In this document: positions 1-64,000 of the stretch, in pieces
Layout of the letters: each line of letters opens with the position of its first letter
Position numbering within the stretch: position 1 is the first letter of the stretch
NCBI RefSeq assembly: GCF_001999725.1
Contig: NZ_MDDP01000002.1
Span: forward strand, 1 to 64,000
Direction of reading: 5' to 3'
From: Cellulophaga omnivescoria
Lineage (GTDB): Bacteria > Bacteroidota > Bacteroidia > Flavobacteriales > Flavobacteriaceae
DNA: 64,000 bases
Made by a program: the position numbers and the translations under genes
The notes under the pieces: model-generated
Seen by the model: the letters and a program-made list of their open reading frames with translations, nothing else
Told to the model about the DNA's origin: nothing
Databases searched by the model: none

Positions 1-362
1 CTCCTCGCCGCTCCCGCTCTGTGTTGTCTTGTCCTGGTCGCGCTAACCGTGTGGGTGATCCCCATCCAACGTCACCGACCCCGAGTAGTCCTGGTAAGCC
101 GTTACCTTAACAACAAACTAATGGGACGCATACTCATCTTACACCGTAACCTTTATTATAAATATGATGCCATAATTATAAACCATAAGATATTAATCCA
201 AATTTCTCTGGGCTATCCCTTAGTGCAAGGCAGATTGTATACGCGTTACGCACCCGTGCGCCGGTCGTCAGCAAGAGCAAGCTCCTCTGTTACCCCTCGA
301 CTTGCATGTGTTAAGCCTGCCGCTAGCGTTCATCCTGAGCCAGGATCAAACTCTTCATCGTT
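1..362 (-). rRNA. rrs: 16S ribosomal RNA, 5' part (cut by window edge)
   Basis: The reverse complement of 327-355 reads AGAGTTTGATCCTGGCTCAG, the universal sequence at the 5' end of 16S rRNA, followed by the usual flavobacterial text (GATGAACGCTAGCGGCAGGC, then GACGACCGGCGCACGGGTGC). The gene runs leftwards and leaves the window at base 1. The mature 5' end is placed near 362 by comparison with the family and may be off by a few bases. From about base 90 down to base 1 the match becomes poor even at positions that are almost invariant in bacteria, so that part is probably unreliable sequence rather than real divergence. Confidence 0.93.
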
Positions 363-426
363 GTTTTGTAAATATTCTTAACAACCTAAAATCGTCTAAA
401 ACCAAACTCATTCTCTTTTTTAATTC

Positions 427-451
427 AATAATACTACTAAGTAGCATTATT
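427..451 (-). other. hairpin in the pre-16S rRNA leader
   Basis: A near-perfect inverted repeat with arms of about 11 bp around a 3-nt loop. The only non-Watson-Crick position (433 with 445) is A/C on the plus strand but U/G on the minus strand. The stem is therefore fully paired only in the transcript of the rRNA operon. It lies about 65 nt before the mature 16S 5' end and may belong to the processing structure of the precursor. Function is inferred. Confidence 0.4.
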
Positions 452-575
452 TTGCTGTCTCTTCAATATGTCAAATGAACTTTTAATTCTTGTAGAAATA
501 CTAGACTCGAACTAGTTGATTAACAATATAATCATTCCAAAATTTCTTAACTCTTACCCTCTCTGAAAGCGGTTG

Positions 576-607
576 CAAATGTATAACGTTTTTTTTAAAC
601 TGGCAAA
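576..607 (-). promoter_or_regulatory. rRNA operon promoter, proximal
   Basis: On the minus strand the -7 element TACATTTG (576-583) fits the Bacteroidota consensus TAnnTTTG. The -33 element TTTG (604-607) lies 20 nt upstream, within the usual spacing. It points towards 16S, about 210 nt before the mature 5' end. Confidence 0.7.
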
Positions 608-804
608 ATAAAAATTTAAATTATTTTAATGCTTATTTTCGCTTTAACAACCCTAGTAAATTGGGAATGCAAAAATAGTATTTTTAATTGCTACAAAACA
701 AGCTTTTGCAAACTTATTTTTTAACCTTTTTACAATACTAATTTCACAACCTAATCAATGAACTTCACCAACTTTATAACTACTCATTTATCCGTTAGCG
801 GCTG

Positions 805-834
805 CAAATATACTCCCATTTTTAAACATCACAA
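805..834 (-). promoter_or_regulatory. rRNA operon promoter, distal
   Basis: The minus strand carries TATATTTG (805-812) with TTG (832-834) 19 nt upstream. Flanking bases repeat those of the proximal promoter (GCGGCTGCAAATATA against GCGGTTGCAAATGTA on the plus strand), so the two look like a duplicated promoter unit. Confidence 0.6.
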
Positions 835-1055
835 GTCTTTTTTACATCTTTTTTAAAAGTATTTTTAAAACAAGCTTTACCACGCTATTTTTCAGGCACT
901 TAAAACCTATTCTTTTTTGATGCTTTTTTAGAAAATATCAACCTGCGAGTTTTAACTGCTTTTAATCCCTATTACTTTAACTATTGAATGGCGATTATCG
1001 AGCTAGAAAACTATTAAAATAATAGGTAATAAACGAGAGTGATGCAGGGTTTAAA

Positions 1056-3029
1056 TTAAGAAAAGAAGTTCCATACCAATCCAAAACGTATAACAAAGTC
1101 ACGATACGGGTAATTTGGTGCCGAATAAAAATCGTAACCCGTAAAGGACGAATTAAAGTGTTCTGCTTTTAAATAGATTCTTGTTTGCTTTACTTTTCCG
1201 TTAATAAAAAAGTCTAACATAGGGTATGCTCCTAGTTTTTGTTGATCTTGAACGTAAAATTCTCCTAAAGCAGGATTATAAGCATTCATATTATACGCTG
1301 TAAAATACTTGAATGTAACACCTGTTTGTATAAACATAGCTTTTTTAAATACATCTTTAGAAAAGTACAACGTATTTCTGGTTACAAATTCTGGTACATT
1401 TAATACGGAGTTAGATTGTGATACATTTTGATACATTACTGTATTATCTAATGCCCAACGACCAAACTTAAACTCTTTATTATATTTTATTTTTAAATAT
1501 CCAACAGAAGCACTTTCTTGAAACGGTTTTATATATGCGTTTTCTTGACCATTATTTATTTGTTCCTCTGTAGCTGTAGAAGCAAAATAGGTGTACTTAT
1601 CTATATTTGTGTACTTGGCAGATAATGTTCCGTATGGTTTAGAGCTATACTGAAAATTTAAACTATTTACATTTTGTTTATCAAAACTATTCGTGTTTTG
1701 CCAGTTGTAATTTTGATAATTACTTTGATAAAGCAAGAAATTAAAACTAGGCATTTTAGACTCATTATGTAAACTTGCCTTAAATTTATGTTTATCCTTA
1801 TATATATAGGTAGCTTCTGCATTTAAAAAACTACCTCCTAAATCTCCTGATACATTATAAGCAGCCTCTCCTTTTAAATTAAATTCCCCTATTTTTTTGC
1901 TATAAGCAGCACCTAAGGATATTTCCGTTCCTCTTAACTGATTATCTATTGTACCTGTTGGAGTAATTAATAAACTTTTAAAAAAGTAGTTATAATTATA
2001 AATACCAACATAACCTTTTAGCCTTCCTAATAATTTGTTAGAAAACGTAGTGTTTAATTGATTGTATGTTGTTTGCAAATGAGCTTTATCATTTGTCTCA
2101 TCTAAAAAGGTATCTCCAAAATAATCATATTGGTTATCTTGATTGAATTTAGAGAATTTTGTTTCATAACTAAACTGATGTCCAACAGCTATTGATGTAG
2201 CTATAATACTGCTTATAGAATCTTCATTCTTTTTAACTAACTTATATTGCTGATCTAAAAAATATCTTTTTCCTAATACAATACTTTCTGCATCTATAAA
2301 AGCTACATCTAACCTATCTCTAGTTGTAAATTCATCATCTCCGGTTTCAAACTGAGTATCTCCATCTGTTAATCCTCCATTTTCTTGGTAAGTTACATCT
2401 TGAGCCGCAATATGTGCTAACAATAAATATCTATTATTTTTAGATGTATAATTAGAAGTAACTGTGAAATTACCAGATGATGCCTGATCGTAGTTGTATT
2501 TACCTAAAGACCTAAAACCCTTGTAACCTAATGAAATATTTAACTGAGGAGACATATTAAATGTTAGCATAGCATCTAGCAATTGCCCCTGGGCCATTGT
2601 AGTTTTAAACATTAACTCTGTTAAAGGCGTTGGAACTTTGTAATATTTAATTTGATTTATACTCCAGTAATTATCTGTTAATGCAGATGAATTTAGAGAA
2701 GGATACATAGATTCACTATCAAAATCTACACCTAACCTATTAGACGGTTTTCCAATATTTGCAAATGGCATAAGTTCAAAACCATCTTTTCTTAAGTAGT
2801 TGTACTTATACTCTTTTTGTATACTTAAAGTAGTATCCAAAAAGGTAGTATCTCTTTTTATGGTAAATATTTTATACTCTTGTACACTAGGCTTTTCCTC
2901 TTCACCATCCTTTAAAAGCTTACCTGGCTTTTCTTCACCTTTAGAACCTAAATTATTTTTAGTCGGTTTTGGATTTTGCGCACCAGCGATTGCTCCCCAA
3001 AGTAAAAATACAAGTACAATATATCTCAT
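1056..3029 (-). CDS. putative outer-membrane porin (Porin_10-like)
   Basis: A 657-residue protein with a clear signal peptide (MRYIVLVFLLWGAIAGAQ), a Lys/Pro/Glu-rich linker to about residue 50, and then a long run of alternating polar and aromatic residues typical of an outer-membrane beta barrel, ending in an aromatic-rich strand (FGLVWNFFS). It resembles the 'putative porin' family common in Bacteroidota. No plug or TonB box is seen, which argues against a TonB receptor. It stands alone, transcribed towards the rRNA operon and divergent from the T9SS protein. The substrate is unknown. The family call rests on overall composition and memory of the family, not on a catalytic motif. Confidence 0.7.
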   Translation of the reverse strand: MRYIVLVFLLWGAIAGAQNPKPTKNNLGSKGEEKPGKLLKDGEEEKPSVQEYKIFTIKRDTTFLDTTLSIQKEYKYNYLRKDGFELMPFANIGKPSNRLGVDFDSESMYPSLNSSALTDNYWSINQIKYYKVPTPLTELMFKTTMAQGQLLDAMLTFNMSPQLNISLGYKGFRSLGKYNYDQASSGNFTVTSNYTSKNNRYLLLAHIAAQDVTYQENGGLTDGDTQFETGDDEFTTRDRLDVAFIDAESIVLGKRYFLDQQYKLVKKNEDSISSIIATSIAVGHQFSYETKFSKFNQDNQYDYFGDTFLDETNDKAHLQTTYNQLNTTFSNKLLGRLKGYVGIYNYNYFFKSLLITPTGTIDNQLRGTEISLGAAYSKKIGEFNLKGEAAYNVSGDLGGSFLNAEATYIYKDKHKFKASLHNESKMPSFNFLLYQSNYQNYNWQNTNSFDKQNVNSLNFQYSSKPYGTLSAKYTNIDKYTYFASTATEEQINNGQENAYIKPFQESASVGYLKIKYNKEFKFGRWALDNTVMYQNVSQSNSVLNVPEFVTRNTLYFSKDVFKKAMFIQTGVTFKYFTAYNMNAYNPALGEFYVQDQQKLGAYPMLDFFINGKVKQTRIYLKAEHFNSSFTGYDFYSAPNYPYRDFVIRFGLVWNFFS

Positions 3030-3046
3030 TTATAAAAAAATATAAG

Positions 3047-3054
3047 CAAAGGTA
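3047..3054 (-). promoter_or_regulatory. -7 element before the porin gene
   Basis: The minus strand reads TACCTTTG, matching TAnnTTTG, 18 bp before the start codon. No good -33 element is present, so this is a weak call. Confidence 0.35.
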
Positions 3055-3165
3055 ATTTTTTACATTTAATTATCTGTGAAAGTTTTGTTACCTTTTACAG
3101 ACTAACCTTTAGACAACAAGATTAAAACTATAAATTAACAAATGTTCACTAAGCTAACTCGCTGC

Positions 3166-3209
3166 AGTATTTTAAGAGTATTTTAAGAGTATTTTAAGAG
3201 TATTTTAAC
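3166..3209. repeat. four tandem copies of an 11-bp unit
   Basis: The unit AGTATTTTAAG occurs four times in direct succession. The first three copies are identical and the last differs only in its final base. The array lies in the 304-bp space between the divergent porin and T9SS genes, about 125 bp before the latter. Its 11-bp period is close to one DNA helical turn. Confidence 0.95.
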
Positions 3210-3333
3210 AAAAAAATGCTATTTCCTTGTAAATAGAACTATTAATTAGGATATTTAGCGTTTTTACTACATGAAAATGTTAAATAAAACCAAAAATTTA
3301 TAGTCCATAAACTTAAACACCAAACAAACTAAG

Positions 3334-6300
3334 ATGACAAAAAAACTACTTATGCTTTTTTTAATGAGCTGTTCATTTTCATTTGCCCAATTTAATGAAG
3401 CAGCTCCTTGGATGAAAAATCTAAAGAAAGAAAAAGCCAATACAGCCTCTAAAGAGAATAGCAACAATATGACTATGGATGAACTCACTAGTTCATTTAA
3501 TGATTATTGGATTAATAGAAATAAAAAAGAGAAAGGTAGTGGCTACAAACCTTTTATGAGATGGCATAATTACTGGAGTTACTATCAAAATACAAATGGT
3601 TACCTACCAACATCCAAACAAATTTATGATGCCTGGAAGACAAAAATAAGCACTGCCAATAAGGTAAACCCTACCAGCAACTGGACATCTGTTGGCCCCA
3701 CTACTAGCAATGTTTTTGCCGGCAGACTACCCGGCAACGGAAGAATAAACGCAATAGCCGTAGACCCTAATAATGAAAATGTTTGGTACACAGGCGCGCC
3801 TGCTGGTGGTATTTGGAAATCTACAAATGCTGGTGCAAGTTGGACAAACTTATTGTCTGATTTTTTACAAATTGGCGTATCTGGTATAGCTATAGACCCT
3901 AATAACTCTGATGTAATTTATATTTCTACAGGTGATGATGATGCTGCAGACTCCTATAGTATTGGAGTGCTTAAATCTACAGACGGCGGAAATACTTGGA
4001 ATGAAACTGGTTTAAATACAAATACAATTTCTTCTGGGATATCATTTTTAACTAATGAAATTACCATAGACCCTACAAATAGTAATATTGTTTGGGTAGC
4101 ATCTAATAACGGACTATACAAAACTATAGACGGAGGTGTATCATGGGTAAATACATTACAAGAAAATATTACCGATTTTAAGCTTAAACCAAACGATAGT
4201 AATACTGTTTATGCCGTTGATTTTAATAACTTTTATAAGTCTACAGATGGTGGTACAACATTTAACACAATTACCAGTAATTTGCCAACAAGCTCTGGTA
4301 GGCTGGTTTTAGGTGTTACACCCGCTAATGAAAACTTTGTATACGTGTTAAGTGCAAATACAGACTATACATTTCAGGGCATTTACAAATCTACAAATAG
4401 CGGAACAACTTTTACAAAAACATCTAATAATACAGATATTTTAGAGTCTAACCAAGCTTGGTTTGATTTGGCCTTAGAAGTATCTACAACAGATGAAAAC
4501 ACCTTATTTACCGGTTGCCTAAATGTATGGAGAAGTACAAACGGAGGAAATAGCTTTGGAAAACTAAATAACTGGGGAATTAACAATAGTGCTTATACCC
4601 ACGCAGATATACATACCCTAAAAATGTTTAACTCTAAACTTTTTTGTGGTAGTGATGGCGGCTTATATGTATCTGAAAACAACGGAACAACATTTACAGA
4701 TGTAACAAACGGAATGTCTATTGGTCAGTTTTACAGAATATCTGTAGCTAAAGACGATTCATCTAAAATGATAGGTGGTTTACAAGATAATGGAGGTAAT
4801 GTATTTAACAACAACCAATGGAATAATTATCATGGTGGTGATGGTATGGACAATGTAATAGACCCTAATAATAACAATTTAATATATGGGTTTACACAAA
4901 ACGGAGGCTCTTTAAATATTTCATCTAATTCTGGCGAAAACATTGCTCAATTAGGTCCTCCTAAAAATGCAGATAATGAAGATATAGATGGAAATTGGAT
5001 AACACCACTAGCCATTAATAGTAGAGGTGAAGTTTTTGCCGGTTTTGATGCTATTTACAAGTTAGAAGGTACTAATTGGACAAAAACAAGTACTTCTGCT
5101 GGTTTTGGTAAAATTGAAGATTTAGAAACAGACCCTCTTAATCCTGATATTATTTATGCTGTTAACAATAATGTTATTTATAAAAGCGATGATAATGGGC
5201 TTAATTTTACCTCGTATATATCATTGCCTGGAAACATATCAGATTTAGCTATAAACAACTTAGATAGCTCTATCCTATACGCGACTACTTCAAACAGAGT
5301 AGGAATAGCATTATCTGGACAACCATTTAGTCGTGGAGTTTATAAAATTACAACAGATGGCACAGATGTTACTTTAGAAGATATTACTTTAAATTTACCT
5401 ACAGACCAAGCATTTTTTAGCATTGCCCACCAAGGCTTACACCAAGACAATCCAATTTTTGTTGGCACAAGTTTAGGTGTTTATAGGCTAGATGATACGC
5501 TTACAGAATGGGAAGAGTACGATACCAATTTACCAAATGTAGCTATAGGCGATATTGATATTAATACCACAGATAATATTATTACTGCCGCAACATACGG
5601 CAGAGGTGTTTGGCAATCTCCTTTACCAACTAGGGACCCAGATAATGATGTTAGCTTAATTTCTATATCTCCTTCCATAAATTCAGTTTTATGCGGAGAA
5701 ATTACACCCATAGCAACCATTAAAAATAACGGAACAAACCTAATTACAGAAGTTACATTTACATATGGACTAAACAATACAGAGTTAACTTATGTTTGGA
5801 CAGGGGCTTTAAACTTTGAGGAAACAGCTACAATACCTTTACCTGCTATAAATACAACAGACTTTGGAAAATCATCTTTAAAAGTAGCCGCTACAATAAC
5901 AAATGACACTTTTAACACAAACAACTCTAAAAACAGTACGTTATATATAAACAGAGACGGAAATGCTAATGTTGTAAATACTTTTGATAGTGAGGATGAG
6001 TACTTACTTACGTACAATGAATCTAGTGACGCATTATTATGGGAAAAAGGAGTTCCTAATGGCACTTTATTAAACACTGCCAGCTCTGGAGCCAATGTTT
6101 ATGGCACTAATTTGGATGGCGACCACCCAAACAACACTAAAGCTTATTTAATTAGTAATTGCTACAATATAGCCAATATTGCAAATCCTGTGTTAAAGTT
6201 TAAAATGGCATATGAACTAGAAGAAAACTGGGATGTGGTTTATGTAGAATACTCTACAAACCAAGGTATAGATTGGAATGTTTTGGGCAACATTAATAGC

Positions 6301-7596
6301 CAACCAAACTGGTACAACAGTAACAGAACAAATGCAATATCTGGTGTTGCTGACGATTGCCAAAATTGCCCTGGTAAACAATGGACAGGCACCAATACAA
6401 CCCTAACAGAATATAGCTACAACTTTAATACAAATGCAGCGTTAGGAGAACCAAATTTAAGCCTAGAAGAAAATATTATTTTCAGAATAGTTTTTCACTC
6501 AGACCCAGGAGTATCAGAAGAAGGTGTTATTATAGATGATTTTGTTCTAGAAGGCGAACAAGATGACGATGATGATGATAATGATGGCATTTTAGATGTA
6601 GACGACAACTGCCCTACTATTGCCAACGCAGACCAATTAGATACAGACGGAGATGGTATTGGTGATGTTTGCGACACAGATGACGATAATGATGGTATTT
6701 TAGATGTAGATGACAATTGTGATTTAATTGCAAACCCAGACCAAGCAGATTTAGATAACGATAACGTAGGAGATGTTTGTGATAACGACAATGATAATGA
6801 TGGTGTAATTGACAGTTTAGACTTGTGCCCTACAACGCCAGAAAACACTATTGTAAATGTAAATGGATGTGAAATATTTTCGTTACCATCTTCAAATTTT
6901 AGAATAAAAACAATTGCTGAAAGTTGTATATCTAGTAATAACGGAGCTGTTAATATTACAGCAGAAATGCCTTTAAATTATACGGCAACCATAAGCGGCA
7001 GTGTTAATAACTCTAAAACATTTACCAATGAAGTTTCTTTTAATGATTTAGCCTTAGGTAACTATACTATTTGTATTACTGTTGATGGCCAACCAGAATA
7101 TCAAAATTGTTTTACTGTATCTATTTCAGAACCAGAACCACTAGCGGTAACAACTGCAGTAAACTCTGTTTCTAATAGTGTAACATTTAATTTAACTGGA
7201 GGTAAGGTCTATAACATCAACATAAATAATAAAACATATACCACTACTAAAAACGAAATTACCTTACCGTTAGATAAAATTGAAAATAAAATTAGTATAA
7301 AAACAGATAAAGACTGCCAAGGAATTTATGAAGAACGTATAATTTCTAGCACAGATATTTTTATTTACCCGAACCCAATTAAAGGTGGAGATTTAACCAT
7401 AGAATTAAACAGACCAAATGTAACCCAAGTAGAACTTGCATTATACACTATAAATGGCACCAGAGTATACAAAAAAGATCATAAATTAAATAACGGTTTT
7501 ATACAATTTAATGTAGACTCTTTATCTAGAGGTGTATATGTTTTAAATATAAAAACCCAACAAACTATACTTACTTATAAAATAATAAGAAAATAA
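3334..7596 (+). CDS. T9SS-secreted beta-propeller protein with thrombospondin type-3 repeats
   Basis: A 1420-residue secreted protein. A signal peptide (cleavage after [19 protein letters not shown]) is followed by a long region, about residues 110-770, with repeated BNR/sortilin-like motifs ([32 protein letters not shown]) that build beta-propellers. Next come beta-sandwich-like segments and an Asp-rich block at about 1077-1169 with thrombospondin type-3 calcium-binding repeats ([24 protein letters not shown]). The last ~80 residues (from [12 protein letters not shown] to KIIRK) form a type A T9SS sorting domain, so the protein should cross the outer membrane and be displayed or released. 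BNR proteins may be hydrolases or adhesins, and no catalytic residues can be assigned. The next gene starts 1 nt after the stop codon and is probably co-transcribed. Confidence 0.85.
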
Positions 7597-7597
7597 T

Positions 7598-8302
7598 ATG
7601 AAAACATTATATAAATTTACTTGTATTAGTGCTTTAATTTTGGCCTCTTGCGGTGGCGGCGGAGATGATGGAGGAACAGATACGCCAGCACCCACTGCTG
7701 CCCCAAAACCAACAACATTAGTTTTTCCTGAAAATAACACCGAATGTAATGAAGGAACTATTGTAAGTGATAGACAAAGCTCTGTAGAATTTAGCTGGAG
7801 TGATGCTGCAGATACAGACAGTTATGAGATTAACATTAAAAATTTAAATACCGGTAATACTATAACAAAAACAGTTACCACTACTTTTAATGCTGTTATT
7901 ATAGACCGCGGAACTCCTTACGAGTGGTTTGTAACATCTAAAGCGTCTGGCACTACAGAAACGGCAACTAGTGACGTCTGGAAATTTTACAACCAAGGTA
8001 TTGGCACAGAAAATTACGCTCCTTTTCCTGCAGATGCAATTAACCCTACAAGAGGCGCTACTATTGCTACAACTAATGAAGTATCATTAAAATGGTCTGG
8101 TGAAGATGTAGATGATGATATAGTTGATTATGAAATATTATTTGGAACGGATAACACACCAACTACAAGTATAGGAGTAACTACAGAAACTACTATTAAC
8201 ACAAATGTTACAACCAATACTATTTATTATTGGAGAGTAATTACTAAAGACAATGAAGGCAACACTTCTAATTCGGAAATATTTGAATTTAAAGTGGAAT
8301 AA
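7598..8302 (+). CDS. surface lipoprotein with fibronectin III-like domains
   Basis: A 234-residue lipoprotein. The signal peptide ends in the lipobox LASC with the acylated Cys at residue 18, followed by GGGGDDGG, a Gly/Asp-rich stretch of the kind linked to surface export in Bacteroidota. Two beta-sandwich-like segments follow (about residues 45-130 and 140-234), each with the FnIII-type pattern of a Trp early on and YYWRV or YEWFV near the end. It starts 1 nt after the T9SS protein's stop codon and ends at a strong terminator, so the two form an operon. It may hold or cooperate with its large partner at the cell surface. That role is inferred from context. Confidence 0.75.
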   Translation: MKTLYKFTCISALILASCGGGGDDGGTDTPAPTAAPKPTTLVFPENNTECNEGTIVSDRQSSVEFSWSDAADTDSYEINIKNLNTGNTITKTVTTTFNAVIIDRGTPYEWFVTSKASGTTETATSDVWKFYNQGIGTENYAPFPADAINPTRGATIATTNEVSLKWSGEDVDDDIVDYEILFGTDNTPTTSIGVTTETTINTNVTTNTIYYWRVITKDNEGNTSNSEIFEFKVE

Positions 8303-8322
8303 TAACGTTAACAGTAATGCAC

Positions 8323-8360
8323 AAAAAAGCTCTTAGAAACTAATCTAAGAGCTTTTTTTA
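8323..8360. terminator. bidirectional intrinsic terminator
   Basis: A 10-bp perfect stem (AGCTCTTAGA, 8328-8337, with TCTAAGAGCT, 8344-8353) and a 6-nt loop, flanked by A-tract and T-tract. It can end transcription of the lipoprotein operon from the left and the first susC-susD operon from the right. Confidence 0.85.
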
Positions 8361-8446
8361 TATGTCGACTAAAACAAATTGAAAGCCCAGATACCAGAAT
8401 TAATAATCTGGGCTAATAATAAAACAAAGTAAATATTACTTATATA

Positions 8447-9976
8447 CTATTGATTTTGATCTGCTGGAGTAATAGCGTCATTTAAATTAATTTCAGTTTC
8501 TGGAATCTGAAAAGTAAAACGAGCATCACCCGCAGGGATATTAAAGAAGGAAGATGGACTATTTGGATGTGTTGTACCTTCAAAATCACGAACAAGACCA
8601 ACATTCCATCGTTTCATATCTAACAAACCAAATCCTTCTCCCCAAAGTTCTATACGTCTGTGCAACCTAATTTCCTCCATTAAACTATTACCTGAATTTG
8701 TTGAAAGCATATAAGCATTATCTCTGGTAGAAACCAAATCATATAATTCTTGTGCTGCACCAGCGTCATCTCCGTTAGAGGCTTTGGCTTCAGCAATAAT
8801 TAAGTACATTTCTGCAACTCTCATATAAACATAATCTGCCTCAAAAAAAGTATCATCATAAAACTTATAATTATAAATTTGACCTTCTTTAGGCTGATCA
8901 ATAAAACCGTTATCTGGCCCAAACCAATTGCTACGTACGTCTGTAGAAGATACTGCGTTATATAACCTTACATCTACAGTTCTGTGATGACCTAACTGAC
9001 CTGTATAACCAGGTGTTACACCAATAGCGCTTTTTTGTACTGGTGAGTACGATTGTATTTGCGCAAAAAATGATGCATAGATAGATGATGTATCTCCATT
9101 TATATCTGCTCCCCATAACCACTCTGGGTTAGATATGTACTGAAAACCATCTAATAACTGATCTGCCGCTAAAGATCCGGCTGCTTTTGCTATTTCTGCA
9201 AATTGTATTGCTTTAGTATAATCTTTAGACAATAAATAAAAACGAGCCAAATAACCAGCTGCAATATTTTGATTGATAACAGTCTTATCTGGTCTTGTAA
9301 AACCCTCAAGACCATCATAACCTTCTTTTAAATCTGCCTCTATTTGGTCATAAACCTCCTGCACAGTTAACCTACCAAAACCTGGCCCGTTAACTAAATC
9401 TGCTGTTGGATCTATAATTGGCACACCAGCATCAGACATTGCTGGGTTTCCTTTTTGGTAAATTTGTATCAGTTGCAAGTAAGCCAATCCTCTTACTACT
9501 TTTGATCTAGACAAAACATAGGTTAAATCTTGTGTTAATACAGACTCATCTAATCCACCAATAAGTGTAATAGTTTGGTTTGCTCCTTTAATTATTTCAT
9601 AGTAATAATCCCAAATTGTATTAGTTTCTGTACCAGATTCTTGGGTTCTACCAATGTATTTATACAAATCATCATACCACCAGCCATTGTTAGAGTCTAT
9701 CATATCATTAGACATAATATCCATCATTAAATCAATAGACTTTTGGCCATAATCGTTATGGTTACCCCCAGAGCCTGCTACGTTAAAGGTTCTCATATTA
9801 TTTATTGTACCAGTATCAAAAGAACTTGCGGTAGACAATAAAGCTTCTGGCGACTCTTCAGCTAATTCTGCAATGGTTGCATCTGTAACTATGTTTTCTA
9901 AATCTGACTCTAAATAATCATCACTACAGCTAGCTGATATTGCTAACATTGTAGCTATTACTAATATTTTTTTCAT
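8447..9976 (-). CDS. SusD/RagB-family nutrient-binding lipoprotein (pair 1)
   Basis: About 509 residues. I chose the ATG at 9976 because it gives a proper lipoprotein signal (MKKILVIATMLAISASC, Cys then SDD) and an A-rich leader. An in-frame ATG 24 nt upstream would overlap susC and add a charged extension. The SusD fold is indicated by the N-terminal helical region, the typical stretch VVRGLAYLQLIQIYQKGNPA (tetratricopeptide-like helices), MRVAEMYLIIAEA in the second half, and a C-terminal RIELWGEGFGLLDMKRW motif. SusD proteins sit on the outer leaflet as a lid over the SusC transporter. Its gene lies 10 nt after the SusC stop codon. No glycoside hydrolase nearby hints at a substrate. Confidence 0.93.
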   Translation of the reverse strand: MKKILVIATMLAISASCSDDYLESDLENIVTDATIAELAEESPEALLSTASSFDTGTINNMRTFNVAGSGGNHNDYGQKSIDLMMDIMSNDMIDSNNGWWYDDLYKYIGRTQESGTETNTIWDYYYEIIKGANQTITLIGGLDESVLTQDLTYVLSRSKVVRGLAYLQLIQIYQKGNPAMSDAGVPIIDPTADLVNGPGFGRLTVQEVYDQIEADLKEGYDGLEGFTRPDKTVINQNIAAGYLARFYLLSKDYTKAIQFAEIAKAAGSLAADQLLDGFQYISNPEWLWGADINGDTSSIYASFFAQIQSYSPVQKSAIGVTPGYTGQLGHHRTVDVRLYNAVSSTDVRSNWFGPDNGFIDQPKEGQIYNYKFYDDTFFEADYVYMRVAEMYLIIAEAKASNGDDAGAAQELYDLVSTRDNAYMLSTNSGNSLMEEIRLHRRIELWGEGFGLLDMKRWNVGLVRDFEGTTHPNSPSSFFNIPAGDARFTFQIPETEINLNDAITPADQNQ

Positions 9977-9986
9977 TTTTTTACTT

Positions 9987-12900
9987 TTAAAAATTAACAT
10001 TTAAACCTAACGTAAACGTTTTTAATGTTGCGTACCTTACAGAATTGTTACCTCCGGTAACACTTGCTCTAGGATCAAAACCTTGTATATCTGACGCTGT
10101 CCACAAAGCTAAGTTGTTACCCAAACCATAAATTCTAACTTTACTTAAACCTATTTTATTAGTAACATCTTGCGGTAAAGTATACCCAACAGACACATCG
10201 TTAAGACTAATGAAATCTGATTTTTGTAAAAATAAATCTGATACACTATAGTTTCTAGAGCCATCTATAACTCTTGGTAACTGCGCTGTTGTATTGTCAT
10301 ATGTCCAAGATTTATTAAAATCTCTATGAAAGTTTTCTCCAATACCACCGCCAAAGCCGTCGTTGTAAATTGCATCATAAGCATACCCTCCAAATTGGTA
10401 AGAAAGAGCAAAACTAAAATCTAGGTTTTTATATGTAAGTGATGATGTAAAACCACCATTAACATCTGGTAAAGCAGATTTTCCTAAACTAGTTTCTGAC
10501 GCTACAGAGTAATCTTCGGTTTGGTTGTTTATAATTGGTGTTGTACCGTCTGCTTCAAATTCACTAGAAGTATACCAAATTGCATTACCATTTTCTGGGT
10601 TAACGCCAACAAAATCTCTAATGTAATAATCAAAAGCACTACTACCTTTTTCCCATCTGTATACAGTACCCGGATCTATAAATTCTCTTCCAGGAGCAAG
10701 TTTAGTTATCTCATTTTTATAATGAGTTGCATTTAAATCTACCGTCCAGTTTAAGTTTTTGTTTCTAATAATGTCATAAGAAATACTAGCTTCAAAACCT
10801 ACATTTTGCATATCCATTACGTTTTCTGGTATAGATGGTAAACCAGAAGAGTTAGGTAAAGGTCTGTTAAAAATTAAATCTGTTATTTTACGTTCAAAAT
10901 ATTCCGACTCTATTCGAACCCTATTGTCAAACATATTAAGTTCAAAACCAACATTAAAATTGGTAGATGTCTCCCATTTTAAATCTCTGTTACCTAAAAC
11001 TGTTTTATTTAAGTTAAACTCTTCACCATCTGTAGTTACATCCCACTGATCTAAGTAAGGTGCATAATTTCTAACAGCAGTATTGTCTGGGTAACCAACA
11101 TAGTCATTACCCTGCTGGCCAATACTAGATTTAAGTTTAAGTTCAGAAATCCAATTTACATTATCCATAAAAGATTCTTTAGAAACTCTCCAAGCTAAAC
11201 CAGCTCCCCAAAAGTTACCCCATCTATTTTCTTCTGCAAAAACAGAAGAACCATCTCTACGGAAACTACCATTTATGTAATATTTATTATCAAAGTCGTA
11301 CAACATTCTCGCAAAAAAACCTTCTAAAAGGTATTCTGTAGGACCACCAGTTACATTACCTGCTCCATCATTTTCTGCAAATAAACTAGCTGAAATATCA
11401 TTAGAGATAAACTGATTTTTTTTATTGGCATCTAAAAATTTAAAGTTGTAATCTGAGTTTTCATGCCCTAACAAAATATCTAGGTTATGATCTTCTCCTA
11501 TCGTTTTTTTCCAACCTAATAATTGTTGATTAGTATAAGTAGTACCTCTACCAAACTGCTCTGATAATCTACCGTTTACATCTGCAGGAGATGCACTACC
11601 AACAATTTTATTGGTATAATTTGTGGTATTATAAAAAGCAAGATCTAAACCAAAATTATATGTAAATGTAAAATCTTTTAAAAAGTTAATTTCTGCAAAA
11701 GCCCTTGACGTTAAATTATCTCTTACAGATTTATTTACATTTAGTGTTTGTAGAGCGTGCGGATTAGAAAAACCATTAAATGGCCTACCAGCAGTTGCAT
11801 TTGGAGATGTAACATCTGCCCAATCCCAAAGTGGATTTCCTTTGTCATCTAAAACCGTTTGCCCCGTAGCATGATCTACAGCAAAAACAGGATATATAGG
11901 CGCTATATTTCTAACCCAAGCAAAATTACCTGTAATATTATTAGTTAAAGTTCCTGTTTGCTCTCTGTTAGCATAATTAGCAGACATCCCCAATTTAATG
12001 TTATCACTCACTTGAGAGTTTACATTCATATTTAAAGTTAACCTTTTAAAACCGGTATTAATGTTATACCCAGTATTATCTTCATTACCTACAGAGAAAA
12101 AGTATTTCGCTTTTTCAGTACCTCCGGCAATACTTGCGTATAAAGACTGTATACCACTACCGTTGTTAAACAACTCATCTTCCCAATCTGATGTCCATAA
12201 CTGGTTACCAGATCTTAATTTACCCGTTGTAGGGTCTATAACAGTTGTTCTATCACCTCCAAAAGGATTATAAACCAAGCCTTGTGCTCCATCAAATAAA
12301 TTTGCAGAAGCATTTAAGCCAGCAGTAGCTTCATCTGTGCCATTCTCTACAATGTCATTACTTTTAAGCATTTTATGATAAGCCTCCAAATACTCACCAG
12401 CCCCATCCATAACATCATAATCTTTAACAGCTCTACTGGTAAAACTAGTTCTAACATCTAAGTTTACACTTACTTTACCCGCTTTACCTTTTTTTGTTGT
12501 TACAATAATAACACCATTAGCTCCTCTATTTCCATACAAAGCAGCAGCTGCAGCATCTTTTAAGAATGAAATAGACTCTATATCATTTGGGTTTAATGAT
12601 GTAATAGACTCGTTGTAAGGAACACCGTCTACAACATATAAAGGCGCAGAAGATCCGTTTAAAGAACCTATACCCCTAAACCTAACTGTAGGTGCTGTAC
12701 CAGGTTGTCCTGAGTTAGAAAAAATTTGAACACCAGAAACTTTACCAGTTAAACCTGTTACCGCATTACCAGATGCCACTTTAGCTATTTCTTCTGATTT
12801 AATTTCTGCTATAGACCCAGTAAGGGACTCTTTCTTTTGAGTACCATAAGCAGTTACCACAACTTCTTCTAGCGCTTCTGCATCTTCTTCCATTTGAAGA

Positions 12901-13175
12901 TTAATTGTGCTTGAAGTCCCAACAGTTCTTTGTGTTGTTTTTTGACCAATATAACTGTAACGCAAAACCTGACCTACTTTTGCATTTATGGTATAGTTAC
13001 CGTCAAAATCTGATTGCGTACCAGTTGTTGTACCAACAACCAGTACCGAAACACCAGGCAATGGTAAACCATTTTGGTCTGTTACATTACCTGTAATTGT
13101 TTTCTCTTGCGCATAAGAGAAACTCATTAACATCACCAGTAAGGGTGTTAAAATCCAAGTTACTTTTTTTCTCAT
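9987..13175 (-). CDS. SusC/RagA-family TonB-dependent transporter (pair 1)
   Basis: A 1062-residue outer-membrane transporter. A signal peptide (to FSYAQ, residue 22) precedes a carboxypeptidase-regulatory-like domain (about 25-105: ITGNVTDQNGLPLPGVSVLV, DFDGNYTI, RYSYIGQKT). Next come a TonB-box-like EEVVVTAYG, a plug domain (about 115-230, with VRFRGIGSLNG, YVVDGVPY, ALYGNRGANGVIIVTTKKG), and a long barrel ending in LNVNF. It works with the SusD lipoprotein encoded 10 nt downstream to import oligosaccharides or peptides using TonB energy. The first 110 residues are strongly similar to those of the other two SusC proteins here, while the barrel differs. The substrate is unknown. Confidence 0.96.
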   Translation of the reverse strand: MRKKVTWILTPLLVMLMSFSYAQEKTITGNVTDQNGLPLPGVSVLVVGTTTGTQSDFDGNYTINAKVGQVLRYSYIGQKTTQRTVGTSSTINLQMEEDAEALEEVVVTAYGTQKKESLTGSIAEIKSEEIAKVASGNAVTGLTGKVSGVQIFSNSGQPGTAPTVRFRGIGSLNGSSAPLYVVDGVPYNESITSLNPNDIESISFLKDAAAAALYGNRGANGVIIVTTKKGKAGKVSVNLDVRTSFTSRAVKDYDVMDGAGEYLEAYHKMLKSNDIVENGTDEATAGLNASANLFDGAQGLVYNPFGGDRTTVIDPTTGKLRSGNQLWTSDWEDELFNNGSGIQSLYASIAGGTEKAKYFFSVGNEDNTGYNINTGFKRLTLNMNVNSQVSDNIKLGMSANYANREQTGTLTNNITGNFAWVRNIAPIYPVFAVDHATGQTVLDDKGNPLWDWADVTSPNATAGRPFNGFSNPHALQTLNVNKSVRDNLTSRAFAEINFLKDFTFTYNFGLDLAFYNTTNYTNKIVGSASPADVNGRLSEQFGRGTTYTNQQLLGWKKTIGEDHNLDILLGHENSDYNFKFLDANKKNQFISNDISASLFAENDGAGNVTGGPTEYLLEGFFARMLYDFDNKYYINGSFRRDGSSVFAEENRWGNFWGAGLAWRVSKESFMDNVNWISELKLKSSIGQQGNDYVGYPDNTAVRNYAPYLDQWDVTTDGEEFNLNKTVLGNRDLKWETSTNFNVGFELNMFDNRVRIESEYFERKITDLIFNRPLPNSSGLPSIPENVMDMQNVGFEASISYDIIRNKNLNWTVDLNATHYKNEITKLAPGREFIDPGTVYRWEKGSSAFDYYIRDFVGVNPENGNAIWYTSSEFEADGTTPIINNQTEDYSVASETSLGKSALPDVNGGFTSSLTYKNLDFSFALSYQFGGYAYDAIYNDGFGGGIGENFHRDFNKSWTYDNTTAQLPRVIDGSRNYSVSDLFLQKSDFISLNDVSVGYTLPQDVTNKIGLSKVRIYGLGNNLALWTASDIQGFDPRASVTGGNNSVRYATLKTFTLGLNVNF

Positions 13176-13184
13176 TTAATTTAG

Positions 13185-13195
13185 TTTTGAGTTAG
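13185..13195 (-). promoter_or_regulatory. conserved CTAACTCAAAA leader motif before susC (pair 1)
   Basis: The minus strand reads CTAACTCAAAA, with 9 nt between it and the ATG. The same 11-mer occurs at almost the same distance before the other two susC genes (18493-18503 and 23450-23460). It is outside the coding sequence but in the likely 5' leader. Confidence 0.5.
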
Positions 13196-13642
13196 CTTTA
13201 GCTTTCCTTTAACCCCTTGTACTATTAAAAAATACTATTAACAATTTTTTAGCATTTTTAGATTTATAACAAGTAATTAAACTGGACTAAAAATTATTTA
13301 ATTAAAATAGATACTTAGTAAATTCAGTGTCCTACAAAGAATTAGTACTACCCAAAAAACTTTTATAAATAAGAAAACAGCAACTTAAAAAGTATCTATA
13401 AAGCACTTTGTCGTATTAAAACTTTGTTAATTACATTAATTATTAAAAAAAATTGATTTTTGTTGCGTAAAAATTACTATAACAGCAACTTTCTTATCAT
13501 ATTCTTAATTTTACGCAGTTAAAACAGAAGAAATTTAATCATTGAAAAGTAAGACAAGACAGTGTTAATTTAACAAGTACAATTGTTCATGAAAACATTA
13601 CAGATTAACAACCAACACCCTTTTACAGATAAATAAAACCAT

Positions 13643-13677
13643 AAAAAAACCGCCAAGAGCAATTGCTCTTGGCGGTT
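13643..13677 (-). terminator. intrinsic terminator of susC-susD pair 2
   Basis: A perfect 30-bp palindrome (13648-13677) forms a 13-bp stem AACCGCCAAGAGC with loop AATT. On the minus strand it is followed by a T-tract, 23 nt after the susD stop codon. Confidence 0.92.
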
Positions 13678-13699
13678 AAATAAAATAAATGTTTAAATT

Positions 13700-15214
13700 T
13701 TAATTCTGAGAATTAATATTTGGATTAAATAAAATCTCTTCTTGAGGAATTTCATAAGTTAAACGCTCATCATCATGACTAAAAGAATCTCCTGAAAAGT
13801 CTAACCAGTTAGATCCTCTAGTTCTAGTTTCACGTCTTCTCTTCATAATAAAGTAAGATTGTCCTTCTGCAAATAACTCTAAACGCGCTTGTAAAGCAGC
13901 TTCCTCTGCTAAGGCAGGACCAGATAAACCATCAATATAAGAACTGTCATCTAATCTTAAATCTAATAAAGCTTTTAAACTAGTTCTTGCAGCTGCATCA
14001 TTACCATTTTCTGCCGCAGCCTCTGCGTGTAATAAATACATTTCTGCTATTCTCATATAATGAGAATCTGAATCTATATTAGATTGCGGGCCAGAAAAGG
14101 CTGCAAAACCATTAAGCTCTGCTCCTTTATAGTAAAACTTACCAGTAGGTTGTAAACTTGCAGAAAACTGATTTAATCTGATATCATCATCTCTAAAATT
14201 AGCATGTAAATCTGCATCCATTCCTTTAGAGTTACCTACGGCAGCATAACTATAACTGTACACGTCCATAAAACCCCACCAAGAAAATAAAGATGCTAAA
14301 CCTTGACCAGTTGGTGTAATATCAATACCCCACATAATACCAGGAATAGAGTTAATATCATTAAAACCACCTACTGCTCCACTTTCATCTGGCAATAAAG
14401 CAACTTCATCTGCAGTCATAATTGGATAATTTCCAGAGTTAACCACAAGTGCAGCATACTCTTCAGTTTTAGGCCAATTATTTAATGCTCCGTAAGTTTT
14501 TGCTAATAAACCTCTAACAATATCTTGGTTAATTTCAATTTTATCTTCTCTAACAAAACCTTCTAACAAAGTTTCTGCATCTGTTAAATCTTTTATAACC
14601 AAATCAAAAACCTCTTGCAAAGTAGATTTTGGCTGATCTATGTCTTCTGCACTAGTATAGATAGGAAGTACTTCTTGAGACATATTTGTAATATCATTTA
14701 CAAAAACATGTGCTAAAAAGAAATAAGCGTACCCTCTAAGAGCTTTTGCTTGACCAACTGTATATCTAAGGTTTTCTGTTTCTGGCACTACGTCATTACC
14801 ACCCGCACCATCTATAACTAAATTAGATAAGTTAATAATTCTGAAAAGAAATCTCCATGGTCTGTAATTATATTCAGAATCTGGGTCTACTGTAGCTGTT
14901 AACTCAGAAATTTGTGTTTGTCTGTTATAACTCTTACCTAAATGAGCCATATCTGCAGAAAACATATCTAACTGAATGTACTGTGTAGTAATACCAAAAT
15001 CTTCCTGACTACCAGTACCACCACTACCTCTACGGTATAAGTTTTCATAAATACCTAGTAATGTAGCTTTAGATACATCTGGATTAATTTTAGAAGCCTC
15101 ACTCACTTGTTCTTGTGATAAAGTTTCTGTTGGATATACCTCTAAAAAGTCTTCACTACATGAGCTCATAAATAACAAAGCTCCTGCATAAATTATTTTA
15201 TTTATTGTTTTCAT
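13700..15214 (-). CDS. SusD/RagB-family nutrient-binding lipoprotein (pair 2)
   Basis: A 504-residue lipoprotein with lipobox MSSC (Cys at residue 19, followed by SEDFLEVYPTE, the typical SusD start). SusD features include GQAKALRGYAYFFLAHVF in the first half, MRIAEMYLLHAEAAAENG and a C-terminal RLELFAEGQSYFIMKRR. The start codon lies 4 nt after the SusC stop codon, so the two are co-transcribed and probably translationally linked. The stop codon is followed at 23 nt by a strong terminator. The protein is predicted to form the surface-exposed lid of the SusC2 transporter. The ligand cannot be deduced from sequence. Confidence 0.94.
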   Translation of the reverse strand: MKTINKIIYAGALLFMSSCSEDFLEVYPTETLSQEQVSEASKINPDVSKATLLGIYENLYRRGSGGTGSQEDFGITTQYIQLDMFSADMAHLGKSYNRQTQISELTATVDPDSEYNYRPWRFLFRIINLSNLVIDGAGGNDVVPETENLRYTVGQAKALRGYAYFFLAHVFVNDITNMSQEVLPIYTSAEDIDQPKSTLQEVFDLVIKDLTDAETLLEGFVREDKIEINQDIVRGLLAKTYGALNNWPKTEEYAALVVNSGNYPIMTADEVALLPDESGAVGGFNDINSIPGIMWGIDITPTGQGLASLFSWWGFMDVYSYSYAAVGNSKGMDADLHANFRDDDIRLNQFSASLQPTGKFYYKGAELNGFAAFSGPQSNIDSDSHYMRIAEMYLLHAEAAAENGNDAAARTSLKALLDLRLDDSSYIDGLSGPALAEEAALQARLELFAEGQSYFIMKRRRETRTRGSNWLDFSGDSFSHDDERLTYEIPQEEILFNPNINSQN

Positions 15215-15218
15215 AATA

Positions 15219-18200
15219 TTATAATTTTAAATTAACACCTAAAACAACTGTAGATAATGGATTATATCTGTAAATACTAGATCCACCAGTTATAGATGTA
15301 GATGGATTAAATCCTTGTCTTTTTGAGAAAAATGCAAGGTTATCACCTGTAATATAAAAGTCTAACTTTTTTAGACCTATTTGCTCACTAATATCATTTG
15401 GTAATGTATACCCTAATCTAACATTATTTAAAGCTAAGTAATCAGATTTTACTAAGAACCTTGTAGATGTAGCATTTTGCTGAATTTGAAATCTTGCATC
15501 TTGTCTTGGTATATCTGTAACATCACCAGGTTGCATCCAACGATCTCTAATATCTACGTGGAAGTTATTAGTACCTGCATAATCATTGTCCATTAAGTTT
15601 GCATAAGCAGTATCATAAGCATATCCTCCTAAAGAATAGTTAAACAAAGTACTTAAAGTAAAGTTACCGTAAGAAGCGTTTAACCTAAAAGAACCTGTAA
15701 TGTCTGGAATTGCTGTTTTGTTGATAAACTTATCTGCAGCTTCAGAATATACCTCAGTAATATCTTGAACTATTGTTGCATCAGGATTATCATTCATATA
15801 TGATGTTAAATTGGTAATAATCTCATCACCAGTTCCAAAAACACCATCTCCATCTAAGTCATTAAAACTACGCTCCCATTGTGCTGCACCAGTATCTACG
15901 TTAACACCTGCATAAACTGGCATATAATAGTCATATAATGAACGCCCAACTGTACGAGCATAATTTCCATCTATATCAAGCTTTTGTTGTTCACCTGTTG
16001 CAGGGTCAATAGGCATTGCCTGTAATTCATTTTTGAAAGTAGAACCATTAATTCCAAATGATAAATTAAATTTATCACTATCAACTATTTTAAAATCTAA
16101 ATCAAATTCTACACCTGAATTTAATAATTCACCGTCATTAACAGATATTAAAGCATAACCTACTGAAGGGCCAACTCTTCTGTCAAAAAACATATCTGTA
16201 GTAGACTTTCTGTATGCTTCAATAGAACCATCAACAAAACCGCCAAGTTCAAATTCTACACCAACGTTAAACTGGTTAGAACTTTCCCAAGTAAGATCTG
16301 GATTACCTTTTGTAGCAAAAGCTAAAGAAATGTTATCATTTAAGTTATTAACAGAGTATAAGTTGTAACCAGGATAATAATTATTAGCAGTACCGTTTAA
16401 TACACCAGAGTTACCTAGAACACCGTAACTAGCCTTTAATTTTAAAAAGTCTACAAACTTAGAGCCAGACATAAAATCTTCTTGAGAAACTACCCATGCA
16501 CCACCAACAGAATAAAAATTACCCCATTTTTCATTTACAAATCTTGAAGAAGCATCTCTGTTAAAAGTAGCATTTAAAAAGTATTTGCTTGAAAAGTCTA
16601 AAGTTGCATTTGCTATATAACTTTCAGTTCTCTCATCTCTAGTGAAACCATCACTAGGTGCATTTACAACACCATTTGAAATATCTGTTCCAAAAGGAGT
16701 CACTAATTTAGAACGCTCAGCTTCTAAGTAATTAAACTCATAAGCAGTTGCTACGTGAGATACAAAAGCTGATAAGTTCATATTATTAAATGACTTGTTG
16801 TATCTAAGTCCTGTTCTAATAGTATAGTTTTTCACCTCAGATCTAGATCTGTTAATTACACCACCCTGACCTTTAGAAGGACTATAAAAAGGTTCATTTA
16901 AAAGAATATCATCACTCATAAAATATTGGTAAGAGAAATTATTCTCTAAATCTAAACCTTCTACTAATGTTATTTTTAAGTCATTAGTAAAGTTTACAGA
17001 GTTATCTTTTGACCTACTAATGTTAATTTGAGAATCTGCAACACCATTTGTAGCAAAACCAAAACCACGACCATCTTCTAAACCATAATCATACAAGAAA
17101 CCACCATAAATTGGATCTTCTATTTTGTTTCCGTTTGCATCTCTTGTAAACAGAGGATATATTGTTGGTAAGTTATCAATCCACCAAAATTGAGAAGAAG
17201 AAGAACTTCCTGTCCCGTTGTTATTGGTTTCACTTTGAGCGTAGTTTAAAGAAGTATTCATTTTTATAAAGTCTCTAAACTTATTTGTTGCAGAAATACG
17301 AGCATTTAATCTTTGGTAATCTGTATTACTTGCATAACCTTGATCATCAATAAAACCAACTGATGTATAAACTGAAGAATTTTCACCAGTATTAGCTAAT
17401 GATATGTTACCTTCTATTCTGTTAGCACTTTGAAAAGCAAAATCTTCCCAGTCTTCTGGCGTATATCTTCTAGTTACTCCTGGTCTAACCATTCCTGTAG
17501 CAGGGTCTATTAATTCAGAAACACCTTGAGCACCGCTATCACTAACATTCCACATATTGTAAACAGGTGAAATATCTGAAACATCTGCATTTGCACCTTC
17601 AAATAAATTTGCATTTGCATAATCTATTGCTGCTATTTCATCACCATTATTTTCTAATAAACCTCTCTGGTAAGTTCCTTCCCAAGCTATACCAATGTAT
17701 TCCTCTGGAGATTCAATAGTTTCATATCTACCAATACCTTGGAAGTTAGCACCTGTTTTAATAGATACGTTAATTTCATTACCAGTATCTGAACCTCTTT
17801 TAGTTGTAATTACAATTACACCATTAGCTCCTCTTGCTCCATAAAGAGAGGTTGCAGAAGCATCTTTTAAAACTGTAACAGATTTAATATCATTTGGATT
17901 GATATCATTTAAACTACCTCTAAAAGGTGCATCATCTACAATATACAACGGACTTTGACTACCGTTTACTGAGCCAAAACCTCTAATTCTTACTGTAGAA
18001 GTACTACCAGGCTGACCTGAAGTATTAAATACAGAAACCCCAGCTGCTTCACCAGCTAAAGCCTGAGAAACGTTAGTAAATGATTTTTGAGAGATGTTCT
18101 CCCCTGCAACTACTTTTGCAGATCCTGCAAAAGAAGTTTTTGACACGTTACCAAAACCAGTAACTACTACTTCGTCTAAAGATTCGGCATCTTCAGCCAT

Positions 18201-18482
18201 TTGCACATTAATTGTTGAGCTAGCACCAACTTTTCTGTCAGTGTTTTTTTGACCAATATAACTGTAACGCAATACCTGACCAACTTTTGCACTGATGGTG
18301 TAGTTACCATCAAAATCTGTTTCTGTTCCTGTAGAAGTCCCTACAATTAAAACAGTAACACCTGGTAACGGAAGACCATCCTGATCTGTAACGTTACCTG
18401 TAATTGTTTTCTCTTGTGCATAAGAGAAACTCATAAATAACACCAACAAGGGTGTTAAAATCCAAGTTACTTTTGTTCTCAT
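15219..18482 (-). CDS. SusC/RagA-family TonB-dependent transporter (pair 2)
   Basis: A 1087-residue SusC protein. The layout is signal peptide (to FSYAQ), carboxypeptidase-regulatory-like domain (about 25-105), TonB-box-like DEVVVTGFG, plug (about 115-235 with VRIRGFGSVNGSQSPLYIVD and SLYGARGANGVIVITTKRG), then beta barrel ending in VVLGVNLKL. The final residue is Leu, not the Phe seen in the other two SusC proteins. Its first 110 residues are close to those of SusC1 and SusC3, but the rest is distinct. This suggests old duplication with the N-terminal module kept alike. It is coupled to the SusD gene 4 nt downstream. Confidence 0.96.
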   Translation of the reverse strand: MRTKVTWILTPLLVLFMSFSYAQEKTITGNVTDQDGLPLPGVTVLIVGTSTGTETDFDGNYTISAKVGQVLRYSYIGQKNTDRKVGASSTINVQMAEDAESLDEVVVTGFGNVSKTSFAGSAKVVAGENISQKSFTNVSQALAGEAAGVSVFNTSGQPGSTSTVRIRGFGSVNGSQSPLYIVDDAPFRGSLNDINPNDIKSVTVLKDASATSLYGARGANGVIVITTKRGSDTGNEINVSIKTGANFQGIGRYETIESPEEYIGIAWEGTYQRGLLENNGDEIAAIDYANANLFEGANADVSDISPVYNMWNVSDSGAQGVSELIDPATGMVRPGVTRRYTPEDWEDFAFQSANRIEGNISLANTGENSSVYTSVGFIDDQGYASNTDYQRLNARISATNKFRDFIKMNTSLNYAQSETNNNGTGSSSSSQFWWIDNLPTIYPLFTRDANGNKIEDPIYGGFLYDYGLEDGRGFGFATNGVADSQINISRSKDNSVNFTNDLKITLVEGLDLENNFSYQYFMSDDILLNEPFYSPSKGQGGVINRSRSEVKNYTIRTGLRYNKSFNNMNLSAFVSHVATAYEFNYLEAERSKLVTPFGTDISNGVVNAPSDGFTRDERTESYIANATLDFSSKYFLNATFNRDASSRFVNEKWGNFYSVGGAWVVSQEDFMSGSKFVDFLKLKASYGVLGNSGVLNGTANNYYPGYNLYSVNNLNDNISLAFATKGNPDLTWESSNQFNVGVEFELGGFVDGSIEAYRKSTTDMFFDRRVGPSVGYALISVNDGELLNSGVEFDLDFKIVDSDKFNLSFGINGSTFKNELQAMPIDPATGEQQKLDIDGNYARTVGRSLYDYYMPVYAGVNVDTGAAQWERSFNDLDGDGVFGTGDEIITNLTSYMNDNPDATIVQDITEVYSEAADKFINKTAIPDITGSFRLNASYGNFTLSTLFNYSLGGYAYDTAYANLMDNDYAGTNNFHVDIRDRWMQPGDVTDIPRQDARFQIQQNATSTRFLVKSDYLALNNVRLGYTLPNDISEQIGLKKLDFYITGDNLAFFSKRQGFNPSTSITGGSSIYRYNPLSTVVLGVNLKL

Positions 18483-18492
18483 TTATTTTAAT

Positions 18493-18503
18493 TTTTGAGT
18501 TAG
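18493..18503 (-). promoter_or_regulatory. conserved CTAACTCAAAA leader motif before susC (pair 2)
   Basis: The same 11-mer as before susC1 and susC3, on the minus strand, with 10 nt between it and the start codon. Confidence 0.5.
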
Positions 18504-18538
18504 TACTTAGCAAAAATCTTAAATTTAAGTTAAAGAAC

Positions 18539-18546
18539 CAAAGATA
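18539..18546 (-). promoter_or_regulatory. -7 element before susC (pair 2)
   Basis: The minus strand reads TATCTTTG, a full TAnnTTTG match 57 bp before the start codon. The nearest TTTG upstream (18560-18563) is only 13 nt away, shorter than usual, so the promoter call is tentative. Confidence 0.4.
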
Positions 18547-18820
18547 AAATGTTAATACGCAAATTTTATGTTAAAAACATTACATAATCGTCATAGTATT
18601 AACCTTTTACGATTGCAAAAAAACATATAAAAATACACATTAAAATAACATTTGTTAATTTATACTGTACTAAAAATCATACAAATAAAAATATAATGGG
18701 TTGTATAAATTAATAACTCCACAAAACTTATTGTTTTGAGAAAAATAAAAATTATAAGATTAAAGCCTATTAACATTAATTAACATTAACAATCTAAAGA
18801 CTACATATTTATGTTTTTAA

Positions 18821-18856
18821 CAAAAAAACCGTCAAGAGCAATAGCTCTTGACGGTT
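18821..18856 (-). terminator. intrinsic terminator of susC-susD pair 3
   Basis: A 13-bp stem AACCGTCAAGAGC (18827-18839) pairs with 18844-18856 around the loop AATA, followed on the minus strand by a T-tract. It is a near copy of the pair 2 terminator, differing by a C:G to T:A change on both arms and one loop base. Confidence 0.92.
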
Positions 18857-18884
18857 AAAATATAAAATGTAGAAAAGCTACTGC

Positions 18885-20303
18885 TTATCTATTAGCATTT
18901 ACAGAGTTATCTATATTCTCATTGGCATCAATTTCTACCTGAGGAATTTTTAAATAAAATCTCTTATCATTTGGTTCTAAATTCTTTACAATTCTGTGAT
19001 TAGGAGTTCTAACAATGCCTCTTTGTAGACGCTTGGCATCAAACCACTCAACACCAAACTCTCCATACATTTCTTTTCTTCTCTCTAAAAGAATTTCTTC
19101 CTCAAGAGCAGCACCTGTATTAGAGGACTTAACAGCCAATGGATCTCTATTACTTTGTAATTCAAATAACAAATCTTTAGCTCCTGTTTCATCTCCTTGT
19201 CTAAACTTAGCTTCTGCTTCAATTAAAATCATTTCCGCAGTTCTCATAATAACTATATCACTAGAGAAAGCAAACAAGAATTTTGTACTTGTAACCTTAG
19301 TATAATCAGTAGCTGTACCAACCTGAAAAGTATTACGAGCATCTGTTGCAGTAAACTCATTTGAAAAGTACTCATTAATATATACATTATTATATGCAGG
19401 TGTAATTGGATCTACAAAGGCAGATGGTGCATTATAGTAATAGTTAGATTGGTCACCTGTTTGAGGCATACCCCATATCCATTCTTTATTGCTAATATCA
19501 TCAAAACCGTTTCCGTAAGTAGCAGGATCTAAAACCTCGTTAACATTACCTCCGTAAGCAGCAAAGGCAGCAGCTTCTGCACCACTCCAATTACCCATTG
19601 CTAAGTAAACTCTAGCCAATATACCATTAGCAACATTAACATTAACATAGGATTTCCCTAACCTTTCTTCTGTTAAAGAAGAAATTGCAACTTTTAAATC
19701 ATCTACAATAAAATCATAAAGTTCACCTAAAGTCCCCATAGGTTTACCCTCTGTTGAAAGCTCAGTATAAATTGGAGGCGCAGGTAAATCTCTGTTAGCC
19801 TCTGTATAACCTTCTTGAAATTCTAATGCTAACTGAAAATAATAAAATGCTCTAAGTGCTTTTGCTTGTCCCGTAAGCTCTTGTTTATCAATTTCTGATA
19901 GTTCAGAAGTTTCTACTCCATTAATACACGCATTAATTTGGTTAATCATATAATAAGGAAATTCCCATGAAAAAGAAGTTCTACGGTAAGTAGGCTCTCT
20001 GTTATCATTATCATAGTCAAAACCCCACCATGAACGAGCATGAATTAAATCATTACCTTTTATTGTTCTTGCGAAATAAATAGAATTTACCCCTGCAGCA
20101 TCAACACTTGTAAATTGGCGTCTAGCTCTTCTGGCAATTCCAGACAGAAAAGATTCTACACCTGTTCTAGACCCAAAAATTACACTTTCTGCAACTACTT
20201 CAGTTGGCTGTGGTTCATTCAAATAATCTTCTGAACAACCAACAAATACTAAAGAGCTTGTGCATAATAAGGATAGTATTCCTTTTTTTATAATATTCTT
20301 CAT
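18885..20303 (-). CDS. SusD/RagB-family nutrient-binding lipoprotein (pair 3)
   Basis: A 472-residue lipoprotein, the shortest of the three. The signal MKNIIKKGILSLLCTSSLVFVGC gives an acylated Cys at residue 23, followed by SEDYLNEPQPTEV. SusD hallmarks are GQAKALRAFYYFQLALEFQ, MRTAEMILIEAEAKFRQGD and ERRKEMYGEFGVEWFDAKRL. It starts 15 nt after the SusC3 stop codon. It is expected to bind the ligand outside the cell for SusC3. Nothing in its neighbourhood indicates which ligand. Confidence 0.93.
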   Translation of the reverse strand: MKNIIKKGILSLLCTSSLVFVGCSEDYLNEPQPTEVVAESVIFGSRTGVESFLSGIARRARRQFTSVDAAGVNSIYFARTIKGNDLIHARSWWGFDYDNDNREPTYRRTSFSWEFPYYMINQINACINGVETSELSEIDKQELTGQAKALRAFYYFQLALEFQEGYTEANRDLPAPPIYTELSTEGKPMGTLGELYDFIVDDLKVAISSLTEERLGKSYVNVNVANGILARVYLAMGNWSGAEAAAFAAYGGNVNEVLDPATYGNGFDDISNKEWIWGMPQTGDQSNYYYNAPSAFVDPITPAYNNVYINEYFSNEFTATDARNTFQVGTATDYTKVTSTKFLFAFSSDIVIMRTAEMILIEAEAKFRQGDETGAKDLLFELQSNRDPLAVKSSNTGAALEEEILLERRKEMYGEFGVEWFDAKRLQRGIVRTPNHRIVKNLEPNDKRFYLKIPQVEIDANENIDNSVNANR

Positions 20304-20318
20304 TTTCTTTAAATTTTA

Positions 20319-23300
20319 TTAAAATTGTACATTAAGACCTAAACTAATTGTTTTTAACAAAGAAGATCTACTGTCTGTAGTACCTGCTAAACTTTGTTCA
20401 GGATCTATTCCTTTATGGCTTTGCCAAGTAAACAAGTTATCACCTCTTAAGTAAATTCTAACATTGTCTAAATATGCCTTTTTAGTAATATCTGACGGTA
20501 AAGTATATCCTAAAGTAATAGCTCTTAATCTCACATAATCATTATCAAATAAGAATCTTGTAGATGTTCCATTAAAGTCATTCTGAGAATTTAATAATAA
20601 AGGCACATCAGTAATGTCACCTGGTTGCGTCCATCTATTAGCTATATCAGGAGAAGCGGTGTAACCTGGTCTAGAAAAACCATCCATTAAACCAGCATAT
20701 GAACTATCATAGACTTGCGCTCCAAAACTAAAATTAAATAACATATTAAAATCAAAACCTCCAACTTTTAAATCTGTTGTTAATCCTCCTGTTACATCTG
20801 GCAAAGAAGAACCTTGGTAATACCTTGTTGCCTCAGAGTAATCTTTTGTTGTTTCTCTTTCTCCAGTCGGGTTACCATCAACATCCAATACATCTTTATA
20901 CCACATACCGTATCCATCTTCAGGATCTACTCCTGCCCAGTCCTGAATAAAGAAATCATATAAAGACTTTCCTTCTTTCCATTTTTTAGTACCAGTAATA
21001 AATTCATCCTGAGTTAGCTCTGTAATTTCATTTTTATTAATTGCAGCATTAACTCCTAAAGTCCAAGTAACCTTATTGTTTTGAATTAATCTTCCTGTTA
21101 AAGACATTTCGTAACCAGAGTTTTTAATTGACCCTACATTAGTAGTTATACCAGAGTTACCTGTAGAAATTGGTAATGGTTTAGTATATATTAAATCTAT
21201 AGACTCCTTACTGTAGTATTCAAAGCTACCATCTAATCTATCATTAAGCAAAGAAAAATCTAAACCAACATTAAATAATGCCGAAGTTTCCCATGTTAAA
21301 TTAGGATCTGTTACATCTCCTAGTAATACACCAGTGTTATCCAACTCATTGTTTCCTGTTTCAAAACCTTGTAAATAAGGAAAATATGACGAAGTACCAT
21401 TATTACCTAACTCACCATAAGAAGCTCTTAACTTTAGTAGATTAATAGTACTACTACCTGCCAAAAAGTTCTCATCTGAAATTACCCAAGATCCACCAAC
21501 AGAAAAGAAGTTACCCCATCTTGTATCTTCAGAAAATCTTGAAGAACCATCTCTACGGTATGAACCTTCTATAAAATATCTATCTTTATAGCTGTATGCT
21601 AAACGGCCTAAATATGATGTTAATCTATCTTCACTAATAAAGCCACTAACACCTTCTGGCAGCGTACTACCATTTAAAACTTTTACACCTGGTAAAAATC
21701 CAGTTCCTTGAGCACCTAGTGCATCAACTTTTAATTTATAGGCTTCAAAAATTGCATTTGCCTGTATACTATGATCTCCAAAAGTTTTATCATAGTTTAA
21801 AGAGTTGGTAAAGTTAAAAGTTGTAGTAATATCTCTATCTTGAGCTACACGCCCACCTACACTTGATGCAACACCTACATCGTAAGCATCATAACTATTA
21901 CTATCAAATAAATAATTTTCGTAAGACAAATTCGTCTTAAAAGATAAATTATCAGAAAATTTAATTTTCGCAAAACCGTTTACTAGGGCATTAGTTCTTT
22001 TGTTAACATCATCATAATTGTATAACGAACCTACTGCATTTTCATTACCTAACAACGGTCTACTACCATTAACAGATTGACCTGGCGTAGAACCATAATC
22101 ATATATTCTATTACCAGAATTATCTAAAACAAGACCTCCATTTTCATTTCTTCTATATAATGGATATATTGAAGACATACTGTATATCCATTGGTATGAA
22201 CTTTGAAAAGTACTTCCTGATTGAGTAGGGAAATTTTGTTTTGATGTAGATAAAGATGTATTTAAACCAACTGTTAACCAATCTTTAACTTCGGTTTCTA
22301 AATTTAATCTAGTTGTAAACCTTTCAAAATCTGATTCTCTTACAGCCCCCTCTTGGTTTAAATAATTTGCAGATAAGAAAAACCTTGAAGATTCTCCACC
22401 TCCAGAAATACTTACAGTATATTCGTTACGTTGTGCTGCACTTCTTAACATTTCATCTTCCCAGTCTGTCTCCCATAACGAAGTAGCTCCTGGTACTAAA
22501 TTACCATTTTGATCTACAGGCTGAGCAACATTATATGGATTGTACCCTAAATTAGAAATTAAACTTTGTGATGCATTAATACCTGCGTCTGTTGCAGACT
22601 GACCAGTTATGTATAAATTTTTATTTCTTTCTGCTTCCCAAGAATATCTCATCATATCATCATTACCAATACGGTCGTGTAATGCAACAGCCGGAGTAGA
22701 AAAACCAGACACAGCCGAAACTGTAATTTTAGAACCTGAATTGTATGACCCCTTTTTTGTGGTAATTAAAACAACACCATTTGCCGCCCTAGAACCATAT
22801 AAAGCTGTAGATGATGCATCTTTAAGAATATTCATAGATTCTATTTGATCACCACTAATACTATTTATGTTTCCATTAAACGGAACCCCATCTACCACAA
22901 TTAAAGGCTCTGCACTGGCATTAATAGAACCTATACCACGAATTCTAATAGTTGGATTAGAACCTGGCTGACCACCTGACGTAATTACATTAACACCAGC
23001 AACAGTACCTTGTATTGCACTTGTTATAGTTGTTAATTGTTGACTATCAATCATTTCCTCTCCTAATGAGGTTACAGAACCAACAATAGACTTCTTTTTT
23101 TGCGATCCATAAGCCACCACTACAACCTCATCCAATGCCTCAGCATCTTCATCCATTTGCAAACTTATAGTGTTTGATGAACCAACTTTTCTCTCAGTAG
23201 TTTTTTGCCCAACATAACTGTAACGCAATATTTGTCCTACACTTGCTTTGATAGTATAATTACCATCAAAATCTGTTTGAGTTCCTGTAGTTGTTCCTAC

Positions 23301-23438
23301 AACTAATACAGTTACTCCAGGTAATGCCAAACCTTCATGATCTGTAACATTACCAGTAATTGTCTTCTCTTGCGCATAAGAGAAGCTCATTAACATCACC
23401 AATAAGGGTGTTAAAATCCAAGCTACCTTCGTTCTCAT
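20319..23438 (-). CDS. SusC/RagA-family TonB-dependent transporter (pair 3)
   Basis: A 1039-residue SusC protein. It has the same signal peptide pattern (ending FSYAQ), a carboxypeptidase-regulatory-like domain (ITGNVTDHEGLALPGVTVLV, DFDGNYTI), TonB-box-like DEVVVVAYG, a plug (IRIRGIGSINASAEPLIVVD, ALYGSRAANGVVLITTKKG) and a barrel ending LGLNVQF. The first 110 residues are about 80 percent identical to the other two by eye. It is the first gene of its operon, divergent from rnhB across a 428-bp gap. Import of a TonB-dependent nutrient is sure as a family role. The substrate is unknown. Confidence 0.96.
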   Translation of the reverse strand: MRTKVAWILTPLLVMLMSFSYAQEKTITGNVTDHEGLALPGVTVLVVGTTTGTQTDFDGNYTIKASVGQILRYSYVGQKTTERKVGSSNTISLQMDEDAEALDEVVVVAYGSQKKKSIVGSVTSLGEEMIDSQQLTTITSAIQGTVAGVNVITSGGQPGSNPTIRIRGIGSINASAEPLIVVDGVPFNGNINSISGDQIESMNILKDASSTALYGSRAANGVVLITTKKGSYNSGSKITVSAVSGFSTPAVALHDRIGNDDMMRYSWEAERNKNLYITGQSATDAGINASQSLISNLGYNPYNVAQPVDQNGNLVPGATSLWETDWEDEMLRSAAQRNEYTVSISGGGESSRFFLSANYLNQEGAVRESDFERFTTRLNLETEVKDWLTVGLNTSLSTSKQNFPTQSGSTFQSSYQWIYSMSSIYPLYRRNENGGLVLDNSGNRIYDYGSTPGQSVNGSRPLLGNENAVGSLYNYDDVNKRTNALVNGFAKIKFSDNLSFKTNLSYENYLFDSNSYDAYDVGVASSVGGRVAQDRDITTTFNFTNSLNYDKTFGDHSIQANAIFEAYKLKVDALGAQGTGFLPGVKVLNGSTLPEGVSGFISEDRLTSYLGRLAYSYKDRYFIEGSYRRDGSSRFSEDTRWGNFFSVGGSWVISDENFLAGSSTINLLKLRASYGELGNNGTSSYFPYLQGFETGNNELDNTGVLLGDVTDPNLTWETSALFNVGLDFSLLNDRLDGSFEYYSKESIDLIYTKPLPISTGNSGITTNVGSIKNSGYEMSLTGRLIQNNKVTWTLGVNAAINKNEITELTQDEFITGTKKWKEGKSLYDFFIQDWAGVDPEDGYGMWYKDVLDVDGNPTGERETTKDYSEATRYYQGSSLPDVTGGLTTDLKVGGFDFNMLFNFSFGAQVYDSSYAGLMDGFSRPGYTASPDIANRWTQPGDITDVPLLLNSQNDFNGTSTRFLFDNDYVRLRAITLGYTLPSDITKKAYLDNVRIYLRGDNLFTWQSHKGIDPEQSLAGTTDSRSSLLKTISLGLNVQF

Positions 23439-23866
23439 TTATTATTATTTTTTGAGTTAGTATCTAACAAAATTCCTAATTAAGAGTTAAGCTCACAAGA
23501 AATTATAGTTAACGAAAGCAGTAAATGTTAAAAATAAAAGAACTATTAAGCTTTTACTAAAATTAAGACACATAAAGCAACAAAACACCTTATTTTTTAA
23601 CCAAAATAATGTGAAAAATTTAAATACAAAATGATTAATACTTAATACCAACTAGTAAAAACCTTACAAAAAAAAACATATGTATATACTAGATAATATA
23701 ACAGTATATATATAATTAAATAGCGTTAATCCAAACAAGTTTTTATGATAACTAATTATTATCAGTAAAAGTTAAAGGTTCTTAAGTGTGAATTTTTTAA
23801 CCGCACAGAACACAATACATTTAAATAAAAATTATACTTAGTTTTACATTCCAATTATCACTTTTT
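23439..23866. other. 428-bp divergent intergenic region, susC pair 3 / rnhB
   Basis: It contains the third conserved leader motif and very AT-rich sequence, including alternating TA runs around 23680-23720. No clear promoter with both boxes and no gene was found. Confidence 0.6.
23450..23460 (-). promoter_or_regulatory. conserved CTAACTCAAAA leader motif before susC (pair 3)
   Basis: The third copy of the 11-mer, on the minus strand, with 11 nt between it and the start codon. Confidence 0.5.
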
Positions 23867-24463
23867 ATGTTAAAATCTTACTACAAATTAATTAACGAGG
23901 CAGGAACTGATGAAGCGGGACGTGGTTGTTTAGCAGGACCTGTTACCGCTGCTGCAATTATTTTACCAGAGAATTTTAAAAACGACATATTAAACGACTC
24001 CAAATTGCTATCTGAAAAGAAAAGAGAACTTTTAAAACCTATTATAGAAGAACAAGCCATTTGTTTTGGAGTTACACATATTTACCCTAAAAAAATAGAT
24101 GAAATAAACATTTTAAACGCGTCTATACTTGCTATGCATAAAAGCGTAGGTAAGCTAACTACCAAACCAGAGTTTATAATTGTTGATGGTAACCGTTTTA
24201 AACCTTATAAAAAAATTGAACACCAATGCATTATTAAAGGCGACTCAAAATTTTTGAGTATTGCAGCAGCCTCTGTATTAGCAAAAACGTACAGAGATGC
24301 ATATATGGAAAAAATACACAAAGAATTTCCTATGTATAACTGGAAAAAAAATAAAGGTTACCCCACTAAAGAGCACAGAGAGGCTATTAGAGAATTTGGA
24401 CTAACAAAATACCACCGTAAAAGCTTTAAACAATTACCAGAGCAATTAAAATTTCCGCTATAG
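23867..24463 (+). CDS. rnhB: ribonuclease HII
   Basis: A 198-residue protein of normal length for the family. RNase HII cuts the RNA strand of RNA-DNA hybrids and removes single ribonucleotides from DNA. The signature [14 protein letters not shown] at residues 13-26 supplies the first catalytic acids (Asp15, Glu16). [12 protein letters not shown] and [11 protein letters not shown] provide further active-site segments, and [14 protein letters not shown] is the usual helix of the family. It is cytoplasmic. The gene is followed after 39 nt by a lipoprotein gene in the same direction, a possible operon. Confidence 0.97.
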
Positions 24464-24502
24464 GTAAATTAATTTAACTTTGTTATTATAAGTTGTAATT
24501 GT

Positions 24503-26929
24503 ATGAAATTAAAAATTGTTATTGCGTTACTCATCATTTGCTGTTTTAGTTGTACTAGTAAACAACAAACTAAAACACATATTTTAGATTACTTACCTAA
24601 CAACTCATCTGTAATTTTAAAAATAAACGATTACAATAGCCTTAGTAGTAACATTAAAAATAACCAGGTTTTAAATACTTTAATGAACTCTCATAAATTT
24701 AAAACTTTTAAGGAGGCTAGTAAAATTTTAAATCATTTACAACCAAACAACAAAGGTCTTTTAACTTTTAATACTAAAGATAGTATTATTAGCAGCTATT
24801 TATACATTACCAAAGATTCTGTTAACCTGCATAATCTTGATAGTTTATTTACCCACAGTACAAAAACCATAAACAACATTAATTATAAAGAGTATAAAAT
24901 AGACAGTGTTTTATATTATACAGTTACTAAAAAACCGTTTACTATTTTTTCTTCAGATAAAGATTTAATTATAAGTACACTTAATAGCTCTAAAAGTGTA
25001 GACCCTAGTATTTATAAATTATATAATGCATCTAACAACAATAAAACTGCTACAATTTTCACCAATAAAAATAATGATTGGTTTTTAACAAATATTAGTA
25101 ATAAAGACAGCCTAAGCATTAAACAAAATATAAATTGGGTTTCATTAGACATTAACACCAAACAAAATCAATTAAATTTAGCTGGGATTACCACAACTAA
25201 TGACAGCCTTGTTAACTTTTTAAATTTATTTAAAAATACCAAAGCAGTAGCTAATAGAGCTCAAAATTATGCACCTCTACAAACGGAGGCTATAACATCA
25301 TACACATTTACAAACTATACAACATTTGCAAAAAACAGATTAAAATATTTAGGTATAAAAACCAAAATTGACTCAATTTTTACTACGGTTGAAGAAATAG
25401 CTATAATTACAACAAATTCTAAAAAAGCAGTTTTACTACAAACCTTTGGCGCAGATAATATAGATGAATACTTAAGTACTTATAAAAAAACTAACAACAA
25501 AGACAATCCTATAATTACATTAAATAGCAACACTATTTTAACATCTATTTTTAGCCCTTTAATACAGGAGTTTAGTACCAATTACTACACTATTTTAGGT
25601 AATGCTTTTATTTTTACTGAAGAAATTGAGACACTACAAGACATTATTAGTAATTACAAAGCAGGTACCACTTTTAATAAAACACCACTATACACATCTG
25701 CTACAGAAACTATGGCAAAACAATCTTCTGTTTTGCAAATTTCTAATTCTAAAAAACTTGAAGAACTTTTAAATTCCACCTTTTTAGAAAACAAAATTAA
25801 ACTTGATTTAAATGATTATTTTTATGCAAACCAGCTTGTTGCAGATGCTAACTTTTACCACACTAATATAACAATTCAAAAAATTAATAAAGCAACTAAG
25901 GCTAACACTACTACTCCAATTTTTACTATACAATTAGATAATGATTTAGCCACAGAACCACAATTTGTAAAAAACCACAGAACCAATAAAAAAGAAATTA
26001 TAGTACAGGATATAGAAAATAATTTATATCTAATTTCTACAGACGGAAAAGTATTGTGGAAAAAACAATTGGAAAGTAAAATACAAGGAAAGATAAAACA
26101 AGTAGACCTATACAAAAACGGTAGGCTGCAATTTGCTTTTACAACCAATAATCAGTTTTTAATTTTAGACAGAAACGGAGAATTAGTTGCCCCCTTCTCT
26201 ATAACTTATGATGGTGGAAACTTGAACGAATTAGCCGTTTTTGACTATGAAAACAACAAAAATTACAGATTTGTTGTTACCCAAGGCAAAAAAGTATTTA
26301 TGTACAATACTAAAGCAGAAATTGTTACAGGTTTTAAATACACAGAAGCTAGCAGTTCTATAATAAAAAAACCACAGCACTTTGTTGTTGGCAATAAAGA
26401 CTACCTGGTTTTTATGCTTGAAGACGGCTCGCTTAAAATTTTAAACCGAGTTGGTAAAGTAAGAGTAAAAACAACTAATAAAATTGCATTTTCTAACAAT
26501 GATGTAGTCTTGTTTAAAAATAAATTTACAGTTACAGATACTACTGCTGTTTTACACCAAATAACTACCAACGGTAAAACTTCTGCTTCTAAATTTAACC
26601 TTATTAAAGATCACGGTATAGATGCCACAACCAATACACTAGTATTAATGGACCAGAATACCATAACCATTAAAGGAAAAAAAGTAACTTTAGAGTTAGG
26701 TATGTACAGTAAACCAAAAATATTTTACATAAACAATAAAATATACGTTACCGTTACCGACTTACAGAACCAAAAAATATATTTGTTTGATAGCAACGCA
26801 GAAGCCATACAAAACTTTCCGGTTTACGGAAGCTCATTAATTGACTTAGCCGATATAGACAATGATAAAAAGCTAGAACTGGTTGCTAAAGACTTAGACA
26901 ACTCTATAATTGTGTATAAAATAAATTAA
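24503..26929 (+). CDS. large lipoprotein of unknown function with C-terminal propeller-like part
   Basis: An 808-residue protein with a lipoprotein signal (MKLKIVIALLIICCFSC, Cys at 17). Residues about 30-470 are rich in Lys, Asn and Ser and faintly resemble the DUF3352 type of exported protein (YLPNNSSVILKIND near the start). From about 490 on there are repeated short beta-strand patterns such as NLYLISTDGKVLWKKQL and QFLILDRNGELVAPF, ending with LADIDNDKKLELVAKDLDNSIIVYKI. These fit a PQQ/FG-GAP-like beta-propeller. No catalytic motif is visible. It is probably anchored in the inner or outer membrane facing the periplasm. It follows rnhB and converges on lipB with a 4-bp gap. I do not recognise a specific function. 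Confidence 0.7.
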   Translation: MKLKIVIALLIICCFSCTSKQQTKTHILDYLPNNSSVILKINDYNSLSSNIKNNQVLNTLMNSHKFKTFKEASKILNHLQPNNKGLLTFNTKDSIISSYLYITKDSVNLHNLDSLFTHSTKTINNINYKEYKIDSVLYYTVTKKPFTIFSSDKDLIISTLNSSKSVDPSIYKLYNASNNNKTATIFTNKNNDWFLTNISNKDSLSIKQNINWVSLDINTKQNQLNLAGITTTNDSLVNFLNLFKNTKAVANRAQNYAPLQTEAITSYTFTNYTTFAKNRLKYLGIKTKIDSIFTTVEEIAIITTNSKKAVLLQTFGADNIDEYLSTYKKTNNKDNPIITLNSNTILTSIFSPLIQEFSTNYYTILGNAFIFTEEIETLQDIISNYKAGTTFNKTPLYTSATETMAKQSSVLQISNSKKLEELLNSTFLENKIKLDLNDYFYANQLVADANFYHTNITIQKINKATKANTTTPIFTIQLDNDLATEPQFVKNHRTNKKEIIVQDIENNLYLISTDGKVLWKKQLESKIQGKIKQVDLYKNGRLQFAFTTNNQFLILDRNGELVAPFSITYDGGNLNELAVFDYENNKNYRFVVTQGKKVFMYNTKAEIVTGFKYTEASSSIIKKPQHFVVGNKDYLVFMLEDGSLKILNRVGKVRVKTTNKIAFSNNDVVLFKNKFTVTDTTAVLHQITTNGKTSASKFNLIKDHGIDATTNTLVLMDQNTITIKGKKVTLELGMYSKPKIFYINNKIYVTVTDLQNQKIYLFDSNAEAIQNFPVYGSSLIDLADIDNDKKLELVAKDLDNSIIVYKIN

Positions 26930-26933
26930 TAGC

Positions 26934-27638
26934 CTATTTTAAAACCATTTCCGCTTCAAACAATGCTGTAAAATGCTTTAGTAATTTCTCTTTTACTTCT
27001 GCTATATTTACTTCTTTTTTACCCAATTCAACGTTTAAAGAAGTTACTGCTTTATCTTTTATTCCACACGGAATCATAAGATCAAAATACCCTAAATCTG
27101 CATTTACATTTAAGGCAAAACCGTGCATTGTTACCCATCTACTAGCGCGCACACCCATTGCACAAATTTTACGAGCAAACGGTGTACCAACATCTAACCA
27201 AACTCCAGTTTCTCCTTCAGAACGTTCCGCTTTTAAACCATACTCTGCTAAGGTTAAAATTACCATTTCTTCTAACAGCCGTAAGTATTTGTGTATATCT
27301 GTAAAAAAGTTATCTAAATCTAATATTGGGTAACCAACTATTTGTCCAGGACCGTGATACGTAATATCTCCTCCTCTGTTAATTTTATAAAAAGTAGCGT
27401 TTTTTTTAGCCAATTGCTCTTCATCTATTAACAAATTAGCCATATCGCCACTTTTACCTAAAGTGTACACGTGCGGATGCTCTACAAACAAAAAGTGATT
27501 AGGTGTTTTTAAACCAGCATCTTCTCGCCTGTTTTTTATTTTTATATCTAAAGTTTCTTTAAAAAGATCTTCTTGGTAGTCCCAAGTTTCTTTATAATCC
27601 TTCTGTCCTAAATCTTGTAGAAATACTTCTTTATTCAT
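26934..27638 (-). CDS. lipB: octanoyl-[acyl-carrier protein]-protein N-octanoyltransferase
   Basis: LipB moves the octanoyl group from acyl-carrier protein to the lipoyl domains of 2-oxoacid dehydrogenases and the glycine cleavage system. The protein has the RGGDITYHGPGQ motif and the catalytic Lys in ARKICAMGVR. The catalytic Cys lies in LMIPCGIKDKAVTS. I chose the ATG at 27638 (MNKEVFLQD, 234 residues). An in-frame ATG 15 nt upstream would butt directly against the stop of the small upstream gene and adds only MYLCR. It lies 15 nt downstream of the Pmp3-like gene and may be co-transcribed. Confidence 0.95.
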   Translation of the reverse strand: MNKEVFLQDLGQKDYKETWDYQEDLFKETLDIKIKNRREDAGLKTPNHFLFVEHPHVYTLGKSGDMANLLIDEEQLAKKNATFYKINRGGDITYHGPGQIVGYPILDLDNFFTDIHKYLRLLEEMVILTLAEYGLKAERSEGETGVWLDVGTPFARKICAMGVRASRWVTMHGFALNVNADLGYFDLMIPCGIKDKAVTSLNVELGKKEVNIAEVKEKLLKHFTALFEAEMVLK

Positions 27639-27653
27639 TCTACAAAGATACAA

Positions 27654-27812
27654 TTATCTGTCTGGATTATTCAATATTATAAGTGCCGCAATTGTGCCAG
27701 GCACCCAACCGCATAACCATAGTAAAAATACAATAACTATAGATCCGCATCCTTTACCTATAACAGACAAAGGCGGACATAAAATAGCCAATAAAACTCT
27801 CCAAAAACTCAT
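27654..27812 (-). CDS. Pmp3/YqaE-family small membrane protein
   Basis: A 52-residue protein, beginning MSFWRVLLAILCPPLSVIGK and ending ILNNPDR. It has the two-helix hairpin layout and the characteristic segments LCPPLSV and WLCGWVPGTIAAL of the YqaE/Pmp3 (UPF0057) family. These are small inner-membrane proteolipids linked to membrane potential and salt or cold stress in yeast, plants and bacteria. In this family the second helix usually ends with the PG motif seen here. It sits directly before lipB. A possible -7 element, TAAATTTG on the minus strand, lies at 27878-27885. Confidence 0.88.
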   Translation of the reverse strand: MSFWRVLLAILCPPLSVIGKGCGSIVIVFLLWLCGWVPGTIAALIILNNPDR

Positions 27813-28033
27813 TTATTATTATTTTGATTGATGTACTTATATGACGCTTCAAAACACTAATTGTTACTATTTTTCTTCAAATTTATTCCAAAACACTATT
27901 TAAGGTTTGTTTTTAGGTTGATAAACCAAATACTCATTAACCAAAAACAGCACTTTTAACCCTTTTGATTTACAACATACTAGCATCAAAATATAAAAAT
28001 TTAAAAACCTTTATATGCTAATGTACTTTCTAC

Positions 28034-28065
28034 TTTGATAGATTACCAGTTTGTAACTATATTTG
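28034..28065 (+). promoter_or_regulatory. lysS promoter
   Basis: TTTG (28034-28037), 20 nt, then TATATTTG (28058-28065): an excellent match to the Bacteroidota housekeeping promoter. It predicts a transcript start near 28073 and a short leader of about 12 nt before the ATG. Confidence 0.8.
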
Positions 28066-28084
28066 CAGCCTTAATTATAGATAT

Positions 28085-29776
28085 ATGCAGCTTTCGGAAC
28101 AAGAAATCATCAGAAGGGAAAAATTAGGCAAGCTAAGAGAAATGGGCATTAACCCATATCCGGCAGATTTATACCCAGTAAACACTACCTCTAAACAAGT
28201 TAAAGAAAATTTTGAAGAGGGTAAACAGGTGATTATTTCTGGTAGATTAATGTCTAGAAGAATTCAAGGTAAAGCTTCTTTTGCAGAGCTACAAGATGGC
28301 GAAGGTAGGGTACAAGTTTATTTTAACAGAGACGAAATTTGCCCTGGTGAGGATAAAACCCTGTATAATGATGTTTACAAAAAACTATTAGACATTGGAG
28401 ATATTATTGGTATTGAAGGTGATTTATTTACTACACAAGTAGGTGAAAAAACAATAATGGTTAAAAAGTTTACATTACTTAGTAAATCTTTACGCCCATT
28501 GCCGTTACCAAAAGTAGATTCTGAAGGCAAAGTTTTTGATGAATTTAATGACCCAGAGTTACGTTACCGTCGTAGATATGCAGATTTAGTTGTAAATCCG
28601 CACGTTAAAGAGGTTTTTGTTAAGCGTACTAAGTTGTTTAACGCAATGCGTAGCTTTTTTAATGACGCTGGTTATTTTGAAGTAGAAACTCCAATTTTAC
28701 AACCTATTCCTGGCGGTGCCGCTGCTAGGCCATTTATTACACACCACAACAGTTTAGATATTCCGTTGTATATGAGAATTGCTAACGAGCTTTATTTAAA
28801 GCGTTTAATTGTTGGTGGTTTTGATGGTGTTTATGAGTTTTCTAAAAACTTTAGAAACGAAGGAATGGACAAAACACATAACCCAGAGTTTACAGCTATG
28901 GAAATTTATGTGTCTTACAAAGATTATAATTGGATGATGGATTTTTGTGAGAAACTACTAGAACATTGTGCAATTGCTGTTAACGGTACAAGTGAAGCTA
29001 CATTTGGCGAGCATAAAATTAATTTTAAAGCGCCTTATGCACGTGTAACAATGGCAGATTCTATTAAACATTTTACTGGTTTTGATATTACTGGTAAAAC
29101 TGAAGCTGAAATTTTTGAAGCAGCTAAAGGTATGGGTATAGAGGTTGATGCCACAATGGGTAAAGGAAAACTTATTGATGAAATTTTTGGCGAAAAATGT
29201 GAAGGCAATTACATACAACCTACATTTATTACAGATTACCCAAAAGAAATGAGTCCGCTTTGTAAAGAGCATAGAGATAACCCAGAACTTACAGAGCGTT
29301 TTGAGCTTATGGTTTGTGGTAAAGAAATTGCAAATGCATACTCTGAGCTTAACGACCCAATAGACCAAAGAGAGCGCTTTGAGCACCAATTAAAGCTTGC
29401 CGCAAAAGGTGATGATGAAGCTACTGAGTTTATTGATGAGGACTTTTTACGTGCTTTAGAATACGGTATGCCACCTACATCTGGTATGGGAATAGGAATG
29501 GATAGGTTAATTATGTTTTTAACCAACAACCAATCTATACAAGAGGTATTGTTTTTTCCTCAAATGAAGCCAGAACGTAAAGCGGTTGCTTTAAGTGATG
29601 AAGGTAAAGCTGTTTTAGCTCTTTTAAAAAAGGCTGAAAAACTACCATTAAATGAATTAAAATCTAATTCTGGTTTAAGTAATAAAAAATGGGATAAAAC
29701 TATTAAAGAATTAACAAAAAATGGTGTTGCTAAAGTGAATAAAACTGATGATGGTTTGTTTGTAGAAATAGCGTAA
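28085..29776 (+). CDS. lysS: lysine--tRNA ligase, class II
   Basis: A 563-residue enzyme that charges tRNA-Lys. An N-terminal OB-fold anticodon-binding domain (about 55-150) precedes the class II catalytic core. The core holds motif 2 (KNFRNEGMDKTHNPEFTAME) and motif 3 (GMGIGMDRLIMFLT), and ends around residue 495 at FFPQMKPE. The remaining ~65 residues are an extension not present in E. coli LysRS. It has a winged-helix-like look (ALLKKAEKLPLNELKSNSG, KWDKTIKELTKNGV, DDGLFVEI). The gene has its own strong promoter and a strong terminator, so it forms a single-gene unit. Confidence 0.97.
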   Translation: MQLSEQEIIRREKLGKLREMGINPYPADLYPVNTTSKQVKENFEEGKQVIISGRLMSRRIQGKASFAELQDGEGRVQVYFNRDEICPGEDKTLYNDVYKKLLDIGDIIGIEGDLFTTQVGEKTIMVKKFTLLSKSLRPLPLPKVDSEGKVFDEFNDPELRYRRRYADLVVNPHVKEVFVKRTKLFNAMRSFFNDAGYFEVETPILQPIPGGAAARPFITHHNSLDIPLYMRIANELYLKRLIVGGFDGVYEFSKNFRNEGMDKTHNPEFTAMEIYVSYKDYNWMMDFCEKLLEHCAIAVNGTSEATFGEHKINFKAPYARVTMADSIKHFTGFDITGKTEAEIFEAAKGMGIEVDATMGKGKLIDEIFGEKCEGNYIQPTFITDYPKEMSPLCKEHRDNPELTERFELMVCGKEIANAYSELNDPIDQRERFEHQLKLAAKGDDEATEFIDEDFLRALEYGMPPTSGMGIGMDRLIMFLTNNQSIQEVLFFPQMKPERKAVALSDEGKAVLALLKKAEKLPLNELKSNSGLSNKKWDKTIKELTKNGVAKVNKTDDGLFVEIA

Positions 29777-29797
29777 AATCCATTTACCAATAAATTT

Positions 29798-29833
29798 AAA
29801 ACAGCGTTACTATTAAGTAACGCTGTTTTTGGT
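29798..29833. terminator. terminator after lysS
   Basis: A 13-bp stem AAAACAGCGTTAC (29798-29810) pairs with 29817-29829 around loop TATTAA, followed by T's. Its left flank is A-rich, so it may also end the opposing YiaA-like gene. Confidence 0.88.
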
Positions 29834-29895
29834 TAAAAGATAACCATCATCAAAACAAATAAGTTTGTTTGTTTTAATTTTTAAGTACTGTTAAA

Positions 29896-30375
29896 TTAAT
29901 CTTCATTTTTATCATTACGGTCTATGTACTGCACATCTCTTGTGTTTTTTTGCACCGCAATTGCAGAAAATAAACTCAATAAAAAAGACATACCGTAAAA
30001 TCCTTTTTCACTCAACAACAAATCTGCATTCCACAAACCTACTATTAACAACACTATAGATGCTACCGCTGCAAACCAGCTAATACCGTAATAAATATCT
30101 GTCACAGGTACATCCTCTAACCTATCTCTCACTGCTTTTTGTACAGATATTACAGAGAATAATCCAAAAAGTAAAATTGTAAAGTAGTATCCTTTTTCAT
30201 TTAATAACATATCTGCGTTCCATAAACCAATACAAAACGCTGCCATACCCACAAATAAAGATGTCCAAGCAGCACCTATAAATGCCGGAGTTGGCTTTTG
30301 ATCATACACTTTTTTACTTTTCTTCTTTTTTGATTTCAATTCTTTGTCTAACGAAACATTTGTTTGATAATCCAT
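29896..30375 (-). CDS. YiaA/YiaB-like inner-membrane protein
   Basis: About 159 residues from the ATG at 30375 (MDYQTNVSLDKELKSKKKKS). An ATG 27 nt further upstream is less likely. After a basic N-terminus come two copies of the YiaA/B two-helix unit, each with a GLWNADLLLSEKGFY-type signature (GLWNADMLLNEKGYYFTILL and GLWNADLLLSEKGFYGMSFL), giving four membrane helices. The family is conserved in proteobacteria and Bacteroidota without a defined function. It stands alone between two genes on the other strand. Confidence 0.85.
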   Translation of the reverse strand: MDYQTNVSLDKELKSKKKKSKKVYDQKPTPAFIGAAWTSLFVGMAAFCIGLWNADMLLNEKGYYFTILLFGLFSVISVQKAVRDRLEDVPVTDIYYGISWFAAVASIVLLIVGLWNADLLLSEKGFYGMSFLLSLFSAIAVQKNTRDVQYIDRNDKNED

Positions 30376-30524
30376 AATTTTTGTGTTTTGATTACGGTAC
30401 AAATATGTAACGATTTAAAACCTACAACAACACAACTTACACAAATAACTGACGATATATTTTATACAAAATAAATTAAATAGCCTATATTTATATGAAA
30501 AAATAAATTTTTAATGACGATTAA

Positions 30525-32030
30525 ATGACAGATTTAAACTTAATAATAACTACATTAACCGCAGAAGAACAACAACAATTTGTATTTTATCTAAAAAAAA
30601 AGAACAAACGTAGCGACATTAAAAACATTCAGCTTTTTAAATTATTACAGCAGAACAATTTATCTTCTACAGAAATTTGTAACCATTTATATAGTAATAA
30701 AAAAAATGCTTACCACGCATTAAGAAAACGTTTATACAATTCTTTAATAGATTTTATAGCTAATATTAATCTGGAAGAAGAAAACTCTGTTGATATGCAA
30801 GTCATTAAATACATATTAGCATCAAGATCATTTCTGCATAATAAACAGTACAAGGTGGCTTATAAAATTTTAACTAAAGCAGAAACACTAGCAAAATCTC
30901 ATTATCTATTTTCTATTTTAAACGAAATTTATCACACTAAAATTCAGTATGCCTATGCTAACCCAGATAGCAACATTACTGTTCTCATTAATAAATTTAA
31001 AGAAAACCAGAAAAACCTGTTTATAGAAGATCAATTAAATATTGTGTACGCCAAAATGCGCAAAACACTAAATAATATAACCTATAAAGGAGATGTAATA
31101 GATATTGAAACTTTACTAAAAAAAACACTAGAGGAGCACCATATTTCGGTTAACGAGTCTATGTCTTTTAAATCATTATACCAATTAATAACACTGGTAA
31201 GTATACCTGCCTTTGTTACCAATGACTATTTAAAAACAGAACCCTTTATCATAAAAACCTACGCTATTTTAAAAACACATAAAAGCGCCAGCAAACAACT
31301 GTATTACCATATAGAAGTATTGTATTTAATTGCAAACACATTATTTAGAAATAAAAAGTTTAACGACTCACTTCACTATCTAAAGCTAATGGAAACGCAA
31401 ATGTTAGCAAACAACAAAAAATATTACAATTCTTTTAAATTAAAACATCAATTTTTACTTGCTTTAAACACTAACTACAGCAGCCAACAAGAAAAGGCTA
31501 TTGGTATTTTAGAAAAACACATAAACACTAAACACGCAGATACAGACTCTTTACTTAAAATCTACTTAGCCTTAAGTATGTTTTACATACAAGCCCAAAG
31601 ATTTAAAGATGCTCACCATATATTTTCTAAATTTTACCATACAGATAACTATTACGAAAGTAAAGCGGGAAAAGATTGGGTTATAAAAAAGAATTTAATT
31701 GAGATTATTTTACATACAGAGTTAAATAATATTAACCTTGTAGAGTCTAAATTACGAAGCTTTAAAAGAAATTATTTTACATACCTAAAACTAATAAAAC
31801 AAGAAAAAGCAATTACCTATTTATCTTTTGTAGAGCTATATTATAAGGACCCAAGTTTTATTACTACAACTAAATTTAAAGACAAAGTAGAAAACTCTTT
31901 TGAGTGGATAGGAAAAGAAAAAGAAGACATTTTTGTAATGAGTTTTTATGCCTGGTTAAAAAGTAAAATGGAAAACAAACCACTTTACCTAACCACATTA
32001 GAGCTAGTGCAATTAGCTAAAGAAAATTAA
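30525..32030 (+). CDS. helical-repeat protein of unknown function
   Basis: A 501-residue protein with no signal peptide and no membrane segment, so probably cytoplasmic. It begins MTDLNLIITTLTAEEQQQFV, followed by a basic stretch (YLKKKNKRSD) and a helix-turn-helix-like part at about 40-75 (LSSTEICNHLYSNKKNAYHALRKR). From about residue 90 to the end it is a series of amphipathic helices (for instance YKVAYKILTKAETLAKSHYLF, FNDSLHYLKLMETQML), like tetratricopeptide repeats without clear consensus. Lys, Asn, Leu and Tyr are frequent. I recognise no family with a known role. A regulatory or scaffold function is possible but unproven. Confidence 0.7.
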   Translation: MTDLNLIITTLTAEEQQQFVFYLKKKNKRSDIKNIQLFKLLQQNNLSSTEICNHLYSNKKNAYHALRKRLYNSLIDFIANINLEEENSVDMQVIKYILASRSFLHNKQYKVAYKILTKAETLAKSHYLFSILNEIYHTKIQYAYANPDSNITVLINKFKENQKNLFIEDQLNIVYAKMRKTLNNITYKGDVIDIETLLKKTLEEHHISVNESMSFKSLYQLITLVSIPAFVTNDYLKTEPFIIKTYAILKTHKSASKQLYYHIEVLYLIANTLFRNKKFNDSLHYLKLMETQMLANNKKYYNSFKLKHQFLLALNTNYSSQQEKAIGILEKHINTKHADTDSLLKIYLALSMFYIQAQRFKDAHHIFSKFYHTDNYYESKAGKDWVIKKNLIEIILHTELNNINLVESKLRSFKRNYFTYLKLIKQEKAITYLSFVELYYKDPSFITTTKFKDKVENSFEWIGKEKEDIFVMSFYAWLKSKMENKPLYLTTLELVQLAKEN

Positions 32031-32084
32031 TTACAGTTTTTAGCTTATGTAAATTTCTTTTCTTTCTGGTTTGCTCTCAAATTC

Positions 32085-32092
32085 TATATTTG
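32085..32092 (+). promoter_or_regulatory. -7 element before the SLC13 transporter gene
   Basis: TATATTTG matches TAnnTTTG 23 bp before the ATG. The only upstream TTTG (32070-32073) is 11 nt away, so the -33 box is poor. Confidence 0.4.
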
Positions 32093-32115
32093 TATAATTA
32101 TAAGCATTATATATT

Positions 32116-33546
32116 ATGGCAATAAGCAAAAAAATTGGACTAGTAGCTGGGCCTCTAGTTTTTTTATGCATTATACTACTACCCACAACAATACTATCTA
32201 CAAATGCAGATGCTGTTATAGCAATAGCTCTATGGATGGTTATTTGGTGGATAACGGAAGCTGTATCTATTTCTGTTACCGCACTACTACCTTTAATTTT
32301 GTTTCCTATATTAAAAATAATGCCTTTAAATACAGTAGGTGCTAACTATGGTAATAAAATTATTTTTTTATTTTTTGGTGGTTTTATTTTAGCACTTGCC
32401 CTAGAAAAAGTGAACTTACACAAACGTATAGCTTTAAACATTATAAAAATTACTGGCACTACCCCTAACAAAGTAGTATTAGGTTTTATTATTGCTACTG
32501 CAACCTTAAGTATGTGGATTAGTAACACTGCAAGTACAGTTGTAATGCTACCAATAGCTGTGTCGGTAATAAAATTATTAGTTAATGATAAAGATGGTTT
32601 TACAAAAAGTGATAAAAATTTTGCTCTTAGTGTAATGCTAGGTATTGCTTTTTCTGCAAACGCTGGTGGTATTGCTACCATTATTGGCACACCTCCAAAT
32701 TCAGTTTTAATTGGCTTATTAGAAGAGCAATACAATATAGAAATATCATTTTTAAAGTGGATGATAATTGGCTTGCCATTTTCAATTGTATTACTAACTG
32801 TTATCTACTTTGTGCTTGTAAAATGGATGTTTCCTAATAAGCAACTTGAGTTTTCTGCCTCTAAGGACGTTATTAATTTAGAATTAAAAAAACTTGGACC
32901 AACTAGTAAAAAAGAAAAAATGGTATTGGTAATTTTTGCCATTACTGTGTTCTTATGGATTTTTAGAACCCTAATAAATTCTATTTTTCCAAAACTAGGC
33001 TTATCAGATACTGTAATTAGTATGATAGCTGCAGTATCTTTATTTGCTGTGCCTTATAACTTAAAAAAAGGAGATTTTATCTTAAAATGGAAAGACACAG
33101 AAAAGTTAGCTTGGGGAATATTAGTACTTTTTGGCGGAGGCTTAGCATTAGCAAATGGTATGGCTACAACAGGTATAGTTACTACTGTTACCGAAACTAT
33201 ATCTAACAGTAATATAAACATCTTTTTTACGGTATCATTATTAATATTGCTAATGTTGTTTATGACAGAGCTTATGAGCAACGTTGCTTTAATAACTGTT
33301 TTAGCTCCTATTGTTGCTGGTATTGCAATTGGTTTAAACATACCAATGCTACATATACTTATACCTGTTACAATGGCTAGTAGCTGTGCTTTTATGCTCC
33401 CTATGGCTACACCTCCAAACGCAATTGTATTTGCAAGCGGATATATTAAAGTAAAACAAATGGCAAGAGTTGGTGTAATTTTAAACTTAATAGCCGTAGG
33501 CTTATTAATAGTACTTTATCAATTTATTCTACCACTACTCTTTTAA
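32116..33546 (+). CDS. SLC13/DASS-family anion:sodium symporter
   Basis: A 476-residue integral membrane protein with about 11-12 hydrophobic segments. The two DASS hallmarks are present: SNTAST after STATLSMW (about residues 137-142) and its symmetric partner MATPPNAIVFASG near the end. TIIGTPPNSVLIG marks the first repeat. Members carry dicarboxylates, citrate or sulfate into the cell with sodium. The SNT motifs are the sodium and substrate sites. Substrate cannot be fixed from sequence, but succinate-type dicarboxylates are the commonest. It is a single-gene unit followed by a weak hairpin. Confidence 0.9.
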   Translation: MAISKKIGLVAGPLVFLCIILLPTTILSTNADAVIAIALWMVIWWITEAVSISVTALLPLILFPILKIMPLNTVGANYGNKIIFLFFGGFILALALEKVNLHKRIALNIIKITGTTPNKVVLGFIIATATLSMWISNTASTVVMLPIAVSVIKLLVNDKDGFTKSDKNFALSVMLGIAFSANAGGIATIIGTPPNSVLIGLLEEQYNIEISFLKWMIIGLPFSIVLLTVIYFVLVKWMFPNKQLEFSASKDVINLELKKLGPTSKKEKMVLVIFAITVFLWIFRTLINSIFPKLGLSDTVISMIAAVSLFAVPYNLKKGDFILKWKDTEKLAWGILVLFGGGLALANGMATTGIVTTVTETISNSNINIFFTVSLLILLMLFMTELMSNVALITVLAPIVAGIAIGLNIPMLHILIPVTMASSCAFMLPMATPPNAIVFASGYIKVKQMARVGVILNLIAVGLLIVLYQFILPLLF

Positions 33547-33889
33547 AAAACAGAATAGCCTCTGCAAAGCAAAGGCTATTCAATCGACTAATTCAATCTT
33601 TCAAAGAGATTCCAAAATTCCTTTTTGATGTTGATTGTTATATAAATAGACGAAAAAATTCTTTAAAAGTTACAACAAACACAAAATTTTAACATATTTA
33701 TAATTAAATCGTAATTTAATTAACAAATGTTAAGTTGTGTTAATAAAATACACAACTACCTAATTACCAATACATTAGTATTTCCACCTAAAAGACATAC
33801 ACTATGTATTGTTATGATATTATTAACATAGAATTAGGATTTTTTTGCAGTTATTTGTTTTTATTCAAATAAATTAACTCAAACTAACA
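33547..33889. other. 343-bp intergenic region before the metalloprotease gene
   Basis: No gene is seen. Apart from the hairpin at its left end, it contains TAACTCAAA at 33875-33883, only 6 nt before the next ATG. This is the same core as the susC leader motif. No clear -33/-7 pair was found. Confidence 0.5.
33554..33580 (+). terminator. possible terminator hairpin after the SLC13 gene
   Basis: An 8-bp stem AATAGCCT/AGGCTATT with an 11-nt loop just after the stop codon. It lacks a T-tract, so efficient intrinsic termination is uncertain. Confidence 0.4.
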
Positions 33890-36385
33890 ATGATTAAAAG
33901 TTTACTCACCAAACTTCTATTGGTTGTTTTTCTAGTTGGCTCATTAACCAATTTAGAAGCTCAGTCTAAAAAGAAGAACAAGAAAAGCAAAAAAAATGCT
34001 AAAACAGAGGCTCCTGCTCCAAAACCAAAAAAAGGAGCAATACAACCTTACAATAAGGTAATTACAAAAGAGGCTAAAACAGACACTGGTCTTTTTAATG
34101 TACATACTGTAGACGACAAACGTTATTATGAAATTCCAGATTCTTTGTTTAACAAAGAAATGTTAATGGTAAGCAGAATAGCAAAAACTGCAACCGGATT
34201 AGGTTTTGGTGGCGGAAAAATTAACACACAAATGCTTCGTTGGGAGAAAAAGGACAAAAAAGTTCTTCTTCGTATTATGTCTACAAACATTGTTGCAGAT
34301 GAAAAACTACCTGTTCATGAAGCTGTTATGAACTCTAATTTAGAGCCAGTTTTATATTCTTTTGATATTAAAGCTTTAAAAAAAGACTCTATTAACCCAG
34401 CTACTGTAATAGAAATTAATGATTTTTTTCAGAAAGATGTAAAAACTTTAGGCCTGCCAGAACGCAACAGAAAACAATATAAAGTTAGTCGTTTAGATGA
34501 TAGCAGAAGCTATATTGAAAGTGTTAAAAGTTACCCTCTAAATATTGAAGCAAGACACGTAAAAACTTACTTTGCAGGTAATCCACCATCTAACTCTGCT
34601 CTAGGATCTATAACTATAGAAATTAATAACTCTATGATTTTGCTTCCTAAAAACCCTATGAAAAGACGTTACTTTGACGAACGTGTTGGTTGGTTTGCCC
34701 GTAGCCAAGTAGATTATGGTTTAGATGCACAAAAAAGTAAATCTGTTACCTATTTAGATCGTTGGAGATTAGAAGTTAAAGATGAAGATGTAGAAAAGTT
34801 TAAAAGAGGTGAACTTGTAGAACCTAAAAAGCAAATAGTTTATTACATAGACAGAGCTACACCAAAAGAATGGGTACCTTTTATTAAGCAAGGTATAGAA
34901 GATTGGCAAGTTGCTTTTGAAGCTGCAGGCTTTAAAAATGCAATTGTAGCAAAAACACCTCCTACACCAGAAGAAGATCCAGAATGGTCTGCAGAAGATG
35001 TTAGATATTCTGTTGTTAGGTATTTAGCTTCTCCTATTCCAAACGCAAATGGCCCTCACGTAAGTGACCCTAGAACTGGAGAAATTTTAGAGTCTGATAT
35101 TAACTGGTACCACAATGTAATGACTTTATTACGTAACTGGTTCTTTGTACAAACAGCAGCTATTAACCCAGATGCTAGAGGCGTTGAGTTTAAAACTGAA
35201 GTTATGGGTAGATTAATACGTTTTGTATCTTCTCATGAAGTTGGCCATACCTTAGGCTTACCTCATAATATGGGAAGTAGTGTTGCATACCCTGTAGACT
35301 CTTTACGTTCTGCTTCTTTTACTAAAAAATATGGCACAGCACCATCTATTATGGATTATGCTCGTTTTAACTACGTAGCACAGCCTGGTGATGAAGGTGT
35401 TGCATTAATGCCTAACATTGGTGTTTATGATAAATATTCTATTAGCTGGGGTTACCGTCCTATTTTAGATAAATCTGCCAAGGAAGAAAAGAAAACTTTA
35501 GATAGCTGGATTTTAAAGCACGCTGGAGATCCTCTTTACCGTTTTGGAAAACAACAATTTGGTGTAATAGACCCAAGCTCACAAACCGAAGATTTAGGTG
35601 ATGATGCTATGAAAGCTAGTGACTATGGTATTGCTAACTTAAAAAGAATTGTTCCTAACTTAATTAATTGGACAGCTGAAGATGGTAAGTCTTATGATGA
35701 TTTAGATGAGTTATACGGACAAGTTTTAGGACAATACAACAGGTATATGGGACACGTATCTAACAATGTTGGTGGTGTTTATGAAAACTACAAAACATAC
35801 GACCAAGAAGGTGCTGTATACACACACGTACCAAAAGAAAAACAAAAAAGAGCAGTTACCTTTTTGCACAAACAATTATTTGCTACACCTACTTGGCTGT
35901 TAGACAACAACATTTTAAACAAAATTGAAAATGCTGGTGCTGTAGAGCGTATTAGAAGTACACAATCTAGAACATTAAACAACCTATTAGACACTGGTAG
36001 AATGGCTCGTATGATAGAGAACGAAGCTTTAAATGGCTCTAAAGCTTACAACCTAACTACAATGATGGCAGATGTTAGAAAAGGTATTTGGAAAGAGTTA
36101 AGCACAGGAAGATCTATAGACACGTACAGACGTAACTTACAACGTGCATATATAGACCGTATGGAATATTTGATGACTAGCGACCCAAAATCTGCTACAG
36201 GAAGAGCAGCTAGGTATGGTACAGCCATAAATGTTAGCCAGTCTGATATTAGAGCCGTGGTTAGAGCAGAGTTGCAAACATTACAACGTTCTGTAAAATC
36301 TGCAGCTTCAAATTCTAACGGAATTAGAAGAGCTCACTTAAAAGATATTCAAGAGAGAATAGATGCTATTTTAGATCCTAAATAA
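33890..36385 (+). CDS. exported zinc-dependent metalloprotease (metzincin; DUF5117/DUF5118 type)
   Basis: An 831-residue protein with a signal peptide (to LTNLEAQ, about residue 25) and a Lys-rich linker (KKKNKKSKKNAK). The N-terminal half matches the DUF5118-DUF5117 arrangement usual in this Bacteroidota family. The catalytic domain carries the extended zinc motif HEVGHTLGLPH at residues 449-459 (His449, Glu450, His453, His459). The Met-turn PSIMDYARFNY lies about 40 residues later. This is the metzincin pattern. It is periplasmic or outer-membrane associated, and substrates are unknown. It is a single-gene unit ending at a strong terminator. Confidence 0.92.
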   Translation: MIKSLLTKLLLVVFLVGSLTNLEAQSKKKNKKSKKNAKTEAPAPKPKKGAIQPYNKVITKEAKTDTGLFNVHTVDDKRYYEIPDSLFNKEMLMVSRIAKTATGLGFGGGKINTQMLRWEKKDKKVLLRIMSTNIVADEKLPVHEAVMNSNLEPVLYSFDIKALKKDSINPATVIEINDFFQKDVKTLGLPERNRKQYKVSRLDDSRSYIESVKSYPLNIEARHVKTYFAGNPPSNSALGSITIEINNSMILLPKNPMKRRYFDERVGWFARSQVDYGLDAQKSKSVTYLDRWRLEVKDEDVEKFKRGELVEPKKQIVYYIDRATPKEWVPFIKQGIEDWQVAFEAAGFKNAIVAKTPPTPEEDPEWSAEDVRYSVVRYLASPIPNANGPHVSDPRTGEILESDINWYHNVMTLLRNWFFVQTAAINPDARGVEFKTEVMGRLIRFVSSHEVGHTLGLPHNMGSSVAYPVDSLRSASFTKKYGTAPSIMDYARFNYVAQPGDEGVALMPNIGVYDKYSISWGYRPILDKSAKEEKKTLDSWILKHAGDPLYRFGKQQFGVIDPSSQTEDLGDDAMKASDYGIANLKRIVPNLINWTAEDGKSYDDLDELYGQVLGQYNRYMGHVSNNVGGVYENYKTYDQEGAVYTHVPKEKQKRAVTFLHKQLFATPTWLLDNNILNKIENAGAVERIRSTQSRTLNNLLDTGRMARMIENEALNGSKAYNLTTMMADVRKGIWKELSTGRSIDTYRRNLQRAYIDRMEYLMTSDPKSATGRAARYGTAINVSQSDIRAVVRAELQTLQRSVKSAASNSNGIRRAHLKDIQERIDAILDPK

Positions 36386-36403
36386 GAAAAATTAACTTGG
36401 ATT

Positions 36404-36437
36404 AAAGGCTGCAACTTTACTATGTTGCAGCCTTTTT
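36404..36437 (+). terminator. terminator after the metalloprotease gene
   Basis: A stem AAAGGCTGCAAC (36404-36415) pairs with GTTGCAGCCTTT (36424-36435) around an 8-nt loop, followed by T's. Confidence 0.9.
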
Positions 36438-36620
36438 ATATGCAATTCACTTCATTACAGCTCACTACATATTTTTACATTTACACAACAATTAAATTAC
36501 ATACAGCACTTAAAATCATAAATAAAAATGCATTTCATCTATAAAATAATGCATTTTATCTTGTTAATTCAATTTTTTTAATATATTGCAGAGAACAAAC
36601 AACAAAAAACAAGTGTTTCA

Positions 36621-36648
36621 CCACTTAAAAGTGGTTGTTACGCAACAA
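36621..36648. promoter_or_regulatory. two adjacent inverted repeats upstream of the 59-residue protein gene
   Basis: CCACTTAAAAGTGG (36621-36634, perfect 14-bp palindrome) is followed without a gap by TTGTTACGCAACAA (36635-36648, 5-bp arms around ACGC). They end 27 bp before a TATCTTTG -7 element. They could be regulator-binding sites; no regulator is identified. Confidence 0.4.
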
Positions 36649-36675
36649 GAGTTACAATTAATTAATTAACCTAGG

Positions 36676-36683
36676 TATCTTTG
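36676..36683 (+). promoter_or_regulatory. -7 element before the 59-residue protein gene
   Basis: TATCTTTG is a full TAnnTTTG match, 31 bp before the ATG. No TTG stands at the usual -33 distance, which would fit a promoter that needs an activator. Confidence 0.45.
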
Positions 36684-36714
36684 ATATAGAACCGATATAA
36701 AAACCCCAAATCTT

Positions 36715-36894
36715 ATGTCATATAAATTAAAAAGCTTAGCATATTTTTCTTGTTTAGTAGTTGTAATTTTTGCTTATGTACAGGTTGATAACGAAAACGT
36801 TTTAGAGGAAAATAAAAGTACCGTAGAACTTCATGAAATGGAAGACAACACAAACAGTAACAACTTAATTGTACAGTTATCTGAAGAAGAGTAA
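36715..36894 (+). CDS. 59-residue single-helix membrane or exported microprotein
   Basis: The reading frame begins MSYKLKSLAYFSCLVVVIFA and ends in LIVQLSEEE. Residues about 7-23 form a hydrophobic segment that could be a membrane anchor or signal peptide. The remaining ~35 residues are strongly acidic and polar (many Glu, Asp, Asn). It has its own -7 element upstream and a strong hairpin terminator 25 nt downstream, so it is an isolated transcription unit. I recognise no family. Codon use is like that of its neighbours. It may be a real small gene, but a non-coding transcript at the same place is not excluded. Confidence 0.55.
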   Translation: MSYKLKSLAYFSCLVVVIFAYVQVDNENVLEENKSTVELHEMEDNTNSNNLIVQLSEEE

Positions 36895-36910
36895 ACGTAT
36901 ATATTTTATA

Positions 36911-36951
36911 CAAAAAAAAGTCTAAGACCTTAAGGTTTTAGACTTTTTTTA
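36911..36951. terminator. bidirectional terminator after the microprotein gene
   Basis: A 26-base hairpin (36919-36944, 11-12 bp with one G-U pair) flanked by A8 on the left and T7 on the right. Confidence 0.88.
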
Positions 36952-37050
36952 TGCCCTATATTTTATGTTAAAGTGTAGCCAAAATAGAAGTTCTAATTAA
37001 ACTATTTTAAAAAATGATGGTCAAAATACCAAACAATAAAAAATAGTAAT

Positions 37051-37563
37051 ATGAAAAAAATAACTTTTATAATGGTTTTAATGCTAGGCGTTTTAACTAT
37101 ATCTGCCCAAGAAACACAGAAAGATTCTAAAGATGCAAAACACAAAATGCACAAGAGAAAAGATGGTAAAAGAGCTATGCACAGAATGGCAAAATTTACT
37201 CCAGAACAGAGAGCCATTTTACAGACTAAAAAAATGACACTTGCTTTAAATTTATCAGAAGATCAACAATCTAAAATTGAAAAGCTAAATTTAAAAAATG
37301 CTAAAATGTTTCAACAAAAAATTGAAGAAAGAAAAGCAAATAAAGGTGTTGATAAAAAATTAACTTCTGAAGAAAGGTTTGCAATGGAAAATGAAATATT
37401 AGACCATCAAATAGCTCAAAAGAAAGCTTTGGAGAAGATTTTATCTAAAGACCAATATGCACAATGGAGTAAAATGCAAAAAATAAGAACTCATTCTCCT
37501 GAAAAAAGAAAAATGCACAGGAGACAAATGATGATGAAAAAGAATAAGACCATGAAGTCTTAA
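37051..37563 (+). CDS. Spy/DUF4890-like periplasmic protein
   Basis: A 170-residue protein with a signal peptide (MKKITFIMVLMLGVLTISAQ). The mature part is highly basic and rich in Met, His, Lys and Gln (KHKMHKRKDGKRAMHRM, MKTLALNLSEDQQ-type segment, HRRQMMMKKNK at the end). It is long helical, with the LTxxQ-like core TPEQRAILQTKKMTLALNLS and LSEDQQSKIEKLNLK, as in Spy/CpxP and DUF4890 proteins. Family members are periplasmic chaperones or metal-responsive proteins. The Met/His richness is compatible with copper binding, which is speculation. It is a single-gene unit with a strong terminator. Confidence 0.75.
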   Translation: MKKITFIMVLMLGVLTISAQETQKDSKDAKHKMHKRKDGKRAMHRMAKFTPEQRAILQTKKMTLALNLSEDQQSKIEKLNLKNAKMFQQKIEERKANKGVDKKLTSEERFAMENEILDHQIAQKKALEKILSKDQYAQWSKMQKIRTHSPEKRKMHRRQMMMKKNKTMKS

Positions 37564-37565
37564 AA

Positions 37566-37597
37566 CAAAAAAGGAGCCATAAATGGCTCCTTTTTTT
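37566..37597. terminator. bidirectional terminator between the Spy-like gene and hemL
   Basis: GGAGCCAT and ATGGCTCC with a 2-nt centre, flanked by A6 and T7. It serves both converging genes. Confidence 0.92.
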
Positions 37598-37613
37598 GTA
37601 CTATCATTTTTTT

Positions 37614-38894
37614 TTACAACTCTAAATCTTCAAGAGCAGCAATGGTATCATCTAAATCTTTGTATGATAATGCATCATTTAAAAAATAACTTTCAAAAGC
37701 ACTTGGCGGTAAATAAACCCCTTTGCTTAACATCCCGTGAAAATACTTTTTAAATGTATCGTTATTTCCTTTTGCAGAAGAAGCAAAATCTACAACTGGC
37801 TCATCAGTAAAATGAACAGAAATCATACTTCCAAACCTATTTATTTGGTATGCAATTCCTTTTTTATCTAAAGCCTTTTGTAAGCCGTTGTGCAAATACT
37901 CTGTTTTATCTGCTAAACTTCTAAATATATCTGGATTGTTATTTAACTCTGTTAACATAGCCAAACCGGCACTCATTGCTAAAGGATTACCACTTAATGT
38001 TCCTGCCTGGTAAACAGGACCATTTGGCGCTAAATAATCCATAATTTCATTACGAGCTGCAAAAGCACCAACAGGTAAACCACCTCCAATAACTTTTCCA
38101 AACGTTACAATATCAGCATCTATACCTAAAATTTCTTGTGCCCCACCTCTTCCTAAACGAAAGCCAGTCATAACCTCATCAAAAATTAACAAAATACCTT
38201 CTTTTGTACACAGCTCTCTTAAACCTGTAATAAATTCTTTAGACGGTATTATACAGCCCATATTACCTGCAACAGGCTCTATTATAATGGCTGCTATTTC
38301 TCCTTTATTTGCCTCTACTAATGACGTTACATTTGCTAAGTCATTATAATTAGCCAACAATGTATCTTTGGCTGTACCTTTGGTAACACCCGGACTATTA
38401 GGACTACCAAAAGTTACCGCTCCACTACCTGCTTGTATTAAAAACGAATCTGAATGGCCGTGATAACAACCTGCAAATTTTATAATTTTATCTTTTCCTG
38501 TAAAACCTCTTGCCAAACGCACAGCACTCATACAAGCCTCCGTACCACTGTTTACAAATCTAATTTTATCAATATTAGGCACCATAGAAACTGCCAGTTT
38601 AGCTAGTTCTGTTTCTATTTCTGTAGGCATCCCAAAAGACGTTCCTTTTTTTGCTTTTTCTATAACAGCATTAATTACAGGATCATAAGCATGACCTAAA
38701 ATTAATGGCCCCCAAGATGCTATATAATCTATAATTCTATTACCATCTTCATCATATAAATAAGCACCTTTAGCTTCTTTAACAAAAATAGGTTCTCCTC
38801 CAACGGCATTAAATGCTCTTACAGGAGAATTAACGCCTCCTGGAATATATTTTTTTGCTTCAGTAAAAAGGGCACTGCTTCTTTTATAAATCAT
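37614..38894 (-). CDS. hemL: glutamate-1-semialdehyde 2,1-aminomutase
   Basis: A 426-residue PLP enzyme of normal length. It converts glutamate-1-semialdehyde to 5-aminolevulinate in the C5 route of tetrapyrrole synthesis. Visible hallmarks are the N-terminal [33 protein letters not shown] in the cofactor site, [13 protein letters not shown] with the PLP Asp, and [16 protein letters not shown] with the Schiff-base Lys at residue 267. It is the last gene of a four-gene minus-strand operon, 9 nt after the glucosaminidase gene. Its neighbours have no obvious link to heme synthesis. Confidence 0.97.
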
Positions 38895-38903
38895 TTTTAA
38901 GAT

Positions 38904-39746
38904 TTAATTTTTAGTATATTTTACAATAAGTTCTTGACCTATACGTAGGTTTGTGTTTTTTAAATTGTTTAGCTCCATTAATTCTGGCACACCCATAAAA
39001 TACATTTTAGATATTGCATACAGTGTTTCACCTGCCTCTACCCTATGTTTTTTTACTACATATTCTTTGGGAGATTTAGGCACTGCTTTATGCTTACCAT
39101 CAAATTTATGAAGATTGTATTTTTCTATTAAGTAAATTAATTTTTGTGGGTATTTAGGATCTGTAGCATAACCTGCCTTACGCAAACCTTTTGCCCATCC
39201 TTTATAATCATTAACGTGTAAATCAAACAAAGAAGAATACCTACCTCTGGTTGTTAAAAACAAACTATGATCTCTAAAAGAGTACATTGGATGATTATAT
39301 TTTCTAAAACACTCTCCTTTTTCATCATCATCATGATAATCAAAATCTCCTTCCCAACCCGTGTGGCATTTAATACCAAAATGATTGTTGGTTTTACGAG
39401 CCAATTCTCCTTTACCAGAACCACTTTCTAAAATACCCTGTGCTATTGTAATGCTTGCAGGTATACCGTAAACTTTCATTTCATCTTGTGCTATTGCAGC
39501 AAATGTATTTATGTAATCTTCTGTATTTTCTATGGCAAAACTTACAAAATGCCCTTCATCTTTTGGCAAAGCATAAGGAGCATTACCCTTATTGGTATTA
39601 TTTTTTGGCGAAACCGTAGATACTTTTTTATGCGATTGTCTAGTCACACTTCTTTTTGATTTACAACTAGTGTAAGAAACAAGTAGTACTAACAAGAACG
39701 TCTTATAAACTAATTTTAAACTATTTTTAGGTGTATTTTTATTCAT
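38904..39746 (-). CDS. glucosaminidase-type cell-wall hydrolase with LysM domain (lipoprotein)
   Basis: A 280-residue lipoprotein (Cys28 in LVSYTSC). A linker is followed by a GH73-like glucosaminidase domain at about residues 75-220. Its hallmarks are ITIAQGILESGSGKGELARKT, with the likely catalytic Glu, and NHFGIKCHTGWEG, YSFRDHSLFLTTRGRY and AGYATDPKYPQKLI. The C-terminal ~45 residues are a LysM peptidoglycan-binding repeat (HRVEAGETLYAISKMYFMG, RIGQELIVKY). It should cut glycan strands in the periplasm. Its start overlaps the previous gene by 8 bp, which points to coupled translation. Confidence 0.92.
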   Translation of the reverse strand: MNKNTPKNSLKLVYKTFLLVLLVSYTSCKSKRSVTRQSHKKVSTVSPKNNTNKGNAPYALPKDEGHFVSFAIENTEDYINTFAAIAQDEMKVYGIPASITIAQGILESGSGKGELARKTNNHFGIKCHTGWEGDFDYHDDDEKGECFRKYNHPMYSFRDHSLFLTTRGRYSSLFDLHVNDYKGWAKGLRKAGYATDPKYPQKLIYLIEKYNLHKFDGKHKAVPKSPKEYVVKKHRVEAGETLYAISKMYFMGVPELMELNNLKNTNLRIGQELIVKYTKN

Positions 39747-40644
39747 TTATAAGTGGTAATTTTTTCTTTACTAATAAACTATTCATTCCTTTTATACCTT
39801 GTAATCCTCCTGTATGTATTGCCACAATTTTAGTGCCAGGTGCAAAATAATTTTTTTGTACCAGATCTAAAATACCAAAAAGCATTTTACCTGTATATAC
39901 AGGGTCTAAAGGTATTTTGGTTGTTGCTTTAAAAGAGTTTATAAAATTTATTAATTCTGATGTTACCTTGGCATAACCCCCAAAATTATAGTTATTTATA
40001 AGCTCCCAATTTGTATTGTTAGCAAATTTACAAATATCTTCTTTTAAAAAATCACCTTTTAACGCAGGAAAACCCAAAACTCTTTGGCTTGCATTACTTG
40101 CATTTATAATACCAGCTATAGTACCTCCAGTACCAACAGCACTACAAATTACGTTAAACATAGTATCTTTTGGAGTTAAAATTTCTTCACAACCTTGTAC
40201 AGCCAACTCATTGGCACCACCTTCTGGCAAAATAAAACTATTAGGAAACTCTAGTTGTAAACTGGCTAAAAATTCTGTTGTATTTTTTTCTCTATAAGTT
40301 TGTCTGCTTACAAACTTAAACTCCATTCCGTTTTCTTTAGCAAAAGCTAAGGTTGGATTTTGCTGCCACCTATCTGCAAGCTCCTCACCTCTAATAACAC
40401 CAACGGTTTTAATACCGTTTTCTTTTCCTGCATAGGCCGTTGCTGCAATATGGTTAGAGAATGCACCGCCAAAGGTTACTATAGTTTGTGCTTTTACTTG
40501 CTTAACGTGCTGTAAATTGTACTTTAATTTTCTAAATTTATTTCCAGAGATAAAAGGATGTAGCATATCTTCTCTTTTAATATAGAGTGATATCTTTTTT
40601 TCTGATAAAATGGGTAAATCTACTTGCTGATTTAAAACTTTCAC
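39739..40644 (-). CDS. PLP-dependent ACC deaminase / D-cysteine desulfhydrase family protein
   Basis: A 301-residue fold-type II PLP enzyme. The cofactor Lys lies in SGNKFRKLKYNL (residues 33-44). TFGGAFSNHIAATAYAGKE and CSAVGTGGTIAGII form the phosphate and ring-binding parts, and GGANELAVQG follows the family. Such enzymes either deaminate 1-aminocyclopropane-1-carboxylate or release sulfide from D-cysteine. Most bacterial members outside plant associates act on D-cysteine, so that is the better guess. It is second in the four-gene operon, with 12 nt to the gene before it and an 8-bp overlap with the gene after. Confidence 0.88.
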   Translation of the reverse strand: MKVLNQQVDLPILSEKKISLYIKREDMLHPFISGNKFRKLKYNLQHVKQVKAQTIVTFGGAFSNHIAATAYAGKENGIKTVGVIRGEELADRWQQNPTLAFAKENGMEFKFVSRQTYREKNTTEFLASLQLEFPNSFILPEGGANELAVQGCEEILTPKDTMFNVICSAVGTGGTIAGIINASNASQRVLGFPALKGDFLKEDICKFANNTNWELINNYNFGGYAKVTSELINFINSFKATTKIPLDPVYTGKMLFGILDLVQKNYFAPGTKIVAIHTGGLQGIKGMNSLLVKKKLPLINE

Positions 40645-40656
40645 GTTTTATAATTT

Positions 40657-40986
40657 TCAGCGCCAAAGATATTTAATAAAACTGAAGGGTTTACGTTCAT
40701 TTAAATAATTAGGATTATCTTCATTAAAATAAGCCTCACGCTCAAAACTAATATTTTGATACGCCTTGTAGCTATCCCAATAAAATAAACAACGTATTAC
40801 AAACTCTAACAAATACACTACATAAAAAGGTAAAACTAAAAGTTCTAGCTGTTGCCTTAAGTGTATTTTTTCGTGATTAATTAAAGAGTCATCATCCCTT
40901 AGCGCATCACTCTTTAAAATTATAAAAGGCCATAAAGATAGGCCTACATAATTTTTTCTAAAGAAGAGTTTTGAAACTAAAATCAT
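40657..40986 (-). CDS. small membrane-associated protein with HEXXH metalloprotease-like motif
   Basis: A 109-residue protein beginning MILVSKLFFRKNYVGLSLWP. Residues 37-42 read NHEKIH, an HEXXH zinc motif, followed by LRQQLELLVLPFYVVYLLEF, a long hydrophobic helix (about 47-69). FEREAY at 81-86 could supply the third zinc ligand. This is the arrangement of the gluzincin core in M56-like peptidases, but with almost nothing else. Similar small proteins are widespread in Bacteroidota and usually called hypothetical. It is first in the operon with the D-cysteine desulfhydrase-like gene. A -7 match (TAAATTTG, minus strand, 41011-41018) lies upstream. Protease activity is inferred only. Confidence 0.65.
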   Translation of the reverse strand: MILVSKLFFRKNYVGLSLWPFIILKSDALRDDDSLINHEKIHLRQQLELLVLPFYVVYLLEFVIRCLFYWDSYKAYQNISFEREAYFNEDNPNYLNERKPFSFIKYLWR

Positions 40987-41153
40987 ACGTACTTAATTAA
41001 TTAACAATGTCAAATTTAACAACTTAGTACAGAAACTATACCATTTTTAAGACTTAAAACGATTAAAAACTATAAAACACCGACTACCAACTATTTTAAC
41101 TTTTAACAACCAAGTATTTATGTTCTTAACATAAAACTCGTAATTTTACAAGT

Positions 41154-41321
41154 ATGAAAAAAATTCTTCAACCCATAGAAGGCGACTATTATTTATCTGA
41201 AGAAGGTTACAGAGTATTTACAGAGCAATACCATAAAAGAAGAGGTTATTGCTGTGAAAGTGGCTGTAGACATTGCCCATATGGCTATAACTCCAAAACA
41301 AACAGCAGAAAAAAATCTTAA
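41154..41321 (+). CDS. DUF5522-family small Cys-rich protein
   Basis: A 55-residue protein (start MKKILQPIEGDYYLSEEGYR). The segment RRGYCCESGCRHCPYGY contains four Cys and a His in the pattern CCxSGCRHCPY that defines the DUF5522 family, so a bound zinc ion or iron-sulfur cluster is likely. It ends with a basic tail. It has no signal peptide and is presumably cytoplasmic. It stands alone, divergent from the HEXXH-protein operon and 79 bp before the DUF4136 lipoprotein gene. Function is unknown in the family. Confidence 0.85.
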   Translation: MKKILQPIEGDYYLSEEGYRVFTEQYHKRRGYCCESGCRHCPYGYNSKTNSRKKS

Positions 41322-41400
41322 AATTTGCTCAAAAACAAGTAATTACAAAGTAACGGCACAATTTTTGTGTTATTAATACTAAACTAAAACATCAAAAAAT

Positions 41401-41955
41401 ATGAAAGCATTAAAAATGGCATTAGCACCAATATTTGCGTTGGTACTTTTTAGTTCCTGTTCCTCTGTACGCGTTTTATCTGACTATGATAAAGAAGCAA
41501 ACTTTACTACTTATAAAACGTACGCTTTTTACAAAACTGGTATAGATAAGGCACAAATATCCGACTTAGACAAGAAAAGAATTTTAAAGGCTATTGATGC
41601 CGAAATGAGCTCTAGAGGTTTTGTAAAATCTAGTAATCCAGATATTTTAGTTAGTATTTTCACAAAAGAAAAAGAACGTGTAGATATTTACAATAATTAC
41701 TGGGGCGGTGGCTTTGGTTGGGGTTGGAATCCTTACTATTTTGGTAATGGATTTAATAGAAGTAATGTTTCTACCAGCACAGAAGGATCTTTATATATAG
41801 ACCTAATAGATGCAAAAAATAAAGAACTTGTTTGGCAAGGACGAGGTATTGGCTCTTTAAACAATATTAATAGTGTAGAAAAGAAGGAACAACGTATTAA
41901 AGAATTTGTCTCTCAAATACTAGAAGCTTATCCTCCGGCAATTGCATCTAACTAA
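41401..41955 (+). CDS. DUF4136 lipoprotein
   Basis: A 184-residue lipoprotein (lipobox FSSC, Cys20). The DUF4136 domain fills the rest: DYDKEANFTTYKTYAFYK near the start, then LKAIDAEMSSRGFVKSSNPDILVSIF, a Gly/Trp/Tyr-rich loop (YWGGGFGWGWNPYYFG), and GSLYIDLIDAKNKELVWQGRG. Family members are outer-membrane or periplasmic lipoproteins of unknown function, common in Bacteroidota. It is a single-gene unit with a perfect-palindrome terminator right after the stop codon. Confidence 0.9.
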   Translation: MKALKMALAPIFALVLFSSCSSVRVLSDYDKEANFTTYKTYAFYKTGIDKAQISDLDKKRILKAIDAEMSSRGFVKSSNPDILVSIFTKEKERVDIYNNYWGGGFGWGWNPYYFGNGFNRSNVSTSTEGSLYIDLIDAKNKELVWQGRGIGSLNNINSVEKKEQRIKEFVSQILEAYPPAIASN

Positions 41956-41963
41956 AAAATAAT

Positions 41964-41990
41964 AACCGCTAATATTAGCGGTTTTTTTTT
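41964..41990 (+). terminator. terminator after the DUF4136 gene
   Basis: AACCGCTAATATTAGCGGTT is a perfect 20-bp palindrome (41964-41983), followed by T's. Confidence 0.9.
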
Positions 41991-42109
41991 GCTTTTATCT
42001 TTAGTTTTTTACTTGTTACGCATACTAATTTTAGGCCAAATTAAACCTTACATTATTTTCCAATTTTGTATCTTTATTGCCTATTAGTAAATACCTAACA
42101 TAACGTGCA

Positions 42110-43861
42110 ATGTCTTACACAAGCAATTATATATTAGATAAACTACCAACGCATTTAAAGCAATACATAAAACCGCAAAATTATGAGGAGTACACTCCAA
42201 TTAACCAAGCTGTTTGGCGTTACGTTATGCGTAAAAATGTAGATTATTTAAGTAAAGTTGCACATACATCTTACTTAGAGGGTTTAAAAAAGACAGGCAT
42301 TTCTATAGAAAACATTCCTAATATGTACGGTATGAACCGTATTTTACAAGAAATAGGATGGGCTGCTGTAGCTGTAGATGGTTTTATACCTCCTTCTGCT
42401 TTTATGGAGTTTCAAGCATATAATGTATTAGTTATTGCATCAGACATAAGACAATTAGAAAATATTGAATACACACCTGCACCAGACATTATCCATGAAG
42501 GTGCTGGGCACGCTCCTATTATAGCAAATCCTGAATATGCAGAGTATTTAAGACGATTTGGAGAAATAGGCTGCAAAGCAATATCTAGCGGAAAAGATTA
42601 TGAATTGTATGAAGCTGTTAGGCATTTATCTATTATAAAAGAGGCTGCTGATTCTGATGAAAAAGAAATAGAAAAAGCAGAAAAACACGTTGAAGACTTG
42701 CAACAAAATATGGGAGAACCTAGTGAAATGGCGTTAATTCGTAATTTACATTGGTGGACTGTAGAGTACGGATTAATTGGCACCACCGATAATCCTAAAA
42801 TTTATGGCGCAGGTTTACTATCTTCTATAGGAGAAAGCGCTTGGTGTATGACAGAACAAGTTAAAAAATTAGATTACTCTATTGAGGCTGCACACAAATC
42901 TTTTGATATTACGCAACCTCAACCTCAGCTTTTTGTAACACCAGACTTTGCTTTTTTAAGTCAGGTTTTAGAAGAATTTGCAAACACTATGGCTTTACGT
43001 ACTGGTGGTTTAGATGGTGTAAACAAACTTATAGACTCTAATGCTTTAGGAACTGTAGAACTTAGTACGGGCTTACAAATTTCTGGCGTATTCACAAATG
43101 TGCTTACATACAAGGGCAAACCTACATACATACAAACTACTGGCAAAACTGCTTTGTCTTACAGAGAAAAAGAACTTGTAGGACACAGTACAAAACACCA
43201 TGAAGATGGTTTTGGTTCTCCCATTGGCAAGCTAAAAGGTATTAACTTAGCCATAGAAGATATGAGTCCGCGTGACTTAAAAGCGTATAATATTTTTGAA
43301 GGGCAAAACATTACACTAGAATTTGTTGGTGGTATTAAAGTTGAAGGAAGTATAATTACTGGTACACGAAACCTTAAAGGAGAAATTGTACTAATTACTT
43401 TTGAAAATTGTACCGTTACACAGCACGAAACTGTATTGTTTAAACCAGAATGGGGTTTATACCATATGGCCGTTGGCGAAAATATAGTTTCTGCCTTTAA
43501 CGGACCAGCAGATTTACATAGTTTTGATTTAATTACACATAGTATTACTGAAGAAACTATTAAACCCAAACAAACAGAAGCTACAACACTGCTTGAAAAC
43601 TTATACAAACAAGTACGTGAGTTTAGAGAAGGAACCAACACTACAATATCTAGAAACAAAGTTTTTAAAGAAGTACAAAATAACTTCCCAACAGATTGGT
43701 TGCTACCTGTAGAATTGTATGAATTAGCCAAATCTAATAACGATGATGATTTTGCAGAAGAAATTGTAAATCACCTAGAAACTGTAAAACAAAACAACCC
43801 AAAGGTTGGTCATTTAATTGATGACGGTTTGGAGTTAGTTAATAAAAGTATGGTTGTTTAA
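42110..43861 (+). CDS. aromatic amino acid hydroxylase, long form
   Basis: A 583-residue protein. The N-terminal half is the biopterin-dependent aromatic amino acid hydroxylase domain. Its iron ligands are recognised as IIHEGAGHAPII (His129, His134) and the Glu of WWTVEYGLIG (Glu219). Phenylalanine hydroxylation to tyrosine is the probable reaction. Typical bacterial PhhA enzymes are about 260-300 residues; this one carries a C-terminal extension from about residue 330, containing FVGGIKVEGSIITGTRNLKG and WGLYHMAVGENIVSAFNGPAD. The extension looks like a beta-rich domain followed by helices. I do not recognise that domain. No pterin carbinolamine dehydratase gene lies nearby. Its stop codon is 1 bp from that of the converging DUF4230 gene. 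Confidence 0.9.
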   Translation: MSYTSNYILDKLPTHLKQYIKPQNYEEYTPINQAVWRYVMRKNVDYLSKVAHTSYLEGLKKTGISIENIPNMYGMNRILQEIGWAAVAVDGFIPPSAFMEFQAYNVLVIASDIRQLENIEYTPAPDIIHEGAGHAPIIANPEYAEYLRRFGEIGCKAISSGKDYELYEAVRHLSIIKEAADSDEKEIEKAEKHVEDLQQNMGEPSEMALIRNLHWWTVEYGLIGTTDNPKIYGAGLLSSIGESAWCMTEQVKKLDYSIEAAHKSFDITQPQPQLFVTPDFAFLSQVLEEFANTMALRTGGLDGVNKLIDSNALGTVELSTGLQISGVFTNVLTYKGKPTYIQTTGKTALSYREKELVGHSTKHHEDGFGSPIGKLKGINLAIEDMSPRDLKAYNIFEGQNITLEFVGGIKVEGSIITGTRNLKGEIVLITFENCTVTQHETVLFKPEWGLYHMAVGENIVSAFNGPADLHSFDLITHSITEETIKPKQTEATTLLENLYKQVREFREGTNTTISRNKVFKEVQNNFPTDWLLPVELYELAKSNNDDDFAEEIVNHLETVKQNNPKVGHLIDDGLELVNKSMVV

Positions 43862-43862
43862 T

Positions 43863-44489
43863 TTATTGCAACTCTAACTCTTTAATAGCTTTTAATTCTT
43901 CCATTTTATTAATTGGGTTGTCATTATATTTTAATGTCCACCCCAAAGAATTTGTTAGTACATAAAACTTAGACAGCTCACTTAAAAGTCTGTTTTGCGC
44001 ATTTGTTTTTAAGGTAGACTTTTCAACTTTTTTAAGTAGTGATGCTTTTACGTTTTTCTTTATTTTATTATAATCATTAGCATCAAACTGATTTAAAAAG
44101 TCTGCGGTAACATCATAATACTCGTAATCCGGACTTATTTTTATTTCAGGCTCTGGTATGCTTGTTATTTGCAACACCTTGTTTTCTTCATCAACCTTAA
44201 AAACAATTTTACTTAAATTATAAGCTACTGTAACATCTGCATTAACAACTACTAACGCTTTTTTTTCTGCTGTAATTAAGGGGCCAAAAAGCTGTTGAGA
44301 ATCTTTGTAATTATACACCTCTGCAAAATGCCCCTCTGTAACTACTAGTTTAGATACGTTTTGTATTTGTTGCTGAATAAGCATTGAGTTTTCTTGCAAA
44401 ATAGATTGTTCTTCTTTTTTATCTGAACACGTTTTAAATACAAGTAAAGCAACCAAAACAATTATAATTCCTACAAGGATTCTCTTCAT
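43863..44489 (-). CDS. DUF4230 membrane-anchored protein
   Basis: A 208-residue protein with an N-terminal membrane helix (about 3-19, ILVGIIIVLVALLVF), then a coiled-coil-prone part (QSILQENSMLIQQQIQNVSKL). The DUF4230 core follows (LVVTEGHFAEVYNYKD, ALVVVNADVTVAYNLSKI, ITSIPEPEIKISPDYEYYDV). Most of it should lie outside the inner membrane. The family is broadly conserved with no known function. It is the last gene of the alaS operon, 2 nt after the GSCFA gene. Confidence 0.88.
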   Translation of the reverse strand: MKRILVGIIIVLVALLVFKTCSDKKEEQSILQENSMLIQQQIQNVSKLVVTEGHFAEVYNYKDSQQLFGPLITAEKKALVVVNADVTVAYNLSKIVFKVDEENKVLQITSIPEPEIKISPDYEYYDVTADFLNQFDANDYNKIKKNVKASLLKKVEKSTLKTNAQNRLLSELSKFYVLTNSLGWTLKYNDNPINKMEELKAIKELELQ

Positions 44490-44491
44490 AA

Positions 44492-45448
44492 TTAAAAACT
44501 AATAAAAGGATATTCTTTTTGAAGATACGTAATTTTTTCTTGAATGTTTTTTAAAAATTTCTGATGTTCCTCTGATTGCGAATTAAAAGGTCTATGCTCT
44601 AACCCTCTTTGTACAGCGCCAACTTTTTTAGTAATTTCTAAGGCCTTTTTAGTTAACCAAACACTAGTAAACTTTTCCCAAATATAATCTACAGCTAATT
44701 TGCTTGGGTGCACCATATCTTCTTTGTAAAATCGATAATCACGTAACTCATCCATCATAATTTCATAACTAGGAAAATAAAAAGCATTACCTCTATTTTC
44801 TTCTAACTCTATAGTATTATGCACAGCAGTTAGCAAATGAGATTTACTACGCTGATTTTCTACAAAACCATCTTTTATATGCCTAACAGGAGACACAGTA
44901 AAAATAAACTTAGCATTGGCATTTACACTTTTTACCAATGAAATAAGCTCTTGCAAACTAGCCTCTATCTCTGTAACCGTTAACAATTGCTTTTTAAAGG
45001 CTTTTTGTGGCACTTTATGGCAATTTGCAACTACTTTATTTAACTCTAAATGTTTATACACCCAAGCAGTACCTAAAGTAATGACCACGTGTGTAGCAGT
45101 GTCTAAAATAGACTTAGTTTCTTTTACCGCAGCGTTTAAATTTTGTAATAGTTCTTGTTTTAATGGCGTACTTAAAACAGAATGAGCGTTGAAACTATGC
45201 CAACGCTCATTTTGTTTAAATATATCTTGTTCTGTGTATTCTTGTTCTAAAACTGCATTTTTTACCAACTGCGTTATTGCCTTTGGATGAAACAAAATAC
45301 CAAACGGATTGGTTACAGCTTGCATTTTATGGTATGCAAATTTACCACCAATATGCTCTGCAAAACAGGATCCTAATAACAAGAGCTTACTAGAATAGTC
45401 TATTTGAAACTCACTGGGTTTAAGTGGTACTAATGTTTGCAGTTTCAT
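44492..45448 (-). CDS. GSCFA-domain protein
   Basis: A 318-residue protein with the defining motif LLLLGSCFAEHIGGKFAYHK at residues 25-44. Later come VVITLGTAWVYKH, FIFTVSPVRHIKDGF and DMVHPSKLAVDYIWEKF. The GSCFA domain belongs to the SGNH-hydrolase-like group. The Ser of GSCFA and the Asp-x-x-His of DMVHPS would form the active site. Cytoplasmic location is likely, as no signal is present. It is the second gene in the alaS operon (9 nt after alaS). The substrate is unknown. Confidence 0.92.
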   Translation of the reverse strand: MKLQTLVPLKPSEFQIDYSSKLLLLGSCFAEHIGGKFAYHKMQAVTNPFGILFHPKAITQLVKNAVLEQEYTEQDIFKQNERWHSFNAHSVLSTPLKQELLQNLNAAVKETKSILDTATHVVITLGTAWVYKHLELNKVVANCHKVPQKAFKKQLLTVTEIEASLQELISLVKSVNANAKFIFTVSPVRHIKDGFVENQRSKSHLLTAVHNTIELEENRGNAFYFPSYEIMMDELRDYRFYKEDMVHPSKLAVDYIWEKFTSVWLTKKALEITKKVGAVQRGLEHRPFNSQSEEHQKFLKNIQEKITYLQKEYPFISF

Positions 45449-45457
45449 ACACTGTGT

Positions 45458-48073
45458 TTAGCTAATATAACTCACTGCTTTTTCTAATGCCTCTGCAATA
45501 CCACCGGGGTTTTTACCACCTGCAGTTGCAAAAAATGCTTGGCCACCACCGCCACCTTGTATGTATTTACCAAGTTCACGTACAATAGTACCTGCATTTA
45601 AATCTTTCTCGCCTGCTAATTCTTTAGATATATAACAAGATAAGGTTGCTTTGCCATTATTTTCTGCTCCAAAAAGTAAAAACATATTGGTTGCATTAGC
45701 TCCCATATTAAAACATAAATCTTTTATTCCGGCAGGATCTAAATCTACTTTTTTAGCTAAAAACTGAACACCATTTAGCTCTTTTATTTCACTTAATAAA
45801 TCACCTTTTAAATTTTTAGCTTTATCTTTTAATAACTGCTCTATTTCTTTTTTAAGTTTGCTGTTTTCTTCCTGTAAAGAAGTTACAGCTTTTACAGGAT
45901 CCTTAGCATTATTTAAAACTTCTTTTATATCTGTTAGAACCTCACTATTAGCTGCATAAAAATCTTTAACAGCATCAGAAGTTATAGCTTCTATCCTTCG
46001 TATTCCTGATGCAACCGCACCTTCAGACTTAATTTTAAAATGCCAAATATCTCCTGTGTTTTGTACGTGTGTACCACCACAAAGCTCTACAGACTGCCCA
46101 AAACGTATAAGCCTAACCGTATCTCCGTATTTTTCTCCAAACAAAGCCATTGCGCCTTCATCCAAAGCTTCTTGCATTGGTATGTTACGTTTTTCTTGCA
46201 ACGGTAGGTTACCTTCTATTCTTGCGTTTACAAAATCTTCAACCTCTTTTAACTGCTCTGAAGTAACTTTAGAGAAGTGAGAAAAATCAAAACGTAAATA
46301 CTTAGAGTGTACAGCAGAACCTTTTTGTTCTACGTGTGTACCTAAAATTTCTCTTAATGCTTGGTGTAATAAATGTGTAGCAGTATGGTTACTTGCTGTT
46401 CTTTGACGTTGTTTTACATCTACAACAGCCTTAAAAGTATCTGTAGTATTTTTAGGTAAATTTTTAGCAAAGTGAATAATTTCGTTATTCTCTTTTTTAG
46501 TATCTAATATGTAAACAACATCTCCGTTTTGAGCTTCTAAATACCCTTTATCACCTACTTGACCGCCTCCTTCTGCATAAAAAGGAGTAATATTAAAGAC
46601 CAATTGATACTGTTCTCCATCTTTTTTAGAAGTAACTTTTCTGTATTTAACTAAACGCACATTAGTTTCCAAAACATCATACCCAACAAATTCCTGTTCT
46701 GCATCTTGCAAAAGCACTTCCCAATCTTCTTTAGATACCTCAGAAGCAGACCTAGATCTGTTTTTTTGTTCTTGCATTGCTGCATCAAACCCTTTTTCAT
46801 CTAACGTATACCCACGCTCACTTAAAATAAGAGCAGTTAAATCTATAGGAAAACCATAAGTATCATACAATTCAAAAGCTTTTCTACCATCTATAGTTTT
46901 AGAAGAAGCACTGTTTATTACGCTATCTAACAATACCAATCCTTGGTCTAATGTTTTTAAAAAAGAATGCTCTTCTTCTTTAACTACATTTTCTATAAGT
47001 TGCTTTTGTTCTTTAAGCTCAGGAAAAGCATCACCCATAGTATTGGTTAATACATTTACTAATCTATACATAAATGGCTCTTTGGTATTTAAAAATGTAA
47101 ATCCGTAACGTATAGCCCTTCTTAAAATTCTACGTATAACATAACCAGCCCCAGTATTACTTGGCAACTGGCCATCTGCTATAGAAAAAGCAACAGCTCT
47201 AATATGATCTGCAATAACGCGTATTGCTATGTTTGTATCTTCGTTTTTATTGTATTCTGCGTTGGTAATTGTTTCTATTTCTCTAATTATAGGTGTAAAA
47301 ACATCTGTATCATAGTTAGACTGTACACCTTGCATTACCATACACAAACGTTCAAAACCCATACCAGTATCTACGTGCTTTGCAGGTAAATTTTCTAACT
47401 CACCGTTTGCTTTACGGTTGTATTGCATAAATACAAGGTTCCAAATTTCTACAACCTGTGGGTGATCCATATTTACCAATTCTGCACCAGAAACTTTAGC
47501 TTTTTCTTCTGCAGACCTAATATCTACGTGTATTTCTGAACAAGGTCCGCAAGGCCCCTGATCTCCCATTTCCCAAAAGTTATCTTTTTTATTTCCAAAT
47601 AGTATTTGAGACTCCGGAATAATTTTTTTCCATAAATCTAGCGCCTCTTGGTCCATCTCTAAATTATCCTTATCCTTACTACCTTCAAAAACAGTAACAT
47701 ATAAGCTAGATTCTTCTATTTTAAAAACCTTAGTAAGTAATTCCCAAGCCCAAGTAATAGCTTCTTCTTTAAAATAATCACCAAAACTCCAGTTCCCCAA
47801 CATCTCAAACATAGTATGGTGGTAAGTATCCTTACCTACCTCTTCTAAATCGTTATGCTTACCACTAACACGCAAACACTTTTGGGTATCTACTACCCTA
47901 GTGTCTTTGGCTTCGGTATTTCCAAGAAAAAATTCTTTAAACTGGTTCATACCAGCATTGGTAAACATTAAAGTAGGATCATCTTTAATGACCATTGGGG
48001 CAGAAGAAACAATTTTATGTGTTTTATTCTGAAAAAATTCTAAAAACTGAGATCTTATTTCTTGAGATTTCAT
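45458..48073 (-). CDS. alaS: alanine--tRNA ligase
   Basis: An 871-residue enzyme of normal length. The class II catalytic domain starts at residue 1 ([40 protein letters not shown]). Next come the tRNA-recognition domain and the editing domain with the zinc motif [15 protein letters not shown] and CGGTHV. A coiled coil ([20 protein letters not shown]) precedes the C-Ala domain ([15 protein letters not shown]). It charges tRNA-Ala and clears mischarged serine and glycine. It is the first gene of a three-gene operon. Confidence 0.98.
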
Positions 48074-48219
48074 CCGTTGCTATGTTTGTAAATTTAATTG
48101 GCAGTTATAGTTTTGTAAAAAACGCTATATTTAACCCAAATAACACATAATTATATGGCTTATACCACTCTAAAATGGTAAGCTTTTTATAAAATTAACT
48201 ATTTCTGCAAAACAATTTT

Positions 48220-48227
48220 TATATTTG
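48220..48227 (+). promoter_or_regulatory. -7 element before the M23 peptidase gene
   Basis: TATATTTG matches TAnnTTTG, 46 bp before the ATG. No clear -33 TTTG is present. Confidence 0.4.
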
Positions 48228-48273
48228 TTTGTTTTGATAAATTAAAAATGCAAAAATAGGATAAATTCCCTTT

Positions 48274-49251
48274 ATGTCTCAAGTTAAATATTATTATGAT
48301 CCAGACACCCTATCTTACAGAAAGATAGAGCATAAAAAGTCTAAAAAATTTCGGAACGTTGCCCTAATGTTTATAGGTGCAGCCATATTAGGTTTTTTAG
48401 GTTTATTACTTCTATTAAACACAAATTTAGTAAACACACCCAAAGAGCTATCTTTACAAAGAGAGTTGCATAATTACGAGTTTCAGTTTGAGTTGCTTAA
48501 CAAAAAAATGGAGCAAATGGAACAAGTTTTAGCCAATATAGAAGATAGAGACAATAATATTTATCGTTTATATTTTGAAGCTAACCCAATACCTGAAGAG
48601 CAAAGACGCGCTGGTTTTGGAGGTGTAAATAGATACAAATCTTTAGAGGGTTTTAATAACTCTGATATGATTATTGACGCCACTAAACGTTTAGAAATAA
48701 TACAAAAGCAAATGGTAATACAGTCTAAGTCTTTAGATGAAATTACCAAACTTGCTGAAGAAAAAGAAAAGTTTTTAGAAGCAATACCTGCCATACAACC
48801 AATAAGTAATGAAGACTTAACACGTATGGCATCTGGTTATGGTTGGAGGTCCGACCCTTTTACCAAAGTACGTAAAATGCATTGGGGAATGGACTTTACC
48901 TCTCCAAGAGGAACTCCAATATACGCATCTGGTAACGGCACAGTTACAAGAGCAGATGCAAGTTCTACTGGTTATGGCAAACACATACGTATAGATCACG
49001 GATATGGCTATCTAACCCTTTATGCGCACTTAAGTAAATACAATGTTACTGCTGGGCAAAAGGTAAAACGAGGAGACCTTATTGGTTTTGTTGGTAGTAC
49101 AGGTAGGTCTGAAGCTCCACACTTACACTACGAGGTTTGGAAAGATGGCGACAGAATTAATCCTATTAATTTCTACTACGGAAACCTTTCTGCTTTAGAG
49201 TTTGAAAACCTATTAAAACACGCAACTCAAGAAAATCAATCATTGGATTAA
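48274..49251 (+). CDS. M23-family peptidase, membrane anchored
   Basis: A 325-residue protein. A cytoplasmic basic N-terminus precedes one membrane helix (about residues 28-50). A coiled coil follows (about 60-90 and 130-165, LHNYEFQFELLNKKMEQMEQ), and then a LytM/M23 endopeptidase domain (about 185-300). The zinc ligands are seen in MHWGMDFTSPRG and APHLHYEVWKDG. Domains of this type cut peptidoglycan cross-links or activate amidases. The overall layout resembles cell-division or shape-related proteins. The last base of its stop codon is the first of the MerR start (TAATG), so the two are translationally coupled. Confidence 0.94.
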   Translation: MSQVKYYYDPDTLSYRKIEHKKSKKFRNVALMFIGAAILGFLGLLLLLNTNLVNTPKELSLQRELHNYEFQFELLNKKMEQMEQVLANIEDRDNNIYRLYFEANPIPEEQRRAGFGGVNRYKSLEGFNNSDMIIDATKRLEIIQKQMVIQSKSLDEITKLAEEKEKFLEAIPAIQPISNEDLTRMASGYGWRSDPFTKVRKMHWGMDFTSPRGTPIYASGNGTVTRADASSTGYGKHIRIDHGYGYLTLYAHLSKYNVTAGQKVKRGDLIGFVGSTGRSEAPHLHYEVWKDGDRINPINFYYGNLSALEFENLLKHATQENQSLD

Positions 49252-49580
49252 TGCATATAGAGCTTCCAGAAAAAAGATATTACAGTATTGGCGAAGTAGC
49301 CAAAGCTTTTAACGTAAATACGTCTTTAATACGTTTTTGGGAAAAGGAGTTTGATGTTTTAAAACCAAAAAAAAACGCTAAGGGCAACCGTAAATTTACA
49401 CCGCAAGACATTAAAAACTTGCAGCTAATTTATCACTTAGTTAAAGAAAGAGGTTTTACCCTAGATGGTGCAAAAACACACCTTAAAGAAGAAAAGAAAA
49501 AAACACTTTCTAATTTTGATATTATTACAAAATTAGAAAATGTAAAATCAGAGCTATTAAAAATTAAAGATCAACTATAA
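49251..49580 (+). CDS. MerR-family transcriptional regulator, short
   Basis: A 109-residue protein consisting almost only of the MerR winged helix (RYYSIGEVAKAFNVNTSLIR, FWEKEFDVLKPKKNAKGNRK, FTPQDIKNLQLIYHLVKERGFT) and a short helix. No effector domain or metal-binding Cys is present. Such short MerR proteins are conserved in Bacteroidota beside M23 peptidase genes. It overlaps that gene by one base and probably regulates by itself or by protein contact. Its targets are unknown. Confidence 0.93.
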   Translation: MHIELPEKRYYSIGEVAKAFNVNTSLIRFWEKEFDVLKPKKNAKGNRKFTPQDIKNLQLIYHLVKERGFTLDGAKTHLKEEKKKTLSNFDIITKLENVKSELLKIKDQL

Positions 49581-49619
49581 CCATTAATTATAAATAAACT
49601 AAACACTAAAAACCTAACT

Positions 49620-50219
49620 ATGAAAAAATTATTAATTGTATTTGCTTTTATTCTTGTATTAGTACTTGCTTTTGGCGCCTGGTATGTTAGCGCAAATAAT
49701 ACACTAGTAGAAATGAAAGGGCAAGCCGTTAAGCAGTGGGCAAATGTAGAAAGCTCTTACCAAAGAAGAAATGACCTTATTGGTAACTTGGTAAAAACAG
49801 TACAGGGTGCAGCAGACTTTGAAAAAAGTACTTTAACCGGTGTTATAAACGCAAGAGCTAAAGCAACGTCTATAAACATAGACCCCTCTAATATGACACC
49901 AGAACAAATAGCGCAATTTAGTAAAGTGCAAAGTGGTTTAACTGGCGCACTTAGTAAACTATTAGTTTCTGTAGAACGTTATCCAGAACTAAAAGCCAAT
50001 AAAAACTTTTTGGAATTACAAGCACAAATAGAAGGTACAGAAAACAGAATAAACGTAGAACGCAATAGGTTTAATGACATAGCCGGTGACTACAATATTC
50101 ACATAGAAAAAATACCTACAAACATTATTGCTTCTATAGCTAATTTTGAACCTATGGCGTTATTTAGTGCCGATGAAGGATCAGAAAAAGCACCAGATGC
50201 TAGTTTTGACTTTAAATAA
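49620..50219 (+). CDS. LemA-family protein
   Basis: A 199-residue protein with an N-terminal membrane anchor (about residues 4-23) and the long helical LemA domain. Hallmarks are VEMKGQAVKQWANVESSYQR with the following RRNDLIGNLVKTVQG, and YPELKANKNFLELQAQIEGT, ENRINVERNRFNDIAGDYN. The bulk faces outside the cytoplasmic membrane. LemA genes are often followed by TPM-domain genes, as here (8 nt to the next start). Function is unclear; it is envelope related. Confidence 0.95.
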   Translation: MKKLLIVFAFILVLVLAFGAWYVSANNTLVEMKGQAVKQWANVESSYQRRNDLIGNLVKTVQGAADFEKSTLTGVINARAKATSINIDPSNMTPEQIAQFSKVQSGLTGALSKLLVSVERYPELKANKNFLELQAQIEGTENRINVERNRFNDIAGDYNIHIEKIPTNIIASIANFEPMALFSADEGSEKAPDASFDFK

Positions 50220-50227
50220 ACAACACT

Positions 50228-50665
50228 ATGTCCAAGGTTGAAGAATTTTTAACCACCGCTGAAGAACAAGAAATTGTAGCTGCTATTGTAACCGCAGAGA
50301 AAAATACTTCTGGTGAAATTAGAGTGCATATTGAAGCTACAAGTAAAATAGACCATTACAAAAGAGCGCAAGAGGTGTTTCATTTTTTAAAAATGGATAA
50401 TACAAAAGCCGAAAATGGAGTATTGCTTTACATTGCTGTACTTGATAAAAAATTTGTTATTTATGGCGATAAGGGAATAAACAATGCCGTACCTAAAGAT
50501 TTTTGGAACACCACTAAAGATGCCATACAAGCTGAATTTACCAAAGGAAATTTTAAACAAGGAATTATTAATGGTGTTTTAAAAGCTGGAAAAGAATTAG
50601 AAACTCATTTTCCTTGGATACATACAGACACCAACGAACTTAGCAATGAAATATCCAAAGGCTAG
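50228..50665 (+). CDS. TPM-domain protein, soluble type
   Basis: A 145-residue protein with one TPM (TLP18.3/Psb32/MOLO-1) domain and no signal peptide. Recognisable parts are LTTAEEQEIVAAIVTAEKNT, SGEIRVHIEA, ENGVLLYIAVLDKKFVIYGD and KGINNAVPKDFWN. It is the second gene in the LemA operon. The next gene starts 20 bp inside its 3' end. TPM proteins include phosphatases and repair factors; the role here is unknown. Confidence 0.92.
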   Translation: MSKVEEFLTTAEEQEIVAAIVTAEKNTSGEIRVHIEATSKIDHYKRAQEVFHFLKMDNTKAENGVLLYIAVLDKKFVIYGDKGINNAVPKDFWNTTKDAIQAEFTKGNFKQGIINGVLKAGKELETHFPWIHTDTNELSNEISKG

Positions 50666-51434
50666 TCTATTTTTATTATTTTTATTTGTTGCTAATTTTA
50701 CTTTAGCTCAATATAAAATACCAGAAAAACCCCAGCTACAAACTAGTGTTTATGACTATGCAAAGCTTTTATCTACTACAGAAAAAAATAGCTTAGAGCG
50801 TAAACTTATTAGCTATTCTGATAGTACATCTACACAAATAGTTATTACTATAATACCTAGTACAGAAGGTGAGAATATCAATTTTTTAGGGGCAGAATGG
50901 GGACATAAATGGGGGCTTGGCCAAAAAGGAAAAGACAACGGTATTTTAATTCTATTAGCTAAGAATGATAGAAAAATAGCTATAAATACGGGTTACGGTG
51001 TAGAAGGAAGATTACCAGACATTACAGCACACCAAATTATTAATAATGTAATTATACCAGAGTTTAAGACTGGTAGTTATTATAACGGCTTAAACTATGG
51101 CGCAGACGCCATTTTTAGTGCATTAAAAGGCGAATTTAAAGAAGACAGAAACCTTACTAAATTTCGATTAGAATCTTTTTTACCTTTTATTGTTTTCTTT
51201 ATTATCATTTTAATACTAATAAATAAAAAAAGAAACAACGGTGGTAATAACGGTGGCAACAGGTCTACGGGTATTGATTTATTAGATATTATAATATTAA
51301 GCAACCTTGGGCGCGGAGGTTCTTCTGGTGGTTTTGGCGGAGGCGGAAGCTTTGGCGGAGGCAGTACAGGAGGTTTTGGCGGAGGCTTTGGTGGCGGTGG
51401 CTTTGGAGGCGGTGGCGCTTCTGGAGGTTGGTAA
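50646..51434 (+). CDS. TPM-domain membrane protein with Gly-rich tail (YgcG-like)
   Basis: A 262-residue protein. Signal peptide (MKYPKASLFLLFLFVANFTLAQ), exported TPM domain (about 30-155: SVYDYAKLLSTTEKNSLERK, QIVITIIPSTEGENI, KGKDNGILILLAKNDRKIAI, GYGVEGRLPD), one membrane helix (about 182-198), then a Gly/Ser/Phe-rich C-terminus with repeats such as GGFGGGGSFGGGSTGG. This is the usual YgcG architecture. The start overlaps the preceding TPM gene by 20 bp in a different frame. It ends the LemA-TPM-TPM operon before a long-stem terminator. Confidence 0.94.
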   Translation: MKYPKASLFLLFLFVANFTLAQYKIPEKPQLQTSVYDYAKLLSTTEKNSLERKLISYSDSTSTQIVITIIPSTEGENINFLGAEWGHKWGLGQKGKDNGILILLAKNDRKIAINTGYGVEGRLPDITAHQIINNVIIPEFKTGSYYNGLNYGADAIFSALKGEFKEDRNLTKFRLESFLPFIVFFIIILILINKKRNNGGNNGGNRSTGIDLLDIIILSNLGRGGSSGGFGGGGSFGGGSTGGFGGGFGGGGFGGGGASGGW

Positions 51435-51444
51435 CAGAACAACA

Positions 51445-51485
51445 AACACAAAACCCTGAATAAAAATTCAGGGTTTTGTGTTTTC
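51445..51485. terminator. long bidirectional terminator
   Basis: A 16-bp perfect stem (51445-51460 with 51467-51482) and a 6-nt loop (TAAAAA), followed by T's. It lies between the converging LemA operon and OMP gene. Confidence 0.92.
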
Positions 51486-51499
51486 TATTATATTTTAAA

Positions 51500-54247
51500 T
51501 TAAAATCTTCTTGGAGGCGGTGGTGGAGATGGCATTGCACCTCCAGTTTTACCTAAACTATTAAATTTCCAACTAAAGCTTAACATAAAATAGCGTTGCA
51601 GTACCGTACTTTGACTGTCTTGTATGTAGTTGCCTGTTGCTATACGCCTTGCATTTGTATTCTGGTTAAGCAAATCATACGCTTTTAAAGATACTGTACC
51701 ATTATTTTTTAAAATAGAATACGCTAAAGTTGTGTTCCAAAACCAAGCACTTTTTTGAAAACCTGGCCCCACGTTTGGGTTGTATGTATAGTTAACATCA
51801 TTACGCCACTCTAACTTTTTAGGGACAAAAGTAGAAGTTCTAATACCCAAATTTTGATAATTAAAACTCTGATTACTAAACTGATCTAAATCAAACCTAT
51901 TTTCTGTAAATGAAACCGAATATCTTGGTGTAATCTCCATAACATCTTTCCAATTAAAAGTAAGTTCTAAAGACGGATTAAACGAAGTATTGGTTGCGCT
52001 ATACTTTACGTTATTATTAAAGTTAATATTTTTACTAGCATTACCAGACAAACCAACCCCAAATTTTAATGTTCTTAAAGTATCTAACCTTTTTGTTTTA
52101 CTTATAAAAAAGCTTCCTCGTCCACTATATCCTCCATTTACATTTGCATAAGTGGTTCTCCTAACAAAATCATCATCAATTGTGGTTTTGGCCACAACTT
52201 GGTTTTCACTAACATTAAAGCCTGCATAAGACCAAATGGTTAATCCTTTCTGAAAATTATGATTGTTAAAACCAAAAAACAAACTATGTGTTGTAGTAGG
52301 TTCCAAGCTAGGGTTACCAATAATGGTATTTAAGGGATCGTTTACATCCTCAAAAGGTTGCAATTGGTTTAAACTTGGTGTGTTATTATCTAAAGAATAA
52401 CGCGCAAACATTCTAGACTTAGGATTAAACCTGTAAGTAAACCTAGAGTATAATTCTAAGGCCTCAAAATTACGTTTTAAGTTAAGCTCTGGTCTAAGTG
52501 CATCCTTATTTTCTAAAGTTCTGTAAATATAACTACCTCCAAAATTAAATCTAATTTTATCTTTTTTATAGTTTATTCTAATTCCGGGAGTACTTCTGTC
52601 GTTTTTATATTCAAAATCTGTACTTAATGCTTCATTAAAATTGGTAAACTCTTGTGTAGCCGTATTTAGTTCAAAAGTACTTTTTACATCTTCATCTTTA
52701 TCGGACCTATAATCATACTTTAGATCTAAAGAAAGTTCTTCATTAACTAACGGAATCCTATAGGTAACACCTGTATTTAACGTTGATGTTTTTTGTTCTC
52801 CATTTGTAAATTGATCTCTAGTAATAGTTTCTGGGTTACTACCATATATTTCGGTTTGCGAGTTAAGAAAGTTTTCGGTGTTAGCCTCTCTAATACCGTG
52901 GGTAATACTTACACGTATAAAAGATCCTTTGGCTCCAAACCTTTTTGTAATATCTAAATCGTTTCTAAAATTATTTGTTGTACCCTCTGAAAATGAATTG
53001 GACTGAGATTCGTTTGTTACAAAATCATCATTGTCTCTAGACTCCTCCATACTTGCATTCATACTTGTATTTTTTCCGTAAGTGAATGAGGGTTCAAAAT
53101 CTATACGTAATGTAGAATCTAATTCTACTTCTAGTTCTAAATTAGCATCATGTTCATAATTATCTACAACAGAGTTAGACCTAGAGTCTGTAAAGTATCT
53201 AGAGTCTGGTAAAATATTTTCTCGTTGGCTAGCATTATCGTTTTCTGTATTACTTTCTTTATAAAAATAATCTGCAGAAAGTTCTACTTTATCACTTAGC
53301 TTATCTGTGTAATTAAGTCCTGCATTTTTAGAAGTTGTTATTCCACTGCCAGCACCGCCGCCGCCAACAATACTAAACATATTGCTTAGATCTCCAAAAC
53401 TAAACCCTGCAGAGTTAATATTATTACCACCAAAAAGTACACTTACTCTTTGGTCGTTATCAAAAAAGTTAACCATTGCGGCAGCCTCATAACGCTCATC
53501 TGTACCACCACCGGCAGAGGCTTTACCAAACACGCCTTTATTTTTATCTTCTTTAATGGTAAGGTTAATTGTTTTATTATCATTATCAGACTCCTCACCA
53601 GTAAAAGCTTGTGACTTCGTTTTAGTATCGGTAATTTGTACTTTTTCTATAATATCTTTGGTTAAATTACGCGTAGTAATTGTAGGGTCGTCACCAAAAA
53701 AAGGCTTTCCATTAACATAAATATTACTTACGTCATTACCGTTAATAGTAATTTTTCCATTTTCATCTACTTCAACACCTGGTAACTTTTTAAGTAAATC
53801 TTCTACATTAGCATCTTTCTTAGTTTTAAAAGAATTTACATTAAATTCCAAAGTATCCTTTTTAATTGTAACAGGAGCAGTAGCCTTTACAACCACCTCA
53901 TCTAATAAGTTTTCATCGGGCTGTAAATTAATCTGTCCTAAATTAATTTTCTCTTTTGTTATTGTTAATCTCTTAGTATAGGTTTTATAGCCTATGTATG
54001 AGATAAACATATTTAAAGTAGCATCATAAGATTTGCCTTCTAGTGAAAAAGCTCCGTTTTGATCTGTAATTGTATAGGTCACCAAGGAGCTATCCTTAAC
54101 TCTTTGTAAATATACTGTGGCAGACTCTAATGGCTGATTATCATCTGCGGTTATAATGGTTCCGGAAATGGCAAACGATTTCTGTTTAGATTGAGAAAAG
54201 CTAGTTAATGTGGTTAGCATTACTACTAGCGTTAAAAATAATTTCAT
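51500..54247 (-). CDS. TonB-receptor-type outer-membrane beta-barrel protein
   Basis: A 915-residue outer-membrane protein. Signal peptide (to LTSFSQ) and a carboxypeptidase-regulatory-like domain (about 27-115: SGTIITADDNQPLESATVYL, YIGYKTYTKRLTI) are followed by DEVVVKAT and a plug-like domain with LLKKLPGVEVDENGKITING and VNGKPFFGDDP. The barrel is of the OMP_b-brl_3 type. The C-terminus is unusual: after the last strand it ends MPSPPPPPRRF. No SusD gene is nearby. Substrate is unknown; these proteins may carry peptides, metals or siderophores. It seems to be its own transcription unit with a -7 element just upstream. Confidence 0.92.
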   Translation of the reverse strand: MKLFLTLVVMLTTLTSFSQSKQKSFAISGTIITADDNQPLESATVYLQRVKDSSLVTYTITDQNGAFSLEGKSYDATLNMFISYIGYKTYTKRLTITKEKINLGQINLQPDENLLDEVVVKATAPVTIKKDTLEFNVNSFKTKKDANVEDLLKKLPGVEVDENGKITINGNDVSNIYVNGKPFFGDDPTITTRNLTKDIIEKVQITDTKTKSQAFTGEESDNDNKTINLTIKEDKNKGVFGKASAGGGTDERYEAAAMVNFFDNDQRVSVLFGGNNINSAGFSFGDLSNMFSIVGGGGAGSGITTSKNAGLNYTDKLSDKVELSADYFYKESNTENDNASQRENILPDSRYFTDSRSNSVVDNYEHDANLELEVELDSTLRIDFEPSFTYGKNTSMNASMEESRDNDDFVTNESQSNSFSEGTTNNFRNDLDITKRFGAKGSFIRVSITHGIREANTENFLNSQTEIYGSNPETITRDQFTNGEQKTSTLNTGVTYRIPLVNEELSLDLKYDYRSDKDEDVKSTFELNTATQEFTNFNEALSTDFEYKNDRSTPGIRINYKKDKIRFNFGGSYIYRTLENKDALRPELNLKRNFEALELYSRFTYRFNPKSRMFARYSLDNNTPSLNQLQPFEDVNDPLNTIIGNPSLEPTTTHSLFFGFNNHNFQKGLTIWSYAGFNVSENQVVAKTTIDDDFVRRTTYANVNGGYSGRGSFFISKTKRLDTLRTLKFGVGLSGNASKNINFNNNVKYSATNTSFNPSLELTFNWKDVMEITPRYSVSFTENRFDLDQFSNQSFNYQNLGIRTSTFVPKKLEWRNDVNYTYNPNVGPGFQKSAWFWNTTLAYSILKNNGTVSLKAYDLLNQNTNARRIATGNYIQDSQSTVLQRYFMLSFSWKFNSLGKTGGAMPSPPPPPRRF

Positions 54248-54273
54248 TTAAGTTTTGCTTAGTTTGATAAAGA

Positions 54274-54281
54274 CAAATGTA
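54274..54281 (-). promoter_or_regulatory. -7 element before the OMP gene
   Basis: The minus strand reads TACATTTG, a TAnnTTTG match 27 bp before the start codon, within the 88-bp gap after the glycerate kinase gene. No clear -33 box. Confidence 0.4.
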
Positions 54282-54335
54282 ATTTTATCAAAAACTATGC
54301 TTCTTAAAGAAAACTTAAAAAACTTACACAAACTC

Positions 54336-55523
54336 TTAAAATATATTAAATTTTGTAAAGAGATTACTTACGTTAACTTTTTTTTGTGTTTTACGCCTGT
54401 TATTGGTAAAAAAATTAGCAATAGATTCTTCTATTAAACTTGCTGCATTTTTTATACTGTATTCTAACCCCTTTTTAGAGCTGTAAATTTCTAAAACATT
54501 TTTTAATCCCATTACATCTAGCTCTATCTGGTTAGCATCTAGCTTACCACAAATAGCCACTACTGGCACATTATATTTAGTTGCTAAATCTACTACACCT
54601 TTTACCAATTTTCCGTTAGTAGTTTGGCTATCTATTTTACCTTCTCCTGTAATAACATAATCTATTTTCTTACTCTTAAACATTTTTGGAACACCTGCCA
54701 ATTCTAGCAAAAATGATGTTCCATTAACAAACTCTGCATTAAAAAACGTTTTTAAACCATAAGCAGTACCACCAGCTGCACCAGCTCCTGGCACAAATGA
54801 ATGATCTAATAATAAAGAATGTTTTACAACCGAATTAAAATATTCTAAGCCCTTATCTAAATTATCTATATCTTTTGCTGTAGCCCCTTTTTGTTTTGCA
54901 TAAACTTTAGCCGCACCATTTTCTCCAAACAACGGATTTTCTACATCATTAACGGCATAAAACTTAATACGGTTTAATATGGTAACTGTAGCATTACGCT
55001 CTATTTTAAATACTTTAGATAAATTATCTCCTATAGGATTTAGTAACATTCCTTCCTCACTAACAAAAGAATAACCCAATGCTGCTGCCAAGCCCATACC
55101 TGCATCTGTAGTGGCACTACCACCTAAACCTACATAAATATTAGTGGCCCCTTTTTTTATAGCATCTTTAATAAGCAATCCTGTACCAAAGGTAGATGTG
55201 TTTTTAGCACTACGTTCTTTTGGTTTTAATAACTCTAAACCAGATGCTTTTGCTAACTCTACATAAGCTGTTTTAGTATCTTTATTGTAAAGGTAATATG
55301 TTCGTAATTTTTCTCCTATAGGGTTTAGTGTATCTACATATATTTTTTGAACCATAATTTTACATGCAACGGCATCTAAAAAACCATCACCACCATCTGA
55401 AGCTAAAATTGATTTAACCGAAGGAGATTTGTCTACTCGCTGTAAACCATTAGTAATAGACTGTATTACTTCGTTAGCCGTTAGCGAGCCCTTAAATTTG
55501 TCTGGTATAACTAAATAATTCAT
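54336..55523 (-). CDS. glycerate kinase (GlxK/GarK family)
   Basis: A 395-residue enzyme that phosphorylates D-glycerate with ATP, feeding lower glycolysis. Hallmarks of the family are PDKFKGSLTANEVIQSITNG at the N-terminus, ASDGGDGFLDAV, YVGLGGSATTDAGMGLAAAL with the Gly-rich loop, PGAGAAGGTAYGL, and YVITGEGKIDSQTTNGKLVKGV. The C-terminus after about residue 375 (NNRRKTQKKVNVSNLF) runs slightly longer than usual. It starts 1 nt after the symporter stop codon and is the last gene of the proposed glycosylglycerate operon. There it would use the glycerate released by the GH63-like hydrolase. Confidence 0.93.
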   Translation of the reverse strand: MNYLVIPDKFKGSLTANEVIQSITNGLQRVDKSPSVKSILASDGGDGFLDAVACKIMVQKIYVDTLNPIGEKLRTYYLYNKDTKTAYVELAKASGLELLKPKERSAKNTSTFGTGLLIKDAIKKGATNIYVGLGGSATTDAGMGLAAALGYSFVSEEGMLLNPIGDNLSKVFKIERNATVTILNRIKFYAVNDVENPLFGENGAAKVYAKQKGATAKDIDNLDKGLEYFNSVVKHSLLLDHSFVPGAGAAGGTAYGLKTFFNAEFVNGTSFLLELAGVPKMFKSKKIDYVITGEGKIDSQTTNGKLVKGVVDLATKYNVPVVAICGKLDANQIELDVMGLKNVLEIYSSKKGLEYSIKNAASLIEESIANFFTNNRRKTQKKVNVSNLFTKFNIF

Positions 55524-55524
55524 A

Positions 55525-57171
55525 CTAACTATATATTTGGGGAATTAAAAAACTTAAAATTAATATTAGACTAAAAAAACCTAATAATATATATACTTCT
55601 TTTATTAAAAAATCTGACTTTTTAGGGAATACATTTATTAGTAAACCTGTATTACTTTTTTGCCACCCTGTTAAATAACTTACTAGATAACTAATGCTTA
55701 AGGTAAGTAATACACCTGTAAAATTTAACCAAATCCAAAAAATATGTACACCTAAATCTATACCTACAATATTTTGCATTGTTTTAGAAAAAATAAGATT
55801 TACCAAAACACCTATTACAATACCTGCATTTATACCCTTGTAATTTACTTTTTTAGAAAACATAGCTAGTAAAAAGGTAACCAAAACAGGACCATAAAAA
55901 ACAGAGCCTATTGCATTAATAATTTCTATTACTGCACTTTTACTACCTCCAAATAAAAATGAGCTAGCCATACATACAAGTCCCCAAAAAACTACAGACA
56001 TTTTAGAAACTAATATGTATTTTTTAGATGATATTTTTTTAGAACCTCTATTAAAAAAATCTTCAACGGTTACGGCAGATAAAGAATTTACAGTAGAACT
56101 TAACGTAGACATTGCCGCAGAAAGTATACCTACCATTAACAAACCAATTAATCCATGAGGCAAATATTTAGTTATAAAAATAGGAATCATTAAATCTGCT
56201 TTTGCTCCTGTTGCTGCAAATTCTTCTGGGAAATACTTTTGCGTCATAACAGCAATATCATTTAAAAAATCTGGTGCTTTAACAACCAAGGTACCAACTA
56301 CCAAACCAATTGTGCAATACAACAATACCACAGGAAAGCGTAACAAACCATTTGCTAGCAATAGCTTACGTATAGTAGACTCATTTTTAGCAGACAATAA
56401 ACGTTGCGCTTGTGTTTGATCGCACCCATAGTATGATGCGTATAGAAAAAAACCACCTATTAACATTGGCCATAGACCATACTCCTGACCTTCTCCCACT
56501 CCCCAGTTAAAATCTACAACCTGAAGCCTTTCTGGAGCAAAACCTTCGCCTAAACCACCGTGAGAATTTAGCAAAGACCAACCATAAAATAGACATACAA
56601 TTAAACCTACAAAAAGAATTATCATTTGTATGGCATCTCCCCAAACAACAGCTTTCATACCTCCCTGCCAAGAATAAATTATTGTTATTACACTTATAAT
56701 TAATACTGTATACACATAATCTATATCTAAAACAGCTTGTAATATTATAGAAATAGTATAAACCATTACACCCGTAGCTAAAGCTCTACTTACTAAAAAT
56801 ACCACACTTAAGAGCATACGAGTAGAAGAATGAAAACGCCTTTCTACAAACTCATATATACTAACTACACCAGACCTAAATAAAGGAGGGACTATAATGA
56901 CCATTATAAAGATCATTGCTAGGGGAACAGCAAATTCAAATGTTAACCATTTCATCCCTCCTCCTAATTTTAACCCAACAAAAGCAGGTGCAGAGATAAA
57001 ACTAATAGCAGACAATTGTGTTGCCATAGTAGACAAGCTCAAAGGAAACCACCCAAGACTTTTACCTCCTAAGAAGTAGTCTTTAGAGTCTTTGTTTTCC
57101 TTAAAGAAATAGCCCATTGCCAAGAACCCAAAAAGGTAAAGCCCAACAATTGCATAGTCTACATAGTTCAT
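55525..57171 (-). CDS. sodium:solute symporter (SSS/SLC5 family)
   Basis: A 548-residue inner-membrane protein with about 13-14 helices. Family hallmarks are YFLGGKSLGWFPLSLSTMAT near the N-terminus, QLSAISFISAPAF, and YYGCDQTQAQRLLSAKNE. LSAAMSTLSSTVNSLSAVTV in the sodium-site helix is typical of SGLT-like carriers. Sugars and sugar acids are common substrates. It lies 13 nt after the GH63-like hydrolase gene and 1 nt before the glycerate kinase gene. I infer it brings the glycoside (or its products) into the cytoplasm. Its specificity cannot be read from sequence. Confidence 0.92.
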   Translation of the reverse strand: MNYVDYAIVGLYLFGFLAMGYFFKENKDSKDYFLGGKSLGWFPLSLSTMATQLSAISFISAPAFVGLKLGGGMKWLTFEFAVPLAMIFIMVIIVPPLFRSGVVSIYEFVERRFHSSTRMLLSVVFLVSRALATGVMVYTISIILQAVLDIDYVYTVLIISVITIIYSWQGGMKAVVWGDAIQMIILFVGLIVCLFYGWSLLNSHGGLGEGFAPERLQVVDFNWGVGEGQEYGLWPMLIGGFFLYASYYGCDQTQAQRLLSAKNESTIRKLLLANGLLRFPVVLLYCTIGLVVGTLVVKAPDFLNDIAVMTQKYFPEEFAATGAKADLMIPIFITKYLPHGLIGLLMVGILSAAMSTLSSTVNSLSAVTVEDFFNRGSKKISSKKYILVSKMSVVFWGLVCMASSFLFGGSKSAVIEIINAIGSVFYGPVLVTFLLAMFSKKVNYKGINAGIVIGVLVNLIFSKTMQNIVGIDLGVHIFWIWLNFTGVLLTLSISYLVSYLTGWQKSNTGLLINVFPKKSDFLIKEVYILLGFFSLILILSFLIPQIYS

Positions 57172-57184
57172 ACCTTGTTTTTAG

Positions 57185-58486
57185 TTAATTATTTAAAAAA
57201 TCTATTAAAAGTGCTGCACTCCAAGAAAAATTACCTCCACCGTAGCCTGCATCTTCTGTTCCTTTTTTACAATTAAAGTACTCATAAAAACCAAATTTTT
57301 CAATAAGCTCTACAGAGTCATCCTTAACTCGTTCTGCTAAATTATTGTAGTCGTAATTTTTTAAACCATAGAACAAAATCCAGTTCATATTTATCCAAAC
57401 CGGACCTCTCCAATATTTTTTAGGATCAAAACGGTCGCTTTCTGGATCAAAAGACGCACATAGGTATTTATCTTCTCCTCCAAACTTTGTCATCATTGTA
57501 TTTATCAATATATCTGCTCTTTCTTTGCTTGGTATATTAGCAAACAATGGAGAAAAAGAAGATGATGTAACAAAGCTTATAGGCTCATCACTTCTTAAAT
57601 CATAATGTACATAAGCACCTAAATTTTTATCCCAAAGTTTTTTATTAAACCCTTTAATACTTTTTACTTGCCACTTTACAAGCTGTGCTATTTTATCATC
57701 ATTATCACCAATTAGCGTATACAAGTTAATTAATGCTTGGTTAGACCTTATTAACATAGCATTAAATAATGGGTCTAAAACTAAAAACGGAGATAATTCT
57801 GCAATTTTAGCATCATTATAGTTATTTTCTTTAGCTATTTCTATAATATACAGGTAGTGGTCGTACTCTCTTTTACTTGGTCTTTGTGATGCGTCTACGT
57901 GTGTAGTATCTCTACGTTCAAAAGTATACTCTGGCGGATTCATAGTTTCCCAAATATCATCCCAAATAGGAGAGTTATCTGTACCTGACTCCCAATTGTG
58001 GTAAATAAAAACTAGACCTTCATCATTAACATCTCGGTTTTTATAAAAATATTTATGATTATCATAAACCTTATCTATTTGGCTTTTTATATAACCAAAC
58101 ATATCTTCTTTGTCTTTTGCTATTCTGTACATTTCTTCTAGTACAAAACCAGTTACAGGAGGCTGTGTCATACCTGTAGATTTGTACTTTTTAGATGATA
58201 CCGGACTTAAGTCTGACCGATGAACATCTGCCCCTGGAAAGTAAGTATCACTCTCGTTATGAAAAACAATGTGTGGTATAAAACCATTATCCCATTGCGC
58301 ATCTAGTAATGTTGCAATTTCTTGTTTTGCTTTAGACACATCATAATAAGCCTGACCAATTGCTATAAAACCGCTATCCCATTTCCATTGAAAAGGGTAC
58401 AATCCTTTACACGGAATTGTAAATCCTCCTGGCTGAAAATTTTCTTCTAATACATTAATGGCTTGTGATATTAACCTCTCTTTCAT
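57185..58486 (-). CDS. GH63-family hydrolase, probable mannosylglycerate/glucosylglycerate hydrolase
   Basis: A 433-residue enzyme from the ATG at 58486 (MKERLISQAINVLEEN). A start 39 nt upstream is possible, but it adds a poor Pro/Cys-rich extension. No signal peptide, so cytoplasmic. It has the (alpha/alpha)6 pattern of GH63/GH37 enzymes: PFQWKWDSGF (residues about 31-40), NWESGTDNSPIWD with the probable acid Asp170, YWRGPVWINMNW, and a C-terminal GGNFSWSAALLIDFL. The base would be Glu402 (FYEYFN) or Glu411 (GTEDAG). Length and motifs resemble the mannosylglycerate hydrolases of GH63 that also take glucosylglycerate. The linked glycerate kinase supports that substrate. An alpha-glucosidase or trehalase-like activity is the alternative. 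Confidence 0.75.
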   Translation of the reverse strand: MKERLISQAINVLEENFQPGGFTIPCKGLYPFQWKWDSGFIAIGQAYYDVSKAKQEIATLLDAQWDNGFIPHIVFHNESDTYFPGADVHRSDLSPVSSKKYKSTGMTQPPVTGFVLEEMYRIAKDKEDMFGYIKSQIDKVYDNHKYFYKNRDVNDEGLVFIYHNWESGTDNSPIWDDIWETMNPPEYTFERRDTTHVDASQRPSKREYDHYLYIIEIAKENNYNDAKIAELSPFLVLDPLFNAMLIRSNQALINLYTLIGDNDDKIAQLVKWQVKSIKGFNKKLWDKNLGAYVHYDLRSDEPISFVTSSSFSPLFANIPSKERADILINTMMTKFGGEDKYLCASFDPESDRFDPKKYWRGPVWINMNWILFYGLKNYDYNNLAERVKDDSVELIEKFGFYEYFNCKKGTEDAGYGGGNFSWSAALLIDFLNN

Positions 58487-58569
58487 AAAAAAATGTTGAA
58501 TTAAACACACTGGCGGCACTGACATCCGCCAATGTGTTTTTTAATAATTATAAACAAAAAACTACTAAC

Positions 58570-61164
58570 TTAAAATTTGAATGTTGCATTTAAAAATACT
58601 CTTGTTGGCAACACAGGACGACCTACAAAAAACTCCTCATCTGTTTGGTTGTTACCTAACCTTGGAGAACCTTCTGTAATACCATCTGAATTAAAAAGGT
58701 TAAATACTTGCGTACCTATCCTTAATGTTTCTCCCTCTTCACTTAAACTAAATGTATATCCTAAATTAAGGTTAGATATACCTATAGCATCTAATTCTAT
58801 TGTATTTGTTTCATTAGTAAACTTTTTACCAGTGTAGTTAAAATCAAAACTAGCATCTAGCTTAGCATCATCATAACTAACACCTAAAGCACTAATAATA
58901 TTTGGTTGTCTTCTTAATTCATTTCCTTCTATTGTTGGATCGTTCTCTGACTTTGTAATTTCATGATGTTGGTATGTAAAAGACCCTGTAAAAGCAAAAT
59001 TATCTGCAAAACTCCAGTTCCAAGTACCTTCAAAACCATATGTATTAGAGTCTTGCTTGTCTACATCCTCTGTAAACCCACCTCCTGGAGCGTTAATAAA
59101 ACTAACCGAACGTCTGTCTTTTAAACTAACATCATAAATAGCTGCTGTTGCAGAAAAACCAGGAACACCGTACTTAATTCCTAATTCTCCTTGAAGAATT
59201 TTTTCTGTATCGTAAGATGATGGATTGCCCAATGCATCAAACTTTGTACCTCTTAATTCTGGAAAAAAATACCCTCTAGAGAAGTTACCATACACACTTA
59301 AATTATCATTTACTTTATATAATGCCGCTGCTGCCACAGCAAAATCATCTGCATACACATGACCTCTTGTATAACTCCCATCTCCCCAAGTAACGTTATC
59401 TAAACCTGCAATACCTGTATTATCTACTAGGTAGGATGCTGTTCCTTCATTTTCTATATCTCCTGAGGCTCTTTCATATCTAATACCAAAATCTAAATTC
59501 CAACGATCTAGCTTAATTTCGTCTGCAACAAAAGCTGCTATTTTATTACTAGAAATGTTACGGTTTGTATATGCTAAACCTCTGTTTGTAACACCGTTTA
59601 CACTATAACCAGAAACATTTACCAAGCTAGGTCTATTATTGTATTCTCCTAAATACCTTGTTATAACATTAAAATCTCCTGCCTCTGATCTAGAAAAAAA
59701 TGTACCAAAGGTTAGGTTATGCACACCTGCTGTTTTGGTTAGTTTAATATCTGCCATAAGCTCTCGCAAAGGTCTGTCTCTATCTAAAATTCGGTTTTCA
59801 AAAAGTAATGCATCTGCAGCTAAAGGTTGCCCATTTAAATAAGTAAAATCTCCACTTGCTAAACCTCTAGCATCTAAATACTCTTGCTGTGTTTCTACAA
59901 CTTTTGCTCCGCCTACACCGCTACCATCTAAAAATAAATTAAACTGGTGCGCATATTTAGAGTAACGTAGTTTTGCATCTAGTTTAAAAGCATCATCAAA
60001 CTTATGCTTAAAATCTGCCATTATGTAAGATCCTTTAGTAGACACACCATCTTGTATTGGAGATGTGTAAATACCGTCTGGAGTTCTGTAAGATATGTCT
60101 TGAGCTGCAGCTGTTTGTAACGTAAAAATTTCATTACCATCATTACCATAAGGTCTTTCTCTAGAGCCACCTTCTAATGGGTAAGGTAAAAAAAACTGCA
60201 CCTGATCATCTATATACTTACCAGAAATTGTAATTGAACCCTTTTCTGTTACGTGTTTAATATTACCTCTTAACTGAAAACCTTCTGTTGGTAAACCAGT
60301 AATAATTGGTCCCTCATCATACCTGTAAAAACCAGATAATGCATAAAAGGTTTTAGAATCTTCTCCTCCCAAAGGGCCACTAGTTACAAAATCTGCTTTG
60401 TATCTAGAATTGCTACCAAACTCGGTTCTTAATGTAGTTTTTTGCTGAACTGTACCGGTAATACTTGTATAGTTTATAATACCTGCAACAGAACCTACAC
60501 CATATAATATTGATGATCCACCACGTACGAATTCTAAACTTTTAATACCTATATCGTTCCTAAAATACACATCATGTGCAGATGAGTTTAAACCAAATGT
60601 ACTTAACACGGGCATACCATCTATTTGTAATGGGTTAAACTGGTATTGGCCACCAGAAGGCAAACCTCTAACAAAAATGTTAGATGCAACCTCACCACCA
60701 CCACCTTCTGCAGTAATACCTGGTACACTACGTAGCACATCTGCCTGGCTACTTGTATTTACTTTTGCTAATTGTTTTGCCCCTAAAGAGGTTACAGATA
60801 AAGGCGTCTCTTTTTGAGATCTTTTTGTAGATGTTGCTGTAAGTAAAACCTCATCTAGTTGTTGTCCGTCTGCATTTAAAATAAAGTTTAATGTAACTGG
60901 CGATCCAGATAAATTAACTGTTTTTTCTACTGTAGTATATCCTATATATGTTACTCTTACTATTTGCGAACCAGTTAAACCAGTGCTTAACGTATAGTTT
61001 CCATCAAAATCTGATGTTGTTCCTTCACTTGTGCCTTTAATAATAATGTTTGCTCCATCTATTGGAACACCATCTGCATCTTTAACCGTACCAGAAATAT
61101 CTGTTTGACCAAACACACTTGGAATGCTAAACATTAATGCAAATGCAATAATTAGATTTTTCAT
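58570..61164 (-). CDS. TonB-dependent receptor without SusD partner
   Basis: An 864-residue outer-membrane receptor. Signal peptide (MKNLIIAFALMFSIPSVFGQ), a carboxypeptidase-regulatory-like domain (about 22-105: ISGTVKDADGVPIDGANIII, DFDGNYTLS, VTYIGYTTVEKTV), TonB-box-like DEVLLTAT, a plug (about 115-240: LRSVPGITAEGGGGEVASNI, FVRGLPSGG, IDGMPVLSTFG, FVRGGSSILYGVGSVAGIIN), and a barrel ending in RVFLNATFKF. It is shorter than SusC proteins and has no SusD gene beside it, fitting a small ligand. It is first in the operon with the GH63 hydrolase, symporter and glycerate kinase, and divergent from a LacI-type regulator. A Fur-box-like sequence upstream leaves a role in iron uptake possible. 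Confidence 0.92.
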   Translation of the reverse strand: MKNLIIAFALMFSIPSVFGQTDISGTVKDADGVPIDGANIIIKGTSEGTTSDFDGNYTLSTGLTGSQIVRVTYIGYTTVEKTVNLSGSPVTLNFILNADGQQLDEVLLTATSTKRSQKETPLSVTSLGAKQLAKVNTSSQADVLRSVPGITAEGGGGEVASNIFVRGLPSGGQYQFNPLQIDGMPVLSTFGLNSSAHDVYFRNDIGIKSLEFVRGGSSILYGVGSVAGIINYTSITGTVQQKTTLRTEFGSNSRYKADFVTSGPLGGEDSKTFYALSGFYRYDEGPIITGLPTEGFQLRGNIKHVTEKGSITISGKYIDDQVQFFLPYPLEGGSRERPYGNDGNEIFTLQTAAAQDISYRTPDGIYTSPIQDGVSTKGSYIMADFKHKFDDAFKLDAKLRYSKYAHQFNLFLDGSGVGGAKVVETQQEYLDARGLASGDFTYLNGQPLAADALLFENRILDRDRPLRELMADIKLTKTAGVHNLTFGTFFSRSEAGDFNVITRYLGEYNNRPSLVNVSGYSVNGVTNRGLAYTNRNISSNKIAAFVADEIKLDRWNLDFGIRYERASGDIENEGTASYLVDNTGIAGLDNVTWGDGSYTRGHVYADDFAVAAAALYKVNDNLSVYGNFSRGYFFPELRGTKFDALGNPSSYDTEKILQGELGIKYGVPGFSATAAIYDVSLKDRRSVSFINAPGGGFTEDVDKQDSNTYGFEGTWNWSFADNFAFTGSFTYQHHEITKSENDPTIEGNELRRQPNIISALGVSYDDAKLDASFDFNYTGKKFTNETNTIELDAIGISNLNLGYTFSLSEEGETLRIGTQVFNLFNSDGITEGSPRLGNNQTDEEFFVGRPVLPTRVFLNATFKF

Positions 61165-61235
61165 TTTTGTTGAGTTTTTAATTAAGTTAAGTTTGTAGTC
61201 AGTTATTTATATATAATACAATTGCAAAGTAAATT

Positions 61236-61254
61236 TATAATGATAATCATAATA
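61236..61254. promoter_or_regulatory. Fur-box-like sequence
   Basis: TATAATGATAATCATAATA matches the classical Fur box GATAATGATAATCATTATC at 16 of 19 positions, with 14 in a row. Its core ATGATAATCAT is palindromic. It lies 72 bp before the TonB-receptor start codon. The consensus comes from proteobacteria, so the match is suggestive only. Confidence 0.45.
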
Positions 61255-61284
61255 TTTAAGCAATTTTATTACAATAAAACAATG

Positions 61285-61294
61285 CAAACGTTTG
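61285..61294. promoter_or_regulatory. LacI-type operator 1
   Basis: CAAACGTTTG is a perfect palindrome centred on CG, inside TGCAAACGTTTG, the shape of LacI/GalR-family operators. It lies between the divergent lacI-type gene and the catabolic operon. Confidence 0.7.
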
Positions 61295-61308
61295 TGCAAT
61301 CGATTGCA
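61295..61308. promoter_or_regulatory. LacI-type operator 2
   Basis: TGCAATCGATTGCA is a perfect 14-bp palindrome with central CG. Its centre is 12 bp from that of operator 1, so two dimers could bind side by side on nearly the same face of the DNA. It ends 45 bp before the regulator's start codon. Confidence 0.75.
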
Positions 61309-61353
61309 TAAATGCTTTTTTTTGACTATATTAACTTACAAACCCCAAAGTAA

Positions 61354-62379
61354 ATGGCTAAACAAGGCAACATAACGTTAAAAGAGCTATCTAAAAGACT
61401 AAATGTATCTGTATCAACAGTTTCCAGAGCATTAAACAATCATCCAGATATTAGTCCGGCTACAATTAAAAAGGTGCAAGACCTAGCCAAAGAATTAAAC
61501 TACATACCCAACTTATTTGCTAAAGGATTTAGAGCAAAAAAAACAAACACCCTAGGAGTTGTTGTACCTAATATTTGCCACAGTTTTACTGCTACAATTT
61601 TAAAAGGTATTTTAACCCAAGCAGAATCTTTAGGTTATAGAGTAATTATATCTGAATCTAAGAACAACGAGGAAAAACAATTAGAAATGCTAAAAACTAT
61701 GATACAGTTTGGTGTAGATGGCGTTTTAATGTCATTGGCAAGAAAAACAAAATCTATAGATGGTATATTGGGTATTTTAAACCGTATTCCTTTGGTATTG
61801 TTTGATAAGGTATCTGACAAAATACCGTGTACACAAATTGTTATTGATGAAGAAGAAGCGTCATACAATGCGGTACTGCACTTAGTTGGTTTAGGAAAAA
61901 AAAGAATTGCTATTTTAAAAGAAACAGATAACTCTTACAACTCTGAAAAGAGGTTTAGTGGTTACAAACGTGCTTTAGCTGAGTCTAATATTGCTTTAGA
62001 TGATACATTAATTTTTAATGCAGAAGCTGTTACTTTAGAAAGCGGAAAAAGAATAACCAAACAAATTACCGCAATGGACCATAAACCCGATGCCATTTTT
62101 GCTATTACTGATAATGCAGCAATTGGAGCCATACAAACCTTAAAAGAGCACAATATTAAAATTCCTGATGAAATTGCTGTTGTTGGTTTTAGCAACTCTA
62201 CTAAAGCAACAATTATTACCCCTAGCCTTACAAGTGTTAACCAACCAGGAAGTAAAATAGGGGCAACTGCTGTTAACTATTTACTACATGAGGTTTTAAA
62301 CCCTAAGGAAGCTATGATAACTAAAACCATAGAGGTAAAAACAAATTTAGTTGTTAGAGAATCTACCTTTACTGGGTAA
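61354..62379 (+). CDS. LacI-family transcriptional regulator
   Basis: A 341-residue regulator. The N-terminal helix-turn-helix (residues about 5-50: ITLKELSKRLNVSVSTVSRA, LNNHPDISPATIKKVQDLAK, ELNYIPN) contains the hinge region typical of LacI/GalR proteins. It is followed by a periplasmic-binding-protein-like sensor domain (TLGVVVPNICHSFTATILKG, GVDGVLMSLARKTK, DAIFAITDNAAIGAIQTLKE, IAVVGFSNSTKATIITPSLT). It is divergent from the TonB-receptor operon, and two matching operators lie between them. It should repress the operon, and probably itself, until a sugar or glycoside binds. The ligand is unknown. Confidence 0.95.
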   Translation: MAKQGNITLKELSKRLNVSVSTVSRALNNHPDISPATIKKVQDLAKELNYIPNLFAKGFRAKKTNTLGVVVPNICHSFTATILKGILTQAESLGYRVIISESKNNEEKQLEMLKTMIQFGVDGVLMSLARKTKSIDGILGILNRIPLVLFDKVSDKIPCTQIVIDEEEASYNAVLHLVGLGKKRIAILKETDNSYNSEKRFSGYKRALAESNIALDDTLIFNAEAVTLESGKRITKQITAMDHKPDAIFAITDNAAIGAIQTLKEHNIKIPDEIAVVGFSNSTKATIITPSLTSVNQPGSKIGATAVNYLLHEVLNPKEAMITKTIEVKTNLVVRESTFTG

Positions 62380-62418
62380 AACGCTAACAACTAAATTTAA
62401 ATATACTTGTGTTTTTAT

Positions 62419-63723
62419 TTATTTTTTACGCATAAATACAGAAATTGGAACTCCTTCAAAATTAAAGTTCTCTCTTAATTTATTTTCCAAAAAGCGCTTA
62501 TACGGGTCTCTTACATATTGTGGCAAGTTACAAAAGAATGCAAATTGCGGATAAGGAGTTGGTAATTGCGTACAAAACTTAATTTTAACAAATTTACCTT
62601 TGTATGCTGGCGGAGGATTATTTTCTATAATAGGCAACATAACATCATTAAACTTACGTGTTTGTATTTTTCTTGCTCTATTATTGTACACCTCTACAGC
62701 AGTTTCTATAGCCTTAAAAATACGTTGCTTAGTAAGTACAGATATAAAAATTATAGGCACATCTGTAAAAGGTGCTATGGCTTGCTTAATACGTGTAGTG
62801 TATTCTTTTATGGTATTAGTTTCTTTGTCCTCTACCAAATCCCACTTATTAACTAATATAACAATACCTTTATTATTACGCTGTGCTAACCAAAAAATGT
62901 TTTCTACCTGACCATCAAAACCACGAGTGGCGTCTAACATTAAAATACAAACATCTGCGTGCTCTATTGCTCTAACAGAACGCATTACAGAGTAAAATTC
63001 TAAATCTTCTTTTACTTTGGCTTTTCTACGTATACCTGCAGTATCTACCAAGTTAAACTCAAAACCAAATCTGTTGTATTTTGTATCTATACTGTCTCTG
63101 GTAGTACCTGCTACATCTGTAACAATATACCTCTCTTCACCAATTAAGGCGTTTATAAAAGAAGACTTACCGGCATTTGGTCTACCAACTACAGCAAACC
63201 TTGGCAAATCGTCGTTTTCTTTTTCTTTTTCTGGAAGTACTTTTACAACAGCATCTAACAAATCTCCGGTACCACTACCGTTAATACTTGCAATTGTAAA
63301 ATAATCTCCTAAACCTAGCGAATAAAATTCTACGGCATCCTCTGCTCTTTTAGCATTATCTACCTTATTAACCACTAAAAATGTTGGCTTATCTACTCTG
63401 CGCAATAATTTAGCAACATCTTCATCCATACCAGTTACGCCAGACTCTACATCTACCATAAATATAATAGCATCTGCCTCATCTATAGCTAACTCTACTT
63501 GCTTGTCAATTTCTGCTTCAAAAACGTCCTCACTTCCTAATACGTACCCACCAGTGTCTATTAGAGAAAACTCAACCCCATTCCAATCACTTTTACCGTA
63601 GTGACGATCTCTTGTAACACCACTTACGGCATCTACAATTGCTTCTCTACGTTGAATTAATCTATTAAAAAAAGTGGACTTCCCTACATTTGGTCTTCCT
63701 ACGATGGCAACAATAGCACTCAT
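62419..63723 (-). CDS. der: ribosome biogenesis GTPase Der
   Basis: A 434-residue protein with two GTPase domains in tandem, the mark of Der (EngA). The first has [18 protein letters not shown] and NKVD. The second has [22 protein letters not shown] and NKWD. A C-terminal KH-like domain follows ([20 protein letters not shown]). It is needed for maturation of the 50S ribosomal subunit and is essential in most bacteria. It is transcribed towards the LacI-type gene and diverges from an unknown gene at the window's right edge. Confidence 0.98.
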
Positions 63724-63740
63724 TCTCTTTTATTTTTTTG

Positions 63741-63748
63741 CAAAAGTA
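63741..63748 (-). promoter_or_regulatory. -7 element before der
   Basis: The minus strand reads TACTTTTG, a TAnnTTTG match 18 bp before the start codon. No clear -33 box. Confidence 0.35.
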
Positions 63749-63801
63749 CTATTAATATCTGAAGAAAAACAGTATCTTTTTGTTTACTATCTGTTTACAT
63801 C

Positions 63802-64000
63802 ATGAAAACATTACCTAACAACATTGTTTTACGACCAAGATTTGTTTTAAAATTAAACTTATCTAGCTCTTCAATTTTAAATGAATTTGAAAAAACAGCT
63901 AGCAACCATATTACTTGCAACCGATTAGATGAACACCTCTTTTTAAAAATTAAACCCAATAACATTCACTTTTGGTCTCCACAACTTCATTTAGAAATAC
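63802..64000 (+). CDS. unknown protein, N-terminal part (cut by window edge)
   Basis: An open frame from the ATG at 63802 runs off the window after 66 codons. It starts MKTLPNNIVLRPRFVLKLNL and continues with a helix-like part (SSSILNEFEKTASNHITC) and HLFLKIKPNNIHFWSPQLHL. There is no signal peptide. The beta-helix-beta look would fit a small alpha/beta protein. I do not recognise the family and the end is missing. It diverges from der. Confidence 0.5.
   Translation, partial: MKTLPNNIVLRPRFVLKLNLSSSSILNEFEKTASNHITCNRLDEHLFLKIKPNNIHFWSPQLHLEI

Follow-up and report, generated by a model that had tools for sequence, protein, structure and literature searches.

Genes and sites at the locus

The window, by which we mean the whole stretch of 64,000 nucleotides of Cellulophaga omnivescoria DNA analysed here, contains a LacI/GalR-family regulator gene and, on the opposite strand, an operon headed by a TonB-dependent receptor gene, the two being separated by a divergent intergenic region of 189 bp (61165-61353; Table 1). 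An earlier note on this DNA had described two LacI-type sites with centres 12 bp apart in the region, and their presence at 61283-61308 was confirmed. The CAAACGTTTG at 61285-61294 extends to a 14-bp site at 61283-61296 (site 1), with an intact outer half-site and an inner half-site without its conserved G. The two sites are adjacent, as had been said, but rather than merely touching they are 14-mers that share 2 bp, and the spacing described as close to one helical turn corresponds to 1.14 turns and overshoots a full turn by about 51 degrees.

Table 1. Genes, predicted promoter elements and operator sites of the divergent locus in the window
Feature	Position	Strand	Basis or remark
Glycerate kinase	54336..55523	(-)	Profile match
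Sodium:solute symporter (SSF)	55525..57171	(-)	Profile match
GH63-type mannosylglycerate/glucosylglycerate hydrolase	57185..58525	(-)	Profile and solved-chain matches
TonB-dependent receptor, first operon gene	58570..61164	(-)	Profile match
Predicted operon transcription start	61225	(-)	T-12...G-5 rule, Flavobacterium johnsoniae (PMC6847099)
Predicted -7 element of the operon promoter, TAAATTTA	61230..61237	(-)	Consensus TAnnTTTG
TRTG...C, position-locked short element	61242-61251	(-)	Column conservation
TTTnG-like, position-locked short element	61261-61265	(-)	Column conservation
TGYAAW-like, position-locked half-site-like word	61268-61273	(-)	Column conservation
26-bp composite operator, TGCAAACGTTTGTGCAATCGATTGCA	61283..61308	(.)	Sequence; recurs in orthologous loci and a second LacI group
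Site 1, TGCAAACGTTTGTG, TonB-receptor-gene side	61283..61296	(.)	Predicted centre ~-64 from the predicted receptor transcription start
Dinucleotide common to both inner half-sites	61295..61296	(.)	TG in the window; CG in 38/42 pairs
Site 2, TGCAATCGATTGCA, regulator-gene side, full palindrome	61295..61308	(.)	Predicted centre ~-76
LacI/GalR-family regulator, 341 aa	61354..62379	(+)	Phe59 lever, codon 61528-61530

The regulator matched the helix-turn-helix domain PF00356 (52.7 bits, cut-off 27) and the periplasmic-binding-protein-like core PF13377 (110.6 bits, cut-off 26.5), and its closest solved relatives were CcpA and PurR; its score against the NCBIfam ccpA equivalog (201.3 bits) was below the cut-off of 442.35. 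As in the LacI/GalR family, a CpG-centred palindrome adjoins its gene, a likeness seen at the level of sequence only. To our knowledge, nearly all members of this family open the central CpG step with a hinge leucine. At the aligned position, where CcpA and PurR have this leucine, phenylalanine was present in all 56 orthologues compared (43/43 in the main set and 13/13 in a later one, both described below; an automated count of the main set without the truncated L021 gave 42/42). The residue was leucine in 42/42 other LacI loci from the same family and its neighbours, which represent 41 distinct genes because L030 and L246 are the same gene (16 of them read by eye). Under a criterion of 90% presence in orthologues and at most 20% in 14 paralogues, Phe59 was also the sole group-specific residue of the DNA-binding and hinge region. 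Judged by its domains, the window's group belongs to the LacI/GalR family despite this phenylalanine. A structure prediction run without alignment (mean pLDDT 37.6) was not used as evidence.

The operon brings together predicted uptake, cleavage and glycerate phosphorylation, a combination that suggests the use of mannosyl- or glucosylglycerate, and this is probably what the genes at 54336-61164 serve. The hydrolase matched the MGH1-like glycoside hydrolase domain PF22422 (302.9 bits, cut-off 27) and scored 319.8 bits against the glucosylglycerate hydrolase model NF047898, below its cut-off of 550. Its closest solved chain was TTHA0978 (322 bits), which we take to be the Thermus mannosylglycerate hydrolase, followed by a mycobacterial hydrolase (206 bits). 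At E <= 1e-50 the hydrolase was detected in 57 of the 397 family genomes, and none of the 31 genomes that encode the regulator (E <= 1e-95) lacks it. No receptor-linked mannosylglycerate locus in Bacteroidota was found in the open-licence literature.

The 26-bp unit within and beyond the genome

The earlier note had proposed a search for the same motifs elsewhere in the genome, and this search was carried out. At up to two mismatches, the window had two matches to TGCAAWCGWTTGCA, both inside 61283-61308; shuffled windows had a mean of 0.84, with at least two matches in 21 of 100 shuffles. The whole genome had 63 places at the same tolerance, compared with 67 for a reversed control, and a single exact copy of TGCAAWCGWTTGCA, which is site 2. 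On this single-genome evidence the pair is not clearly beyond chance, and the sequence alone is weak evidence; because the match counts resemble those of the shuffled and reversed controls, the case for an operator rests on conservation. The next best single site of the genome, CGCAAACGTTTGCA (G000:C17:104662-104675, or L275:1163-1176), lies upstream of an unrelated secreted protein gene.

Conservation was assessed in 43 orthologous loci (L006-L021, L038-L042 and L102-L123, with L036 and L037 omitted as copies of L009 and L010), which are related, such that their counts are not independent events. The 26-bp composite with its 12-bp spacing was present in 42 of these 43 loci, in the form of 34 distinct 26-mers. 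When all spacings from 8 to 30 were allowed, 12 bp was again found in 42 of the 43 and any other spacing in at most two. The sole exception, L123, retains a single full site on the operon side, and a -7 box lies roughly as far from it as elsewhere. The pair was also present in 13 of 13 further orthologues, all from one genus code, that were fetched after the rules had been stated. Across the 397 family genomes, outer half-sites at gaps of 0 to 30 occurred at 31 places, versus 12 for the reversed control; a gap of 10 accounted for 11 of the 31 and no other gap for more than three. A gap-11 match in G193 falls inside a coding frame. All 11 exact gap-10 matches adjoin an orthologue of the regulator, and the 26-bp unit thus tracks the regulator gene. 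The sites are therefore most likely, as the earlier note had supposed, operators of the adjacent LacI-type regulator that are used as a pair, and their constant spacing fits a bound unit with possible cooperativity.

A relaxed pattern searched across the phylum returned mostly chance matches, with a reversed control of similar order in many genomes among the matches listed. Four matches outside the window genome, picked for a middle CG, were followed (G694, G616 and G753 not included), among which G560 and G713 adjoin a LacI gene and G465 and G612 do not. Composites with 12-bp spacing and no LacI neighbour lie at L278 and L277, in two genomes from other families of the class. Among matches of another family with 12-bp spacing, a different LacI protein came up (230 bits against the window's regulator), located at a starch locus with SusE, GH31 and alpha-amylase genes and, in G713, a TonB-type receptor. 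This second group, the best 30 of a longer list (L279-L310), all of one genus code and extended from G560 only, had the composite in 30/30 loci by pattern score (at least 18 of 20) and in 19/30 by a core test, in which three of four AA/TT cores are required and which is accordingly not fully sensitive. The middle CG was present in 29/30, one inner half-site was at full score in 27/30 and one short of it in three, and both inner half-sites were intact in none. The recurrence of constant spacing in two groups argues that the 26 bp are used as a unit. The hinge residue of the second group is leucine in 30/30; since the pair is nevertheless there in all 30 by pattern, phenylalanine is not needed for it, and the Phe lever was rejected as the cause of the 12-bp arrangement.

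Regions beside other LacI genes of the family were compared in the same way (94 paralogue regions, consisting of 80 stretches from part of a longer list and 14 loci). The core test placed a 12-bp pair in 0/94 of these regions, compared with 42/43 orthologues and 19/30 of the second group, and in up to three of them at other spacings. A looser outer-core test gave 4/94 (L137, L022, L026 and L028) against the same 42/43 and 19/30, and an outer-arm test gave 6/94. Inspection showed that the apparent 12-bp pairs of L028, L031, L032 and L141 were the end CGs of one CG-N4-CG-N4-CG site, and that the outer-arm matches of L128 and L189 were unlike the composite. A plain palindrome test was insensitive, recovering the 12-bp pair in only 11/43 orthologues, and picked out one odd 12-bp pair among the 94 paralogues (L199). 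The pattern score reached at least 17 of 20 in 42/43 orthologues, and among the paralogue regions it stood at 17 in one and above this in none. Wider operator pairs lie beside several paralogue LacI genes, 20-21 bp apart at L022, L026, L028 and L124 and 88-92 bp apart at L176, L180, L183, L188, L192, L193, L194 and L198, distances that suggest side-by-side or looping arrangements.

Asymmetry of the unit and its distance to the predicted promoter

The commonest canonical reading of the unit is TGCAAWCG-WTTG-CG-GKAA-CGWTTGCA. Across the 42 orthologous pairs the outer half-sites are kept, and both CpGs and the adjacent A/T columns (AA/TT) are invariant or nearly so. With an inner half-site defined as intact when six of six bases match, T or C being accepted at the outermost base, one inner half-site was intact and the other not in 42/42 first pairs and in 12 of the 13 later ones (54/55 in all), L271 being the sole pair of the 55 with both intact. 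Exactly one intact inner half-site therefore failed once in 13 as a strict law and remains a strong tendency, which the differing half-sites reported for the window follow. The broken inner half-site scored 4/6 in 33 and 5/6 in nine of the 42 pairs, with the window among the nine. The middle G was kept in 38/42, and the matching outer position was T in 61/84 half-sites (Fisher p ~1e-15, kinship not corrected for); retention of this G where the outer position is mostly T suggests that both inner half-sites need it.

In 30 of the 42 loci the strong inner half-site is the one towards the operon; in the other 12, the window among them, it is the one towards the regulator. Mapped on the regulator tree, the orientation of this asymmetric unit requires 7-8 changes, of which well supported branches force six. 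Among the 12 reversed rows the central hexamers, of four kinds, are the reverse complements of forward ones; three of the kinds are also seen forward, and TGCGAT occurs in two reversed rows and is absent from the forward rows. From species to species the central 6 bp seem to have been inverted, as a template switch or an inversion across the 10-bp inverted arms could produce, and because one inversion between these arms could suffice, compensating selection as the only reason for the flips is weakened.

Excerpts of a study of Flavobacterium johnsoniae place the -7 box at -12 to -5 (PMC6847099). Columns were counted in bp outward from the middle of the pair, in the direction of the operon. The best TAnnTTTG-type -7 box started at columns 58-60 in 36/42 loci, comprising 24/30 forward and 12/12 reversed ones, and at column 58 in 13/13 further orthologues (ties resolved towards 59). 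The unit flips without being displaced relative to the promoter, which argues that the unit is placed rather than the strong site alone. Over columns 21-75 on the operon side, the summed relative entropy was 22.8; 500 randomly shifted controls averaged 4.6 and reached 6.8 at most. Mean pairwise identity was 0.41-0.50 in three flank stretches, versus 0.86 in the operator half. The short elements of Table 1 occupy columns 45-54 (TRTG...C), 31-35 (TTTnG-like) and 23-28 (TGYAAW-like), and besides the -7 box the locked columns include T22, G24, G35, T45, G48, C54, C67 and C68; a -33 element at the usual place was not among the conserved columns of the window's group. The predicted transcription start puts the pair centre at ~-70 and the end of the composite at ~-58, upstream of the core promoter.

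On the regulator side no column reached the same threshold and no position lock was found, the distance from operator to start codon being as short as 9 bp (L111). The divergent neighbour is the receptor in 41/43 orthologous loci and the hydrolase itself in two (L120 and L121). A further match, TGCAAACGAATGCA, occurs in the close relatives L011, L012, L013 and L016, close to where the receptor gene begins (~-210 relative to the regulator start), and is perhaps a downstream operator or coding sequence.

In the second group, the divergent promoter has TTG at columns 47-49 in 30/30 loci and TA at columns 70-71 in 29/30 (TTG N20 TA), amid a mean identity of 0.33-0.39, with a summed relative entropy of 23.6 versus a maximum of 9.6 in 500 shifts. 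This lock rests on column counts; a wide best-box scan (columns 21-135) did not single out column 70 (3/30). The operator centre is at ~-81.5, and the -7 box is 11-12 bp, or about one turn, further away than in the window's group. A class I-type activator would be expected to sit above the core promoter in constant helical phase; each group has a fixed distance to its predicted promoter, the two distances differing by 11-12 bp, with the start sites themselves being predicted.

Proposed mode of action and comparison with known systems

From these comparisons we infer that the regulator would bind 61283-61308 as one unit, consisting of two overlapping palindromes with four half-sites, one inner half-site being usually weakened. 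The most likely occupants would be two dimers: the full site would take the first, and the second would dock through the outer half-site and central CpG of the other site. With site centres at ~-64 and ~-76, the bound regulator would touch RNA polymerase at the receptor/hydrolase/symporter/glycerate-kinase promoter and, with or without a sugar ligand, would most likely activate the operon. Autoregulation, suggested only by the closeness of the regulator's own start, is also probable and would limit expression of that gene. The ligand may be mannosyl- or glucosylglycerate or a breakdown product. We regard this reading as a whole, activation by two dimers bound together included, as evenly poised between being right and being wrong.

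Because the unit keeps a fixed, one-turn-phased distance from the predicted promoter, it probably contacts RNA polymerase rather than blocking the promoter. According to excerpts on CcpA, activation proceeds from upstream sites in a helix-face-dependent manner, and the lev operon is repressed from an upstream site (PMC3463425); excerpts on GalR describe a dimer centred at -60.5 that contacts polymerase, repressing one promoter (P1) and activating another (PMC4693257). With these upstream-site precedents and the fixed distance in view, we favour two co-bound dimers that activate. The sign of regulation does not follow from position alone, because GalR both represses and activates and CcpA represses lev from upstream. 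Simultaneous binding of two dimers, which according to the earlier note would allow a sharp switch, is plausible; a crude geometry places the core domains ~60 A apart on an assumed radius, a figure that does not show that two dimers fit.

The alternative that survives best is that the sites are mutually exclusive and hold one dimer at a time, the overlap raising local affinity or offering two positions one turn apart. Base pairs 13-14 of the 26 belong to both inner half-sites, of which a single one is fully intact in 42/42 and then 12/13 pairs, and L123 retains one full site only, suggesting that one site may suffice there. Single occupancy gives no reason, though, for the constant 12-bp spacing, nor for the keeping of the second CpG, the far half-site and the middle G, and we consider it unlikely while granting it real weight.

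Most catabolic LacI-family proteins repress, and the regulator might likewise be an inducible repressor that is released by its ligand, acting by contact, as GalR does at OE on galP1, or by blocking an unpredicted start. Contact repression has a direct parallel in GalR at -60.5 on P1, as described in the excerpted source (PMC4693257). Against this stand the locked position of the predicted promoter, at a distance from the pair of ~60 bp for the window's group and ~70 bp for the second, the position of the composite, which ends upstream of the core promoter, and the absence from the window, at up to two mismatches, of a second operator for looping. Repression thus seems rather improbable. Mutual exclusion concerns occupancy and contact repression concerns the sign, such that the two are not exclusive alternatives.

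The earlier note had also raised the idea that the differing half-sites bind two different regulators. The two sites do differ in sequence in the window and the genome holds five LacI-family genes, but a single half-site consensus fits both sites, which accompany this one regulator gene, and no such pair lies beside the 94 other LacI genes by the core test; this idea was abandoned as very improbable. Chance palindromes in AT-rich intergenic DNA, to which the loose genome matches and the shuffled windows would point, are refuted by the comparison and deserve practically no credence, given a composite kept in 42/43 and 13/13 loci amid diverged flanks.

LacI-family proteins are the textbook promoter-blocking repressors. 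In two separate lineages of a phylum that degrades marine and gut sugars, an overlapping 12-bp pair instead sits upstream of a predicted promoter, at a distance that is fixed and in helical phase. Should the two sites truly be occupied together and activate transcription, they would provide a readable rule for finding LacI targets and promoters in Bacteroidota genomes, as well as a simple test case for two dimers that share a groove. The leucine-to-phenylalanine change of the hinge, fixed in one lineage, offers a clean experiment on DNA kinking by the LacI family. A more general operator syntax of Bacteroidota might combine co-bound dimers, a shared CpG, a weak inner half-site and phased class I-like activation at TonB/Sus-type promoters, with a hinge phenylalanine in one lineage; we put this forward as a tentative possibility that is more probably wrong than right.

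The protein family and the type of site are already known, and what distinguishes the composite is the overlapping, position-locked 12-bp pair, which we did not find published: no description of such a LacI-family pair was found in the open-licence literature, where a search on the hinge likewise yielded nothing, a weak test of absence from print. The LacI paralogues of the family likewise have CpG-centred palindromes upstream of LacI genes, but as single sites or as pairs 20-21 bp (four loci) or 88-92 bp apart (eight loci), none being at 12 bp by the core test. PurR/CcpA-type operators are of the TGCAAACGTTTGCA kind, and the composite shares with them the half-site and the central CpG; it differs in having two overlapping copies with a common dinucleotide and, in the window's group, a lever phenylalanine in place of leucine. 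Two dimers on overlapping palindromes have been shown by structures for QacR and DtxR/IdeR, which belong to other protein families and have other spacings, whereas joint occupancy of the composite is proposed here from sequence.

Two further close likenesses are to CcpA and GalR. The cre sites of Bacillus (e.g., at ackA) resemble the composite in that a LacI/GalR-family dimer recognizes a 14-bp CpG-centred site upstream of a promoter, and some operons have several cre boxes, although the excerpted text does not describe an overlapping 12-bp pair (PMC3463425). GalR at gal OE of E. coli resembles the proposed mechanism, as presented in excerpts, in being a LacI-family dimer that contacts polymerase with a sign set by the helical face, and differs from it in using one 16-bp operator together with a second 113 bp away, with looping that involves HU (PMC4693257).
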